This document shows positions 1-49,765 of a DNA stretch of 49,765 nt, in pieces. This DNA comes from Spirochaetes bacterium GWB1_36_13 (GTDB lineage Bacteria; Spirochaetota; GWB1-36-13): contig MIAO01000144.1 of assembly GCA_001829155.1 (NCBI GenBank), positions 1 through 49,765 of the forward strand, read 5' to 3'. The position numbers were made by a program, and so were the translations under genes. The notes below the pieces were generated by a model. That model ran no database searches, was not told the origin of the DNA, and worked only from the letters and a program-made list of their open reading frames with translations. How positions within the stretch are numbered: position 1 is the first letter of the stretch; every line of letters begins with the position of its first letter.

Positions 1-224
1 ATCATTTTTGGATCTGAAAAAGATTTCCTTGAATTTCTAGTAATAACTGTATATCTATACTTTGGATTAATTTTATTTTTTTTAAATGTAGATGAAATTA
101 AATCATGTAAGTATAAAATATCTTTTTTTTTCAAAGAGGTAGAGTTTATTAAGCTAATTTCCTCATTTGGAATATCAAATTCTTCAATCAAATTATTCTC
201 CTTTAAATCACATTTAACATGCAT
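1..224 (-). CDS. Cassette-encoded hypothetical protein (partial, runs off left edge)
   Basis: An open frame on the minus strand continues past the window edge, so only the N-terminal part is visible. It starts just inside what would be the first cassette downstream of the decayed recombinase copy; the cassette boundary is the core-like heptamer ACCCAAC at 228-234 (GTTGGGT on the minus strand). The start is uncertain. ATG at 224 lies inside the cassette but has a weak RBS. TTG at 191 has GGAG seven bases upstream. The frame is also open up to an ATG at 290, but that would place the start across the att palindrome. The visible product is hydrophilic and lysine/isoleucine-rich, with no domain I recognise. 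It is probably the first cassette gene of a second array extending leftwards. Confidence 0.4.
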   Translation of the reverse strand, partial: MHVKCDLKENNLIEEFDIPNEEISLINSTSLKKKDILYLHDLISSTFKKNKINPKYRYTVITRNSRKSFSDPKM

Positions 225-227
225 TGC

Positions 228-264
228 ACCCAACTCCATATATACGACAAAACTTTCGTATATT
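228..264 (-). other. Decayed attI-like palindrome beside the recombinase remnant
   Basis: ATATACGA (240-247) and TCGTATAT (256-263) form an 8-bp palindrome with an 8-base loop. On the minus strand it is followed by GTTGGGT, which fits the integron core consensus GTTRRRY. The palindrome sits about 27 bp downstream of the stop of the recombinase remnant. The complete recombinase has a longer palindrome with the same outer sequence 41 bp downstream of its stop (9712-9767). The parallel placement suggests the same kind of primary att site, here shortened. Its function is inferred from position and sequence only. Confidence 0.42.
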
Positions 265-290
265 CCGGATACACTGGTAAAGTACGACAT

Positions 291-442
291 TTAATTATCC
301 AGCGGACTCCTTACATTTCTAATCGTCTGAGCGCTCACATGAGTATAAATCTCAGTTGTTTCACTCGATTTATGACCCAGTAATTCCTGAATCATCCTCA
401 AATCAGTTCACGCTTCTTTTTTATTTCCAATATTCTCTCCAC
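291..442 (-). pseudogene. Remnant of a second copy of the tyrosine recombinase (internal deletion)
   Basis: Read on the minus strand, the sequence starts with a GTG and about 28 bases nearly identical to the 5' end of the complete recombinase at 10834. It then jumps to the last 39 codons of that gene in another frame. This tail still reads [15 protein letters not shown] and TTEIYTHVS, so it keeps the catalytic His and Tyr, and ends near SPLDN. About 870 bases, covering the catalytic Arg, Lys and His-x-x-Arg, are missing. In the intact gene a short direct repeat (AACGGAA) occurs at both deletion points, about codons 10-12 and 301-303, which suggests deletion by short-homology recombination. 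The AT-rich upstream leader also resembles the intact gene's leader. The remnant cannot be active. Confidence 0.85.
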
Positions 443-528
443 AATTCAAAAATAAATATATAAAAAAATTTATAATAAGCAAAAAAATATTGACTCAACC
501 CTGAAAGCAGGCTAGGCGGGAAAATTTC

Positions 529-666
529 AGATAATGTTCCCGCGATATGTGATGCTCCTGAGGCTTAGAAGGGTGCAGTCTGAGGGTCGTGAGCAGAGCG
601 AACCCCCGAAGCAAACCCTGTCCCGTCAGGGCTTGCCGATGGAGTATCATATATCGTGTGTTATGT
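529..666 (-). other. attC-like recombination site 6 (distal end of cassette 5)
   Basis: Long imperfect arms at 543-558 and 641-656 pair at 14 of 16 positions (CGATATGTGATGCTCC against GGAGTATCATATATCG). They are bracketed by TGTTATG on the gene side and AGATAAT on the distal side. The loop of about 80 bases is GC-rich (it contains GAGCAGAGCGAACCCCCG), unlike the AT-rich genes around it. The overall plan (outer core, asymmetric spacer, stem, variable loop) is that of integron attC sites. Beyond it, from about 484 to 516, lies the upstream region of the recombinase remnant. Confidence 0.6.
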
Positions 667-2649
667 GAAGGATTTAGTTTTTAATTACTTGCTGTGTAGT
701 CTTAAAGTTTAGTTTCGCAATTTTAGTTAACTCTCCTTCTCCATTTTTTTCTATAATAGATTTTGTAACTTTTATTACCGTTTCATTTGCTCCTTTTGGA
801 ATAGTAATTCCATATTTTATTCCCATAGCTTCGATAGATGTTAAAAACCCTTCTCTTGCTAAAATAGATGCAGCTGCTACTGCAATATCTCTTTCAGCTT
901 TGTGAATTTGCAGTAACTCTATTTTTTTCCCATTTTCCATTAATGCCTTATTTATATATTCTTCATTTCCAAATTGGTCTGCAATTGCAGCTGTACAATC
1001 ATTTTTTATTAATAAGTTTTCGATTGCTCGTGCATGCCCCCATGCTAATAATTCGTTCATATTTTTCATTTTGTCGTATAACTCATTGTATTTTTCTGGA
1101 TTTATTTTAATAACACTATATTTATCTTCTCCTACAAGTCTCCTGATTTCTGGAGCCATTTCTTTAATTTTGCTATCACTTATTGTTTTACTATCTTTAA
1201 CGCCCAATGATTTTAATTTCTCGTTTGTTTCTTTATCAACATATACTCCAGCAATTACAATTGCTCCTAAGTAGTCACCTTTTCCAGATTCGTCAGTTCC
1301 AATATGTGATTCTTTTGTAAAACTTAGAAATTTTTCTTCTTTTTCTTTATTGATTTGATTAGAGTCTTTTTCTACATTTTGCACTACTAATAAATCTTTT
1401 TCTTCACTTTTATATGTTTCATCTTTTTTTGTTTGACAAATATCTTCATCCGTTAACCCCGCTCTTATCAAAATATTGTAGGCATCTCTCATACAAGCTT
1501 TTATTTCACCAACTTTATCAAATGCTTCCTCAGGATTTTGAATACAAATTATTCTTCTATCTCCTAATGGGTCAGAATGCATTTCTTTACATCTACTTCC
1601 TTCCCAAATTGCTATCATTTTTTCTAGAACATATCCATATCGTCTTTCATCTGTAATATATTTTTTAAATTTTAGTTTTCTCAATGCATTTCCTACATCG
1701 GCAATTTCAGGATTTTTCTTGTAATCTTCAATAGTGAAAAAGTCTTTTTCTATCATTATTTTTATTATAAATCCTTCATATACTTTGGCAAACTGTGCAA
1801 CTAAAAAATTATATTCATCCAATTTTTCACTTACTTTCTTAATAATTTCTACTAACGCTAATCCTGTTGAATATGTCTTCTTATCATTTTCAAACAAGTA
1901 ATCCTCAAATCCCTCTGGAAAATTTTTAACTCTTTCGTTCATCTTCAATAACATTTCTGAGTTTTCTTTAATTTCTTTCTCAATTTTATTTTTTTCTTTT
2001 GCAGAAACATAAAAAAGTGCTCTTTCCATATCATCCAAAGGCTTATAAGCATTTATTATTTCAGCAACTTTATCTATTAAGTCAGAATAAATTCCTTGAA
2101 CCACTAAATTTCCACTTTTATACAATGTAACAACACAAGAAAAGTCATAATAAGTTATTTTATATATAAATTCCTGATGTTCATGTTTTTCCAACTTCTC
2201 AATTTGAAAAGTATTTTCTATTGATTCTTTAATTATTTTTTGAATTTCAGTGTCTTGAATTTTGATTGATGCACTAACAGGAATTCTATTTTCAACTCCA
2301 TCAGGTTTTATTACTTTTAACTCTAAATTACTACAAAATATATTTTCAAAATCTTGTGTAGCCTTTTCAATTATAATTTTAGAAGAATTCTTACCTTTAA
2401 AATATATTATGATTGAAGCAAATTCTTTGGAATGTTCTATATTCAATTTATATCCACAACCGTTATTTATTTCTTTTTCTTCTATCACTTTTGCCCCAAT
2501 CTGACTTATTTTCTCTTTGACTATCATTATAGAATCTTCTTTTTGTTTTACAAATTCAATGCTTTTCATCGTTCCCCTCTCTTTATAAAACTATTTTTAT
2601 TTTATAATATTTAGAATATAATTTCTTCGTTTTGAATCTTTCACCTAAC
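536..2649 (-). mobile_element. Gene cassette 5 (HEPN-RNase HIII fusion), attC-like site included
   Basis: This unit runs from the core at 2643-2649 (GTTAGGT on the minus strand, a perfect GTTRRRY) to the next core at 529-535. The gene region is flanked by cassette-specific inverted repeats: 660-676 matches the reverse complement of 2633-2649 (GTTATGTGAAGGATT against GTTAGGTGAAAGATT). The unit is about 2.1 kb and holds one gene. Cassette identity is inferred from the repeated site architecture, not from known mobility. Confidence 0.6.
674..2569 (-). CDS. RnlA-like HEPN toxin fused to an RNase HIII catalytic domain
   Basis: A 631-residue protein. Residues 1-175 look like two TBP/RnlA-type repeat domains; the second contains an SGNLVVQG strand typical of both RnlA and RNase HIII N-termini. 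Residues 215-370 resemble the Dmd-binding/HEPN part of RnlA, with the HEPN motif R-x4-H at R326-H331 (RCKEMH). After a charged linker (375-420), residues 422-631 form an RNase H type 2 domain: DESGKGD at 426-432, D531 and E559 (HKAERD), which would complete the D-E-D-E metal site. Ordinary RNase HIII is about 300 residues, so the first 370 residues are additional. Known for the family: RnlA/LsoA are anti-T4 toxins stimulated by host RNase HI. Inference: this fusion carries its own RNase H partner. No RnlB-like antitoxin gene is adjacent. GAGGGG precedes the ATG. The call as an RNase H2-type enzyme is firm; the RnlA similarity is from recall. Confidence 0.78.
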   Translation of the reverse strand: MKSIEFVKQKEDSIMIVKEKISQIGAKVIEEKEINNGCGYKLNIEHSKEFASIIIYFKGKNSSKIIIEKATQDFENIFCSNLELKVIKPDGVENRIPVSASIKIQDTEIQKIIKESIENTFQIEKLEKHEHQEFIYKITYYDFSCVVTLYKSGNLVVQGIYSDLIDKVAEIINAYKPLDDMERALFYVSAKEKNKIEKEIKENSEMLLKMNERVKNFPEGFEDYLFENDKKTYSTGLALVEIIKKVSEKLDEYNFLVAQFAKVYEGFIIKIMIEKDFFTIEDYKKNPEIADVGNALRKLKFKKYITDERRYGYVLEKMIAIWEGSRCKEMHSDPLGDRRIICIQNPEEAFDKVGEIKACMRDAYNILIRAGLTDEDICQTKKDETYKSEEKDLLVVQNVEKDSNQINKEKEEKFLSFTKESHIGTDESGKGDYLGAIVIAGVYVDKETNEKLKSLGVKDSKTISDSKIKEMAPEIRRLVGEDKYSVIKINPEKYNELYDKMKNMNELLAWGHARAIENLLIKNDCTAAIADQFGNEEYINKALMENGKKIELLQIHKAERDIAVAAASILAREGFLTSIEAMGIKYGITIPKGANETVIKVTKSIIEKNGEGELTKIAKLNFKTTQQVIKN

Positions 2650-2802
2650 ATTTGCGACTATAAGACCGAGTAGGGTTTGCCATGAGCAAACCCGTAAGCG
2701 AGGCAAGGGAACGAAGTAACCGCAGCGTTCGGCTGAAAGCCGAATGTCGGGCGAAGCCCTGGAGGGCAGCTTGACTGCCCAGAGTGATAGTCGCTGTTGT
2801 GT
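2643..2802 (-). other. attC-like recombination site 5 (between cassettes 5 and 4)
   Basis: Perfect arms GCGACTAT (2654-2661) and ATAGTCGC (2787-2794) enclose a long, GC-rich loop with internal hairpins, for example GTTCGGCTGAAAGCCGAATG near 2728. Cores at 2643-2649 and about 2796-2802 flank it. A 62-codon minus-strand reading frame crosses the site, but its composition is explained by the folded site and it is not called as a gene. Confidence 0.58.
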
Positions 2803-3278
2803 GATGTAACTATTTTCACAGTGCGGCATTTTTCATTGGTTCTCTGTTAAAAAGATTATAAAAATAAAAACATAATACACCGATGAGAAAGGTAAAAAGG
2901 AAATTAACGATTGTGATTATTTCTATCTGTCCATTTATAATTTTAGTGAGAGAAAGCAAGATAGTTATTAACATGTGAAAAGCTCCGGATTTCACATATA
3001 CATTATTGAATGGGATTTTACTTTGTATTTTCAAAAATAATATGGAGAGGAGACCACCAATGGCTCCAACACCAACGATCAGAAAGAGCATAAAAATAAT
3101 CATTGATTTGATTTTGTCATTTTCAAATTTTATCGATCCAAGTATAATTAGATATAAAAAATTGAATATATATAAAATCATATATGCAATCATTCCGCCT
3201 AAAAATCCTTTTTTTAAATTCATGTAAACTCCATGTTTTTATTTGCCGCACATTACGAAAATAGTTATTTCACACAAT
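2650..3278 (-). mobile_element. Gene cassette 4 (small membrane protein), attC-like site included
   Basis: This unit lies between the cores at about 3272-3278 and 2643-2649. It has the longest cassette-specific terminal inverted repeat in the array: 2796-2828 pairs with 3244-3278 over about 30 positions, sharing TAACTATTTTC and GTGCGGCA blocks. The stop codon of the gene lies inside the left repeat, so the repeat tightly frames the coding sequence. The unit is only about 0.63 kb. Confidence 0.6.
2816..3223 (-). CDS. Small multi-pass membrane protein, cassette-encoded
   Basis: A 135-residue protein with about four hydrophobic segments (roughly 8-32, 40-65, 75-95 and 100-122) joined by short, lysine-containing loops, ending NREPMKNAAL. 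I recognise no family motif. It is the only gene of its cassette, and its TGA stop lies within the cassette's left inverted repeat. It starts at ATG 3223, after a leader TGGAGTTTAC on the minus strand that supplies GGAG about seven bases upstream. Small membrane proteins are common cargo of chromosomal integrons and sometimes act in stress or phage exclusion; nothing in this sequence shows which. Confidence 0.7.
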   Translation of the reverse strand: MNLKKGFLGGMIAYMILYIFNFLYLIILGSIKFENDKIKSMIIFMLFLIVGVGAIGGLLSILFLKIQSKIPFNNVYVKSGAFHMLITILLSLTKIINGQIEIITIVNFLFTFLIGVLCFYFYNLFNREPMKNAAL

Positions 3279-3453
3279 GTTCTGCGGCGAGATGCGGTAC
3301 CGAAAAGGGTAGTAGCCGCCACATACAATATTACTAACCTTAAAAATCTAAACCAAAAACTGGTGAAATAAAAGCCACATTTTTGGTATCGAGGGAAATC
3401 CGTAATTTTAGGATTTTTGATGATTTTCCCGTCATTGCGCCGCTGTTATATGA
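3272..3453 (-). other. attC-like recombination site 4 (between cassettes 4 and 3)
   Basis: This is the least regular site of the array. The outer arms TGCGGCG (3283-3289) and CGCCGC (3440-3445) lie just inside the flanks AATGTTC and TGTTATAT, which match the other sites. The loop of about 150 bases contains a secondary hairpin around GGGAAATCC...TTTTCCC (about 3392-3431). Reading frames crossing it have no RBS and no protein-like composition. Confidence 0.5.
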
Positions 3454-4410
3454 TGGCGCGCATTCATTTAAAACAACTATTTTAAAACAGAACAATAAAA
3501 AGGGTGGTAAAAATCTTCTTCATACCCCAATTTATTTGCAACTCTTCTTGAGCCAATATTATCAAAATTTGTTCCCCAAATTGGATTAAATCCATTTTCA
3601 AGACAATACATAATCATTGCTGCTGCTGGATATACTCCTAAACCTTGACCTCTAAAGTTTTGATCCGTTTCAATTCCAACATCAATCATATCATTTGAAA
3701 TAAATGAAGAAAATGATGTACTAACAACCATTTCGTCTTTTAGAAGGCAATAACCAATTCCTTTGCTTAAGAATTTTTCCATAGTGTCCCATGAAAAACT
3801 AGGTATGATTTTACCAGTGATTTTTATATAATTTTTCTCATCAATTCTTTTTAGTTTAAAACCTTTTGGAATCTGGTTAAAAAAGTCTTGTCGGTTGATA
3901 AATACAGATTTATTGAACTTGAATCGTACTCGTTCAAAGGCAAGAACATTTTCAGATAAAACTTTTTTTAGCGTTATTATTTTTTCATCTTGATCCAGGT
4001 TAGAGTCATTGCAAATCACTGAATAATCTTTTAGGCGATCTCCTAGCAAATTATTTAGTTTTTCATTCCAGGTATCAGGATATGTCACCAAGCGGATTTG
4101 TTTGGGTTTAGTATTAGCTTCTTTTAACATTATTTCAATCAGCTGATGATTAAATAAATCGTTGTTTTGATTTCCGCATAAAAGGGAGAATCCTGAAACA
4201 AAGTGAGAAATAAATGCCGTGTTAGGATGTTGAATATTGTCAACAAAAATAGAACCATTTTGTATTTGATCGATTACTGCTTGTGCAAACACTTTGTCAA
4301 AATTGACATCTTCAACAAGCGGCAAAACAAGATGATATTGGCTAGGTTCAATTTTAATCATAAGAAGATTACTCCATACTAAATATTTTTTTTGCGCGCT
4401 TTCATATAAT
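3279..4410 (-). mobile_element. Gene cassette 3 (GNAT acetyltransferase), attC-like site included
   Basis: This unit lies between the cores at about 4404-4410 and 3272-3278. Cassette-specific inverted ends are 3447-3464 (GTTATATGATGGCGCGCA) and 4393-4410, whose reverse complement matches at 15 of 18 positions. The GC-rich GCGCGC block inside otherwise AT-rich sequence makes the pairing stand out. The unit is about 1.1 kb with one gene. Confidence 0.6.
3477..4361 (-). CDS. GNAT-family N-acetyltransferase (PF12746-like), cassette-encoded
   Basis: A 294-residue protein from the ATG at 4361, chosen because GGAG precedes it by nine bases. The frame is open further upstream, but only through the attC-like site. 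The C-terminal half carries the acetyl-CoA-binding segment IETDQNFRGQGLGVYPAAA, with the R-G-Q-G-L-G turn, followed by NPIWGTNFDNIGSRRVANKL and GYEEDF, the usual GNAT beta5/alpha4 region. The length and the long N-terminal half fit the GNAT_acetyltran (PF12746) group. The substrate is unknown. Acetyltransferases are frequent integron cargo, including in antibiotic resistance, but nothing here points to an antibiotic. It is the single gene of its cassette. Confidence 0.8.
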   Translation of the reverse strand: MIKIEPSQYHLVLPLVEDVNFDKVFAQAVIDQIQNGSIFVDNIQHPNTAFISHFVSGFSLLCGNQNNDLFNHQLIEIMLKEANTKPKQIRLVTYPDTWNEKLNNLLGDRLKDYSVICNDSNLDQDEKIITLKKVLSENVLAFERVRFKFNKSVFINRQDFFNQIPKGFKLKRIDEKNYIKITGKIIPSFSWDTMEKFLSKGIGYCLLKDEMVVSTSFSSFISNDMIDVGIETDQNFRGQGLGVYPAAAMIMYCLENGFNPIWGTNFDNIGSRRVANKLGYEEDFYHPFYCSVLK

Positions 4411-4554
4411 GTTCCGTGTGTTGCCGAAGTTGCCAGCACCACAAACTTTATTTCTAAATTTACAAAATAATCCAAGCAAAACTAAATCTCCCAAATTCTA
4501 ACAAGATGCTGGCAATTTGGGTGAGCGCAGCGAACCGGCAACACACTGTTATCT
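4404..4554 (-). other. attC-like recombination site 3 (between cassettes 3 and 2)
   Basis: Outer arms CGTGTGTTGCCG (4415-4426) and CGGCAACACAC (4536-4546) are followed inwards by a second pair, AAGTTGCCAGC (4427-4437) and GCTGGCAATTTGG (4508-4520). The loop is AT-rich on one side, with a GTGAGCGCAGCGAA insert on the other. On the minus strand the outer elements read AGATAAC ... GGAACATTATAT, giving the asymmetric spacers expected of an attC. The arms are almost identical to those of site 2 at 7711-7871. Confidence 0.7.
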
Positions 4555-4597
4555 GATGTGCCGTGCTAAATACCAATCAGTACGCCATGGATGGCGT

Positions 4598-5674
4598 TTA
4601 TTTATTTTTGTTTTGGTTTTCTAAATATTCTAAATATTTAATTATTTTTTTATATTCGATTAGTTGCATATATTCTTCCATGTAGTGATAATCTGGATTT
4701 TCATTCTCATTAATAGGTAATATTATACTCTCTTTTTCCAATCTTGTAGAACTTCTTTTATAGCCAAAATTGTATTTACCCCTTACTTTATCAGCAACAG
4801 TAGTTATAAAAGTTCCACTATATCTATTAATATTTGGACTGTATCCTAAGGTCATATCCGAAGTTGCAATAAAATCCTCAGCTTTATAAACTGAGTATCC
4901 CATAGAACCTTCTCCATTTCTTATAAATGCAATACAATTACCTTTCTGAATTAACTTATTATCTTTATTTACTTGGCACAAAACCCCATTATTTTGATTA
5001 GTTGCACCTAAATAATTAATTCCTTTTTTAGATTTGTTTAAATGATTCAAACCTTTAGATTTACCTGGTACTAACCTTTCAAAGAGTTTACCTATTTTAA
5101 ATTCTTTCCATTCTTTTTGTGATAAAAATTTCAGATTATTTGAATAATTAATACCTTCTATTTTAGACAATATATACTTCTTGTATTTTTCAATCAGAAG
5201 TTGCTCCTTATCTTGCATAAAAGATTCCATAAATTCATAGTCGGGTTTACCATTTAGATTTACAGGTAAAAGTATTTTTTCTTTTTTGATTCGATTATCG
5301 TTGATTTCACGGTTATAGCTATATTTTTCATCTAAACGCGAAACTATATTCGCAATAAATAGATAAATATATTTATTAAAATTAGGATTTTCCAATTTAG
5401 TAACATGATCACTAGCAATAAACCTATAAGGTTGGTAAAAACAAGCTCCGACACTTCCACTATTCGCAATAGATAAACAATTAGAAAAAATTCTCACATC
5501 AGATGTATTGCTTATAAAGTTATCAACTCCATTATTCAAGGCAGTTGAAGAAATATAAGGCATTTTTCCTAAAAAATGGTCATTAGTTTTAAGTCGCTTC
5601 CCTCTTTGGATATTAGGAAAAACCTCATTAATGAAAAATTCTTGCCATTTTAAACCGTTCAATCTGTTTTTCAT
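4598..5674 (-). CDS. DNA-sequence specificity subunit (HsdS/BcgIB-like)
   Basis: A 358-residue protein with two tandem target-recognition halves. Each opens with the same kind of segment: LKWQEFFINEVFPNIQRGKR near residue 9 and WKEFKIGKLFERLVPGKSKG near residue 188. Each half also contains a Y-I/L-x-x-T/S core (PYISSTALNNGVDNF and NYLGATNQNNGV). This duplicated layout, with helical spacers after each half, is typical of type I S subunits and of the B subunit of BcgI-type enzymes (about 340 residues). It begins two bases after the methylase/nuclease gene, so the two are translationally linked. It should set the recognition site of the pair; the site cannot be read from sequence. Confidence 0.85.
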   Translation of the reverse strand: MKNRLNGLKWQEFFINEVFPNIQRGKRLKTNDHFLGKMPYISSTALNNGVDNFISNTSDVRIFSNCLSIANSGSVGACFYQPYRFIASDHVTKLENPNFNKYIYLFIANIVSRLDEKYSYNREINDNRIKKEKILLPVNLNGKPDYEFMESFMQDKEQLLIEKYKKYILSKIEGINYSNNLKFLSQKEWKEFKIGKLFERLVPGKSKGLNHLNKSKKGINYLGATNQNNGVLCQVNKDNKLIQKGNCIAFIRNGEGSMGYSVYKAEDFIATSDMTLGYSPNINRYSGTFITTVADKVRGKYNFGYKRSSTRLEKESIILPINENENPDYHYMEEYMQLIEYKKIIKYLEYLENQNKNK

Positions 5675-5676
5675 AA

Positions 5677-7569
5677 TTATTCGTCCAACCCAAACAAATA
5701 ACCTTTGCCATGAGTTACCATATTAAACTCAAAAGTCAGGTAATCCGCCATAGTGTTTTCAAAATCCTCATCACATGGGATTTCATCATTAAAATAATAA
5801 AAAGAATGCAACCATTCATCTTCTGGCTCTATAATTGTTTTAACCATAAACCTACTTTCAGCAGGTGCATCATGTCTCCAACAAGATATTAAGCGAGCTT
5901 TTTTTTCTTTTGCTCTTTCTGTTTCTATAAGACCAATATGTTTATTAACAACAAATCCATCATCTTCAAAATTAATAAATTTACAATACTTTTCTTTTGG
6001 GTGGGGCTTGTGTGCTGTAAAAATAGCTATACATGTATTTGTACCTATCCCATAAAAAGTATTTTTATTAAGAGTTATAACACCTTCTAATGAGTGTTTT
6101 TCTAATATATTTTTTTTCACAAGTTTATCTTCATTGGTTTTCCCAACCATAGTTGATTGAGGAACAATCACTGCACATTTTGCGCCATCTGATAAAGAAT
6201 CTAATAAATGCTTGACAAAAGATATTTCAGTCAAATGCGCATTTTCTTTTACTTTTCCTTGAGAATAAGGAGGATTCATTAAACCAATTGTAAACTTATT
6301 TTTTTTAAATTCTTCAGCAGACCTATTTAAAAAATCATCACAAACAAGGTTACTTTTTCCATCTCCTCTTAAAATCATATTTGTAGTAGCAATTGAAAAC
6401 ATATCTTCTCTTACTTCTATACCAAATATTTGATCTTTTTTTATTTTATTTCTGTCTTTTGGTTCGGCTTTTTTTAACATATAGTGCATAGCTGCAATTA
6501 AAAAACTTCCTGTTCCACAACATGGGTCAAAAACAATATCAGAAGGTTGAATATCCAATAATTCACAAAACAATTCAGTAATATGTTTTGGAGTAAGTAC
6601 CACACCTAAAGTTTGACCATCGCCACCACTATACCTAATAAATTCACCATAAAATCGACCTAAAACATCTTCTGGAGTATTTGCAATGACAGATTTTAAA
6701 ATGTTATTTTTTAAGTATTCTGTAAAATATTTTAAAGGAGTCTTTTCTAATCGAGTATCTATGCGATTTAACAAAGTCCTGTCTTTTATTGTGGTGAATT
6801 GATTTAAAATTTTATCTTTTTTTGTTTCAGGTTGAACTTCTACCCTAGTCATATATGTGGAAAGTGCGTCAAATATTTTTTGCCCGTCTGTTTTTAAAGA
6901 ATCACCAATCAAGGAATCAATAGTAAATGAATTATCTTGTAACGCTAATAAAATAGCGGAAACAATAAGAGGTTTTTCTGAATCACCTAATTGGCCATAA
7001 TTTCTGAGATATTCATTAAGTTCTTTAGATTTGCTTAGAATATCTTCCAGTTCAAGAGCTTCAGCAGGTGTTTCTTTTAAAACTTGTTCTTTGTAATATT
7101 TTTCTATGTTTTCTTCAGAAAAATTTTCAAAGTTTTCAACATTTTGAAGAATCTTATACCCATTTTCATCAACATAAATAGGTTTAATTTTATGGTGTTT
7201 TTCATTTCCAGAACAACCAAAAGCAAATATTTTTTTAAAATTAGTTTTTGTAAAAATTTCTTGTGCATAATGGAGAGCTCCATTTTCAGCATAATCAGAA
7301 ATAGATTTATTATCCATTAATAATGTAAAGCCATCATCATTATCATAAATAGCTTGTTTATTTAAATCAGCTTTATCCTCAATAACAATAATAAAATCTT
7401 TTGATTTACCAACAAATTCAGGAAATCCACTTTTACCAGTTCCTTTTTTTGAAGCTGTTTTAAGGGCATCTTGTATTTCTTTTATATCGCTCCCATTTGG
7501 TGTAAATTTTATTTTTGCATTATTTAATAAATTTCCTATAAAAAAATCAGTCTTTCTTTCATTCGCCAT
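5677..7569 (-). CDS. BcgI-like fused nuclease/N6-adenine DNA methyltransferase
   Basis: A 630-residue protein. The N-terminus holds a candidate PD-(D/E)xK nuclease motif, P50-E51-F with E64-D65-K66 (KDFIIVIEDKAD), as in BcgI-type type IIB enzymes. The middle and C-terminal parts form an HsdM-like gamma-class methylase: FDPCCGTGSFLIAA (motif I, SAM binding) and NPPYSQ (motif IV, catalysis), preceded by GVVLTPKHI. Size and gene order match BcgI A (about 637 residues) followed by its specificity subunit. A separate type I R subunit is absent, so cleavage would have to come from the N-terminal domain. The start at 7569 is chosen because GGGG lies six bases upstream; the ATG 18 bases earlier lacks an RBS. 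If active, it would cut on both sides of its site. Confidence 0.82.
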   Translation of the reverse strand: MANERKTDFFIGNLLNNAKIKFTPNGSDIKEIQDALKTASKKGTGKSGFPEFVGKSKDFIIVIEDKADLNKQAIYDNDDGFTLLMDNKSISDYAENGALHYAQEIFTKTNFKKIFAFGCSGNEKHHKIKPIYVDENGYKILQNVENFENFSEENIEKYYKEQVLKETPAEALELEDILSKSKELNEYLRNYGQLGDSEKPLIVSAILLALQDNSFTIDSLIGDSLKTDGQKIFDALSTYMTRVEVQPETKKDKILNQFTTIKDRTLLNRIDTRLEKTPLKYFTEYLKNNILKSVIANTPEDVLGRFYGEFIRYSGGDGQTLGVVLTPKHITELFCELLDIQPSDIVFDPCCGTGSFLIAAMHYMLKKAEPKDRNKIKKDQIFGIEVREDMFSIATTNMILRGDGKSNLVCDDFLNRSAEEFKKNKFTIGLMNPPYSQGKVKENAHLTEISFVKHLLDSLSDGAKCAVIVPQSTMVGKTNEDKLVKKNILEKHSLEGVITLNKNTFYGIGTNTCIAIFTAHKPHPKEKYCKFINFEDDGFVVNKHIGLIETERAKEKKARLISCWRHDAPAESRFMVKTIIEPEDEWLHSFYYFNDEIPCDEDFENTMADYLTFEFNMVTHGKGYLFGLDE

Positions 7570-7658
7570 CTTATTCCCCAATTCCATAGTTTATGAATAA
7601 TTAGTAAGTCATTAAAATTTATAGTTTTTCTTCCCAAAAGTCATCTTTTATCTTTCTT

Positions 7659-7678
7659 AGCCTGCACGGATGCAGGCT
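7659..7678. repeat. Perfect 8-bp hairpin upstream of the R-M pair
   Basis: AGCCTGCA and TGCAGGCT form a perfect stem with the loop CGGA. There is no T-run, so an intrinsic terminator is unlikely. A related hairpin (CCCTGC-ACGA-GGCAGGG) is present at about 11322-11339 in the repeat-rich stretch upstream of the recombinase, suggesting a dispersed family. The rest of the gene-free stretch 7570-7915 is the leader of the R-M cassette, its inverted end, and attC-like site 2. Confidence 0.5.
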
Positions 7679-7710
7679 CTTAATATACAAAACTCTGGCA
7701 CGGCATTTCA

Positions 7711-7871
7711 GATAACGTTCCGTGTGTTGCCGAAGTTGCCAGCCTAACATATAACACACTTTTAAATTTATTCAACAAATCACCCCAAAACCAACACCTG
7801 AAATATCAATATTGCTGGCAATTTGGGAGAGGGCGGCTCGCCCGCCCGAACCGGCAACACACTGTTATACG
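7711..7871 (-). other. attC-like recombination site 2 (between cassettes 2 and 1)
   Basis: Arms CGTGTGTTGCCG (7722-7733) and CGGCAACACAC (from 7853) are followed inwards by AAGTTGCCAGC and GCTGGCAATTTGG (about 7814-7827). A GC-rich hairpin lies in the loop (GGGCGGCTCGCCCGCCC, about 7832-7848). The outer elements are AGATAAC at 7711-7717 and GTTATAC at 7865-7871. This is the most complete attC-like structure in the window and shares its arms with site 3. Confidence 0.72.
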
Positions 7872-7915
7872 AAGTTTTTAGCCTAAAAATAAAAAAACAT
7901 AATTAGGAATAATAA

Positions 7916-9079
7916 TTATTTTAATTTATATTCTAAAATATTTTGTTGTTTCCCGAACATAAAATCATTTAAATATTTGTAATAAAAAGAATATAATGGA
8001 GGCATATCATTAGTTTTCCATTCAACCTCAATATATGGTGTATCATCAGGAAGTATTCTAGGTAAATAATTTGAAATGTGAATAAACCCCTTGCCTTGAA
8101 AACCTTTATCAACTAAAGAAGCACCAAAAGGTATAAAGTGACTATATTCATAAATATTCAAGGTTATATTTGACTTCTGATTTAATGATTCATACCATTT
8201 TTTAATACTATCAATAGATAATGATTTTTCTTTTAAATTTAATTTTCCTACTTTAACCCCAAAAAATTCTTCTATTTGTTTTGATATTTCATCTTTGGCA
8301 TAATAAATATTTATTTTAATTTTTCTATGTTCATTAATATCAATTTGATTCAATATACTTGGTAAAGAAGGATGATAGATTCCAATAAATTCTAATTCTG
8401 CACTATGTTTTACTCGTTCAAGAAATTTTTCATCTAAATTCTTTTTTTTGGGGTAATCATTTGAATAAATATTAGTAAAATATTTTGTTAAAATCTTCGT
8501 ATTTTTACCATAATCTTTATTTTTATTACTTAAAATGATATTATAAACATTGTGTTCAAAACTATGTTTATCAATAACGGTATCTTCATCTATTAAAGTA
8601 AAAGACCAATCATCATTAATTTTAATTTTTCCACCTAAAGAGTCATTTTTTTTTCTTAAAAATTTATTATAGAAAGTTTTACTAACAATAATACCACCAT
8701 CATCAGCACCTGTAAGTATTCTTGCTGCATCATTTATTGTATTACCTATAATATTATTTTTTCGATTAATATCTTTAAGAACATTTACATCACCTACGTG
8801 AATTGCACACCTTATATCACAATCATTACTAATTGTCCAATCTATTATGCCAACAACTAATTCAAAAGATTTTAAATATGAAGAAGTCTTTATATTCTCA
8901 ATACCAGCAATAATCCCATCTCCCGTAGGAATTAAAATACAATCATTGTCAAGTATTTCATCATATAATAAATGATGAATCTCTTTCTGAAATCTTTTAA
9001 ATAAATCAATTTGTATTGGTTCATTATTTTTTGAATAACCAACTAAATCTAGATAAACAATTATATAAGATTTTGGCAT
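7916..9079 (-). CDS. Class III nucleotidyl cyclase with a C-terminal extension (Pycsar-like candidate)
   Basis: A protein of 387 residues from the ATG at 9079, which has GGAG seven bases upstream. A TTG 12 bases further upstream opens the same frame but would overlap the RBS; counted from it, the metal-binding Asp residues are D15 (YLDLVGYSK) and D58 (IPTGDG), and the transition-state pair is N120/R124 (IGNTINDAARI). All are intact, so the cyclase domain (about the first 175 residues) looks active. The C-terminal 190 residues have alternating strands and helices (KIKINIYYAKDEI, IYEYSHFIPFGASLVDKG) and match no domain I can name firmly; a sensor is possible. Short cyclases that open this way occur in Pycsar anti-phage systems making cCMP or cUMP, but the base specificity cannot be read here. 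It is co-transcribed downstream of a TIR-like gene. Confidence 0.78.
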   Translation of the reverse strand: MPKSYIIVYLDLVGYSKNNEPIQIDLFKRFQKEIHHLLYDEILDNDCILIPTGDGIIAGIENIKTSSYLKSFELVVGIIDWTISNDCDIRCAIHVGDVNVLKDINRKNNIIGNTINDAARILTGADDGGIIVSKTFYNKFLRKKNDSLGGKIKINDDWSFTLIDEDTVIDKHSFEHNVYNIILSNKNKDYGKNTKILTKYFTNIYSNDYPKKKNLDEKFLERVKHSAELEFIGIYHPSLPSILNQIDINEHRKIKINIYYAKDEISKQIEEFFGVKVGKLNLKEKSLSIDSIKKWYESLNQKSNITLNIYEYSHFIPFGASLVDKGFQGKGFIHISNYLPRILPDDTPYIEVEWKTNDMPPLYSFYYKYLNDFMFGKQQNILEYKLK

Positions 9080-9096
9080 GATTTTCTCCAAGATAA

Positions 9097-9660
9097 TTAA
9101 TGTGTTATATTACAATTCTTACATTTACTATTATACCTCATCATATCCTGTGGATTAACAATAAATTGGTTTCTTGACGATCTTGCTTTATAAGCATCAT
9201 CAATCCAATCTCCTAATTGTTGAGGCGAATTTGGATATATATAATATCTTGCATAACAATCATTTAATTCTTTATTCCAATTTGATTCAAATCGAGGGGG
9301 TAAATATGCGCTATTTCCTTGGTTAGGTAATATTATCCCAATTAAACCATTGGGTATATAATTTATACCTTGTCTTAATGAACTTTTAATCTCCCAATCA
9401 ACATATCTTCGACTATGTGTACAACTTCCAATTAAGACAATAGTAACAGTAGTATCTTGTAAATAATCATTTCTTATTTTATTCATAACATAATCAGTAT
9501 TACTGCTATCAATAAAATCATCATTATCATTAGCACCTAATACAAAAGGTGTAAAAACGTTTTCTTGATTTGCAAAATAATCAATAAAACTATCAACTTC
9601 AACATTATCTCCTTTATAAAAAGAAATGAATACCTTTCTTTTAATACCATTATATGACAT
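9097..9660 (-). CDS. TIR-like protein of the DUF1863/ThsB type
   Basis: A 187-residue protein opening KRKVFISFYKGDNVEVDSF, followed by DFIDSSNTDYVMNKIRNDYL, TVTIVLIGSCTHSRRYVDWE and GLIGIILP. This order of motifs is that of the DUF1863 (MTH538) TIR-like family, which includes the ThsB sensor of Thoeris. E90 in VDWEI is the candidate catalytic Glu. The C-terminal tail ends in a possible metal-binding CKNCNITH. GGAGG lies just upstream of the ATG. No ThsA (SIR2/SLOG effector) is adjacent; the partner is a nucleotidyl cyclase 17 bases downstream. Inference: either the TIR protein is an effector responding to the cyclase product, as TIR proteins do in Pycsar, or the pair is a new arrangement. No cyclic-nucleotide-binding domain is visible in it. 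Confidence 0.82.
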   Translation of the reverse strand: MSYNGIKRKVFISFYKGDNVEVDSFIDYFANQENVFTPFVLGANDNDDFIDSSNTDYVMNKIRNDYLQDTTVTIVLIGSCTHSRRYVDWEIKSSLRQGINYIPNGLIGIILPNQGNSAYLPPRFESNWNKELNDCYARYYIYPNSPQQLGDWIDDAYKARSSRNQFIVNPQDMMRYNSKCKNCNITH

Positions 9661-9699
9661 TTTATTCCTCCAATTTTATTTTACATGGCTAAAAATTTT

Positions 9700-9778
9700 G
9701 TATAACTCAATATATACGAACTTCGCATATTACTCTTAATTCAATGGAATATGCGAAGTTCGTATATCCCTGTTTAAT
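9700..9778 (-). other. Recombinase-adjacent att site (attI-like) with a perfect 20-bp palindrome
   Basis: ATATACGAACTTCGCATATT (9712-9731) and its exact reverse complement (9748-9767) are separated by 16 bases. Flanks are GTATAAC (9700-9706), a good RYYYAAC core, and GTTTAAT (9772-9778). The site begins about 30 bp beyond the recombinase stop codon and borders the first cassette, so it is the natural candidate for the primary integration site. Its plan is attC-like rather than that of a classical unfolded attI. Confidence 0.62.
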
Positions 9779-9808
9779 GGGTGTTTTTTAAGAACTTTTA
9801 TCTGTTTA

Positions 9809-10834
9809 TTATAAATCATCTATGGGGCTTCTTATATTTTTTAGTATTTTTGTGCTGACATGGGTATAAATCTCAGTTGTTTTGCTGGATTCATGACCCA
9901 ATAGTTCCTGTATTATTCTTAAATCAGTTCCGTTTTCCAGTAAATGCGTGGCAAAGCTATGTCTGAGGGAATGAATTCCTGCTTCTTTCTTTAAGCCGGA
10001 TTCTTTTATAGCATTTTCAAAAACTTTCTGTAATGAACGGGATGTAATTTTCTTTTCATTCCTCTGACCTTCAAAAAGCCAGAATTTAGGGTGATACGCA
10101 TGAAGGTATTCGTTTATATCTCTTGATACTTTATCAGACAAAAGAGTAGTTCTGTCCTTCTTCCCTTTTGCCCCTTTTATGATAAGGATTTTTCTCTCAA
10201 AATCTATATCCTGTATTCTTAAACTCACTGTTTCACTCACACGCAGACCCGCTGAATAAGTGATGGAAAGCATGAGTTTATGCTTGAGATTTTTAACGGA
10301 ATCAATCAGCCTTTTGACCTCTTCTTTACTCAGTACGACAGGTAGTTTTTTTTCTTTTTTAGCCCGTTTGATCTGATAAATAAAATTCTTGCCGAGAATA
10401 CTGCCATAATAAAACCTCAGAGCATTCATGGCACAGTTAAGAGTTGAAGCCGTTGCTTCTTTTTTATCGGCTAGGTAATCCAGATAATTTTTAATATCTG
10501 TTTGATTAATAAAATCGGGGGTTTTACCTGTAAAGGTCAATAGTTCTTTGTTATAAAATGTATATGATTTACTTGTTCTTAAACTATAGCCACGGATACG
10601 GGTTTCTTGAGCAATGGAATCTTTTAGTGGGACTAATTCGGATCCGAAAGAGACTTTAAAATGTTTTTCAAGGTAGTCTCTATTAGAGAGATTATCAGGA
10701 ATAATCCATATTTTTTTGTCAGAAACCCATTTTCTGCCGGATATTTTACGGATGAGTTCAATCAAAGAGGGATTGTATTCAATACTAACTTCAAGCATTC
10801 CGTTATTCTTTTTTATTTCCAATATTCTCTCCAC
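9809..10834 (-). CDS. Tyrosine recombinase of a reverse integron-like array (XerC/D-like)
   Basis: A 341-residue protein with the full catalytic set: R198 (SAGLRVSE), the beta-hairpin Lys in GAKGKKDR (about 222-228), H288 and R291 (HSLRHSFATHL), H314 (LLGHESS) and Y323 (TEIYTHVS). Residues 1-60 are an extra N-terminal domain ending in a KWVSDKKIWIIP segment; the core-binding domain spans about 75-155. Between the Lys hairpin and H288 it reads WLFEGQRNEKKITSRSLQKV, without the RHH-containing insert that defines IntI, so by sequence it is Xer-like. The start is a GTG at 10834; the overlapping ATG is out of frame. It points the same way as the cassettes, with its 3' end next to the att site, so its transcript may read into the array. 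A deletion remnant of a close copy lies at 291-442. Confidence 0.88.
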   Translation of the reverse strand: MERILEIKKNNGMLEVSIEYNPSLIELIRKISGRKWVSDKKIWIIPDNLSNRDYLEKHFKVSFGSELVPLKDSIAQETRIRGYSLRTSKSYTFYNKELLTFTGKTPDFINQTDIKNYLDYLADKKEATASTLNCAMNALRFYYGSILGKNFIYQIKRAKKEKKLPVVLSKEEVKRLIDSVKNLKHKLMLSITYSAGLRVSETVSLRIQDIDFERKILIIKGAKGKKDRTTLLSDKVSRDINEYLHAYHPKFWLFEGQRNEKKITSRSLQKVFENAIKESGLKKEAGIHSLRHSFATHLLENGTDLRIIQELLGHESSKTTEIYTHVSTKILKNIRSPIDDL

Positions 10835-10848
10835 ATTTCCAAATTAAA

Positions 10849-10877
10849 AATATAACCAAAATCGATAGAGCAATCAA
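10849..10877 (-). promoter_or_regulatory. Candidate sigma-70-type promoter of the recombinase gene
   Basis: On the minus strand TTGATT (10872-10877) and TATATT (10849-10854) are separated by exactly 17 bases. Transcription would begin about 8 bases before the GTG start, leaving a very short leader with GGA close to the start. This is a consensus match only. If real, the promoter would also feed the cassettes downstream. Confidence 0.42.
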
Positions 10878-10963
10878 AAAAATATTGAGTTCAGGTTTTT
10901 CTTGTTAGATTTTTCCCATAGGATCAAAGCTTAAGTCTTAAAGGACAAGACAGGATTTATTTA

Positions 10964-11636
10964 GTCGACCCTGAAAAACTCATTTTTCAAGTTCAAAAAG
11001 CTCAAAGATTTTTTGCCCACAAACCCCCATCCCCTTATCTCCCAGAGGAAGACAAGGGGAGTTTTAGGAATTACAGTATTGTTTTTCAATAATAATTTAT
11101 TTACATTACCTAACGGTAAAAAAGGAAATTAATTTCAAAATTCCTTCTATTCAGGTTTCTCATTTTATTTTCATTTTAGCATTCATCTGCCCCTCCGTTC
11201 GGCGTCCTGCCGAAAGTCGGGAAATCTTTTTTCTGTTTGGAATTCTCGTATGCAAATTCTCCTAATTTGCATTAAAACCATTTATTATCAAGAATTATTT
11301 TAAGACTTTTATCTCTTTAACCCTGCACGAGGCAGGGTTTCCTCCGTCCGACTTGATTTCACGGATGAAATCACGGAGGACTCCCCCTTGTCCTTAAAGA
11401 TTTAAGGATAAGGGGTTAGGGGTTTGGATTTGAAACCCGCTGGAATAGTCTTAAAATAAGCTGATTCGAGTCCAATCAGAATAAATCTTCAAGACAGTTC
11501 AAAAAAGAATGTGCTGAAAAAACCTCGATTTTTACCAGATTATTGACAAAAGAATAAAAAAACTTGCAAAATTTTTGACTCTTTTTTATAAATTTTTCTT
11601 TACTGTAAAAGATTTCTTGACTTTTTCAGGGTCGAC
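10964..11636. repeat. Non-coding segment bounded by a 15-bp perfect inverted repeat
   Basis: GTCGACCCTGAAAAA (10964-10978) recurs as its exact reverse complement at 11622-11636, with weaker matching on both sides. The right copy reaches the stop codon of the neighbouring acetyltransferase gene. A related motif, GACTCAACCCTGAAAGC, lies upstream of the recombinase remnant (about 491-507). I see no credible gene between 10835 and 11635; the stretch holds several hairpins and a second, longer inverted repeat. It may be a MITE-like element or the landing site of the integron. Confidence 0.55.
11018..11428. repeat. Nested imperfect inverted repeat with self-folding arms
   Basis: The left arm (about 11018-11063, containing CAAACCCCCATCCCCTTATC and GACAAGGGGAGT) pairs imperfectly with the right arm (about 11377-11428, containing ACTCCCCCTTGTCC and GATAAGGGGTTAGGGG). 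Each arm can also fold on itself, because CCCCTT pairs with AAGGGG. Between the arms lie further hairpins, CCCTGC-ACGA-GGCAGGG (about 11322-11339) and GATTTCA-CGGA-TGAAATC (about 11355-11372) framed by CCTCCGT/ACGGAGG. It looks like nested dispersed repeats rather than a regulatory RNA. Confidence 0.5.
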
Positions 11637-12184
11637 TATTTAAATAACTGGTTGAAAGTGTCTTTTGAAAACTGGTGGTTGATAATCTCGGTTTCTTCTG
11701 CCGGATCTTCCGGTTCCTGAGTGAAAAAATAATGAAAACTGATAAACTCTTCCTCTTTCTGAAATCCGAATTTCTGGTAGAGTTTTTGAGCGTTTGAATT
11801 CTCCAGTGCGGTGGAAAGGGTGAGGCCTTTTGCATTTTGATTCCGGGCAAATTCCTTCGCGCGGGTTAAGAGGGCAAAGGCGATTCCTTCTTTTCGAAAC
11901 GGTTCATCGACAAAAAGGTCGTTTAAAATCAGAAGCGGTTTCATCGATACGGAGGAAAAAGTGGGGTAGAGCTGGGTAAACCCGAAGACTATTTTAGGAT
12001 CATTAAAATCATGCGCAAAAAACAAATAAGACTCTTGATTTTGAAACCTCTCCATCAAAAAGGCTCCGGCTCCTGAGAGAAAACTTTTTTGCCCGTAAAA
12101 AATCCTGTATTGGTCAAAAAGCGGAGCAATCAGAGAAATATCTGTCAATTCAGCTTCTTTAATCTTAAATTGAAAATTTTTCAT
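11636..12184 (-). CDS. GNAT-family N-acetyltransferase
   Basis: A 182-residue protein with the acetyl-CoA motif around NDLFVDEPFRKEGIAFALL (R97-x2-G100-x-A102) and the later ENSNAQKLYQKFGFQKEEEF segment, both diagnostic of GNAT enzymes. The C-terminal 30 residues are an acidic extension. It follows uvrB by three bases, with AGGGG inside the end of uvrB as its RBS, so the two are an operon. The substrate is unknown; small-molecule acetylation is most likely. Its stop codon overlaps the inverted repeat bounding the non-coding segment next to the recombinase, which marks the edge of the ordinary chromosome. Confidence 0.85.
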   Translation of the reverse strand: MKNFQFKIKEAELTDISLIAPLFDQYRIFYGQKSFLSGAGAFLMERFQNQESYLFFAHDFNDPKIVFGFTQLYPTFSSVSMKPLLILNDLFVDEPFRKEGIAFALLTRAKEFARNQNAKGLTLSTALENSNAQKLYQKFGFQKEEEFISFHYFFTQEPEDPAEETEIINHQFSKDTFNQLFK

Positions 12185-12187
12185 CGT

Positions 12188-14173
12188 TTACCCCTGTTCT
12201 TTGATCCGTTTTATTTCATCTCTGATTTTGGCGGCGTCTTCAAAATTGAGGTCTTTGGCGGCTTCAAACATTTTTTCTTCCAGATTTTTCAAATAGGCTG
12301 CTTTTTCAGAAGGAAGTTTTAAGTTGAATTTTTTCCTGTATTCCATAATGGAGAAGTTTTTGTTTTCTTCCTGAGAAAGAGTGAGTTTTCGTTCCAGAAT
12401 ATTTTTGATTTCTTTTTGAATCGTTTCGGGGGTGATTCCATGCTGTTCATTGTAGGCAATCTGGGATTTTCTACGGTCTTCAGTGAGGGTGATGGCTTCT
12501 TTCATGGAGTCGGAAATCCGGTCGCAGTACATGATGACCCTGCCGTGGACATTTCTTGCAGCCCTTCCGATGATTTGCACCAGTGAAGTGGTGGATCTTA
12601 AAAACCCCACTTTGTCGGCATCCAGAATCGCTACCAGAGAAACTTCAGGAAGGTCGAGCCCTTCTCTTAAAAGGTTGATCCCCACTAAAACATCAAACTC
12701 TCCCTGACGAAGCCCCATGAGAAGCTCCACTCTTTCCACCGTTTCCACTTCCGAGTGAAGCCAGCGGACTTTTACCCCGTTTTCGGAAAGAAACCCTGAA
12801 AGCTCTTCCGCCATTTTTTTAGTCAGCGTGGTGACCAGTACTCTTTCATGATTTAAAACGGTTTTTCTGATCTCTTCCATCAAGTCATCAATCTGACCTT
12901 CGGATGGTTTAATGATAATTTCAGGGTCCAAAAGCCCGGTGGGGCGGATAATCTGGCGGACGATCTGGGTCGATTTCTCCATTTCAAACTTGGAAGGCGT
13001 GGCTGAAACAAAAATCATTTGGGGGATAACACTTAAAAATTCGTTAAAATTCAAGGGGCGGTTGTCTAAGGCTGAGGGGAGGCGGAATCCGTAATCCACT
13101 AAAGCCTGTTTTCTGGCGTGATCGCCGTTGTACATTCCGCCGATTTGAGGCACGGTGATATGCGATTCATCGATGAAACAGAGAAAATCATCGGGAAAAT
13201 AGTCGATCAGGGTGTAGGGGCGGTCTCCGGGGTTTCTGCCCGATAAATAACCCGAATAGTTTTCTATTCCCTTGCAGTAGCCCATTTCCTGTAAAATTTC
13301 CATATCATAAACAGTTCTGGAATGAATCCGGTGGGCTTCAAACTCTTTTCCAATGCTTTTTAAATACGCCACTCTCTCATTCATTTCCTGAAAAACCGCT
13401 TTGACTGTGTTTTCTATTTTTTCTCTCTTGGTCACAAAGTGTTTGGCAGGGTAGATCAGGGTGTGTTCTATATCTTCAAGTTTTTTGCCTGTCAGGGCAT
13501 CCAGTCTTTTTATCCCTTCTATCTCATCTCCGAAAAGCTCGATCCGGATCAGGTTTTTGGAATAGGAAAGATGAACATCGATATTATCTCCCCTCACACG
13601 GAATGAACCGGAGCCAAAATCAGTTTCCTTTCTTTCATATTGAATCTCAACCAGTTTTTTAATCAGTTCTTTCCGGTTGATTACCATTCCTTTTTTGATA
13701 TAAAGGGTCAGATCCCGGTAGTCATCGGGAGAGCCCAGTCCGAAGATGGAAGAAACTGTGGCGACTACAATAATATCTTTCCCGCCCAATAAAGCCGCAG
13801 TGGCGGAAAGACGGAGTCTTTCAATCTCTTCATTGATGGAGGCGTCTTTTTCTATATAAAGGTCTTTGGCCGCTACATAAGCTTCCGGCTGATAATAATC
13901 ATAATAACTCACAAAATATTCTACCGAGTTTTCAGGAAAAAACTCTTTAAACTCGCGGTAAAGCTGGGCGGCAAGCGTTTTATTGTGGGATAGAATGAGG
14001 GTGGGTTTCTGCACTTTTTCAATGACATTGGCCATGGTAAAAGTTTTTCCGCTTCCAGTGATCCCCAAAAGAGTCTGATAAGGATAGTTTTTATTGACCC
14101 CTTCGGTCAATTGATCAATGGCCTGTTCTTGATCCCCTTTGGGGTGGTAGGCGCGGTTGAGTTGAAAAAGCAT
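12188..14173 (-). CDS. uvrB: Excinuclease ABC subunit B
   Basis: A 661-residue protein of normal UvrB length. Visible features are the Walker A GITGSGKT (38-45), the beta-hairpin that inserts between DNA strands (YDYYQPEAYV, 91-100), the DESH Walker B (FIDESHITVPQ), helicase motifs through GLDLPEVSLVAILDADKVGF and QIIGRAARNVHGRV, and the C-terminal UVR domain (EEKMFEAAKDLNFEDAAKIRD) that contacts UvrC. In nucleotide excision repair it verifies the lesion handed over by UvrA and recruits UvrC. AGAGG lies six bases before the ATG. No LexA-type operator was recognised upstream. It leads a two-gene operon with a GNAT gene. Confidence 0.97.
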   Translation of the reverse strand: MLFQLNRAYHPKGDQEQAIDQLTEGVNKNYPYQTLLGITGSGKTFTMANVIEKVQKPTLILSHNKTLAAQLYREFKEFFPENSVEYFVSYYDYYQPEAYVAAKDLYIEKDASINEEIERLRLSATAALLGGKDIIVVATVSSIFGLGSPDDYRDLTLYIKKGMVINRKELIKKLVEIQYERKETDFGSGSFRVRGDNIDVHLSYSKNLIRIELFGDEIEGIKRLDALTGKKLEDIEHTLIYPAKHFVTKREKIENTVKAVFQEMNERVAYLKSIGKEFEAHRIHSRTVYDMEILQEMGYCKGIENYSGYLSGRNPGDRPYTLIDYFPDDFLCFIDESHITVPQIGGMYNGDHARKQALVDYGFRLPSALDNRPLNFNEFLSVIPQMIFVSATPSKFEMEKSTQIVRQIIRPTGLLDPEIIIKPSEGQIDDLMEEIRKTVLNHERVLVTTLTKKMAEELSGFLSENGVKVRWLHSEVETVERVELLMGLRQGEFDVLVGINLLREGLDLPEVSLVAILDADKVGFLRSTTSLVQIIGRAARNVHGRVIMYCDRISDSMKEAITLTEDRRKSQIAYNEQHGITPETIQKEIKNILERKLTLSQEENKNFSIMEYRKKFNLKLPSEKAAYLKNLEEKMFEAAKDLNFEDAAKIRDEIKRIKEQG

Positions 14174-14197
14174 GAATGCCTCTTTAATTTATTATTT

Positions 14198-14833
14198 TCA
14201 CTCACAAAATAAATCAGTTAAAAATTGTTTTATTTGGTCAAAGCAAGTGTGATTAAAATCCCAATATTTTTTTTGTGCAGCTTCGCCAAGACTTTTAACA
14301 ATAGGAGCGCGTGTCGCTAAATAGGCTTGTACTTTTGATTTTTGAATATTAAAAACTGATTTTTCATTTTCTGATAGAATAGATTCAAAACAGATATGAA
14401 AATGATCGATGCAAGATTTTACAGGATTATTTTCAATTGATTGTAAGCAAAGGGTTTCAAGCATTCCCTCATTCTGATTATCGGGCATAATAAATATTCC
14501 AACTGAGATATTATCATTTTTTATAATAGTATTAATTGATTTAGGGACAGGGAGTTTATGATCTTTTAAAATTTTAGATATACTGTCAAAAGCAGATTGA
14601 GCAGGGTTTTTTTCTGCATCTCTAATAAAACCTATATGAGTGATGTTTTTGAAATTTTCCATACTGTAAATAAGAGGAAAATCTGATTTAAATTTCTCCT
14701 TTCCACCAATATCAACAATTTGGATTTTTTCTAAATTTAAATATTTAAAAAAAGCTCCAAAAAAATTCTTTTCATCATTTCCTTCAACAGCCAGTATTTT
14801 TTTTTCTTTTAGGGAAAACTTTTCTCCCATCAT
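14198..14833 (-). CDS. TOPRIM/DUF3226-like protein paired with an AAA ATPase
   Basis: A 211-residue protein opening KKILAVEGNDEKNFFGAFF, a TOPRIM-type VEG-x-x-E segment, followed by IGFIRDAEKN (the acidic second motif) and IFIMPDNQNEGMLETLCL. This is the pattern of DUF3226/OLD-type TOPRIM proteins, which often act as nucleases. Its first ATG overlaps the stop of the upstream ATPase gene (ATGATG), and a second ATG three bases on is equally possible. The two proteins likely act together. The layout recalls split OLD and PARIS-type (ATPase plus TOPRIM) defence pairs, but assignment to a named system is inference. Confidence 0.68.
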   Translation of the reverse strand: MMGEKFSLKEKKILAVEGNDEKNFFGAFFKYLNLEKIQIVDIGGKEKFKSDFPLIYSMENFKNITHIGFIRDAEKNPAQSAFDSISKILKDHKLPVPKSINTIIKNDNISVGIFIMPDNQNEGMLETLCLQSIENNPVKSCIDHFHICFESILSENEKSVFNIQKSKVQAYLATRAPIVKSLGEAAQKKYWDFNHTCFDQIKQFLTDLFCE

Positions 14834-15888
14834 CTTACCTCAAATTCTTTTTCAATTCCAGCTATAATTGATTTTGTAGTCAATTTATAGGCATAATGGG
14901 TGTTTTCTCTTTTATCAATCCGATATAATCGAATATCATCTCCTTCCGGCTCTTCTTCCATATAACTTTTAGAAAATGCTTCAATGCATTCATAAGAATG
15001 GGTTGTTGTAATGATTTGAACATTAAATTCTTTTGTTGCTAATAATAACGCTTTCCAAAGTATCGATAAAGATGTGTAATGAAGACCATTTTCAATTTCA
15101 TCAATTAGAATAATTCCATTTTCCATGTTTTGAATAGCAATCAAAATAGATAGAATCCTTCGCATTCCGTCTCCCATAATATTTAAAGGGAGTAATTTAT
15201 TTTGACCGATATCAACATAAAGTGTTGAACCTACCATACGAATATCCAAAAGATTTAATTCTATTTGTTTTAAAATTTTGATAATAGGATTCATCTTTTT
15301 TTGAACAATTAAATTTTCCATACTTTTTACATCAGTTTGAAGTATGGTTTTTGGATTTAAAAAAGAACATTTTAATTCTTCTTTATACTTTCCATCTACT
15401 CTAATTTTACCTTCTTTAATACTGATTTGACTGTTAAAATTTTTATTCTGGTAATTTTTAAATTCTAAACGGATTCCTTCAATGAGACGAACAAAATCAG
15501 TCGATGATGAGACAGTTTCATTATTGCTAATTTCTGTTTGCTTTATTTTTTCAGAAGTTTTTGGATTATAATCTACAAATATTGGATTTATTGAGAGGCT
15601 TCTTTTTCTATTATCTATTTGCCCATTTATTTTTACAGGAAAGGTAAAATCCATGTTGTGGAACATAAAATTAAAATCTTTATCTTCACTCAATATGAGA
15701 TCTCTAAAATTATGAATATTAACCGGCAATTGAGGATTTGACATTCCTGAAAGCAGAAAGATAGATTCTAAGATAGTCGTTTTTCCGCAATTATTTCTTC
15801 CAACTAATACATTGATTCTTTTTAAATCTTCTATTTCAATTTTTTTAATACCTCTAAAATTATCAATATTTATTGAAATATATTTCAT
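14830..15888 (-). CDS. AAA ATPase (OLD/RecF-like, AAA_15/21 type)
   Basis: A 352-residue protein. It has a RecF/OLD-like start (ISINIDNFRGIKKIEIEDL), Walker A GRNNCGKT (30-37), a signature-like segment NIMGDGMRR (236-244), Walker B with D263-E264 (IILIDEIENGLH) and H297 in the TTTHS switch. The insert between 60 and 200 is family-specific and has no motif I know. AGGAG precedes the ATG. The gene overlaps the TOPRIM gene downstream by four bases. Known for the family: such ATPases gate or oligomerise with TOPRIM nucleases in anti-phage systems. The pair sits between uvrB and a hypothetical gene, with a palindromic repeat just upstream, which hints at an acquired module. Confidence 0.82.
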   Translation of the reverse strand: MKYISINIDNFRGIKKIEIEDLKRINVLVGRNNCGKTTILESIFLLSGMSNPQLPVNIHNFRDLILSEDKDFNFMFHNMDFTFPVKINGQIDNRKRSLSINPIFVDYNPKTSEKIKQTEISNNETVSSSTDFVRLIEGIRLEFKNYQNKNFNSQISIKEGKIRVDGKYKEELKCSFLNPKTILQTDVKSMENLIVQKKMNPIIKILKQIELNLLDIRMVGSTLYVDIGQNKLLPLNIMGDGMRRILSILIAIQNMENGIILIDEIENGLHYTSLSILWKALLLATKEFNVQIITTTHSYECIEAFSKSYMEEEPEGDDIRLYRIDKRENTHYAYKLTTKSIIAGIEKEFEVR

Positions 15889-15968
15889 TTGTCTGCTCCT
15901 AAAGAAATTGAATCAAAAAATATATACACATAACTGAATTTAAATTACAAATATTTTCAACCCGAAAT

Positions 15969-16047
15969 TGTCATTGTCCGGCTTGACCGGACAATCCAGT
16001 AAATTGATTATCTTTCTTAATAGATTCCCGCCTTCGCGGGAATGACA
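15969..16047. repeat. 79-bp palindromic repeat (MITE-like) with two hairpins
   Basis: Outer inverted ends TGTCATT (15969-15975) and AATGACA (16041-16047) enclose two hairpins: TTGTCCGG-CTTGA-CCGGACAA and ATTCCCGC-CTTC-GCGGGAAT. The GC-rich stems contrast with the surroundings. Sequences of this type are common dispersed intergenic repeats in many bacteria. It separates the ATPase/TOPRIM pair from the next minus-strand gene. Confidence 0.7.
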
Positions 16048-16122
16048 GAAAAGGGTCAATTTTTTGCAATTTAAAATCATTTCAATATATAAAGAAAAGA
16101 GATAAAATCTATTTATTTAATT

Positions 16123-16827
16123 TTAATTCAGCGAAAGTTTTTTTTGGATTTTTTCGATTTCATCCGTTATTTTTTGAGTTTCCTCATAATTTTCATAGAA
16201 AATGGAGATAAACTTGTCAACATAAAGAAAAACGGCTCTTTCAGCTGTTTTTCCCTTGATGGGAAGGAGTTCCATAATAATTTCCACATCCAGAGGGTTG
16301 AAATAATTTTTCATGTCGTTCAAAAGCTTCATGAGTTTCCCCCGGTTGACCGGGATTTTAATTTTTTTGGACCGCGAAGACATATCTTTACGGATATTGA
16401 TGAGCATCTTTTTCAGCATGTAGATTTTTTCTTTCAGTGAAAGATTTAAAACCACGGTCTCAATTTTTTCACGGTAGAGAGCCAGATAGTGATCGATGAT
16501 TTTATTGAGAGTAAAATATTCGTTATCAGGCAGACTTTTAAGGTAGTCGGCATCGTTTTTTAAAGTGATTTCCCCCGCATAGATCAAATCGCACCGGGAC
16601 TGGCGGATATAAAGCATAAACTCTTCCCGATCCTGAAACCCGACAGGGGGAAAGGTGGCGGTGATTAAGTTGTCGTCCAGCATAAAAACAGAAACCACAA
16701 AATTGACCGCAATAAAATTGATTGAAGGGTTGATTTTGTTTTCTTTATTGATGATTTCCCAGTAAATGACCGCATTTCCGGAAAGCTGAGAAGTATTGCC
16801 TATTTCTAAATTAAATTTTACCTGCAT
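16123..16827 (-). CDS. Hypothetical cytoplasmic protein
   Basis: A 234-residue protein I do not recognise. The first 85 residues are predicted beta-rich (QVKFNLEIGNTSQLSGNAVI, INFIAVNFVVSVFMLDDN); the rest is mostly helical and lysine/glutamate-rich, ending in a likely short coiled coil (YEETQKITDEIEKIQKKLS). There is no signal peptide and no membrane segment. The start at 16827 has only a weak RBS. It is divergent from the ompA-like gene and appears to be a single-gene unit. Confidence 0.6.
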   Translation of the reverse strand: MQVKFNLEIGNTSQLSGNAVIYWEIINKENKINPSINFIAVNFVVSVFMLDDNLITATFPPVGFQDREEFMLYIRQSRCDLIYAGEITLKNDADYLKSLPDNEYFTLNKIIDHYLALYREKIETVVLNLSLKEKIYMLKKMLINIRKDMSSRSKKIKIPVNRGKLMKLLNDMKNYFNPLDVEIIMELLPIKGKTAERAVFLYVDKFISIFYENYEETQKITDEIEKIQKKLSLN

Positions 16828-16986
16828 TTCATTGACCGTTTATTTTTTTTAATCATTAAAAATTAATCATTTTTCAGGCAATAAAAAAATGCTCTCTCAA
16901 AGTTTTTTGGCATCAAAAACAGTTATCAAAAACTTAATTCATTCGATAAATTTGAATAGAAAAGAATAGAGAAAACGGAGCAGGAT

Positions 16987-18207
16987 ATGAAAAGACTTTT
17001 ATTGAGTTTAACGATCTTAATTTTTTCCATACAAAGCGGATACAGTTATTATTTTAAGTTTCAGGATCAAAAAGGGGATTTGTACCGGATCTCAGCTTCT
17101 TCGATTCAGGAAGCTTATATCGACAACCGGAAAATAGCTGTTTATGACCAGGGCTATAAGGCTTTGCTCCGTGTTGAGGAAGTAGGGGGAGATTTTTCAA
17201 AAATCAACGGAGAATACTACTATATGGCTAAACCTTACGGTTCGAAAGGCAGCTATGAAGTTTTGGACAACAGGGTTTATAAAAGCAGTTTTAAACGCTT
17301 TAACAACGGAAAAATGGATATCAGTTCTGATTTTTTTTATCCCGTGATTCGAAATCTTCCCGTCTTTTTAGATAAAGATATTCAAATCGGTGAAAGCTGG
17401 CAGGGCGAGGGTTCTGAGTCTCAGGATTTTACGCGCATCGGAATCCCGAAGCCGTTTATTGTCCCTTTTGATGTGAGTTATAAATATGAAAGGGATGAGA
17501 CGAAAAACGGCAAAGATTATGCAGTGATTAGTGTTTTTTATTATATCAATTTCCGGTTTGGAAAAAAAATTGATGTGATTCCTTCTGCGCAAAACAATTA
17601 TGGAAGAGCTTCCTATCCGATCCGCGCGGTGGGATTTTTTAAAGGGGATCTTCTTTGGGACAAGGAAGCGAATCAAATCGGGTTTTACGGCGGAAAATAC
17701 AATTTTATCTATATCATGTCCAATGGAGAAGTCCGCGAGTGGAAAGGAGAGGATCAGGGAGAAATTACGATTGTCCGTGAAAATCAAGAAGAAGAAAAAA
17801 AGATGGAAGAAGAGGCGGTGAAGGAAATTGGAACATTGGGCGAAGTCCAGAAAGCCGATCAGGGAATCAAGCTTATTTTTTCAGATATTCTTTTTGATTT
17901 TAATAAAGTGAATTTAAAATCAGAAATTATTCCAACCTTGGATAAAATTATTGAAATTCTTAAAAAATACCCGAAATACGAAGTCAGGGTAGAGGGGCAC
18001 TCAGACGACAGGGGCGCGGAAGAGTATAAACAGGCAATTGCTTTAGGAAGATCAAAAGTAGTGGCAAACTATCTGGTTTCGAAAGGAATCGATCCAAACC
18101 GGGTCTCTTATTCAGGTTTCAGTGATAAAAAACCTCTGGTTCCGAATACAAGCGAAGAAAACAGAAGTAAAAACAGAAGGGTAGAGATTTATATTATTAC
18201 GAAATAA
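16987..18207 (+). CDS. Secreted OmpA-C (peptidoglycan-binding) protein
   Basis: A 406-residue protein with a signal peptide (MKRLLLSLTILIFSIQSGYS). The beta-rich domain of about 240 residues has no family I can name. A short charged linker rich in Glu/Lys (about 262-285) follows, then a C-terminal OmpA domain opening with IKLIFSDILFDFNKVNLK and continuing with VRVEGHSDDRGAEEYKQAIA, RSKVVANYLVSKGIDPNRVS and SKNRRVEIYI. The conserved Asp and Arg that hold diaminopimelate peptides are present in context. It probably anchors the outer membrane or an envelope complex to the cell wall. GGAGCAGGAT precedes the ATG, and a strong terminator follows. Confidence 0.9.
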   Translation: MKRLLLSLTILIFSIQSGYSYYFKFQDQKGDLYRISASSIQEAYIDNRKIAVYDQGYKALLRVEEVGGDFSKINGEYYYMAKPYGSKGSYEVLDNRVYKSSFKRFNNGKMDISSDFFYPVIRNLPVFLDKDIQIGESWQGEGSESQDFTRIGIPKPFIVPFDVSYKYERDETKNGKDYAVISVFYYINFRFGKKIDVIPSAQNNYGRASYPIRAVGFFKGDLLWDKEANQIGFYGGKYNFIYIMSNGEVREWKGEDQGEITIVRENQEEEKKMEEEAVKEIGTLGEVQKADQGIKLIFSDILFDFNKVNLKSEIIPTLDKIIEILKKYPKYEVRVEGHSDDRGAEEYKQAIALGRSKVVANYLVSKGIDPNRVSYSGFSDKKPLVPNTSEENRSKNRRVEIYIITK

Positions 18208-18229
18208 AGAGGTTTTGAAGTTTTTAAAG

Positions 18230-18264
18230 CCTTTCCCGGTTTAAAAACCGGGGAAGGTTTTTTT
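18230..18264 (+). terminator. Intrinsic terminator after the OmpA-like gene
   Basis: CCTTTCCCGG and CCGGGGAAGG form a stem with a TTTAAAAA loop, followed by seven T residues. It lies between two convergent genes and could also slow transcription from the other side, where the T-run is poorer. Confidence 0.85.
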
Positions 18265-18275
18265 ATTGAGTTTTT

Positions 18276-18767
18276 TTAATTTCCCAATTTTTTGAAATCT
18301 TTTTGGAACTCGTCGCTGGCAGCTTTTAAGTTAGCGGAAGCTTCCTTGATTTTACCCGAAGCGGTAGTCATATTTTCTTTGTATTTGTCAAATTCCGGAA
18401 GATCGCTTTCATCCAGTTTGGATTCAATGGATTTTGCGATTTCTTTAGACTCTTCATAGAGAGCTTTTGCTTCATCCTGAATTTTCTGAACCGGTCTGAT
18501 TTTTTTCATCAATTCTACTTTTAAAGTCGCTTCATCGCCTACATTTTTATTTTTCTCAGTGTCAGCTTTGACTTGTTTTAAATTCCACTGAATGGCATCT
18601 TTGATGTCTTTTTCAAGCTGAGTGATTCCTTCAGAAACTTCTTTGTCCAGGGAAGCAATCGTTTGTTTTCTTTGTTTTCCCAGATCAGCATCTTTTTTAG
18701 TCCCTTCTCCGCCGCATGAAACAGTGAAAAAAGCTAAAACCAAAAGACTGAATAAAATTTTTTTCAT
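18276..18767 (-). CDS. Small helical lipoprotein
   Basis: A 163-residue protein with a lipoprotein signal ending at C18 (LAFFTVSCGG). The mature part is almost wholly helical, with regular charged heptads (ITQLEKDIKDAIQ, EEDAKALYEES-like stretches, ASANLKAASDEFQ), suggesting a coiled-coil periplasmic lipoprotein. The family is unknown. TAAGGAG lies just before the ATG. It is a single gene upstream of the ompA-like terminator on the opposite strand. Confidence 0.82.
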   Translation of the reverse strand: MKKILFSLLVLAFFTVSCGGEGTKKDADLGKQRKQTIASLDKEVSEGITQLEKDIKDAIQWNLKQVKADTEKNKNVGDEATLKVELMKKIRPVQKIQDEAKALYEESKEIAKSIESKLDESDLPEFDKYKENMTTASGKIKEASANLKAASDEFQKDFKKLGN

Positions 18768-18832
18768 TTTATACTCCTTATAAAAATTACTAAGAATAAA
18801 ATAATCATTCTGGATTCAGAAACAAAAAAAAA

Positions 18833-20632
18833 TTAAAATTTTATAATCAGAATCGTAAAATCATCAAACAATTCTTTTTTTTCCTGAATAAAGGTTTTTT
18901 GAATCAAAGCCACTAATTCTTTTGAACTTAAATGATGGTGTTCAATAATAATCTGCTTTAAAAGCTCTTCGCCTTCCTCTTCCATATTGTTGACTAAAGC
19001 TTCTGTCACCCCGTCTGTAAAAAGAAGAAGAATATCGTTTGTTTCGTAGGCGCAGATCGCTTCCTCCATATCGTTCTCAGGAATAATCCCGATTGGTTTT
19101 CCGTGAGTTTTCAATGTCAGGATCTTGTTTTCTGCGTGTTTGAATAAAAGCTGGTTGTTATGCCCTGCAAAAGAGTAACGGAATGTCCGTTCTTTTTTAT
19201 TGATTAAAAAGTAGGCGATGGTAATAAACATACCGTCCTGAGTCTCATAAAAAAGAGTCTCGTTGAGTTCTTTCAATACATTTTTGGGGTAATGGTAAAA
19301 CCGGATTTTTTCTTTTAAGGATGTACTGGCGGTTGCCATGAAAAATGCCGCAGGAAGACCTTTTCCGGAGACATCTCCGATATAAGCGGCCAGTTCATTC
19401 TGATTGATTTTCTGAAATCCGAAAAAATCTCCGCTGACATTTCTGGCAGGAAGATTGAGCCCGTATATATCGAAATCTTTGTCGATTGAAAAATTCTGGA
19501 GAAGCATTTTATGCTGGAGTAAAGCCGCATTTTCAAGCTCATTATTGATCAGGCTCTGATTGATTTTTTCCTGATTTAGAAGGTATTGATTATAAATATT
19601 TCCTAAGGATACAGCGATAGAGCGGATCAAGGAGAAATCAAAATCATCAAATCCCTCATTCTCATCTTCTTTTATTTTTTCCGATACATTGACAAACCCG
19701 ATGACTTCGTCATTGTTCATAATGGGAAGAGAGATAAAAGACTCTGTCGAGTATTTTTCCTGAATATGTTCAATGGCGAAATTAGATTGTTTTTTATTGA
19801 GCACATAAATCGGTTTTTTATAGACATCTACCATTTTCATAATGCGGGTTTTTTCAAGGTAAACAATTTCTCCTTCTTTCAGGGTTTTTTCTTCAAACCC
19901 TAAAGCGCTCATCAGCTCAAAAACATTTTTGGATTTTTCCCTTTTTACAAAAATAGATACACGGGAGCATAAAACAGTATCCCGGATCAGAATGGCCGCT
20001 TTTTTAAAGACATCTTTTAAAACTATCTGATCGGAAGACATGGAAAAAGTATTTAAAAGAGAATAAAGAGCATTCAGCTCATCCACCCGTTTATTGGTGA
20101 TTTTATTGTTTTTTAAAACATTGTCATAAAGAACCCTGTTGTAAATAGCGAGAGAAGATAAATCTGTAATATAGGAAAGAACCTTAAGATCGTAATCGTT
20201 AAACCCATCGGGTGAGAAAGCGTTGATCACTTCCAAAACCCCGATTGTGTCCCCTTTCACTGCCAGAGGAAACGCGATCAGGTTTTTAGTCTGAAAACTG
20301 GTATGTTCGTCTATTCCGGCATAAAATCTTGTGTCATTAGAGACATCGTTGACAATGACGGGCTGTTTATTTTTAAAGACATGCCCGGCAATTCCCTTGT
20401 CGGAGGGAAATGAATACTGTTTGATCAGTTCTTTCTTTTCACCTGTTACAGAGTAAAAAGTCAGGTTTTTTTTATTTTCATCGACTAAAAGAACAGAGGC
20501 AGCCTCTGCTTTGATAATTTCAGTTGTTGTCTGCATGATAGAATCCAATAACTCAGGAAGTTCGTAGGATGAGTTGATTTTCCGGCTGATGTAAATCGCT
20601 TTGTCTAAAATGGATTCTTCGTATTGACTCAT
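18833..20632 (-). CDS. GAF-GAF-SpoIIE serine phosphatase
   Basis: A 599-residue protein. GAF domain 1 is at about 25-165 (AEAASVLLVDENKKNLTFYS, IGVLEVINAF) and GAF domain 2 at about 205-355. A short linker helix leads to a PP2C/SpoIIE phosphatase domain (about 385-598) with metal-binding motifs NVSGDFFGFQ, YIGDVSGKGLPAAFFMA and LLLFTDGVTEAL. The protein likely senses a small molecule and dephosphorylates an anti-sigma-factor antagonist or another protein. Its ATG overlaps the stop of the metallo-hydrolase gene (ATGA), so it is translationally coupled. A similar protein is encoded at 31695-33536. Confidence 0.93.
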   Translation of the reverse strand: MSQYEESILDKAIYISRKINSSYELPELLDSIMQTTTEIIKAEAASVLLVDENKKNLTFYSVTGEKKELIKQYSFPSDKGIAGHVFKNKQPVIVNDVSNDTRFYAGIDEHTSFQTKNLIAFPLAVKGDTIGVLEVINAFSPDGFNDYDLKVLSYITDLSSLAIYNRVLYDNVLKNNKITNKRVDELNALYSLLNTFSMSSDQIVLKDVFKKAAILIRDTVLCSRVSIFVKREKSKNVFELMSALGFEEKTLKEGEIVYLEKTRIMKMVDVYKKPIYVLNKKQSNFAIEHIQEKYSTESFISLPIMNNDEVIGFVNVSEKIKEDENEGFDDFDFSLIRSIAVSLGNIYNQYLLNQEKINQSLINNELENAALLQHKMLLQNFSIDKDFDIYGLNLPARNVSGDFFGFQKINQNELAAYIGDVSGKGLPAAFFMATASTSLKEKIRFYHYPKNVLKELNETLFYETQDGMFITIAYFLINKKERTFRYSFAGHNNQLLFKHAENKILTLKTHGKPIGIIPENDMEEAICAYETNDILLLFTDGVTEALVNNMEEEGEELLKQIIIEHHHLSSKELVALIQKTFIQEKKELFDDFTILIIKF

Positions 20633-21558
20633 AGTTTAATCTTCAAACCTTCCTTTGCTATGATTAAATTTACCTTATAATCGAGGGATTTGACAAAATT
20701 TTCTAAATATTTTTTCATTTTCAGAACATCTTTGTCTTTTTTTTCAGGCGCATGGTGAAACAATACTAAATTTCTAACGGGCGCATGCTTTGTATTTTCA
20801 ATTAAAAACTCGATCGGACCATGACCCCATCCCTGTTTCCCGTCATAATATTCTTTTTCTGTGCAAAAAGCATCATAGATTAATATATTCGAATCTCGAA
20901 TAAAATCAACTATTTCTTGATTTCTTCGTGAAACTTCTTTTGACGCTTCTAAAACTTCTTCACCGCCTATTTTTAAATCGTTCATTATCATTGGATTGTC
21001 TTCTAGTACCACATTTCTGTAAATTTCATGATCATAAACGGTTGTGATGATTTTTCCTTCACAGAAAATTTTATATCCGTAGGTTTTGACAGGGTGGTTT
21101 AAAACTTTTGGAATAATCTGGTAACTGCCTATCGTAAAAGGTTTTTCTTCTATATCGTTAAAAAAAATTTTTGCCTTTAAATCCGATATTTTCACAGGAT
21201 AATAAGGATAGTTCATCTGTCCTGCCAAAATATTTTCAATCGTATCCTTATCCCTTGCAGGACCATAGACATATATTTCAAAATCTTTCAAGTAAAGCGG
21301 AGTGAAAAATGGAAGTCCCTGAATATGATCCCAGTGGGTATGGGTCAGGATAAGCGAGCATTTTTTCATTCCTGTCGCAAGGTAAGCGCTGACAATATGG
21401 TTTCCCAGATTTTTAATCCCTGTGCCGGCGTCAATAATTAAAAGTTCATTTTTATCATTCATGATTTCAATACAGGAGGTGTTGCCGCCGATTTTAACCG
21501 TGTCTTCTCCGGGAACAGGAATAGAGCCCCGGACCCCCCAAAATTTAACTGTGAGCAT
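20629..21558 (-). CDS. Metallo-beta-lactamase-fold hydrolase (phosphodiesterase-like)
   Basis: A 309-residue protein. It opens VKFWGVRGSIPVPGEDT and carries the metal motif H73-x-H75-x-D77-H78 (LTHTHWDHIQG), later NHPVKTYGYKI, a metal Asp in NILIYDAFCTE and LFHHAPEKKD. This matches RNase Z-like/cyclic-nucleotide phosphodiesterase-type MBL proteins found next to signalling genes. The exact substrate is unknown. It lies one base after the hydrolase gene and overlaps the phosphatase gene, making the middle of a three-gene operon; the context suggests a role in signalling. Confidence 0.88.
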   Translation of the reverse strand: MLTVKFWGVRGSIPVPGEDTVKIGGNTSCIEIMNDKNELLIIDAGTGIKNLGNHIVSAYLATGMKKCSLILTHTHWDHIQGLPFFTPLYLKDFEIYVYGPARDKDTIENILAGQMNYPYYPVKISDLKAKIFFNDIEEKPFTIGSYQIIPKVLNHPVKTYGYKIFCEGKIITTVYDHEIYRNVVLEDNPMIMNDLKIGGEEVLEASKEVSRRNQEIVDFIRDSNILIYDAFCTEKEYYDGKQGWGHGPIEFLIENTKHAPVRNLVLFHHAPEKKDKDVLKMKKYLENFVKSLDYKVNLIIAKEGLKIKL

Positions 21559-21559
21559 T

Positions 21560-22639
21560 TTAAATTCCTATGTGTGGTTTGTAATCATTTTCAATATCTT
21601 GATTTTCCTGTACCAGAGTGTTGTAGATTAAAACAGGATTTTTGCTGGGGATAAAACCGTTGATTCTCATCAATTCGGATAAGAGAACCTCGTTGAAAGT
21701 TTCAAACAGTTCAAAAATAACCGAATGAGAAGCATTGACACCCTTAAAAATATAGCGCTGAGAATTGGGCAGAAGCTTATTCATAATAAAAGAATGGTGA
21801 GTGGGAAAAAGAACATCATGGCTGGAGCCGATGATAAAACAAGGGATGGAGATATCAGAAAGGTAGCGCTCGCTGTCAAAATTTTTCAATCCTTTGATGG
21901 TGCCGGTCAAGGCTGAAATTGTATTTTTCAGCTGGTTTGATTTTTTTAATTCTTCCAGCATTTGAGGAAAGTTTTGAATAAAATTATCAGAAAAAATTAA
22001 TGCAACCAGACTGTTGAAATAAAGCTGAAGTTTTTCTTCATCCGGAACAGACGGGAAAGAAAGAAAATGTTCATAAAAATCAAAAAGTATTTTTATTTTT
22101 CCAGTGATTTTATATCCTGTGTTAATCAATATCAAAGCTTTGATAATATCTTGATGAGATTTTGCGAATTCCTGGGCAATCATGCCTCCCGCAGAGATCC
22201 CTATAAGATAAAAATCTTTAATCCCAATCTGGTCAATCACTGATTTTAGAGTATAGACATGAAATTCCATGTCATAAATAAACCCTTTCGGTTTGGAAGA
22301 CTTTCCCTGTCCGATTTGATCATAGCAAAGGATATTATAGCCTTTGCGGATAAATTCTCCTTTCTGATACATCCACAAAGCAGTGCTGCCTGAAAAACCG
22401 TTGATAAAAACGGCCCATTTTTTATTCGATTCTTTTTGATAAGTTTCATAAGAAATTTCAATCTGCAGTTTTTCTTTTTCATTTTTGTCGATTTTTGCAA
22501 AAGAATACTCCAGATTGAGTTTATTTTCTTCATAAAAGCTGTCTCTGGGCATTGCCAGATAGTTTTTTAAATAATCGCTTCTCAGACTCGAAAAGAGATT
22601 TTTATGATGAGTTCTCAATTCGATAAATTTTTCCAGCAT
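21560..22639 (-). CDS. Alpha/beta-fold hydrolase
   Basis: A 359-residue protein with the nucleophile elbow GISAGG (S149), an oxyanion segment VFINGFSGSTALW near 77, YDQIGQGKSSKPKG near 107, and a catalytic His in GVNASHSVIFE near the C-terminus. The C-terminal 35 residues extend beyond the fold. There is no signal peptide, so it is cytoplasmic. The substrate is unknown (an ester, or a signalling ligand as for RsbQ-like hydrolases). RsbQ homologues work with a PAS/GAF-SpoIIE phosphatase; this operon (hydrolase, MBL, GAF-SpoIIE) makes such a partnership a reasonable inference. Confidence 0.86.
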   Translation of the reverse strand: MLEKFIELRTHHKNLFSSLRSDYLKNYLAMPRDSFYEENKLNLEYSFAKIDKNEKEKLQIEISYETYQKESNKKWAVFINGFSGSTALWMYQKGEFIRKGYNILCYDQIGQGKSSKPKGFIYDMEFHVYTLKSVIDQIGIKDFYLIGISAGGMIAQEFAKSHQDIIKALILINTGYKITGKIKILFDFYEHFLSFPSVPDEEKLQLYFNSLVALIFSDNFIQNFPQMLEELKKSNQLKNTISALTGTIKGLKNFDSERYLSDISIPCFIIGSSHDVLFPTHHSFIMNKLLPNSQRYIFKGVNASHSVIFELFETFNEVLLSELMRINGFIPSKNPVLIYNTLVQENQDIENDYKPHIGI

Positions 22640-22890
22640 TTTTTGTCCTTAAGGTTAAAAAAATATTCAGAGCATTCCGGCAGTTTCAAAGAAAGGTTCA
22701 TTCCCATCGAAATAAATGTAACTGCTTATTTATTCGATAATTTTATAAATAGAATTTAAAGAAAAAAAAATTTATTTCAAAATGATTTCTGATTTTCTTT
22801 TGATTTTTTAAATCAAGGCTTTTTTCTATTTAGGAAACCTAAAAAATAATATTAAATTTTTATCCTCCGTTCAATTTTTGGAGAAGAAAA

Positions 22891-24108
22891 GTGCAGAATG
22901 AACAAAAAATATTTACTGTTAAAGAGCTCAATACAGAACTGAAAAAAATCACTTCCACATTTTTTTCAAATATTTATCTGGAATGTGAAATTTCATCCAT
23001 CCGTTTTCACGGGAGCGGAAACATCTATTTGTCTTTAAAGGATGAAGAATCTGTCATTGACGCAGTCATTTTTACCAATAACAATAATCCTGCCTACAGG
23101 GAGCTGAAAGAAGGGACGAAAGTGCTTGCAGTCGGCGGGGTTTCGCTCAATGTCAAAAGCGGCCGCTATAGTTTTAATATCAGGGAACTGAAAACTAAAG
23201 GCAAGGGAGAGCTTTTAGAAAAGTTTTTAAAACTCAAGGAAAAACTTGAAAAAGAAGGGCTTTTTGATGACTCGTTTAAAAAACCGATCCCCTTTCTCCC
23301 GAAAAAAATCGGCATTGTCACTTCTTCCACAGGAGCCGCTGTCAAAGATATCCTGACGGTGACTCAAAGGAGATTCCCCTCTGTTGACATTATTATTTTC
23401 CCGGCTCTTGTGCAGGGAGGGGACGAAGCGGCTCTTTCGATTGTTGAGGCGGTTCGGGCGGCGGAAGCTTACGGTGATATTGATGTTTTGATTGTGGGAA
23501 GAGGGGGAGGTTCTTATGAGGATCTTGCTGTTTTTAACGATGAAAGAATCGCTTATGCCCTTTTTCAATGCCCGATTCCCGTCGTTTCTGCGATCGGCCA
23601 TGAAAGGGATTTTACCATCGCTGATTTTGTGGCGGATATAAGAGCAGCGACGCCTTCACAGGCAGCAGAATTGACTGTGCCTGACCGCAATCAGTTATTG
23701 AATACAATACAGTATTACTCAAGCCGTCTGGAAAAAAAACTGGATGCCAAAATTCAGTATGCGGATTTGGCTATGGAACGCTATTCCAAGGAAGCCCTCC
23801 TTGCCCTGCTTTACGACCGGATCAATGAAGGCTCGGAAATACTTGATTATTATAAAGATAAAATAGATCAGCGGATTTCTTTGTGTTTTCAAAAAGTAGA
23901 AAACCGTATGGAAGTCCTTTATGCAGGGCTTGAAAAACTCAACCCGCTTTATATTTTAAAAAAAAATTATGCAGCGGTTTATCAGGAAAATGGCGAGATT
24001 CTCAAGTCGGTAAGAGATGCAGAGATTGGAAAAAATCTGATTATTGAGTTAAAAGACGGAAAAATTCTAACCAGAACAGAAAAAATATTAAATGAAACGA
24101 AAACTTGA
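22891..24108 (+). CDS. xseA: Exodeoxyribonuclease VII large subunit
   Basis: A 405-residue protein starting at GTG, with GGAG seven bases upstream. The N-terminal OB-fold (FTVKELNTELKKI, ECEISSIRFHGSGNIYLSLK) is followed by the catalytic domain: PKKIGIVTSSTGAAVKDI, VLIVGRGGGSYEDL, IPVVSAIGHERDFTIADF and RAATPSQAAEL. A coiled-coil arm and a short C-terminal segment follow. It degrades single-stranded DNA in repair with the small subunit XseB. No xseB is recognisable next to it; the small gene downstream does not match. The length is slightly short of the usual 440-460 residues. Confidence 0.95.
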   Translation: MQNEQKIFTVKELNTELKKITSTFFSNIYLECEISSIRFHGSGNIYLSLKDEESVIDAVIFTNNNNPAYRELKEGTKVLAVGGVSLNVKSGRYSFNIRELKTKGKGELLEKFLKLKEKLEKEGLFDDSFKKPIPFLPKKIGIVTSSTGAAVKDILTVTQRRFPSVDIIIFPALVQGGDEAALSIVEAVRAAEAYGDIDVLIVGRGGGSYEDLAVFNDERIAYALFQCPIPVVSAIGHERDFTIADFVADIRAATPSQAAELTVPDRNQLLNTIQYYSSRLEKKLDAKIQYADLAMERYSKEALLALLYDRINEGSEILDYYKDKIDQRISLCFQKVENRMEVLYAGLEKLNPLYILKKNYAAVYQENGEILKSVRDAEIGKNLIIELKDGKILTRTEKILNETKT

Positions 24109-24156
24109 CGATTGTTAAAAGAAGCTGATTTATCTATCAGTAGAAGGGAGGGGTTA

Positions 24157-24507
24157 ATGAGTGAAGAAAAAAAAATAAAAATCAGAAAAACATTCAGTGT
24201 GCATTCTGATTCGTCCAATAAAAAAGAGAATCCGATTAATTCTCAAAAAATTACAAAAAATCTGGAACTCCTTGAGCAAACCGTAAAAAAAATTGAAAAT
24301 AAATACAAAACTTTTGGGTTTCAGGATTCCAAGGAAGAAGAATTTTTTCAAAACAACCAGGGTAAAAATATTACTCTGGAAATCAGCCATCTGGCTAAAC
24401 AGGAAGGCGTATTGGAAGGAATTGATAAATTCAGAATCTGCATCAGTCAAGAAGGGATTAAAAAATATTTTTTTAAACATGCGGTGATTTGTTATTATTC
24501 AAATTAA
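24157..24507 (+). CDS. Hypothetical small protein downstream of xseA
   Basis: A 116-residue protein from the ATG at 24157, which has GGGAGGGG close upstream; the frame is open 45 bases further to a TTG without an RBS. The N-terminus is very basic (EEKKIKIRKTFSV), then a helical stretch (NLELLEQTVKKIENKYKTF) and a C-terminal beta-rich segment. It has a heptad helix of the size of XseB, but lacks the XseB LEEIVERLE and EEGVKL motifs, so I do not call it xseB. It is probably co-transcribed with xseA and the envelope genes after it. Confidence 0.55.
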   Translation: MSEEKKIKIRKTFSVHSDSSNKKENPINSQKITKNLELLEQTVKKIENKYKTFGFQDSKEEEFFQNNQGKNITLEISHLAKQEGVLEGIDKFRICISQEGIKKYFFKHAVICYYSN

Positions 24508-24523
24508 TAAAAAAGGAAATAAA

Positions 24524-24958
24524 ATGAAAAAAATCATATTTTTGTTTATTCTGATATTTCTTCCGATTTTCAGTTTTGCCTCTATGGAACTTGGGGTCAT
24601 TCTCGGAAATCCTACCGGAATCAGCGGAAAATACTCGAATTTTCAGGCAGGTATGGGTTGGGATTTAACCCAGTCCTTTCATTTAAATATTGATTATCTT
24701 TTTTATGATTTAAGTTTTTCAAAGCTTCCTCTTGTTTTTTATGTGGGCGGCGGGGGAACGATGATTGTTCAAACTACAAAAGAAAAAGCTGCCGGAAATG
24801 ATTCTTTTCGCCTTGGAGTCAGGCTCCCTCTCGGTTTATTTTATCAAATTAAAGTGATTCCTTTGAAAGTTTTTTTTGAAGCCGCTCCTGCTTTTTATCT
24901 GATTGAGTCCACAAGAGCCGGTATCGACTGGGGTTTAGGGGTTCGATATGTTTTTTAA
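24524..24958 (+). CDS. Small predicted outer-membrane protein
   Basis: A 144-residue protein with a signal peptide (MKKIIFLFILIFLPIFSFAS). The mature part has short alternating amphipathic strands with glycine turns (ELGVILGNPTGISGKYS, LVFYVGGGGTMIV, FRLGVRLPLGLFYQ) and ends in an aromatic, WGLGVRYVF, as expected of an outer-membrane beta-barrel. The size suggests 6-8 strands. The function is unknown. GGAAATAAA precedes the ATG; the gene overlaps the next by 11 bases. Confidence 0.72.
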   Translation: MKKIIFLFILIFLPIFSFASMELGVILGNPTGISGKYSNFQAGMGWDLTQSFHLNIDYLFYDLSFSKLPLVFYVGGGGTMIVQTTKEKAAGNDSFRLGVRLPLGLFYQIKVIPLKVFFEAAPAFYLIESTRAGIDWGLGVRYVF

Positions 24959-25382
24959 TAAAAAATATGTTATTTTATTTTTTCTGATTCATTCTTTTAT
25001 TTTTGCTCAAAATAACGGGGAAGAAACTTCTAAAAAAGAACCAGAGGTTTTTAACCTGGTCCAGCTGACAGAAGAAAATATTCAGCATTTTCTGGAAGGA
25101 AAAGATTTGGTACTCATTTATTTTTACTCGAAATCCAATCCTGATTCTCTTAAAATGAAAGAAAGTATTAAGAAAATCAAGATAGAAGGCTCTCCTTCTG
25201 TTTTTACTGTCAATCTGGAAACCAATCAGGGGTTAAGGCAGTCTTTCAAGATACAGGATCTTCCTTCTCTTGTGATTCTTAAAAAGAGAAAACTGATTTA
25301 TGGTCTTACCGGTTATATTGACGATCCTGAAGTGCTTTCAGAATTTATCAACAATGGAATCAAAGACAACCTTTATGAATAA
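24948..25382 (+). CDS. Secreted thioredoxin-fold protein lacking the CxxC
   Basis: A 144-residue protein with a signal peptide (VILFFLIHSFIFA). The fold is indicated by LVLIYFYSKSNPDSLKMKE, VFTVNLETNQGLRQSFKIQD and the cis-proline loop LPSLVILKKRKLIYGLTGYI. The position where thioredoxins have WCxxC reads YSKSNPDS, and the mature protein has no cysteine, so it cannot do thiol exchange. It may be a structural or chaperone-like member. Translation overlaps the genes on both sides (11 and 8 bases), indicating a tight operon. Confidence 0.72.
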   Translation: MFFNKKYVILFFLIHSFIFAQNNGEETSKKEPEVFNLVQLTEENIQHFLEGKDLVLIYFYSKSNPDSLKMKESIKKIKIEGSPSVFTVNLETNQGLRQSFKIQDLPSLVILKKRKLIYGLTGYIDDPEVLSEFINNGIKDNLYE

Positions 25383-25986
25383 TATTTTTCATTTTCTCTA
25401 TCTTTCTGAAACACCTTATCTTAAAATTATTCACCGTCTGGGATATCCCAATCTGGAAGCGCTTTCTGAACGCGAAAAAAAAATGATCGATCAATCGATT
25501 GAATCATGCCAGACTATCTGGGAACCTCAGGGAATCATAAAAACCTTTCCTATCCTTGAAGTCAGAGAAAATGAGGTCTTGACTGATTTATTCAGTATTC
25601 CGGGAAAAGATATTGCAAAACTTTTACAAACTTCCTCTTTCGTGAGTCTTTTCGCGGTTACTTCCGGAGAGAAAGCTTTAAAGTTTAAAAACGATTTATT
25701 CGATAAGAAAGAAATAACAAAAGCGGCTATTCTAGATGCTGTTTTATCTGAAATGACAGACTCATTGGCAGAAGAACTCAATAAAAACCTGAAAAGAATG
25801 GCTTCTTTGAAAGCTTATAATTTAACGCGCCGATTCAGTCCCGGATACGGCGATCTTTCTTTAAGTTTTCAAAAAGTTCTTTTGGAAACGCTTGACAGTG
25901 AAAAAATCGGGATTACTTTAAATGAAAAATATATTATGAAACCTGAAAAATCGGTTACAGCGGTGGTCGGATGGACAAAGATTTAA
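25375..25986 (+). CDS. Free-standing MetH activation-domain-like protein
   Basis: A 203-residue protein from the ATG at 25375, chosen because it overlaps the upstream stop by eight bases; the frame is open 75 bases further upstream. The C-terminal half carries the vitamin B12-dependent methionine synthase activation signature: RRFSPGYGDLSLSFQKVLLE, LDSEKIGITLNEKYIMKPEK and SVTAVVG. In MetH this domain binds SAM and lets flavodoxin reactivate cobalamin. Here it is separate from MetH; no metH lies in the window. It may reactivate a MetH or another corrinoid protein in trans. Confidence 0.8.
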   Translation: MNNIFHFLYLSETPYLKIIHRLGYPNLEALSEREKKMIDQSIESCQTIWEPQGIIKTFPILEVRENEVLTDLFSIPGKDIAKLLQTSSFVSLFAVTSGEKALKFKNDLFDKKEITKAAILDAVLSEMTDSLAEELNKNLKRMASLKAYNLTRRFSPGYGDLSLSFQKVLLETLDSEKIGITLNEKYIMKPEKSVTAVVGWTKI

Positions 25987-27005
25987 AAAAAATTTTAAAA
26001 CCTCTTATTTATCTCATTTCTTTAATCATTCTTTTTTCATTTATGATGTATGGGCTTGTGCTCTGGGAAGGGATAGAAGGCGTTACTTTTTTAAAATGCT
26101 GGTACATGCAGATTATTACCTTTTCTACCATAGGGTACGGCGATTTATTTGATTCATTTAAAAGCCAGTCTCTGACTACATTTAACACAATCACTATTTT
26201 CTTTTATATGATTGCAGTTGCTTATGCTGTTTCAAACTTTACCGCATTTTTAATTGAAGGAAGAATGAAACAGTATTTTTTTTATAAAAAAGTATTGAAG
26301 AGGATAAGTAAATTGGAAAATCATTATATTATCTGCGGAATACAGGATATTGGGTATTTTGTGGTTAAGGAACTCCATGAGACCAAGCGCCCTTTTGTGG
26401 TTATTGAAAAAGATTTGAACGAGCTTGAGGCGATTAAAAAAGAAATTCCGGATATTATTGCCATCAACGGCGATGAAACGGATGATACCATATTAATTCA
26501 AGCAGGCATCAAAAACGCAAAGGCATTGATTGCTTCCATTGAAACAGATAAAGACAATTTATTTCTTATTGTTACAGCAAAAGAACTCAATAAAAACATT
26601 GAGATTGCGTCCAAAGTCGTCAATCCTAAGCTGACCAAACGGTTTATTACCGCCGGAGCCAAATACTTTGTTTCTCCTTTTATGATCGGAGGGATGAGAA
26701 TCGCATCCGAGCTGATCCGGCCGCAGGTTGTATCTTTTCTGGATCGGATGCTTCGAAGCAAAAGCGCTGTGGGAGTCAGAGTGGAAGAAGTGGAGATTCC
26801 GGATCAGTCCAAATTTATCGGTAAAAATTTTATAGATGTTTTTAAAGAGTCGGGAATTCTTCCGATATCTTATTATAACCCTGAAAACCAAGATTTTGAA
26901 TATAATCCCGACCCTCATAAAACGATTATTGCTCATATGAAATTAATTTTTATTGCTACTCCGGATCAGCGCATTGCTTTAGAAAAAGCAGTCCATGGGG
27001 TGTAG
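25971..27005 (+). CDS. Two-TM potassium channel with RCK (TrkA-N/C) domains
   Basis: A 344-residue protein. Two membrane helices (about 12-32 and 70-95) flank a pore with the selectivity filter TIGYGD (53-58). An RCK N domain (about 115-235) and RCK C domain (about 255-344) form a gating ring as in MthK/Kch. The Rossmann glycine motif reads CGIQDIG rather than G-x-G-x-x-G, so nucleotide binding may be altered. It overlaps the upstream gene by 16 bases, so its RBS lies inside that gene. It likely controls potassium efflux or uptake. Confidence 0.92.
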   Translation: MDKDLKKILKPLIYLISLIILFSFMMYGLVLWEGIEGVTFLKCWYMQIITFSTIGYGDLFDSFKSQSLTTFNTITIFFYMIAVAYAVSNFTAFLIEGRMKQYFFYKKVLKRISKLENHYIICGIQDIGYFVVKELHETKRPFVVIEKDLNELEAIKKEIPDIIAINGDETDDTILIQAGIKNAKALIASIETDKDNLFLIVTAKELNKNIEIASKVVNPKLTKRFITAGAKYFVSPFMIGGMRIASELIRPQVVSFLDRMLRSKSAVGVRVEEVEIPDQSKFIGKNFIDVFKESGILPISYYNPENQDFEYNPDPHKTIIAHMKLIFIATPDQRIALEKAVHGV

Positions 27006-27080
27006 AAAAAAAGTCTTTCCAAAAAAGTCTTTTTATAGTTAACTTTTATTCACTTTGAAATTATTTTCAGGATAAAAGTG

Positions 27081-28121
27081 ATGAAAAAAAGTTTAAAATA
27101 TATTAAGAGTTTTTTGGTCTTTTTTTTTATTTCAGGCTTAAGCATCGGGGGTATTGCGTTTATTTATAAAAGCCCTCCCGATTTTTCAGGACTTTCGGCG
27201 TTTTCTATCGGCGCGGCATTTTTAATCAGTATTTTGAGTATTTATGTGGAAGGCGAGAGGATGCGGGTGATCGGCATCGCACTCAATAAAAAAATACCGC
27301 TTAAAGCCGCTTTGGAAAGCATTATGGGGCGGGAGCTCTTGTCTGCCATCACTCCTTTGGGCACAGGCGGGCAGCCTCTGGGGATTTATATTTTAAACCG
27401 CTACGGTTTCTCAATCGGGGAATCGGTTACGATATCTTATCTTGAAACTTTCTATACCCTTTTGGTGCTTTTTACGGCTGGAATTGTCAGCCTCATTGTT
27501 TACAGCGAAGTTTTGGAATCAGCTCTTTTATGGGGCTTTTTGGTCTGGAGTTTTGGTTCAATCCTTTATTTTTTCTTTTTTTCTTATTTTTCGATTTCAA
27601 AACCGAGAATTTTGAAAAAAATCGGGCTGAAAATTATTCAGTTTTTATCAAAAATTAAAATTATTAAACCCCACCGTATTTATTCTATCAAACAGCATAT
27701 GATCCGAGAGGTCAAGGTATTTCACACGCATATCAAAGACGCAATCAGGACGCACTGGTTTATCGTGATTCTTCTTTTTATTTTTTCACTCGCTTTTTGG
27801 GTGCTCCGCTTTCTTTCGGTTTATCCGATTGTTTTAGCTTTGGGATATAAAATATCGCTACTTGAACTCATTGCTTATCAAATGATTATTACTTCAGTGA
27901 ATTATTTTTCTGTGACTCCCGGGTCAAGCGGAACTACAGAAGGGCTTGGGTCTGTTTTATTCCGGGTTTTTATTCCTATCGAAGCAATACCCACCTTTAT
28001 CACGCTCTGGAGGTTTTTCAGTTATTATCTGATTATCTTCCTATCCGGCATTGGAAGTTTAAAAATAATCAGATTTTTTATTCAGGAAAAGAAAATTGAA
28101 TCGGATATAAATACAAAATAA
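27081..28121 (+). CDS. YbhN/LPG-synthase-type membrane protein
   Basis: A protein of 346 residues from ATG 27081 (AGGA eight bases upstream); a GTG three bases earlier opens the same frame. It has about eight transmembrane segments and the family signatures EGERMRVIGIAL, MGRELLSAITPLGTGGQPLG and TPGSSGTTEGLGSVLFRVF, typical of the UPF0104/lysylphosphatidylglycerol synthase transmembrane region. Family members act on lipids or polyprenyl-linked sugars at the cytoplasmic membrane; the aminoacyl-transferase domain of MprF is missing. It is followed closely by map. Confidence 0.86.
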   Translation: MKKSLKYIKSFLVFFFISGLSIGGIAFIYKSPPDFSGLSAFSIGAAFLISILSIYVEGERMRVIGIALNKKIPLKAALESIMGRELLSAITPLGTGGQPLGIYILNRYGFSIGESVTISYLETFYTLLVLFTAGIVSLIVYSEVLESALLWGFLVWSFGSILYFFFFSYFSISKPRILKKIGLKIIQFLSKIKIIKPHRIYSIKQHMIREVKVFHTHIKDAIRTHWFIVILLFIFSLAFWVLRFLSVYPIVLALGYKISLLELIAYQMIITSVNYFSVTPGSSGTTEGLGSVLFRVFIPIEAIPTFITLWRFFSYYLIIFLSGIGSLKIIRFFIQEKKIESDINTK

Positions 28122-28133
28122 AAAGGGATTTTT

Positions 28134-28898
28134 ATGATTCGGGAAAAAATAGTTTTAAAAAGTAAAAAAGAACTTGAGATTATGAGAGAGAATGGAAGGG
28201 TCATCGCAGAAATATTTGAAAAAGTCAAAGCTGTTATTGCTCCCGGAATATCAACTTATGATATTGATCAGATAGCCGAAGAATATATGCTTTCTAAAAA
28301 CGGCATTCCTTCTTTTAAAGGTTATGAAGGATATCCGGCCGCCACCTGCATCTCGATTAATGAAGTCGTGATCCATGGAATCCCTGAAAAAAACCGCCTT
28401 CTTCAAGAAGGGGATATTGTCGGGATAGATTTGGGGTTTTTCAGGCAAAACCTTCATGTGGACTCTTCTTTCACTTACCAGATTGGAAAGATTGATCCTT
28501 TAAAAGAAAAACTCTGCGCTGTTACAAAAGAATCCCTCAAGCTGGGAATAGCCAATGCCCGTTCAGGAAAGACATTGTTTGATATTTCAAATGCGATTCA
28601 GACCCATGTGGAGCAGGCTGGTTTTTCAGTGGTCAGAGAATTTGTCGGACATGGTGTGGGTAAAAAACTCCATGAACCTCCCCAAATTCCAAACTACCGT
28701 AAACATGGGCTTTCTAAAATCAGACTCATGCCGGGAATGACTTTAGCCATTGAACCCATGGTCAATACGGGAACGGCGGATATTATTGTCAAAGACGACG
28801 GTTGGACAATCTGTACGGCAGACGGCAAGCCTTCTGCACACTATGAGCATACGGTTGCGATTACAGAAACAGGTCCGTTGATACTGACAGCTTTGTAA
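28134..28898 (+). CDS. map: Type I methionine aminopeptidase
   Basis: A 254-residue protein of the expected size. The five metal ligands and catalytic His are in place: H81 (EVVIHGIP), D99 (VGIDLGF), D110 (LHVDSSF), H173 (FVGHGVG), E207 (AIEPMV) and E238 (AHYEHTV). It removes the initiator methionine from nascent proteins and is normally essential. It lies 12 bases after the membrane protein gene and shortly before a lipoprotein gene. Confidence 0.97.
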   Translation: MIREKIVLKSKKELEIMRENGRVIAEIFEKVKAVIAPGISTYDIDQIAEEYMLSKNGIPSFKGYEGYPAATCISINEVVIHGIPEKNRLLQEGDIVGIDLGFFRQNLHVDSSFTYQIGKIDPLKEKLCAVTKESLKLGIANARSGKTLFDISNAIQTHVEQAGFSVVREFVGHGVGKKLHEPPQIPNYRKHGLSKIRLMPGMTLAIEPMVNTGTADIIVKDDGWTICTADGKPSAHYEHTVAITETGPLILTAL

Positions 28899-28907
28899 TT
28901 GAGATGA

Positions 28908-29618
28908 ATGATGAAAATTCTACTGCTTTCCGGGTTGTTTTTCTTCTCTTCCTGTTCTCTTCTCCCCACTGCGCTTCCTGAGAAAATGCCTGATGATTTT
29001 TTTGTCTATTATCATTTATCGGGCGGGATGCTCGATTATAGTGAAGATTTTAAACTTTCTATCAAAGAAGGGCTTTATCAGGTTTCAGAGGGGGGAAAGA
29101 TGTCCCGTATTGATTTTACATTATCTATTCAAGAATTGCAAAAAATCTATCAGTCTTTTTATCAGAACAGTTTCGACAGGATAGGGACGAGTACTCAGGA
29201 AGTCTATGACAGAGGCGGAGTCTCAATTTCACTTCAGGCAGAAGGAGAATCCTATTTTGTCAGCAATTCCGGGATTTATTTTGTTTCTTCTTTCTCGAAA
29301 GATGATTGGTATCGAATCGTCAGCATGTTTCATGAAAAAATTAGAAATCTCAAAAGAACAAAAGGATTAAAGGTAGAGTTTGTACTGGATGACTCTATCA
29401 AAAATTTGAAAGGATTTTATTTTGGATTAGGAACAGACCCTTTTGCTGAAAAAGTTGGTTTGGATTCTTATGTTTTTTATATTTTAAAAGGTGTTGTTCG
29501 TTTTTATCTTTATTTCGAAGGGATTGGAGGCATATTTCAAAAAAATCTCAATATCCAGAAAGATAGCCGCTTTCGGGTATTGTATCAGAAAGGAAGTGTT
29601 TTCATAGAACCGTTTTAA
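28908..29618 (+). CDS. Hypothetical lipoprotein
   Basis: A 236-residue protein with two adjacent start codons and a lipobox ending at C16 (LSGLFFFSSCSLLP). The mature part is mostly beta-strand with aromatic residues (FFVYYHLSGGMLDYSEDFKL, YVFYILKGVVRFYLYF). I recognise no family. It follows map by ten bases and is followed by a membrane protein gene, so it is likely operonic. Confidence 0.72.
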   Translation: MMKILLLSGLFFFSSCSLLPTALPEKMPDDFFVYYHLSGGMLDYSEDFKLSIKEGLYQVSEGGKMSRIDFTLSIQELQKIYQSFYQNSFDRIGTSTQEVYDRGGVSISLQAEGESYFVSNSGIYFVSSFSKDDWYRIVSMFHEKIRNLKRTKGLKVEFVLDDSIKNLKGFYFGLGTDPFAEKVGLDSYVFYILKGVVRFYLYFEGIGGIFQKNLNIQKDSRFRVLYQKGSVFIEPF

Positions 29619-29630
29619 TGAGGAGGAAGT

Positions 29631-30056
29631 ATGGAAAATGAGATTCGCTGGCATCAGAAGTTTTCTTTTTTTTTCTCTGCCTTTGCGATTGAATTCCTGA
29701 TTATTTTTCTTGGCTGGCGCTATGCCGGAAAATACCATGATTCCGAGGAATCTTTCCTGATCTGGCTTGGAGCGGGAAGTTTTTTTATGATTATTTTTGG
29801 AAGTCTCTGGGATAATTTCGGGAGAAAACTATTGACCGTTATAGGGCTTTTTTTCAGTTGTCTCTTAGGGTTTGCAGGAGGATTAGGGTATTTTGACAGA
29901 GAGTTTTTTCAAAGAGTTTTAAGCGGCTCCTATCTGGATGATATGGCTGCTTTTTTTGTTTTTATTTTCGCTTCCAACCTCCTTGGTTTGCTGCTCGGGT
30001 TCTGGATTCACCATTTAGTCGGAAGCGCCCGGATAAAAAGAGAAAGTATAAAATAA
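29631..30056 (+). CDS. Small integral membrane protein
   Basis: A 141-residue protein with about four hydrophobic helices (about 12-32, 45-63, 67-85 and 103-128) and short charged loops, for example RYAGKYHDSEES. No family recognised. A strong RBS (GAGGAGGAAGT) precedes the ATG. It is the last gene of the plus-strand run and converges with the PilZ gene five bases away, with no obvious terminator hairpin between them. Confidence 0.7.
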   Translation: MENEIRWHQKFSFFFSAFAIEFLIIFLGWRYAGKYHDSEESFLIWLGAGSFFMIIFGSLWDNFGRKLLTVIGLFFSCLLGFAGGLGYFDREFFQRVLSGSYLDDMAAFFVFIFASNLLGLLLGFWIHHLVGSARIKRESIK

Positions 30057-30060
30057 AATT

Positions 30061-30402
30061 TTAAGATAATAGATTCGTTCTCATGGCAGAAATAAAATCA
30101 TTGAGTTCTCGAATCGTTTTAATTTTATCTTTAATGCTTTCGTAATCTATAAATTCAAGCCCGAAAAAGAAAATTCCTGTTTTCTCGCTGACCCAGACAA
30201 TAGTTGCGTCAATTGTAATTTCAGACATCACATTGGTCGGACAGCTGACATGAATCGAGACGCGGTCGTTTTCTTCCCCGATTTTTTTGGAAGAAGCCGC
30301 TTTGATTCCAGTTTCGCTCATATCGCCGATATAAATCGTTTCTCCTTTAATTTCACCGATTAAAAATGCTTCGTCTCTTGATGAATGTCTTCTTTCGCTC
30401 AT
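30061..30402 (-). CDS. PilZ-domain protein
   Basis: A 113-residue single-domain protein. It has both c-di-GMP-binding motifs: RxxxR as R5-HSS-R9 and the (D/N)xSxxG motif as D27-M-S29-E-T-G32. The beta-barrel strands (ITIDATIVWVSEKTGIFFFG) follow, ending with a helical tail. It likely acts as a c-di-GMP receptor adaptor for motility or envelope functions. It stands alone on the minus strand, with an AT-rich leader. Confidence 0.86.
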   Translation of the reverse strand: MSERRHSSRDEAFLIGEIKGETIYIGDMSETGIKAASSKKIGEENDRVSIHVSCPTNVMSEITIDATIVWVSEKTGIFFFGLEFIDYESIKDKIKTIRELNDFISAMRTNLLS

Positions 30403-30516
30403 TTTTTTCCCTGCCTTTCATGTTATATCAAAAGTATTTTTTTTTAAATCTCTATTTTAATTGAAAACAAATAAAGATTTAGATAAATTTAGTTAAAAAT
30501 TTTTTATGAGGAAACA

Positions 30517-30912
30517 ATGAGTAATTATTTTATCGAAGATAAAGATAAAATCAATACGGTTTTAGAAACTGAAACAGAGCTGGAAGGAGAATTGTTTTTT
30601 AAAACTTCTCTTAAGATAAAAGGAAAATTCAGGGGAACAATCCGCACACAGGGACTTCTTTATGTTGAAAAAGACGCCGAGGTCGAAGCGGACATTATTG
30701 CAAAAGATCTTGTGATTTCAGGGATCGTAAAAGGAAATGTGTTGACAACCAATAAAATTGAAATCGAGGCGACAGGAAAACTCTATGGAGATATTAAAAC
30801 CTATAAACTGAAAATAGCGGATGGAGTTTTTTTTGACGGCAACTGCGAGATGCTGAGTCAAGACGAGCTGGAAAAATTAATTCAAACTGAAAATTTGAAA
30901 CCAAATCCGTAA
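30517..30912 (+). CDS. Bactofilin
   Basis: A 131-residue protein in the usual bactofilin size range. The central beta-helix shows repeated short strands (TELEGELFFKTSLKIKGKFR, GTIRTQGLLYVEKDAEVEAD, ISGIVKGNVLTTNKIEIEA, TGKLYGDIKTYKLKIADG), with short unstructured ends. Bactofilins polymerise into membrane-associated filaments that position cell-wall or stalk enzymes. GAGG precedes the ATG. It precedes adk with an 85-base gap. Confidence 0.9.
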   Translation: MSNYFIEDKDKINTVLETETELEGELFFKTSLKIKGKFRGTIRTQGLLYVEKDAEVEADIIAKDLVISGIVKGNVLTTNKIEIEATGKLYGDIKTYKLKIADGVFFDGNCEMLSQDELEKLIQTENLKPNP

Positions 30913-30997
30913 AATTAAAATAAAATTTCTCATTTTGACCTTTTTCTGATTAATTTTGTTTCGATAAAAAATAATTCATTTAATAGAAGGAGAGGCT

Positions 30998-31621
30998 ATG
31001 AAGAAAATTTTTTTAATGGGGCCGCAGGGAGCAGGGAAAGGAACTGTTGCGGCTGTTATCAAAGATAAACTAAAAATCCCTCATATTTCAATGGGAGATA
31101 TTTTCAGAGAAACGGTCAAAAGTAATTCCCCTCTAGGAAACAAATTAAAAGAAATCATGGAAAAGGGCGAACTGGTGCCGATTGAGATTACTGCTCAGAT
31201 GCTGAAAGAGAGATTAAATCAGGAAGACTGTAAAAACGGCTATCTTTTAGACGGTTATCCGAGAAATTTGGAACAGGCTGAAATCCTGGATAATATTCAT
31301 TCGGTAGATAAGGTATTGGTGATTGAAGTGGATAAAAAGATTTCTTTAGAGAGACTGACCAATCGAAGACAATGCAGAAAATGCGGCGCAATTTTTAATA
31401 TTAAAACCATGCCTACCAAAAAAGATAAAGTCTGTGATGCCTGCGGGGGAGAGCTTTATCAAAGAGAAGATGATAAAGAAGAGGCGATTGTGAAAAGACT
31501 TGAAATTTATGATATTGAAACCACACCTTTAATTGAGCGTTATAAAAGCAAAGTAGTCAAAATCAACGGGACATTACCTGTTGATAAAGTGGCGGAAGTG
31601 ATTCTGAATTCTATAAATTAA
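30998..31621 (+). CDS. adk: Adenylate kinase, zinc-containing LID
   Basis: A 207-residue protein with the P-loop GPQGAGKGT (8-16), the AMP-binding region and DGYPRN (85-90), and a long LID carrying four cysteines C126, C129, C146 and C149 (CRKCGAIF, CDACGGEL) that should bind structural zinc. It balances AMP, ADP and ATP. AGGAG precedes the ATG and an intrinsic terminator follows. Confidence 0.97.
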   Translation: MKKIFLMGPQGAGKGTVAAVIKDKLKIPHISMGDIFRETVKSNSPLGNKLKEIMEKGELVPIEITAQMLKERLNQEDCKNGYLLDGYPRNLEQAEILDNIHSVDKVLVIEVDKKISLERLTNRRQCRKCGAIFNIKTMPTKKDKVCDACGGELYQREDDKEEAIVKRLEIYDIETTPLIERYKSKVVKINGTLPVDKVAEVILNSIN

Positions 31622-31630
31622 AAATCAATA

Positions 31631-31672
31631 GGAAGTATCCAAAAAAAATTGGATACTTCCTCTTTTTCTTTT
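31631..31672 (+). terminator. Intrinsic terminator after adk
   Basis: GGAAGTATCC and GGATACTTCC form a perfect 10-bp stem with an A-rich loop, followed by TCTTTTTCTTTT. It lies between convergent genes. Confidence 0.88.
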
Positions 31673-31694
31673 AATTGATTCTTAGAAATTGAAA

Positions 31695-33536
31695 CTACTC
31701 GAGTACTTCCATTCCCAAAATACAGATATCATCGCTCATATTTTTTTTGGTTGTCGAAAATGCGATGAGTTCATGATAAATATTTTGAATCAATTCTTTG
31801 ATTGGAAGAGCGTGGTATTTTAATAAAACTTCGGCAAATATTTTTTCAAACTTGATATGAGCATTGTTTCTGACATCGGTCAATCCGTCAGTATAAAATA
31901 TGACTTTATCATCTTTTTCAAGCTTGAATTCTTTTTCTTCCAGTTTGATTTTTTCAAAAATACCGAGAATGCTTCCCTTGCCGTTTAAATAAATCAATTC
32001 TTTTTTTCTGATAATAATGGGGTAAGGATGCGCTGCTCTGGCGTATTTAAAAATTTTGGTATCAATGTTATAAACTCCGTAAAAAGCTGTCAAATAATAT
32101 TCGCTTGTTTTATCTTGAAGTTTTTCATTTAAATAAGTAAAAAGCCCTACAGGGTTCAGTTTATGACCGCCTGAATTATCCAAAATAATTTTCACCATAC
32201 TGGTGATCAGGGCGGAAGGAACCCCATGCCCCGAAATGTCGCTGATAAAGATACCAATCAGCTCCCGTTCCCTGAGACGGATAAAATCATATAAATCTCC
32301 TCCGATTTCTTCCATAGGTTCGTAAAGAGACGCAAAATTGACTTTCCCAAGATTCGGAAATTGAGAGGGAAGAAGATTTTTTTGGATATTTCTAGCGAGG
32401 ATCATCTCATTTTTGATTTGAGTATTTTGTTTTTCAATGACTGCGTAAAGTTCTCTGTTTTTTAGAATAGAGGGGATGAATGAGCAGATATTAGTAATCA
32501 TCTCAATATCGATTTCCCCAAGTTTTATCTCATGGGAAAAATTCCAGAGCTGAAGCACCCCAATGGATTGGGTCTGATCCGCTATAGGGATAATCAGAAT
32601 ACTTTTGAGTTGTTTATCCGTCATTTCAAGAGCAATGCGGTCTTTTTCGCGCATCTTGACTCTTTGAATAGCCTGCACATCGCTGATATAATAAGGGCTG
32701 TTGTTAAAAAACGCTTCACAGGCGAGGGTTTGAGATGGTTCGTGAGGATTTAAAGAGGGAGCGTTCTCAAAGTTTTGAAAGTAGTCAATCTGCTGCTGAA
32801 TAATGAATTCATAATCAGGGTGAGACGAATAACCGTCTATCGTAATCAATTTATTGTTATTCACTATCTGAATAAAGCCGAGATCGAAATTAAAAAAACT
32901 AATAAACTGTTCAATCAAAATCCGGTAAAGTTTATGAAAAGATTCAATCTTATTCAGATTGGCTGAAATAGAAAGGAGCTGTTTGTATTTTTCCCTGATA
33001 ATAATAGCTTCGTCTTTCTTTTTACGGATATTTTCTTCTTGAAGCAGAATGGCTGCCGGATAATAAAAAATATCCAACAAGAGCTGAATCGTCAGTTCAG
33101 TATCGATGGAGAATTTTTTTTTGTTATTAAAAATTTGGAGGATACCCAAGTTTTTTTCGCTTTTTTTCCCGATCGGAAAATAATAAGCCTGCTCAATATC
33201 CCAAAGTTCAAACCTTTGACGGATATAAGAGTCTTCTGCAAGAGATCTTTTATGGATATTCAGGATTTTATTATTTTCAATGCATTCAGTCAAATGAGGG
33301 TGAAGAGAATAGTGAACTCTTGAATGAAGGTAAATGGATTCTGTCTGTTTTAAATTTTTCGGAAGATGAATGTAGGAAAGATTTAAGTACTGATTTTCTT
33401 CTAAAAGATAAATCACAATTCCGTCACAGTTCACTGTTTTTTTAGCCTCTTCCTTTAAAAAATCAAAAATCTCGTCAATTGTTTTTGTTTGTGTTAAGCT
33501 TTCTTCGATTTGAGATTTTTTTTCGAGACTTAGCAT
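31695..33536 (-). CDS. GAF-containing SpoIIE serine phosphatase (second copy)
   Basis: A 613-residue protein. Two GAF-like regions (about 15-165, with CDGIVIYLLEENQYLNLSYI; and about 190-345, with QSIGVLQLWNFS) are followed by a coiled-coil linker and a PP2C/SpoIIE domain (about 395-612): EIGGDLYDFIRL, FISDISGHGVPSALI and VIFYTDGLTDV. It has the same architecture as the protein at 18833-20632 but is clearly divergent, so it is probably a separate signalling branch. GAGG lies six bases before the ATG. It is the last gene of a long minus-strand run. Confidence 0.92.
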   Translation of the reverse strand: MLSLEKKSQIEESLTQTKTIDEIFDFLKEEAKKTVNCDGIVIYLLEENQYLNLSYIHLPKNLKQTESIYLHSRVHYSLHPHLTECIENNKILNIHKRSLAEDSYIRQRFELWDIEQAYYFPIGKKSEKNLGILQIFNNKKKFSIDTELTIQLLLDIFYYPAAILLQEENIRKKKDEAIIIREKYKQLLSISANLNKIESFHKLYRILIEQFISFFNFDLGFIQIVNNNKLITIDGYSSHPDYEFIIQQQIDYFQNFENAPSLNPHEPSQTLACEAFFNNSPYYISDVQAIQRVKMREKDRIALEMTDKQLKSILIIPIADQTQSIGVLQLWNFSHEIKLGEIDIEMITNICSFIPSILKNRELYAVIEKQNTQIKNEMILARNIQKNLLPSQFPNLGKVNFASLYEPMEEIGGDLYDFIRLRERELIGIFISDISGHGVPSALITSMVKIILDNSGGHKLNPVGLFTYLNEKLQDKTSEYYLTAFYGVYNIDTKIFKYARAAHPYPIIIRKKELIYLNGKGSILGIFEKIKLEEKEFKLEKDDKVIFYTDGLTDVRNNAHIKFEKIFAEVLLKYHALPIKELIQNIYHELIAFSTTKKNMSDDICILGMEVLE

Positions 33537-33549
33537 AAAGACCTCATTT

Positions 33550-34590
33550 TTATTTCAAAGTTTTAAAATTGTAGGGAGGGTAAAAAATACCTTTATTGGT
33601 AATAATGCCTGTAATCAGAGAGGCTGGAGTAACATCAAAAGCGGGTGAAAAAACATCGACATTCAATGGCGCTGTCTGGGTCTTGGAGTTGAAAAAAATA
33701 ACCTCATCCCTGCTTCTGAATTCAATCGGGATTTCATTTCCGGTTTTAATGTTAAAATCAAAAGTCGATACAGGAGCCGCAATATAAAAGGGAATCTTAT
33801 GATAAGAAGCCAGTACTGCCAGCTGATAAGTGCCGATTTTATTGGCGCTGTCCCCGTTGAGAGCAATTCGATCGGCGCCTGCGATAATCAAATCTATTTT
33901 TTTTGATTTCATTAAAGCTCCCGCCATATTATCGGTCAAAAGAGTAGTTTTGATGCCTGATTTCAGAAGTTCATAAGCGGTCAATCTTGAGCCTTGGAGA
34001 AGAGGGCGGGTTTCCAGAGGAAAAACTTCAATTTTTTTCCCCCTGTCGTGGGCTAGATAAAAGCCTGATAAAGCAGTTCCAAGCCCTGATGTGGCAAGTC
34101 CTCCGGCATTACAGATTGTCATTGCGTTTATTTCAGATTTGTCTTTCATGAGCGAGTAGGCGTGTTCGCCGATTTCAAGACACATTTGATAGTCTTCTTC
34201 TTCAATTTTGACAGCTTCCTGAAAAAGTTTTTCTTTGATAGTTTCCAGATTGCTTTCTGTTTCAATGAGTTTTTGAAAGTATTTTTTCATCCTCTCTAAA
34301 GCCCAGAAAAGATTGACCGCAGTCGGCCGGGTTGATTTTAAGACTTCAAAGGCTTTATTGAATTCTTTGATGATTCCAATTTTTTCCTTAAAAGGATTGA
34401 TATGAACAACAAGACCATAGGCAGCAGCAATTCCGATTGCGGGAGCTCCCCGGACTACTAGGCGTTTTATGGCATCTTCCATTTGTTCTAATGTCGTAAT
34501 CTGAATATAAATTTCTTCTTCAGGTAGCTGTGTCTGGTCAATGAGCCTGACAAAATTACGAAATCCTTCAACCGGTTTAAAATTAATCAT
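33550..34590 (-). CDS. mtnA: S-methyl-5-thioribose-1-phosphate isomerase
   Basis: A 346-residue protein. It has VVRGAPAIGIAAAYG (46-59), the catalytic C160 in TICNAGGLATSGLGTA, and D240 in IIAGADRIALNGDSANKIG, matching MtnA rather than eIF2B-like relatives. It converts methylthioribose-1-phosphate to the ribulose isomer in methionine salvage. No other mtn gene is in the window. It overlaps the upstream membrane-protein gene by eight bases, with an RBS AGGAGAGG inside that gene. Confidence 0.94.
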   Translation of the reverse strand: MINFKPVEGFRNFVRLIDQTQLPEEEIYIQITTLEQMEDAIKRLVVRGAPAIGIAAAYGLVVHINPFKEKIGIIKEFNKAFEVLKSTRPTAVNLFWALERMKKYFQKLIETESNLETIKEKLFQEAVKIEEEDYQMCLEIGEHAYSLMKDKSEINAMTICNAGGLATSGLGTALSGFYLAHDRGKKIEVFPLETRPLLQGSRLTAYELLKSGIKTTLLTDNMAGALMKSKKIDLIIAGADRIALNGDSANKIGTYQLAVLASYHKIPFYIAAPVSTFDFNIKTGNEIPIEFRSRDEVIFFNSKTQTAPLNVDVFSPAFDVTPASLITGIITNKGIFYPPYNFKTLK

Positions 34591-35377
34591 GGTGAGACCT
34601 CTCCTCTCGAATTCTTTTCAAAGTTTTTTTTAAGAAAGCTTCATATTTTTTTGCGTGAACTTTATATAAAATACTGGATAAAATTAAAAGCAAAAACAAT
34701 AAAAGAGAAATAAGTAGCATAAAAGCAGTACTGGAAAAATCAATGCCGAGAAAATAAAGCGGGTATTGATTGACCACTTGAAAGAGATAAAAGTCAATTT
34801 TTTTATTAAAAACAATAAAAAAAGGGAGAAAGATAAAAATCATGGTAATAGCCGAAAGATCCCTGTAAATCAAAAGCCATTTAAATTGTTTCATATAAGG
34901 AAATTTTTTAAGGAAACGGTTTTTTATTTGAAGAAGAAAAAAATAGCTCATGATAGAAGGATAAAGAGGAAGAGTGTTAAATAAAATAAAAAATGTATTA
35001 ATAACCCAGAAATAAAGTATAAAATTCTCGCTCCAGAAAATCAATGCCGGATAATTTAATTTGATCAGGAGAAGCAGGAAAAAATTAAGAGAAAGGGTAA
35101 ATCCAAGAGAAGCTATTTTTACCGGAGATTCTTCTATTTCATCCAGAAAAGCTTTTGAAGTATTTCTGAGAAACCCGATCGGAACTCCTAATAAAACCGT
35201 TGAAGTAATCGGAAGGATGATCCCTGTAAAGACGGGAAGCTGCTGAATGGGATTAAATTTTTTCTCACTGCTGAATGAAAGGCGGGTTATTTTGAGAAAA
35301 ATATGAGAAAAAAAAGAATAAATGCAGGCGATAATAAAGAAAAAGCCTATTTTTGCGATTATGTCAATCATTACCAT
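34583..35377 (-). CDS. Multi-pass membrane protein, possibly a degenerate site-2 protease homologue
   Basis: A 264-residue protein with about six hydrophobic segments. The order of features resembles M50B site-2 proteases: a first helix, then FNPIQQLPVFTGIILPITST and GVPIGFLRNTSK (compare NPL-DPLGTLLLPL and GWAKPVPVN), then IASLGFTLSLNFFLLLL and INTFFILFNTLPLYPSIMS (compare FNLLPIPPLDG). However, HExxH and the metal Asp are absent (SHIFL and LPLYPSIM at those positions), so if the relation is real the protein is catalytically dead. This is inference from layout. It overlaps mtnA. Confidence 0.6.
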   Translation of the reverse strand: MVMIDIIAKIGFFFIIACIYSFFSHIFLKITRLSFSSEKKFNPIQQLPVFTGIILPITSTVLLGVPIGFLRNTSKAFLDEIEESPVKIASLGFTLSLNFFLLLLIKLNYPALIFWSENFILYFWVINTFFILFNTLPLYPSIMSYFFLLQIKNRFLKKFPYMKQFKWLLIYRDLSAITMIFIFLPFFIVFNKKIDFYLFQVVNQYPLYFLGIDFSSTAFMLLISLLLFLLLILSSILYKVHAKKYEAFLKKTLKRIREERSHHD

Positions 35378-35387
35378 CTGGACACCT

Positions 35388-36023
35388 TTATTCAGTGAAA
35401 ATACTATGAGCTAAATCAGAAAGTTCTTTTTTAATCTTTGTCTGGGATTTTAAATAAATCCGAGTCTCAAGATCAAGAAGAAAATTATCAACCGCTGCTT
35501 TAAAATCTTCTTTATTTATTTTTAATTCATGGGTTAAAAAATAAATCATTTCCAGAGCCTGTTTAATTTTATCAATATCCCGGTAGTAAAGCTGGAATGA
35601 AATCTCATTCACAATATCTTGTGAAAAAGTTCCCTGTCCCAGCTGCTCAAGGAATTTTTTTAATTTATTTTCTTTTTTGAGTTTAGTAAATGTGATAATG
35701 AGGGGGTCTAAAAAGTTTGGTTTTTTTCTTTTTAAAAATTTTTCATAAAAAGTTTCAGCCATTTTTTCATGATCCAGATCTGAATCTGAAAGCAGCTCAA
35801 AAACTCTTAAAGAAACCGCAAAACGGGCAGCGACTTTTTGGATATCAATATTTTCATGATGGAGAGCTTTATCCAGATAAGGCACAAGGAGCTCTTCTTT
35901 GATCTGCTTTCCATAAGGTTCGGTCGTCATAAAAGTAAGGGTGGAAAGGCTTTGTTTCCAGTCAGAAGGATCGTGGCTTTTTTCAAGCCCTTCGACGACC
36001 CATTGAAATTCTTTCAAAATCAC
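35388..36023 (-). CDS. Hypothetical helical (HEAT-like) protein
   Basis: A 211-residue protein starting at GTG with GGAG five bases upstream. It is almost entirely helical, with paired helices resembling HEAT repeats (PYLDKALHHENIDIQKVAARFA, FLDPLIITFTKLKKENKL), and is lysine-rich. There is no signal or membrane segment. It lies between trpA and the membrane-protein gene in the same direction. The role is unknown, perhaps a protein scaffold. Confidence 0.62.
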   Translation of the reverse strand: MILKEFQWVVEGLEKSHDPSDWKQSLSTLTFMTTEPYGKQIKEELLVPYLDKALHHENIDIQKVAARFAVSLRVFELLSDSDLDHEKMAETFYEKFLKRKKPNFLDPLIITFTKLKKENKLKKFLEQLGQGTFSQDIVNEISFQLYYRDIDKIKQALEMIYFLTHELKINKEDFKAAVDNFLLDLETRIYLKSQTKIKKELSDLAHSIFTE

Positions 36024-36102
36024 GCAAACTCCAATTGTTTTTATAGAATAAATTTAAAAAAAAATCCCCTTTCTTCAAAATAAATGAATTCTATTCTCTT
36101 GC

Positions 36103-36897
36103 TCAATGGCAGACTTTTGCCAGAGAAAGAAAAAAAGTCTTTAATTCTTCAAAAGGGCTCTGATTTTTCAAGTCATTTTCCATTCGATTGATTAAGGCGC
36201 TGCCGACGATAAACCCATCCAGATGACTGTAATATTTTTGAATCATTTCAGGGGATGAAATTCCAAATCCAAGCGCGACAGGAAGGCGAATCGTTTTTTT
36301 GACTTCCTGAATTTTTTCAATCAACCCCTCATCCAGATTTTTTCTCTCCCCTGTTACTCCCGCCACTGAAACCATGTAAATAAAACCTTCTGCGAATTTT
36401 TGGATAGCATGAAGCCTTTTTTGATTGGTCACCGGAGTAGCCAGAAAAATAGAAATAATTTCTTGGTTTTTAAGAGCCTTGTAAAAAGGAGTTGCTTCTT
36501 CAGGGGGTAAATCAACGCTAAGAATCCCATCCACTCCTGATGCTTTCGCGTCTTTTGCGAACTTTTCAAATCCGTATGAGAAAAAAGGATTCAAGTATCC
36601 CATCAAAATAATGGGAGTAGAATATTTCTTTTTAAAATTTGAAACCAGGTTTAAAATTTTTTTAAGAGAAATTGAGTTTTTGAGGGCGCGCTCCATAGCA
36701 GCCTGAATCACCGGTCCGTCAGCCATAGGATCTGAAAAAGGAACTCCGATTTCAATTATATCTGCGCCGTTTGAAGCGTATAGCTCTAAAATTTTTTCTG
36801 TTGTTTCAATATCAGGATCCCCGGCGGTCAAATAGGGAATAAAAGCTTTTTGATTTTTCTTTAAAAGCTCTTCAAAGACTTTTGTGATTTTGTTCAT
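36103..36897 (-). CDS. trpA: Tryptophan synthase alpha subunit
   Basis: A 264-residue TIM-barrel enzyme with the catalytic pair E49 ([12 protein letters not shown]) and D60 (PMADGPVIQ), PYLTAGDPD (21-29) and phosphate-binding loops [10 protein letters not shown] and GFGISSPE. It cleaves indole-3-glycerol phosphate to indole and passes indole to TrpB. Its ATG overlaps the trpB stop (ATGA-type overlap of four bases). The other trp genes (trpE, D, C, F) are not in this window. Confidence 0.97.
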
Positions 36898-38087
36898 TGC
36901 ATATTCTCCATAATTTCCTTGACCTGGATGACATCTTTATCGCCTCTTCCTGAAAGGTTTAAAATGATAAGCTGATTTTTAAATTCTTCGGCATGAGAAA
37001 TCAGATATCCAACGGCATGGCTTGATTCCAAAGCGGGGATAATCCCTTCTTCTTTTGCTAAAGTAGAAAATCCGTTTAATGCTTCCTCATCGGTTGCGTA
37101 AGAATAGGAAGCCCGTTTTATTTCTCTTAAAAAACTGTGTTCAGGTCCTACGCTGGCGTAATCCAATCCCGCCGATACAGAATGAGTGGTAAGCGCCTGT
37201 CCGTTTTCATCTTGCAAAAGATAACTTTTTGTCCCTTGAAAAACACCGACTCTGCCGCCTGCAAATCTTGCCGCATGAAGACCGGATTCAATTCCTTTTC
37301 CCCCTGCTTCAACCCCGATCAGACGCACTTTTTTATCTTTGATAAAAGACGAGAAAATCCCGATTGCGTTGCTTCCTCCGCCCACACACGCAATAACAGC
37401 GTCAGGGAGTCTTTTTTCAGCTTTTTTGATCTGTTTATAAGCCTCAGTTCCGATTACTGACATAAATTCCCTGACCATATAAGGATAAGGATGGGCTCCG
37501 AAAGCGGTTCCTAAAACATAATGAGTGTCTTTGACATGGGTGACCCAGTCGCGAAACGCTTCGTTGATCGCATCTTTTAAAGTCTTGCTTCCGCTGTCAA
37601 TTCCAATCACTTCTGTGCCTAATAACTGCATCCTGAAAACATTGAGAGACTGTCTTCTCATGTCTTCTGTGCCCATATAGACCCGGCATTTAAGACCAAG
37701 GAGAGAAGCTGCGGTAGCGGTGGCAACACCATGCTGACCTGCTCCTGTTTCAGCAATGACACGGGTTTTGCCCATTTTTTTTGCAAGGAGAACCTGTGCC
37801 AGCGCATTATTAATTTTATGGGCGCCGGTATGGCAGAGGTCTTCCCTTTTTAAATAAAGTTTAAACTGAAATTTTTTTGAAAGTTTTTCAGCAAAATAAA
37901 GAGGAGTGGGTCTGCCGACATAGTTTTTAAGATAAGATTTCAATTCATTTTGAAATTTTTTATCTTTCCTCATTTTCACAAATGTTTCTTTCAGTTCTTC
38001 AATGGCCGGCATCAGGGTTTCAGAGACAAAGCAGCCTCCAAAATCCCCGAAATATCCGTTTTGGTCGGGAATATTCTTGTATTTCAC
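36894..38087 (-). CDS. trpB: Tryptophan synthase beta subunit
   Basis: A 397-residue PLP enzyme of normal TrpB1 length, starting at GTG with GAGG upstream. The PLP lysine is K91 in [26 protein letters not shown] binds the PLP phosphate, and [15 protein letters not shown] is conserved. It condenses indole with serine. It lies directly downstream of iorB and couples to trpA, so an iorA-iorB-trpB-trpA transcript is likely. Confidence 0.97.
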
Positions 38088-38105
38088 GAAATCAACCTCT
38101 TTTTT

Positions 38106-38576
38106 TTATGAACGGGCTTCTTTTAAACCGATTTCAAAAGCTTTTAAATTAATATCCAGAATAGAAGGTTTTATCAGCTCTTTTAAACTCTCTGCCCACA
38201 TTTCTTGTTCAATCTGAAAAAGAGACGAGAGTTTTCCCAGACCGAAAATATTGAGAGACCTGGGATTGGGAAGTTTTGCTTTATCTTCGTCTGTCAATTG
38301 GATAATCTTACCATTTTCTTTTAAAAGATGTTTGTATCTTCTTGTCTCGTTTGGATGAAAAGACAGTAAAATATCCGCGCTTTTTAAACGGACAGTGGGG
38401 GAAGCAATTTTATTTTCAGAAAAACGGATATGAGAAATAACAGAACCGCCTCTTTGAGACATTCCGTGAATTTCACTTTTTTTCACATCATATCCTTTTT
38501 TTACCATCACAAGGCTTAAAATATTACTGGCAAGGATCGTTCCCTGCCCTCCGATTCCGGCTATAATCACATCCAT
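38106..38576 (-). CDS. iorB: Indolepyruvate ferredoxin oxidoreductase, beta subunit
   Basis: A 156-residue protein from the ATG at 38576, which overlaps the iorA stop (TAATG); the frame is open 120 bases upstream only through iorA. It begins DVIIAGIGGQGTILASNILS and continues SEIHGMSQRGGSVISHIRFS, the two conserved motifs of the gamma/beta subunit of 2-oxoacid:ferredoxin oxidoreductases. At about 155 residues it is slightly shorter than most (about 190), with a short C-terminus. With IorA it decarboxylates aryl pyruvates, reducing ferredoxin. Confidence 0.9.
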   Translation of the reverse strand: MDVIIAGIGGQGTILASNILSLVMVKKGYDVKKSEIHGMSQRGGSVISHIRFSENKIASPTVRLKSADILLSFHPNETRRYKHLLKENGKIIQLTDEDKAKLPNPRSLNIFGLGKLSSLFQIEQEMWAESLKELIKPSILDINLKAFEIGLKEARS

Positions 38577-40318
38577 TATTTTTCCTCCTTTGAAATTGCT
38601 TGAAACGGACAGACTTGAAAACAAAGTCCGCATCCGTTGCAGGAAAGCGAGTCGATTCTTACTTTTCCGTTTTCCTGTTTGATTAAAGCAGGGCACCCGG
38701 TTTTAAGACAAGCACCGCAGGCTTTACATTTATCCTGATCGACCCGATAGGGTTTGTCAGGAGGGACAATGAGTACGCAGGGCCGGGTGGTAATAATCAC
38801 TGAAAGTTCATCTTCTTTTGCCAAAGAATCTTTCAATGCTTCTTCAATCGCTTTTAAATCATAATTTTCAATGACTTTGACATCTTTAATTCCAATGCCC
38901 CGGCAAAGGCTTTCGATATTGATTTCATTGGCCTTTTCTCCTGAAAGAGTTTTTCCGGTTCCCGGATTGTTCTGTCCGCCGGTCATGGCTGTAATGCGGT
39001 TGTCTAAAATAAGAATTGTGCCGGTTCCCTTATTATAGTATGTAGCAATCAGATTGTTGATTCCTGTATGAAAAAAAGTGGAATCCCCGATGACAGAAAC
39101 GACTTTTTTCGCTTCTTCAGGAGGAAGGACTTTTTTCATTCCGTGCATCATTCCAATCGAAGCGCCCATGCAGATAGTGGTATGGAGGGCGTCTAAAGGA
39201 GGAAGTGTGCCCAGGGTGTAGCATCCGATGTCTCCGTCAACAATGAGTTTGAGTTTATTGGTGATCCAGAAAACAGGGCGGTGAGGGCATCCCGCGCACA
39301 TGACAGGCGGCCGGGGAGGAACCGTGGTATCAATTTCAACCGTAATTTTTTTGCCGGTAATAATCTCAACTATTTTATCGGGATCAAGTTCTCCCTCTAT
39401 CATTGGATCGGGTTTGGATAAAGGATTCAGACCCATTATTTTTAAATTTTCTTCAAAAAAACGGTCGAGTTCTTCAATAACAAAAAGTTTTTTCACTTTT
39501 TGAGAAAACTCTTTGATTTTTGATTCAGGAAGCGGCCAGCTCATCCCCAGCTTGAGAAAGGAAGCGTTGGGAAAAACTTCCTTACAGTATTCATAAGCAA
39601 TGCCTGAAGTGACAATTCCGATTTCAGTGTCTTTATATTCCGCTGAATTAAAAGACAAGGTTTCAGCGTAAGCTTTCAGTTTATTGAATCTTTCTTCCAC
39701 AAAAGTATGTCTTTTTTTCGCATAAGCTGGAATCATGACGAATTTTTGATTATTTTTATCAAAACTGAGAGAAACAGGCGATTGTTTTCTTTCCTCAAGA
39801 GTGACCAAACTTTCTCCGTGAGAGACTCTTGTGGTGGTTCTTAAGATGACAGGCGTATCAAACTGTTCGCTGATCTCAAAGGCGAGTTTGGTCATTTTTC
39901 TGGCTTCATCAGAATCGGAAGGCTCTAAAACGGGAAGTTTGCCAAACCGCCCGAAATGTCTCGTATCCTGTTCATTTTGAGAACTGTGCATAGCAGGGTC
40001 GTCTGCAACCACAATGACCAGTCCGCCCTTCACTCCTGTATAGGTCAGGGTCATTAAAGGGTCTGCCGCCACATTGAGTCCGACATGTTTCATCGTAACC
40101 AGAGTTCTGGCTCCTGCGAAACTGGCGCCGATTCCGGCTTCTAAAGCTGTTTTTTCATTGGATGACCATTCACTGTAAATTTCTTTGTAGAAACGGATAT
40201 TTTCAAGAATTTCTGTACTGGGTGTGCCGGGATAGGCTGAAGCAAAAATAACTCCTGCTTCATAAGCTCCTCTGGCTATTGCTTGATTGCCGGAAAGCAG
40301 TTTTTTTTCAATTTTCAA
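38576..40318 (-). CDS. iorA: Indolepyruvate ferredoxin oxidoreductase, alpha subunit
   Basis: A 580-residue protein starting at TTG, with GAGGGGG upstream. N-terminal pyrimidine-binding domain (GAYEAGVIFASAYPGTPSTE), central TPP-binding domain (GDSTFFHTGINNLIATYYNK, ILDNRITAMTGGQNNPGTG), and C-terminal ferredoxin domain with CKACGACLKTGCPAL and CNGCGLCFQVCPF. In the second cluster all cysteines are present; the first is CxxCxxCx4C rather than CxxCxxCx3C, as is usual in IorA. It oxidises indolepyruvate and related 2-oxoacids to the acyl-CoA in anaerobic amino-acid metabolism. Confidence 0.95.
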   Translation of the reverse strand: MKIEKKLLSGNQAIARGAYEAGVIFASAYPGTPSTEILENIRFYKEIYSEWSSNEKTALEAGIGASFAGARTLVTMKHVGLNVAADPLMTLTYTGVKGGLVIVVADDPAMHSSQNEQDTRHFGRFGKLPVLEPSDSDEARKMTKLAFEISEQFDTPVILRTTTRVSHGESLVTLEERKQSPVSLSFDKNNQKFVMIPAYAKKRHTFVEERFNKLKAYAETLSFNSAEYKDTEIGIVTSGIAYEYCKEVFPNASFLKLGMSWPLPESKIKEFSQKVKKLFVIEELDRFFEENLKIMGLNPLSKPDPMIEGELDPDKIVEIITGKKITVEIDTTVPPRPPVMCAGCPHRPVFWITNKLKLIVDGDIGCYTLGTLPPLDALHTTICMGASIGMMHGMKKVLPPEEAKKVVSVIGDSTFFHTGINNLIATYYNKGTGTILILDNRITAMTGGQNNPGTGKTLSGEKANEINIESLCRGIGIKDVKVIENYDLKAIEEALKDSLAKEDELSVIITTRPCVLIVPPDKPYRVDQDKCKACGACLKTGCPALIKQENGKVRIDSLSCNGCGLCFQVCPFQAISKEEK

Positions 40319-40497
40319 AATTCCCCCTCATCCTTAAGGATTATTTACAAAATCATTTGATTTTTTTTAATTTTATACAAGAAAATATATAAAAAAGTAG
40401 GGTTTAATTAAAATTTAAATTCGATAAAAAAACTGCTTGGGTAAAACAAATCTTTCGATTTAAAACTAAGATAGGATGAAGGCAGGTTAAAAACAAA

Positions 40498-40525
40498 AAA
40501 GCTTCGGAACTAAATCCGAAGCTTT
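40498..40525 (-). terminator. Intrinsic terminator of the SurA-N-like gene
   Basis: AAAGCTTCGGA and TCCGAAGCTTT form an 11-bp stem with a short loop. On the minus strand it is followed by a T-run (TTTTTTGTTTTT). It lies between the periplasmic protein gene and iorA. The rest of 40319-40497 is AT-rich, with no gene seen. Confidence 0.88.
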
Positions 40526-40558
40526 AAAATCTATAAAATGATTGAATTGAAAATGAGA

Positions 40559-41137
40559 TTATTCAAAAACTGAATCGTTGATCTTAATTGCTTTTTCAGC
40601 GCTGACTTTGTCGCGGAGTTTTGCGAGAAGCATCATGGCTTTTTGCTGTTTCAGTTTTTCTTCAATAATTTCAGAAGCTTTTGCGGCTGAAATATCTTTA
40701 AATTTATCTTTATACTGATTGTAAACCGATTCAATTTCTTCATCTTTAATTTTTCCGACTTTAGGCATCAGCACAGTGTCCACATATTTTTTCAGGTAAA
40801 TCTGTTCCTGAACATAAGACTGAATCTTCAAAGAAATTCCTGAGAGCCATTTTTCATCCACAAATTTCTTGCTCTTATTCTCTTCTTTGATTCTTTCTAC
40901 TAAAAGCTGGTTGGCAATATATCCGCCTAAAAATTCAGACTGGTGTTGTTTGCTTTTTCGCATCGGAGTGGTATCGATTTGATAATTACTCATAATTTCC
41001 ATCACATCGAGATAATCATTGTAAAGGGTATTGAATTCTTTTTTTGAAATGACCTTATCGTCAACCTTTGCGACCCAGTCGCCGGTCTGTGCATAAAGGA
41101 CACTGGTAAAAAGAAAAATAAAAAAGAATTTTTTCAT
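40559..41137 (-). CDS. Periplasmic SurA-N-like protein without PPIase domain
   Basis: A protein of 192 residues from the ATG at 41137, which has GGAG seven bases upstream; an ATG 12 bases earlier overlaps that RBS. Signal peptide MKKFFFIFLFTSVLYAQ. The mature part starts WVAKVDDKVISKKEFNTLYN, the strand-helix opening of SurA/PrsA chaperone domains, then long helices (GGYIANQLLVERIKEEN, KIQSYVQEQIYLKKYVD). No rotamase domain follows. It probably acts as a periplasmic chaperone. A strong terminator follows. Confidence 0.72.
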   Translation of the reverse strand: MKKFFFIFLFTSVLYAQTGDWVAKVDDKVISKKEFNTLYNDYLDVMEIMSNYQIDTTPMRKSKQHQSEFLGGYIANQLLVERIKEENKSKKFVDEKWLSGISLKIQSYVQEQIYLKKYVDTVLMPKVGKIKDEEIESVYNQYKDKFKDISAAKASEIIEEKLKQQKAMMLLAKLRDKVSAEKAIKINDSVFE

Positions 41138-41328
41138 TTTTTTCTCCATTGAATGTAAAGTTTTTTTGAGTTTTTAGAAAAACTCAATATTTAGATAAAT
41201 AATATAACCCAATTTAAAAAACTTTCAAAGTTAATTTCTCAACTCAGAAATGAAAAAAATAAAAAAACGCTTTCTATCATGCTTATTTTTATTGTACTTA
41301 TCTTAAAAAATATTTTTCAGGGAAGCGG

Positions 41329-42798
41329 ATGTTTTTTTTTACCAAGAATACGATTTTATCAGCAGGACAGTGTTTGGAAAAGATGCATTATGACCATTTT
41401 TTCCCTCATTTAAAAAAAGATTATTTGGGGAAAAACACTTTTTATGATGAAAAAAAAGAAGTAAAAAAACTCATTCTTTCTTTTTTGGGAAAAGGTCTCT
41501 GGATTAAAGGAGAGACGGTTGAAGAAAGAGTGGAAGAGAGTAAAAAAGCTGTTTTAAAAAAAAGAAAAGCAATTTTTAATCCTGTTTTTGTTTTTGATGA
41601 TATTCTGATAGAAATCGATGCTTTAATCTGGTCTGAAAAAGGCTATGACATTTATGATATTAAAAGCGCTTCGTCCCTGAAAACTATTTTTTTTGACGCT
41701 CTTGCCCTTCAGCTTTTCGTTTTAAATAGATTGGATATTCCGACAGAAAAGGTCATTCTCTGTACTATTCATCAAAATTATACTTTTCATCAAAAGCTGG
41801 AGCCTGAAAAGCTGATTGAAAAAAGGGAAGTGAGAGAGAGTGTTTTGGAAAGAATCCCGAAAATAACTGAAAAAATCGAAACCGCAAAAAAAGCATTAGA
41901 AAATAAAACAATGTCATTTGAGAAAGAAATAGGAAAGCGCTGTTATTTTCCGGAATGCGGATATTTAGAAGACTGCTGGAAAAAAAAACAAGTGCCTTAT
42001 CCTTCTATTTTCAATCTTTCCAGAATGGATAAAGTCAGTAAGTTTGAGCTTTATTCCCAGGGAATTAAAAATTTGAAAGACATTCCCGAGGAGATTGTTC
42101 AAAAGCTTGAAAAAAAACAGAAAATACAGATTGAAGCGGATAGGACGGGAAAGCCTTTTATCGATTCTGAAAAAATAAAAGAATTTCTTGATACAATTAC
42201 TTACCCGCTTTATTTTCTGGATTTTGAGACTGTGCAGCATCCTGTCCCAAGGTTTGAAGGAGTAAAGCCCAATAAACACATTCCATTCCAATTTTCTCTC
42301 CATTATCTTGAAAGTGAAACTTCAAAGTTAAAACACTTTGAGTTTTTAGCGGATGAAAAAAAAGATCCACGATCCTTTGTGGCTGAAAAGATTGTTGAAT
42401 GGATCAATCCGAATCACTGTATTTTATCCTATAACAGCGGGTTTGAAAAAGCAGTGATCAGAAAATTGGCAGAGTTTTGCCCTCAAAAAAGCGAAACACT
42501 TCTTCAAATCGCGCAAAATATAAAAGATCTGATGCAGCCTTTTAAAAATTTTTCCTATTATCAAAAGGAAATGAACGGTCGTTATTCGATTAAGTCGGTT
42601 TTATCCGCGCTGATTCCAGAAGAATCTTATTCGAAATTAAATATAAAAAACGGCGGGGAAGCTACTTTTGTTTATAAAAGTTTGGAATATATTCAAGATG
42701 AAAAAATAAAAATGGAAAAGAAAAAAGATTTATTAGATTACTGCCGATTGGATACTTATGCTATGGTTTTAATTTTAAATTATCTTAAAAAAATTTAG
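41329..42798 (+). CDS. DUF2779 protein: Cas4-like Fe-S nuclease plus DnaQ-like exonuclease
   Basis: A 489-residue protein. The N-terminal half has a PD-(D/E)xK site, D97 with D110-x-K112 (IEIDALIW, YDIYDIKSA), and four cysteines, C15 and C205/C210/C216 (CYFPECGYLEDC), placed as in Cas4/AddB iron-sulphur nucleases. The C-terminal half is DUF2779, with YFLDFETVQHPVPRF (an exonuclease I-type D-x-E), LSYNSGFEK and DYCRLDTYAM, a DEDD-family 3'-5' exonuclease plan. So one chain appears to hold two nucleases. No cas genes or CRISPR array are nearby. A role in DNA repair or defence is inference. Confidence 0.82.
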   Translation: MFFFTKNTILSAGQCLEKMHYDHFFPHLKKDYLGKNTFYDEKKEVKKLILSFLGKGLWIKGETVEERVEESKKAVLKKRKAIFNPVFVFDDILIEIDALIWSEKGYDIYDIKSASSLKTIFFDALALQLFVLNRLDIPTEKVILCTIHQNYTFHQKLEPEKLIEKREVRESVLERIPKITEKIETAKKALENKTMSFEKEIGKRCYFPECGYLEDCWKKKQVPYPSIFNLSRMDKVSKFELYSQGIKNLKDIPEEIVQKLEKKQKIQIEADRTGKPFIDSEKIKEFLDTITYPLYFLDFETVQHPVPRFEGVKPNKHIPFQFSLHYLESETSKLKHFEFLADEKKDPRSFVAEKIVEWINPNHCILSYNSGFEKAVIRKLAEFCPQKSETLLQIAQNIKDLMQPFKNFSYYQKEMNGRYSIKSVLSALIPEESYSKLNIKNGGEATFVYKSLEYIQDEKIKMEKKKDLLDYCRLDTYAMVLILNYLKKI

Positions 42799-42862
42799 AA
42801 ATGGGAAGATAAAAGATTATTATATTATACTGTTGGTTCAATGTGAATTTTGAGGAGGCAGT

Positions 42863-43768
42863 ATGAAAAAAATTTCTTTCTTTTTATTTGTGATTATTTT
42901 TCTTTTCGGCAGTTTTTATCTTTATGGGAAAAAATCAAAAAAAATTACTCCGGATGTGACTCAGTCTCTCCAGTCGAAACAATTTGTTTTGGATCTGACT
43001 GAATCAGTCCAATCAGCAGAAAATATTGAAACAGAAGCTGAATATAAGGCGATTGCGCCTATGGAAAAAGAGCCTGATCTTCTTGTTTTCAAGATGACCA
43101 TTACGCCCCCCAATCCCACTGCAAAACCTCCTATGGATAAGAAAAAAAATGTTGAGAATGAAGATAATTCAGAGGATGAACAGGAAATAGACAATTTTTC
43201 TGCCGGAAAGATGAGTCAGAAAATAAGGCAGAAAATAGCGGATAAGGCAGCCCAATGGTATAAGCAGAATGTGAAAACGGCTGACATCAACGGAAAAAAA
43301 GTCAATATTTATAATGATTGTTCCAATTTTACCAGAGCGGTTTACTGGGCTGTCGTGAAAAAAGATTTATTTTATGAATCCCAGGCAAGCGGGGCTGCAA
43401 GTTCGGATAATACGGATATGAGCTCAGGGGTCGCGATTCTTTATCAATATTTTAAGAAAAAGCAGAGATTTTCTTCGAAAAAGGCAAAAGAAGGAGACAT
43501 TATCTTTTTTGATAACACCTATGACCGCAATAAAAATCAAAGGATAGACGATCCCAACACCCATGTGGCTATTGTAACAAAAGTAGGGGATGACGGAACT
43601 GTTTATTTTATCCATGGAAACAGCGGCGGGCAGATTAAAGAAGGCAAATTAAACCTTTCGGAGCCCAAAAATAATAAGAAAAATATTTATCTCAAACGAA
43701 AATACACATGGGATAAAGAGGGAAAAATCATGTCGGGGGAACTGACCAAGGGCTTTGGAGGTTTTTAA
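42863..43768 (+). CDS. Secreted NlpC/P60- or CHAP-like cysteine hydrolase, copy 1
   Basis: A 301-residue protein with a signal peptide (FFLFVIIFLFGSFYLYGKK). A low-complexity acidic and proline-containing region (60-115) precedes a C-terminal papain-like domain with a catalytic C153 (IYNDCSNFTRAVYWAV), H234 (NTHVAIV) and a polar HGNSGG segment after it. Just before H234 is D221-RNKNQRI-D229, a D-x-N-x-N loop that could bind calcium. It probably cleaves peptidoglycan peptides. Its leader (GAGGAGGCAGT) is almost the same as that of the next gene. Confidence 0.8.
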   Translation: MKKISFFLFVIIFLFGSFYLYGKKSKKITPDVTQSLQSKQFVLDLTESVQSAENIETEAEYKAIAPMEKEPDLLVFKMTITPPNPTAKPPMDKKKNVENEDNSEDEQEIDNFSAGKMSQKIRQKIADKAAQWYKQNVKTADINGKKVNIYNDCSNFTRAVYWAVVKKDLFYESQASGAASSDNTDMSSGVAILYQYFKKKQRFSSKKAKEGDIIFFDNTYDRNKNQRIDDPNTHVAIVTKVGDDGTVYFIHGNSGGQIKEGKLNLSEPKNNKKNIYLKRKYTWDKEGKIMSGELTKGFGGF

Positions 43769-43846
43769 AAAAAAATAATTAATTATTTATCAGGATAAAA
43801 TAGATAATAGGATAAAGAAAATAAAAAGAAATGATTCGGAGGCAGT

Positions 43847-44749
43847 ATGAAAAAAATACTTATTTTGCTTTTTTTATCAGCGTTTCTATCTGATAATTTG
43901 GCTCTTTATGCGAAAAAAAAAGCAAAGGAAGAAGAATATGTTCTGGATTTAACAGAATCGGTTCAATCAGCTGAGAGTATCGAAGATGAAGCAGAATATA
44001 AAGCAATCGCTCCCATGGATAAAGAACCCGAGCTTCAGGTTTTCAAAATCAGGGTTTCTCCTCCTCAGCCTCATGTTAAGCCTCCGCGGGATAAAAAAAT
44101 AGATGAGAAGAAAACTGAGGAAGAAAAAAAGAAAGAGAAAGAAGAAGAGGAAGAAGAAAAAAAAGAAATTGATGATATAAAAAAAGGAAACTTAAGCGAT
44201 AAAACCAGAGAAAAACTGGCTGCTACAGCGATTAAATGGTATAAGCAGAATGTGAAAACAGCGGATATCAACGGCCGGAAAGTGACGATTTACAATGACT
44301 GTTCCAATTTTATCCGCGCTGTTTATTGGTCTGTCATCAAAAGAGACCTTTTTTATGATGCGCAGGCAACCGGAGGCGTGAATCGTAATAATACGGATTT
44401 AACTTCAGGAGTGAGAATTCTTCACTCTTACTGCAATAAAAAACTGCGTTTCAGTAAAGCAAAGGCAAAAGTCGGGGATATGATCTTTTTTAGTAATACT
44501 TATGACCGGAATAGAAATAAGAAGACCGATGATCCGAATGTCCATATTGCGATTGTGACCAGTCTTGGTTCAGATGGAACGGTTTATTTTATCCATGCCA
44601 ATGCGGGTGGACAAATCAAAGAAGGTAAATTGAATTTAAAAGAACCTTCCAATAATAAAAAAAATATTTATCTCAAACGAAAGTACAGCTGGGAGAAAGT
44701 AAAACGAGTGATGTCGGGTGAATTAACCAGCGGTTTCGGCGGTTTCTAA
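43847..44749 (+). CDS. Secreted NlpC/P60- or CHAP-like cysteine hydrolase, copy 2
   Basis: A 300-residue tandem paralogue of the previous protein: same signal peptide type, the shared YVLDLTESVQSAE segment, catalytic Cys in IYNDCSNFIRAVYWSV, DRNRNKKTDDPNVHIAIVT and the C-terminal SGELTSGFGGF. The linker (about 85-115) is here a run of Lys and Glu. Similarity is high over the catalytic domain and the ends, so this is a recent duplication. A strong terminator follows. Confidence 0.82.
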   Translation: MKKILILLFLSAFLSDNLALYAKKKAKEEEYVLDLTESVQSAESIEDEAEYKAIAPMDKEPELQVFKIRVSPPQPHVKPPRDKKIDEKKTEEEKKKEKEEEEEEKKEIDDIKKGNLSDKTREKLAATAIKWYKQNVKTADINGRKVTIYNDCSNFIRAVYWSVIKRDLFYDAQATGGVNRNNTDLTSGVRILHSYCNKKLRFSKAKAKVGDMIFFSNTYDRNRNKKTDDPNVHIAIVTSLGSDGTVYFIHANAGGQIKEGKLNLKEPSNNKKNIYLKRKYSWEKVKRVMSGELTSGFGGF

Positions 44750-44767
44750 CATTGCTTTCTTTTAAAG

Positions 44768-44817
44768 AGCTGAGCTTGTTGAAATAGATTATTTGAACAA
44801 GCTCAGCTTCTTTTTTT
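44768..44817 (+). terminator. Intrinsic terminator after the hydrolase pair
   Basis: AGCTGAGCTTGTT and AACAAGCTCAGCT form a 13-bp perfect stem followed by TCTTTTTTT. It lies between convergent genes and its T-run abuts the stop codon of the beta-barrel gene. Confidence 0.88.
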
Positions 44818-46051
44818 AATATTCAAAAATAAATTTTACTCCAAAATAATGAACTTTGTAATTGTAGCCTGAGTTTAAATCAAGGTTATTGGATTCAGTT
44901 GTTTTAAAAACATATTCTGGAATCAGGGTAAAGTTTTCATATCTTTTATAAATCCATCCCAGACCGATTGAAAAAGCTTTGTGATACTGGTTGCTCCCTG
45001 TGTTAAAGCTTCCGTCGGCATTTTTAGGCGATTTAGACAGATAGTTTTTATATTCGTAGCCTGGCGAGAGAATAAGAGTTGATTTTTGAGATGCGAAAAA
45101 ATGAAGCGTAAGAGAAACCTGATGTTCAGTGAAGCTGGAAAAGTCTTTATGAAAGCTGTAGGCAAGCGGGCTGAAAGACTGAACAAAAAGGTAGTTGTAA
45201 TTTGAGCGGAAGGCTGTAAGATTGTAGGCAGCGCGGATCAAAAGTTCCGGCAAGGCAAAATAACCTGCCTCAAATTGAAAATTATGAATTGAATCTTTTA
45301 GTTTTTGGTTGTTTGCCGGATCTAAATCTTCATCATCGGTTTTCATTTTTGTATAGTCTCTGTATCCGAAATAATAACTCAAATCAATAAAAAAAGTTTT
45401 GACCGGAGTGAAAACTTCCCTCAATTGAACTGTGTAATAAAGAAAATTCTGGTTTAAAGAGTCTTCATCCAGCTGGGTGCTGGCGCTCCCCAGAAGATAA
45501 ACCGCTTCATTGATCAGGTCGTTGTAATTCGGGAACCAGTAATAGTGAAGTTCACCACTGAGAGAAGTTTTACTTTCTTTGAAAGGGGTGAAAAGAAAAT
45601 TGAAGCCCCCGCCGGTCTTGCCGAAATTGTAAAGCCCTTCCGACCATTTTTCCGTTTTACCAGTACGGTAGAATTCATAAAAAAAGTCTCCCTTGACAGA
45701 CATTTGCAATTCTGGAAGCAGATTGTAATAAAACTTTGCCATTCCTGAATGATCAATGCTTCTGGAAGAAAAACTTTCTTGAGAGGTTCCTTTGACTCCT
45801 GGTCCTGTGTAGCCCAGTTCATAGAGAATCATCAGGCTTGCGTCCTGATTAAAATTGCTTTTATAGGCGATATCTGTTTTTAAACTGTTGGTTGCGTCCC
45901 AATTGAGTTTCTGCTGATTTTCAAGGTCGATAAAGAGCATGGCTTCGGAAACATCAATTTTAAAAAAAAGCATATCTTCAGCAAAAAGAGGAAGGGTCAG
46001 CAGAAAAAAAAGAGAAAAAAAGAAAGTCTGAATCAATTTATTGATCTTCAT
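44816..46051 (-). CDS. Predicted outer-membrane beta-barrel protein
   Basis: A 411-residue protein with a signal peptide (FFFSLFFLLTLPLFAEDM). The mature part is a regular series of amphipathic strands with aromatic girdles (SVKGDFFYEFYRTGKTEKWS, TFFIDLSYYFGYRDYTKM, LTLHFFASQKSTLILSPGYE) and ends in a C-terminal Phe-Glu-Tyr strand (YFGVKFIFEY), as in beta-barrels of 14-16 strands. The substrate is unknown. It is the last gene of the operon FecR protein, small barrel, large barrel. Confidence 0.8.
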   Translation of the reverse strand: MKINKLIQTFFFSLFFLLTLPLFAEDMLFFKIDVSEAMLFIDLENQQKLNWDATNSLKTDIAYKSNFNQDASLMILYELGYTGPGVKGTSQESFSSRSIDHSGMAKFYYNLLPELQMSVKGDFFYEFYRTGKTEKWSEGLYNFGKTGGGFNFLFTPFKESKTSLSGELHYYWFPNYNDLINEAVYLLGSASTQLDEDSLNQNFLYYTVQLREVFTPVKTFFIDLSYYFGYRDYTKMKTDDEDLDPANNQKLKDSIHNFQFEAGYFALPELLIRAAYNLTAFRSNYNYLFVQSFSPLAYSFHKDFSSFTEHQVSLTLHFFASQKSTLILSPGYEYKNYLSKSPKNADGSFNTGSNQYHKAFSIGLGWIYKRYENFTLIPEYVFKTTESNNLDLNSGYNYKVHYFGVKFIFEY

Positions 46052-46063
46052 TATTATTACCCT

Positions 46064-46813
46064 TTATATATCAAATTTATAAGTAAAATTAACCATAGGA
46101 TGAAGAATAATCACCGAATCCGGATATAATCCAAGCCCCAGTTCCCAGTATTCCCATCCTGCGATGATTTTAGCGTAGAGTCTTTGCTCAATAAATTGAT
46201 ATCCAAGTTGAACGGCAAGATAAGAATTGGCTTCCGGCAGAATTCCCATTCCGATATAGCAGCCGGGGATGATATATGTTTTATTTTGGTAGGAAGAGTT
46301 TTCAATCAGATTTTTCAGACTCTGGCTCGAAATTTCTTCTCTGACCACATCCCTGAAATCAAATCCGATATGACCGACTGATAACTTTGCTCCGGCAAAA
46401 AGACTGAGTTCTTCATTGACCGATTTTCTGACTGTAAGAGAAGGGGAAAAACCGTAAATATTGATATCTTTGGCTTTTTTTAAAGCGGGAATCTGCGTGA
46501 GGAGTTTTAAGCCCCAGAAATACCAGCCGTTGATTGAGGCGGTGATTTGAGGAAAAGCCAAGTCTTCGCTTAATACCTCGGATTTAAAACTCAAGTTTCC
46601 AATTCCGAAGAGCTGGAAAAGCGCATTGGTTTGGATCGAAGAGTTTTGCTCCCAGGCTGGGAAATTGTCTTCAGTATCATACTGGATATCCATAAAAAAC
46701 ATTTTCGGATTCTGGACAAAGTCGGCAAGAGTCTGATAAAGATCCCCTTCGAGATCCGCGTAAACGGGGGAGATAAAAAGAATACTGAATATTAAAACAA
46801 TAATTTTTTTCAT
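46064..46813 (-). CDS. Predicted outer-membrane protein
   Basis: A 249-residue protein with a signal peptide (IVLIFSILFISPVYAD) and a beta-rich mature part (ASINGWYFWGLKLLTQIP, SPSLTVRKSVNEELSLFAG, GCYIGMGILPEANSYLAVQ) ending in the aromatic MVNFTYKFDI. The family is not recognised. It sits between the FecR-domain gene and the larger barrel gene with gaps of about 12 bases each, so all three are probably one transcript. Confidence 0.75.
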   Translation of the reverse strand: MKKIIVLIFSILFISPVYADLEGDLYQTLADFVQNPKMFFMDIQYDTEDNFPAWEQNSSIQTNALFQLFGIGNLSFKSEVLSEDLAFPQITASINGWYFWGLKLLTQIPALKKAKDINIYGFSPSLTVRKSVNEELSLFAGAKLSVGHIGFDFRDVVREEISSQSLKNLIENSSYQNKTYIIPGCYIGMGILPEANSYLAVQLGYQFIEQRLYAKIIAGWEYWELGLGLYPDSVIILHPMVNFTYKFDI

Positions 46814-46825
46814 ATAACTTATCCC

Positions 46826-48190
46826 TTATTCAACTACTTCGTTGATAATAACGAATCCGACATCAGGTAAAACAGTAAAACGGATATCTCTGCCGTCAAA
46901 CGAAGTGCCTGTGCCCGAAAAGACAAAATCCAAAGACATGGTGACCAGAAAATCAAGGGACAAATCATTGCTGGCTCCAGGAGTCTGGGAGACAATATTT
47001 CTGTCTTGATCCATGATATAGACTTTCAGATTGTAAATCTTACCGCTTTGAGTAATATACTGGGCATCCAGATAAGGATTTATATCTCTTTGTTTCAGGG
47101 TTGTTTTTGAGGAAATATTTTCCATGACAGGCTCGCTGGATCCGGTTGAAGAGCCGATTTGAAATATTTTTTGGTTGGGGTCGGTTTTATCTTCCTTGAT
47201 TTTGAGTTTATCAATCATAACCCCAGTTTTTTGAACAATGTAAATTTCTTTAACAAGTTCTTTGTTATTCACATTCTTAATATCAATCAGTTCTTTTAAA
47301 GTATTGGGCACACTGCCGTTGTAGGTGCCTTTATATTCTACTATATTGATAAATCCCGGTCGTTTTGTGATATTGATGATCTGGATGCTGTTGTTCCCCA
47401 GTTTCCTCACCACCTGCTGAACCTGAACAATTTCACCATTGGAATCAGTCATGGTTCGCCCCACGGTTAAATCATCATTCACTTTACTTTTGATGTATTC
47501 CCGAGTATTCTGATTCAGCTGAATTTCCTGATTGACTTCATTTTTAAAAGATTCTCTTTCCATTTCTTTTTGCGCTTTTTCAAAATCTTTTTTCTCAATC
47601 AGAATCGGGAAGCGGCTTTTAAGCTGGTTTGTTTCATCGTCATTGACAGGCTCCCTGAGTTCTATTTCTCTGTCTTTAAAAAAACCGATTTTTCCGGCAT
47701 CAATTTCTTTATACCGGTTCTCATCTAAAAGATCATCCCCAAAGGCAACCCGGCCGTGAATGACGAAAACTTTGTCGCCGTCTTCAGAATTTTCATAGAT
47801 AAATTCAGTTCCCCTGACTCCGACAACGCTGACAGGACTTCTGATGGAAAAAGATTCATCGCCTTTGAGCTTATTGACTTGGGCCCAGACTTTTCCGCCG
47901 TTGAGCGAAATATCAGTTTTTGGAAAAAGTTCTTTGAAATGAACCGTTGTTTCCGGAGAGAGCTTGAGTTTCATCTTATGTGCTGACTCCAGAAGAAGAG
48001 TGGCGTTTTTTAAAGTACGCACCGAGTCTTTTTCATTCAAAATTAAATTTTTGTAGATAGGTTTCCAGTCTGTTTCACCATTTTTCATATATTCGCTTTT
48101 TCCCAGAAAAAAAGAAATACGGATATCTTCACCTGCCAATCCGAGGGGAAGCAGCAGGATAAAAAACAGAACAGTCAAACTCATTTTCAT
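46826..48190 (-). CDS. Secreted FecR-domain protein
   Basis: A 454-residue protein with a signal peptide (LTVLFFILLLPLGLAGED). The FecR signature ESFSIRSPVSVVGVRGTEFI lies at about 115-134, preceded by ETTVHFKELFPKTDISLNGG. Unlike Gram-negative FecR regulators it has no membrane helix before the domain, so it is likely a periplasmic or surface structural protein of the type common in spirochaetes and relatives. The C-terminal part (200-454) is unique. It starts the operon with two outer-membrane proteins. Confidence 0.82.
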   Translation of the reverse strand: MKMSLTVLFFILLLPLGLAGEDIRISFFLGKSEYMKNGETDWKPIYKNLILNEKDSVRTLKNATLLLESAHKMKLKLSPETTVHFKELFPKTDISLNGGKVWAQVNKLKGDESFSIRSPVSVVGVRGTEFIYENSEDGDKVFVIHGRVAFGDDLLDENRYKEIDAGKIGFFKDREIELREPVNDDETNQLKSRFPILIEKKDFEKAQKEMERESFKNEVNQEIQLNQNTREYIKSKVNDDLTVGRTMTDSNGEIVQVQQVVRKLGNNSIQIINITKRPGFINIVEYKGTYNGSVPNTLKELIDIKNVNNKELVKEIYIVQKTGVMIDKLKIKEDKTDPNQKIFQIGSSTGSSEPVMENISSKTTLKQRDINPYLDAQYITQSGKIYNLKVYIMDQDRNIVSQTPGASNDLSLDFLVTMSLDFVFSGTGTSFDGRDIRFTVLPDVGFVIINEVVE

Positions 48191-48336
48191 TTTATATTCC
48201 TTTTGGTTTAATTTCTAATAGAGATATATTTATATTATAAAATAACAAAAAAAACAGAAAAATAAAATTATTTTTGTTTTATATTATTGAAATAGTTATA
48301 TTCTTTTTTGTATCTATTTCAAATAAAGGATAACAG

Positions 48337-48720
48337 ATGAACGAATTGATTCAGAAAATATCAAAAGATCCCTACGCTGAATTTTTAGGAATTTCCTTTG
48401 ATGAGATTAAAGAGGGTTTTGCTGTCTGTTCACTGACTATCCATAAAAATTCGTTTAATTTTCTGGGAGCTGTGCATGGAGGCTTGATTTTCAGCCTTGC
48501 CGATGCCGCTTTTTCAGCGGCGTCCAATTTTGATTATTCGCCTTCCTTTGCCTTAGATATCAGCGGTTCTTTCCTGAAAAGCCCGAAATTGGGAGATCGT
48601 TTAAAAGCAGAGGCAAAACTGATTCATACCACCCGAAGAACCGGACTTTATAATATTCAGGTTTTTCATAATCAAGAACTCATTGCGGTTTTTAACGGAA
48701 CCGTATTCCGTAAAATCTAA
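48337..48720 (+). CDS. PaaI-type hotdog thioesterase
   Basis: A 127-residue hotdog-fold protein. It has HKNSFNFLGAVHGGLIFSLADAAF, with the catalytic-region N-x-x-G-x-x-H-G-G pattern and an Asp in LADAAF, and continues to SFLKSPKLGDRLKAEAKLIH. It most likely hydrolyses acyl-CoA or phenylacetyl-CoA-type thioesters. AGGA lies eight bases before the ATG. It is divergent from the FecR operon; the 146 bases between them are AT-rich and hold both promoters. Confidence 0.88.
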   Translation: MNELIQKISKDPYAEFLGISFDEIKEGFAVCSLTIHKNSFNFLGAVHGGLIFSLADAAFSAASNFDYSPSFALDISGSFLKSPKLGDRLKAEAKLIHTTRRTGLYNIQVFHNQELIAVFNGTVFRKI

Positions 48721-48809
48721 AAAACAGATTATCGTTATTTATTCTTTCATTTATGGAAAATATTTACTATATTTCAAATTGGTAAACTTTTCATTCAGGG
48801 AGAAGGAAG

Positions 48810-49765
48810 ATGAAAAAAAAATTAAAATCCATGGTTAAAATAGTGATTCTGTTTTTCATATTGACAGGAATCCTCTTCGCCGGCGATGTGCAGGATGATT
48901 TGACCGATACCAGTCTTCAAAACACTTATGGAATCAAAGACGGAGGCGTGATTTCAGCCTCCAATCTCCGCACCCTTTTCATGAAATTGGCGAGCGGGGC
49001 GTGGAGCAGTAATGGTAGCAGTATTTATTATGATAAAGGCAATGTGGGGATAGGGACTGATAATCCAGAGAGTACTCTCCATGTAAGAAATGCCAGTGGA
49101 AACTGTGAAATAAAGTTTCAATATGGCGTTGGAAATAGAGGATTATTAGGCGCTTATGCTAATAAAGTCAGCTTGTTTTTATTGGGAAGCGAAATATCTG
49201 ATGGAAATGATGGAATACTTCATATTAAAAGTGGTGGGGATAATATTGTTTTTGATGGAAATGATAATGTTGGAATAGGGACAATAAGTCCTACTGAAAA
49301 ACTGAGTATCGTTGGTTCTATGATACAAGATGATGTGACCACAATGAGATTTTTAAGATTAGGGCTTGATTCTAACGCAGGTTATGGATTGAGCTTAGGA
49401 TATGGATATTTTACCTCGCCTTATAGTTTTGCCTCTGTTTTACAGTCGCTGGACAACAATATAGGTACCAATTTATTGTTAAATCCGTCTGGAGGCAATG
49501 TCGGAATCGGAACCACTGATCCAAAGACAAAACTCGATGTGAATGGAACTCTCTATCTCAGAAAAAATGATAATGGAAACGAAGGCGGGGAAATCCAATT
49601 TCAAGGTTCAGGCTCTAATCCAGGATGGTCCCAAGATATTTATGATAATATGATGAGATTTTGGGTACATGGCAATGATTCAGGGGATAATCTGGTTCTT
49701 TATCAGAATGGAAATGTGGGAATTGGAAGTAGTAACAATATTCCCGATGAGAAGCTGGTTGTTTA
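48810..49765 (+). CDS. Secreted protein with GNVGIG tail-fibre-like repeats (partial, runs off right edge)
   Basis: An open frame of 318 codons continues past the window edge. AGAAGGAAG precedes the ATG. Signal peptide (VKIVILFFILTGILFAGD), then IKDGGVISASNLRTLFMKLA. The segment GNVGIGT (or NVGIGS) recurs near 49040, 49262, 49496 and 49710, spaced 214-234 bases apart, each followed within a few residues by a KL-x-V-x-G-like strand. This repeat is typical of the shafts of phage tail fibres and of bacterial adhesin/secretion substrates with C-terminal peptidase S74 domains. Because of the signal peptide it is probably a surface protein rather than a phage fibre. Confidence 0.75.
   Translation, partial: MKKKLKSMVKIVILFFILTGILFAGDVQDDLTDTSLQNTYGIKDGGVISASNLRTLFMKLASGAWSSNGSSIYYDKGNVGIGTDNPESTLHVRNASGNCEIKFQYGVGNRGLLGAYANKVSLFLLGSEISDGNDGILHIKSGGDNIVFDGNDNVGIGTISPTEKLSIVGSMIQDDVTTMRFLRLGLDSNAGYGLSLGYGYFTSPYSFASVLQSLDNNIGTNLLLNPSGGNVGIGTTDPKTKLDVNGTLYLRKNDNGNEGGEIQFQGSGSNPGWSQDIYDNMMRFWVHGNDSGDNLVLYQNGNVGIGSSNNIPDEKLVV

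Follow-up and report, generated by a model that had tools for sequence, protein, structure and literature searches.

RnlA and LsoA of E. coli, the RNase LS toxins, belong to the type II toxin-antitoxin pairs RnlAB and LsoAB. The NRD of E. coli RnlA binds both RNase HI and RnlB, and RNase HI stimulates RnlA and recruits RnlB; the reason why RnlA depends on RNase HI as both activator and recruiter of its antitoxin is unexplained (PMC5308261). Fusions of the RNase LS HEPN domain to RNase HI (viroplasmin plus RNase HI) or to TBP-like domains were reported by Anantharaman et al. (2013, PMC3710099), and in the accessible part of that article RNase HIII is mentioned solely for its TBP-like domain. 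The TOTE systems (TPR, OB, TBP, Effector; Aravind, Iyer and Burroughs, 2022) combine TPR-CSD, TBP and an effector, often with RNase H, as outlined in a later paper (PMC12458937).

We analysed a stretch of 49,765 bases (the window), consisting of one entire contig of a 3.04 Mb source genome with a completeness of 93%. One of its genes probably encodes, as judged from the sequence, an anti-phage protein joining two RNA-cutting enzymes.

Domain architecture of the 631-residue protein

The open reading frame from 2569 to 674 was intact on the minus strand, and the plus strand was full of stops over the same interval, confirming the frame given in the preliminary description, where the strand was not stated. 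The features of the gene are the following.

674..2569, minus: whole gene, 631 aa, RNase HIII enclosing an NRD-HEPN module of RnlA type (ORF, models, Foldseek)
2574..2580, minus: likely ribosome-binding site AGAGGGG, 4 nt upstream of the ATG (sequence)
2285..2569, minus: residues 1-95, RNase HIII-type N-domain, TBP-like (HMM, E-H-EEEE-H fold in the AlphaFold2 model)
2036..2284, minus: residues 96-178, a second domain of TBP-like type, corresponding to the RnlA NRD (A7/A8 alignments, AlphaFold2 model, Foldseek to the NRD-HEPN of 7aex)
1454..2035, minus: residues 179-372, HEPN domain (RnlA DBD; Foldseek with residues 1-400)
1775..1777, minus: E265, at the aligned position of a conserved E in E. 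coli RnlA
1577..1594, minus: HEPN motif R326-C-K-E-M-H331
1310..1453, minus: residues 373-420, linker of low confidence (pLDDT < 50 at 386-412)
683..1309, minus: residues 421-629, RNase HIII catalytic domain (models, fold, conservation)
1294-1289, 979-977 and 895-893, minus: catalytic acids D426/E427, D531 and E559, respectively

The NCBIfam model rnhC (TIGR00716) matched residues 404-628 with an E-value of 5e-64, scoring 216 bits where the cut-off is 161. The complete RNase H type 2 active site proposed earlier was borne out, as D426, E427, D531 and E559 were all present and each of them was invariant in the 93 RNase HIII domains compared (93/93). Solved RNase HIII structures were matched by sequence and also by fold, using Foldseek with the whole-chain model (3asm, E 1.7e-14; 4py5, 3.5e-12). 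The first 95 residues matched an HMM built from the N-domains of clostridial RNase HIII (E 3.4e-14) and returned zero matches with an HMM of the RnlA N-domain (NTD). In solved RNase H3, an N-domain of this type is the hybrid-binding domain.

The RnlA-type part was assigned by structure comparison. AlphaFold2 was run on an alignment of the window and locus sequences, and the resulting models had a mean pLDDT of 78.5 for the whole chain and 82.7 for residues 1-400, with the domain folds mostly confident; residues 332-340, directly following H331, showed low model confidence. The pTM values of 0.44 and 0.53, respectively, leave the domain arrangement uncertain, which probably accounts for the low TM-scores of the model to RnlA (0.3-0.4). 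When residues 1-400 were compared with the PDB by Foldseek, the ten best matches were all RnlA or LsoA (RnlA 6y2p_A, E 6.8e-11, and 4i8o, 5.9e-9; LsoA 5hy3, 1.8e-5), and the whole-chain model matched RNase HIII and RnlA alike. A weak match between a two-row sequence profile and E. coli RnlA was superseded by this comparison. A first alignment of 28 rows (A5), in which the HEPN part of the split members was misaligned, was left out of folding.

Among the aligned members, including E. coli RnlA, E265 and R326 were invariant (20/20 each) and H331 was retained in 18 of 20, which argues that R-x4-H is not a chance motif. The two exceptions were myxobacterial fused proteins with R in place of H; since these relatives lack the HEPN histidine, some members of the family may have a HEPN part without catalytic function. 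The Pfam RnlA models gave no match with the window protein itself, whose HEPN part was not recognised directly. A homologue in genome G121, of the same phylum (26% identity, E 2.5e-10), matched PF19034, over its cut-off in the genome search, and PF15935; both models also matched the protein at locus L113, and all four RnlA/RNase LS Pfam models matched that at L076. The RnlA identity of the window protein thus derives from intermediate homologues and fold, not from a Pfam match of its own. Altogether, alignment and modelling support residues 96-372 as the NRD and HEPN part of RNase LS (RnlA/LsoA). The preliminary description had assigned an RnlA-like layout to residues 1-370 and an R-x4-H motif at R326/H331, proposing a fold comparison and a look at homologues; the motif and the fold of residues 96-372 agreed with it, and residues 1-95, with their RNase HIII-type N-domain, did not.

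Relatives, nested layout and partner genes

Scanning genome and viral collections with one sequence as the query returned zero relatives. They surfaced once the RNase HIII parts, aligned in two rows, served as the query in 84,980 species genomes, and two sampled phylum searches followed. The large scan yielded full-length fused proteins in Clostridiales (L045, 48%), Eubacteriales (L046) and archaea (L047 and L048), and the phylum searches added a further fused protein (L150) and two split pairs (L153 and L154). The fusion, for which the preliminary description had proposed a search, therefore recurs in at least five other genomes, and an assembly artefact as its origin was ruled out. RnlA and RNase HIII genes were split and adjacent in L065, L092, L099, L106, L113, L120, L153 and L154; the hosts of the two-gene versions were ANME-2 and Methanosarcinaceae archaea, Dehalococcoidia, Spirochaetia, Bacillota and a bacterium labelled Deltaproteobacteria. 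The RnlA identity and the fusion to RNase HIII are thus supported by predicted structure, by conservation and by independent fused or adjacent pairs.

Viral contigs carried only stand-alone RNase HIII with no adjoining toxin, and scans of viral sequences with the RnlA part were empty. Plasmid and phage matches of the full protein covered the RNase HIII part only, with no RnlA-like neighbour in the two records inspected. Genome G326 (L003) was rejected as a relative, being a stand-alone RNase HIII.

Close RnlA/RNase HIII pairs occurred in a spirochaete, one ANME-2 archaeon, a MAG of Dehalococcoidia and a further genome from the archaeal phylum (L092, L099, L106 and L154); their sequences suggest recent transfer between domains of life, and a MAG binning error is also possible. 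In two Myxococcota fused proteins (L050:3-2456 and L085:3-3032) the N-terminus carried a long extension and the HEPN motif was degenerate (RCLENR and RCLETR), possibly a dead HEPN domain accompanied by a live RNase HIII.

The first 95 residues of the fused proteins were compared with N-domain profiles of both kinds, RNase HIII and RnlA. The clostridial RNase HIII profile matched L045 (7.8e-17) and L046 (3e-13) as it did the window protein, and none of the three matched the RnlA profile; the first 95 residues of L047 matched other RNase HIII N-domains (1.4e-14). L048 (8e-9) and L150 (2.5e-6) matched the RnlA N-domain, with no match or a marginal one to the RNase HIII profile. Since the N-terminal residues of the window protein are of RNase HIII type and not of RnlA type, profiles and model place the toxin module (NRD and HEPN) inside RNase HIII. 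Two layouts are thus distinguished by sequence, one with the module inserted into RNase HIII, as in the window, and one with a whole RnlA ahead of the catalytic domain. The two layouts tentatively suggest repeated fusion; the RNase HIII tree was poorly supported and too weak for counting such events.

A gene of about 430 aa encoding TPR repeats and a C-terminal cold-shock/S1-like domain (TPR/CSD) directly adjoined in nine loci, directly downstream in L045, L046, L092, L099, L106, L113, L150 and L153 and inside the operon in L076. The PADLOC model PDLC01170 (TPR fused to a cold-shock domain) matched the gene of L099 over its entire length. By sequence, this gene puts most loci in or near the TOTE conflict systems. 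In Cytobacillus oceanisediminis (L076:3815-7592) the gene order was RNase HIII, TPR/CSD, RnlA and RnlB; this RnlB (model E 1e-24, 30% identity to E. coli RnlB) was the only one among the RNase HIII-paired relatives examined.

No TPR/CSD gene was found near L047, L048, L065 or L120, and the source genome contained no full-length homologue, only short generic TPR matches. Neither RnlB nor any other antitoxin-like gene adjoined in the window, and the RnlB model had no match in the whole source genome, at its 93% completeness. Partner genes were lacking in the window copy and in a few archaeal, Bacillota and myxobacterial copies. The absence of an adjacent antitoxin was therefore correctly described earlier, and the RnlB-like neighbour to be sought in other genomes exists in L076; the idea of a self-contained toxin controlled from within stays a conjecture, as most relatives have an adjoining TPR/CSD gene and one has RnlB, so that partners are the rule.

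In L051:1413-3752, L052, L053:2309-4651, L054:2318-4645 and L058:2369-4648, from Nitrospirota, a Deltaproteobacterium and an Acidobacterium, a Lon-type S16 protease domain shares one chain with RNase HIII and two TBP-like domains; PF05362 matched in the case of L051, and the others were alignable. A TPR and cold-shock-domain gene directly followed L051, L053 and L054; L058 was followed by a TPR gene in which the CSD was not seen, and L052 was cut at the contig end. We tentatively propose that RNase HIII with TBP-like domains and a TPR/CSD protein might form a reusable hybrid-sensing core with swappable effectors, either a HEPN RNase (RnlA) or a Lon-type S16 protease (L051-L054, L058), the window protein being a one-gene, nested form.

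Genomic context and proposed function

From 10.8 kb to base 1 every likely gene of the window lies on the minus strand, in the order XerA/integron-type recombinase, ThsB-like TIR protein, cyclase with weak PycC similarity, type IIG restriction enzyme and specificity subunit, GNAT acetyltransferase, small membrane protein, the 631-aa gene and a cut ORF. Three further features were located in this region.

9809..10834, minus: XerA/integron-type tyrosine recombinase (NF040815, above cut-off)
2643..2802, minus: attC-like site preceding the gene, with R'' ACACAAC and R' GTTAGGT (hairpin)
525..666, minus: attC-like site after the gene, with ACATAAC and ending GGAACATTATCTGAAAT, nearly as at 7705 (hairpin)

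The recombinase reached 226.8 bits with TIGR02249 (IntI), below the cut-off of 265, and no curated model, Rfam included, credibly matched the attC-like sites. On sequence grounds the array is seemingly integron-like and defence-rich, with attC-like hairpins flanking the gene and a recombinase scoring under the IntI cut-off. Next to the 631-aa gene, at 293-468, lies a second recombinase copy that is truncated so that the start of the gene meets its end; it is 89% identical to 10806-10860 and 76% to 9814-9930. The type IIG restriction enzyme-methyltransferase (PADLOC E 8.5e-179) and its separate specificity subunit occupy 4598-7587. At 7916-9660 the weakly PycC-like nucleotide cyclase gene lies directly beside the gene of the ThsB-like TIR protein, and the two may form a divergent Pycsar-like pair.

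Sequence comparison and modelling established the domain identities, the intact catalytic residues in both nucleases and the recurrence of fusion or adjacency elsewhere. The reading that we favour, with moderate confidence, is that of a two-nuclease conflict protein in which an RnlA-type NRD and HEPN domain are built into RNase HIII, coupling hybrid sensing to mRNA cutting; the type IIG enzyme with its specificity subunit, the ThsB-like TIR protein and the PycC-like cyclase were counted in its favour as defence-like neighbours. The TBP-like N-domain and the RNase H domain would bind RNA:DNA hybrids and would dock in cis on the NRD, where RNase HI docks in trans on E. coli RnlA, thereby restraining the HEPN domain. 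Upon phage infection, hybrids might accumulate or partners be lost, allowing two HEPN domains to pair and cut mRNA; the trigger would be phage replication or transcription intermediates, and the outcome phage restriction, either direct or by abortive infection. In most relatives the TPR/CSD protein, and in one also RnlB, probably contribute to control; the window copy would have lost these partners or never had them, and its control may lie in cis or come from elsewhere in the genome.

It is possible, though we consider it doubtful, that the gene belongs to a reduced TOTE-type system, whose working unit needs the TPR/CSD partner, so that the window copy would be incomplete or its partner encoded elsewhere. 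The nine relatives with the adjoining gene, the end-to-end PADLOC match and the composition of TOTE systems argue for this reading, whereas the source genome has no full-length homologue of the partner and four relatives likewise lack it nearby. A repair or R-loop enzyme, in which RNase HIII does the work and HEPN serves only for binding or dimerisation, appears improbable: the invariant RNase HIII residues and the degenerate HEPN motif of two relatives would suit it, but the HEPN R and H are retained in nearly all members and the gene is located in a seemingly mobile, defence-rich array. Moreover, the source genome has one further gene of the RNase H kind, a separate RNase HII, so that housekeeping need not explain the 631-aa gene, and few genomes of the phylum sample have a clear RNase HIII (3 of 393 above the curated cut-off, 9 at E <= 4e-40). 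An ordinary type II toxin with its antitoxin, RnlB or another, in unassembled sequence is very improbable, since, even though the contig stops at base 1 and L076 carries RnlB, the attC-like sites on both sides delimit a single-gene unit, the nearly complete genome has no RnlB match and no other RNase HIII-paired relative examined has one.

The favoured reading, hybrid sensing coupled to messenger RNA destruction, is suggested by the gene architecture. The RnlA-RNase H partnership appears rebuilt with another RNase H class, in topologically different fusions and in adjacent genes, in bacteria and archaea, and this recurrence argues that RnlA-type immunity has an RNase H partner at its core. The single-chain form and the four-gene operon (RNase HIII, TPR/CSD, RnlA, RnlB) offer tractable material for studying hybrid-sensing control of a HEPN toxin.

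Comparison with known systems

The window protein shares with bacterial RNase HIII (Bst-RNase HIII, 2d0a; T. ammonificans RNase H3, 4py5) the TBP-like N-domain and the DEDE catalytic domain, and differs from it by about 280 extra residues, the NRD and HEPN, inserted between the two. With E. coli RnlA and LsoA it has in common the NRD-like TBP domain followed by HEPN, with the same fold and with E265, R326 and H331 in the same places, as well as the tie to an RNase H, which in E. coli RnlA is functional (PMC5308261). Unlike these toxins, it has an RNase HIII-type N-domain, its RNase H is of type 2 (HIII) and covalently joined, and RnlB is not nearby.

The RNase LS-RNase HI fusions (PMC3710099) also carry a HEPN RNase and an RNase H in one chain. 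Our locus L151 is of this kind, a single viroplasmin-RNase HI-NRD-HEPN chain followed by RnlB, and in L152 RNase HI, RnlA and RnlB are separate genes; set against the RNase HIII pairs, these two loci indicate that RnlA pairs with two different RNase H classes. In the RNase HI fusions, however, a type 1 RNase H is N-terminal and, in L151, RnlB lies downstream, whereas in the window RNase HIII wraps the module.

In relatives of the window protein, as in TOTE systems, a TPR-OB/CSD gene and an effector accompany the TBP-like domains and RNase H; the window copy has the TBP-like domain and the effector nuclease, but the TPR-OB/CSD gene is not adjacent. We found no literature report of an RnlA-RNase HIII pair, and with the TOTE description known to us through a citing paper, priority is uncertain. 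While the fusion of RnlA with RNase HI was already known, the pairing with RNase HIII, the nested layout and the link to a TPR/CSD gene look new.

Follow-up and report, generated by a model that had tools for sequence, protein, structure and literature searches.

Integron integrases of the IntI type carry an insert, I2, which has been described as necessary for cassette capture and as unique to IntI (PMC7790495, PMC4792948). In the window analysed here, that is, the whole stretch of 49,765 nucleotides from Spirochaetes bacterium GWB1_36_13 (contig MIAO01000144.1), a tyrosine recombinase gene without an evident I2 lies next to an array of attC-like sites. The original prediction, made from the letters alone, left two possibilities: either this recombinase moves the cassettes and recognises their sites differently, or another recombinase acts on them in trans. 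Which enzyme serves the array is the question raised by this locus. The work is computational only and recombination is inferred, but the locus is probably an integron-type platform with its own integrase, which would represent a branch of the IntI-like tyrosine recombinases without I2.

The recombinase gene (int) had been placed correctly at 9809-10834. It lies on the minus strand (10834 to 9809), has a GTG start, encodes 341 amino acids and is transcribed codirectionally with its cassettes. All six catalytic positions of tyrosine recombinases, already recognised in the original prediction, were invariant (R198, K223, H288, R291, H314 and Y323) in an alignment that took in IntI1, twelve relatives from the same phylum and the host XerC/D-like proteins; the IntI1 reference sequence was confirmed at 100% identity in plasmid records. 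Concerning the RHH-containing insert of IntI, whose absence had also been predicted, the alignment, the profile, the spacing and the AlphaFold2 model agree that it is missing. Compared with IntI1, the protein (P0001) is short of 31 residues after the K-hairpin and of about 10 around RRHH, giving a total missing I2/RRHH insert of about 41 residues. TIGR02249, the NCBIfam profile of integron integrases, hits it in two pieces that skip profile positions ~179-232, and the score (226.8) is below the cut-off of 265. KxxKDR and HxLRH lie 59 aa apart, and the AlphaFold2 model (pLDDT 90.7) places in the region of the insert only a hairpin, a helix (234-247), a loop and another helix (265-279).

The top NCBIfam match was NF040815 (recomb_XerA_Arch), with 234.6 bits and the cut-off of 220 passed. 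The name of this family, site-specific tyrosine recombinase/integron integrase, spans both functions and gives no decision between them. The XerC and XerD equivalog cut-offs were missed (181.8 and 181 bits vs 329.6 and 335.2, respectively). The closest fold in the PDB is that of IntI4 (2a3v), and the C-terminus is the IntI-like SP(L/I)D, which is absent in the XerC/D proteins of the alignment.

An extra N-terminal domain of about 60 residues had been suspected as well, and residues 1-66 (10637..10834, minus strand) do form a separate beta-rich domain in the AlphaFold2 model. It is described here as HARP-like on the basis of the model, the Pfam HARP score and Foldseek. Pfam HARP scored 14.8 bits in P0001, 22.1 in L020 and 26.2 in the close relative L106, the only one of the three that exceeds the gathering cut-off of 25. 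Foldseek gave weak matches to the N-terminal region of XPB and to the HARP domain of SMARCAL1 (E 0.24 to 4o66), and a PDB sequence search with this domain found no match.

In minus-strand order from the int stop codon, the window contains an attI-like palindrome, five cassettes, what is left of a second int gene, another attI-like site and an ORF broken off by the contig end, all on that strand. The putative attI (site A, 9704..9774) is found 35 bp past the int stop codon and consists of a 20-bp palindrome, ATATACGAA..TTCGTATAT, followed by TGAG^TT. Cassette 1 (7716..9705) carries a ThsB/PycTIR-like TIR gene (9097-9660) and a PycC-like cyclase gene (7916-9091). Its attC-like site B (7714..7885) reads CTTCGTATAAC A GTGTGTTGCCG .. 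CGGCAACACAC GGAAC GTTATCTGAAA and has an unbroken stem of 11 bp with spacers 1/5. Cassette 2 (4410..7715) carries a type IIG-like DNA methylase (5677-7587) and a specificity subunit (4598-5674), and the inner stem of its site C (4408..4566) is nearly identical to that of site B, the two cassettes being different. Cassette 3 (3278..4409, site D at 3276..3466) contains a GNAT acetyltransferase gene, cassette 4 (2649..3277, site E at 2647..2829) a 135-aa ORF without family match, and cassette 5 (535..2648, site F at 533..678) the gene of an RNase HIII-domain protein of 631 aa. Site F has A.C mismatches on the top strand, G.T on the bottom strand, and its bottom strand is ~6 kcal/mol stabler than the top. 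In the second int gene (293..468) the N-terminal end (414-468) is fused to the C-terminal end (293-409) and the middle is deleted; the second attI-like site (site G, 232..270) and the broken ORF follow it. No credible Rfam family was obtained for the sites.

Some side observations concern these genes and their surroundings. The TIR protein and the cyclase (7916-9660, minus strand) form a Pycsar-like anti-phage pair within a single cassette. Outside the array, an AAA ATPase and a DUF3226/TOPRIM-like protein (14198-15888, minus strand) form a defence-like pair that matches PADLOC AbiLi/PDC-M38. Furthermore, degenerate int copies are present elsewhere in the genome, on contigs C31 (L032:698-874) and C75 (L033:2662-2946). 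Behind the C75 copy there is an attI-like site and then a gene, and the C31 copy has no attI-like site. Together with the remnant in the window, these copies suggest that the genome holds several integron platforms in decay.

Every cassette of the window starts with [G/A]TT, and over 11-20 bases this start can pair with the R'' end of the site on the cassette's own 3' side. This own-end complementarity amounts to 20, 15, 12, 16 and 11 in cassettes 1 to 5, respectively, versus a mean of 5.1 for mismatched ends, and the true pairing of the five starts and ends ranks first among the 120 pairings. For two ends that adjoin each other at a site, the score is only 3-6. Since complementarity of this kind is left by integron insertion, the crossover is placed at [G/A]^TT, right before TT. 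It also contradicts the idea that the hairpins are unrelated repeats, such as terminators or MITEs, with no cassette system involved, for which a nearby MITE-like inverted repeat (10955-11645) could be invoked. Moreover, the perfect motif GAACRTTNNNTGAAA occurs exactly four times in the 3.04 Mb genome, always inside the array, and the same site anatomy is common to other phyla, so this explanation can practically be discarded. As for the MITE-like repeats themselves, they are 28 bp long (89%), have GTCGACCCTGAAAAA ends (10955-10982 and 11618-11645) and flank ~0.64 kb upstream of int; contig C70 has a comparable pair (L034:1963-2191).

To place the enzyme, more than 100 related recombinases were gathered by a genome-wide scan and targeted sequence retrieval, and trees were computed with the insert columns removed. 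Among the relatives measured, the spacing from KxxKDR to HxLRH is bimodal, with 56-65 aa in the I2-less proteins, 99-101 aa in all IntI and none between. The window recombinase falls outside the IntI clade (100/100) and outside the separate XerC/D clade, and it groups with I2-less proteins of Spirochaetota (96/96). Kinship to Treponema-bearing groups and to L106 puts the genome of the window, by inference, in the same phylum. A position inside the IntI clade with a diverged but present insert would have refuted the original prediction; the protein has neither this position nor a diverged insert. In a quick tree, I2-less proteins of Undinarchaeota were the nearest neighbours of IntI. One Undinarchaeales locus (L104:8493-11062) encodes two tandem I2-less recombinases that stand beside IntI in that tree, and its contig ends directly after them.

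Regarding these data, it could be proposed that the enzyme is a once I2-bearing IntI that dropped the insert and that the array is a relic. The decayed int copies in the window (293-468) and on contigs C31 and C75 would fit such a history, and an AU test does not reject all the I2-less proteins as one clade (p 0.38). However, I2 needs a single change on the tree, where IntI is one clade (100/100), and its loss would cost an extra step because IntI forms this single clade and XerC/D also lack I2. The intact gene, besides, has lost none of its catalytic residues, and long arrays persist beside relatives in two phyla. Secondary loss is considered quite improbable for these reasons. Parsimony favours, as an inference, a single gain of I2 in IntI, but the I2-less proteins are not claimed to be proven ancestral, since the AU test leaves their monophyly unrejected.

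The array of the window is not an isolated case. Arrays beside I2-less enzymes occur in many Bacteroidota genomes, isolates included, and there they are always on the 3' side of int, the same as in the window. The 256 kb downstream of Bacteroidota I2-less int genes contain 46 sites of the strict type, and none was detected in 202 kb upstream of them, in 160 kb around proteobacterial I2-less int genes or in 706 kb of shuffled sequence. At least one strict site is present in 16 of the 18 Bacteroidota loci having at least 8 kb downstream. Arrays also accompany a second branch of I2-less enzymes in other Spirochaetota (L027, L028, L029 and L031), in some cases on the opposite side of the gene. No arrays were found with the proteobacterial I2-less recombinases L130, L140-L149 and L164; thus, the I2-less state alone does not imply a cassette array. 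In the window as well as in several Bacteroidota, the first insertion point carries a conserved motif, CGYATATA..AG^TT, and the motif of site A is shared by the Bacteroidota loci L117, L209, L213, L214 and L227. The use of attI as the first insertion point is inferred from this shared motif and from the start of the first cassette at AG^TT in the window and in Bacteroidota.

Such a distribution bears on the second possibility left by the original prediction, namely, that an IntI encoded elsewhere or the host XerC/D acts in trans and that the adjacent int is a bystander. The genome of the window (G000) is 93% complete and the contig ends inside the array, so an unseen enzyme might be considered, and genome G015 has an I2-less int beside its array plus a true IntI elsewhere. 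Against this, no I2-bearing IntI scored over the TIGR02249 cut-off in G000, where just two further intact relatives, both XerC/D-like, are encoded. G015 is also the sole genome of the 20 with I2-less enzymes that has a true IntI; none was found over the cut-off in the other 19, several of which are near-complete and array-bearing. In addition, the arrays begin at int in many genomes, and a dedicated attI motif is located at the int 3' end. Action in trans is hence regarded as very doubtful. Because 19 of 20 genomes and that of the window have no IntI over the cut-off, and because the anatomy of the sites differs consistently from the canonical one, the possibility that the adjacent enzyme recognises its sites differently is favoured.

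These differences in anatomy were quantified. The stem is unbroken in 55 of 64 I2-less sites versus 8 of 29 sites near IntI (Fisher p 6e-8), and a single-base bulge is present in 21 of these 29. In Spirochaetota, sites near IntI have a single unpaired stem base, usually C at top position 6 (bottom G), and even 2/2 spacers. I2-less sites lack the canonical extrahelical base of the L stem, and their unpaired central spacer is present and strongly asymmetric (1/5 or 3/6). It should be noted that the method used to locate sites favours unbroken stems by design and that its recall of canonical attC is low (29 sites in 20 IntI loci).

The I2-less sites are also asymmetric between strands. Stem mismatches with A.C on top (G.T on the bottom) outnumber the reverse by 87 to 17 over all sites and by 80 to 16 over unique stems. 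Such per-site counts overstate independence, since the sites in one genome share ancestry; counted by locus, the asymmetry is 20 to 1 (p 2e-5). In 55 cassettes of I2-less arrays, start positions 2-9 match the end in 53-55 of the 55, and position 11 is mismatched in 54, with A/G (A.C on top) in 40. In positions 9-13 of the outer arms, A.C on top was counted 49 times versus one G.T on top. The bottom strand folds stabler in 48 of 63 sites (p 3e-6). In the window, sites D, E and F are biased, and B and C have perfect short stems with no strand bias. All these counts cover I2-less arrays only, and the orientation of canonical arrays was not established.

This asymmetry bears on a further explanation, according to which the sites are recombined as ordinary double-stranded palindromes in a Xer-like manner, with the hairpin being incidental and no I2 needed. 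The spacing of the enzyme is Xer-like and the 'XerA' family NF040815 is its best NCBIfam match; the attI is a simple palindrome, and the perfect stems of sites B and C would agree with this as well. Nevertheless, a double-stranded site has no reason for the polarity seen in the mismatches (unique stems and outer arms), in the conserved asymmetric spacer and in the stabler bottom strand. Therefore, a Xer-like reaction seems unlikely, although it cannot be dismissed.

Preferring an integron-type reaction by the adjacent enzyme, a mechanism can be proposed, which is inferred throughout. The substrate would be the folded bottom strand, as in classical integrons, and the adjacent recombinase would insert cassettes by attI x attC and excise them by attC x attC. 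In classical attC sites the extrahelical G sets the strand choice, and once the extrahelical bases are taken away, the central spacer can set it by itself (Bouvier 2009, PMC2727003). By analogy, the I2-less sites look like this spacer-only situation made permanent. Strand choice would come from the unbroken L-stem with its asymmetric unpaired spacer (1 vs 5 or 3 vs 6 nt) and from the G.T wobbles. Spacer asymmetry and wobble pairs would probably stand in for the recognition of the extrahelical base by I2, as it occurs in IntI. The HARP-like N-terminal domain, of a fold class linked to junction and fork DNA, may help to hold the hairpin and may replace part of the work of I2. This is the weakest step, and the domain cannot be required in general because other I2-less array enzymes do not have it. 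The enzyme would then cut at G^TT and join the cassette to attI or to another site, and replicative resolution is assumed to proceed as in classical integrons. A point against reading an I2-less enzyme as an integrase is that I2 is necessary in IntI1, according to the work of Messier and Roy as cited in PMC7790495.

The locus shares many features with the classical integrons (for example, class 1, Vibrio, Treponema): a recombinase ending in SPLD, an attI beside int, cassettes in one orientation with attC-like sites, the AAC/GTT core, the G^TT crossover, the bottom-strand polarity, and cassettes of accessory and defence genes. Unlike them, the int of the window has no I2, has a HARP-like N-terminal domain and is codirectional with its array. 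The I2-less sites likewise depart from the classical ones in their stems without extrahelical base and their 1/5 or 3/6 spacers, and the end pairing of their cassettes covers 9 nt with a fixed mismatch at position 11. The simple XerA/XerC-like recombinases (NF040815; archaeal 4a8e, XerA 5hxy) have the same core fold and no I2. Xer acts on a single double-stranded dif site, whereas the int of the window adjoins a cassette array with multiple sites and lies outside the XerC/D clade.

Up to date, no description of I2-less integrons was found in the open-access literature; subscription papers and preprints were outside the search. An 'integron-like' subgroup of tyrosine recombinases has been defined (Smyshlyaev et al. 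2021, PMC8138268), but the insertion is there called essential for integron function, and the portion of that article consulted contains no link of the subgroup to cassette arrays. IntegronFinder needs an IntI-specific profile (PMC9668308), and almost no complete integrons were reported in Bacteroidetes with IntegronFinder 2.0 (PMC9024848). I2 has also been presented as the innovation that enabled single-strand recombination, and whether I2 or attC came first has been explicitly stated as a chicken-and-egg paradox (PMC7790495, PMC4792948), on which the finding of a probable I2-less integron bears directly.

Moreover, relatives of the enzyme were observed beside clinical resistance genes. In Acinetobacter, plasmid-borne tet(X3)/tet(X5) is immediately preceded by a truncated 'xerD'/TnpF, which is an I2-less integrase of the window group (for example, L278:5049-7150 in Acinetobacter indicus p80-1-2-tetX3; 50 plasmid records). 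Between it and the resistance gene there are an attI-like hairpin and the typical cassette start GTTATGTGCCATTTTT, and an attC-like 5' arm is found behind tet(X3). The gene beside tet(X3)/tet(X5)/tet(X14) had been reported as xerD, and the role of the pairing was left open by the authors (PMC7473080). Judging from its sequence, the 'xerD-tet(X)' pairing resembles an I2-less integron with tet(X) in the first position. Another truncated integrase without I2, distinct from the former, lies 110 bp upstream of blaVEB-3 in Klebsiella plasmids (L279:5998-7720 and L280), and the interval likewise holds an attI-like site and a typical cassette start, GTTAGCGGTAAT. Its carriers include IncC plasmids and others.

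Should the adjacent recombinase prove to be responsible, an entire class of integrons would have escaped notice so far, living intermediates would allow tests of how single-strand recombination arose, and the puzzling 'xerD' next to tet(X) genes would be explained. With relatives and matching sites in several spirochaete and many Bacteroidota genomes, the I2-less integron would be a widespread alternative type, and possibly an older one. A broader idea can be put forward only tentatively, at slightly less than an even chance: integrons may have begun without I2, a separate and widespread I2-less lineage would capture folded single-stranded cassettes, and the pair of I2 and extrahelical base would have been added later in the IntI branch. 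In that case, the chicken-and-egg paradox would be resolved, and some clinical resistance genes, namely tet(X3) and blaVEB-3, would occupy the first-cassette position of I2-less integrons.
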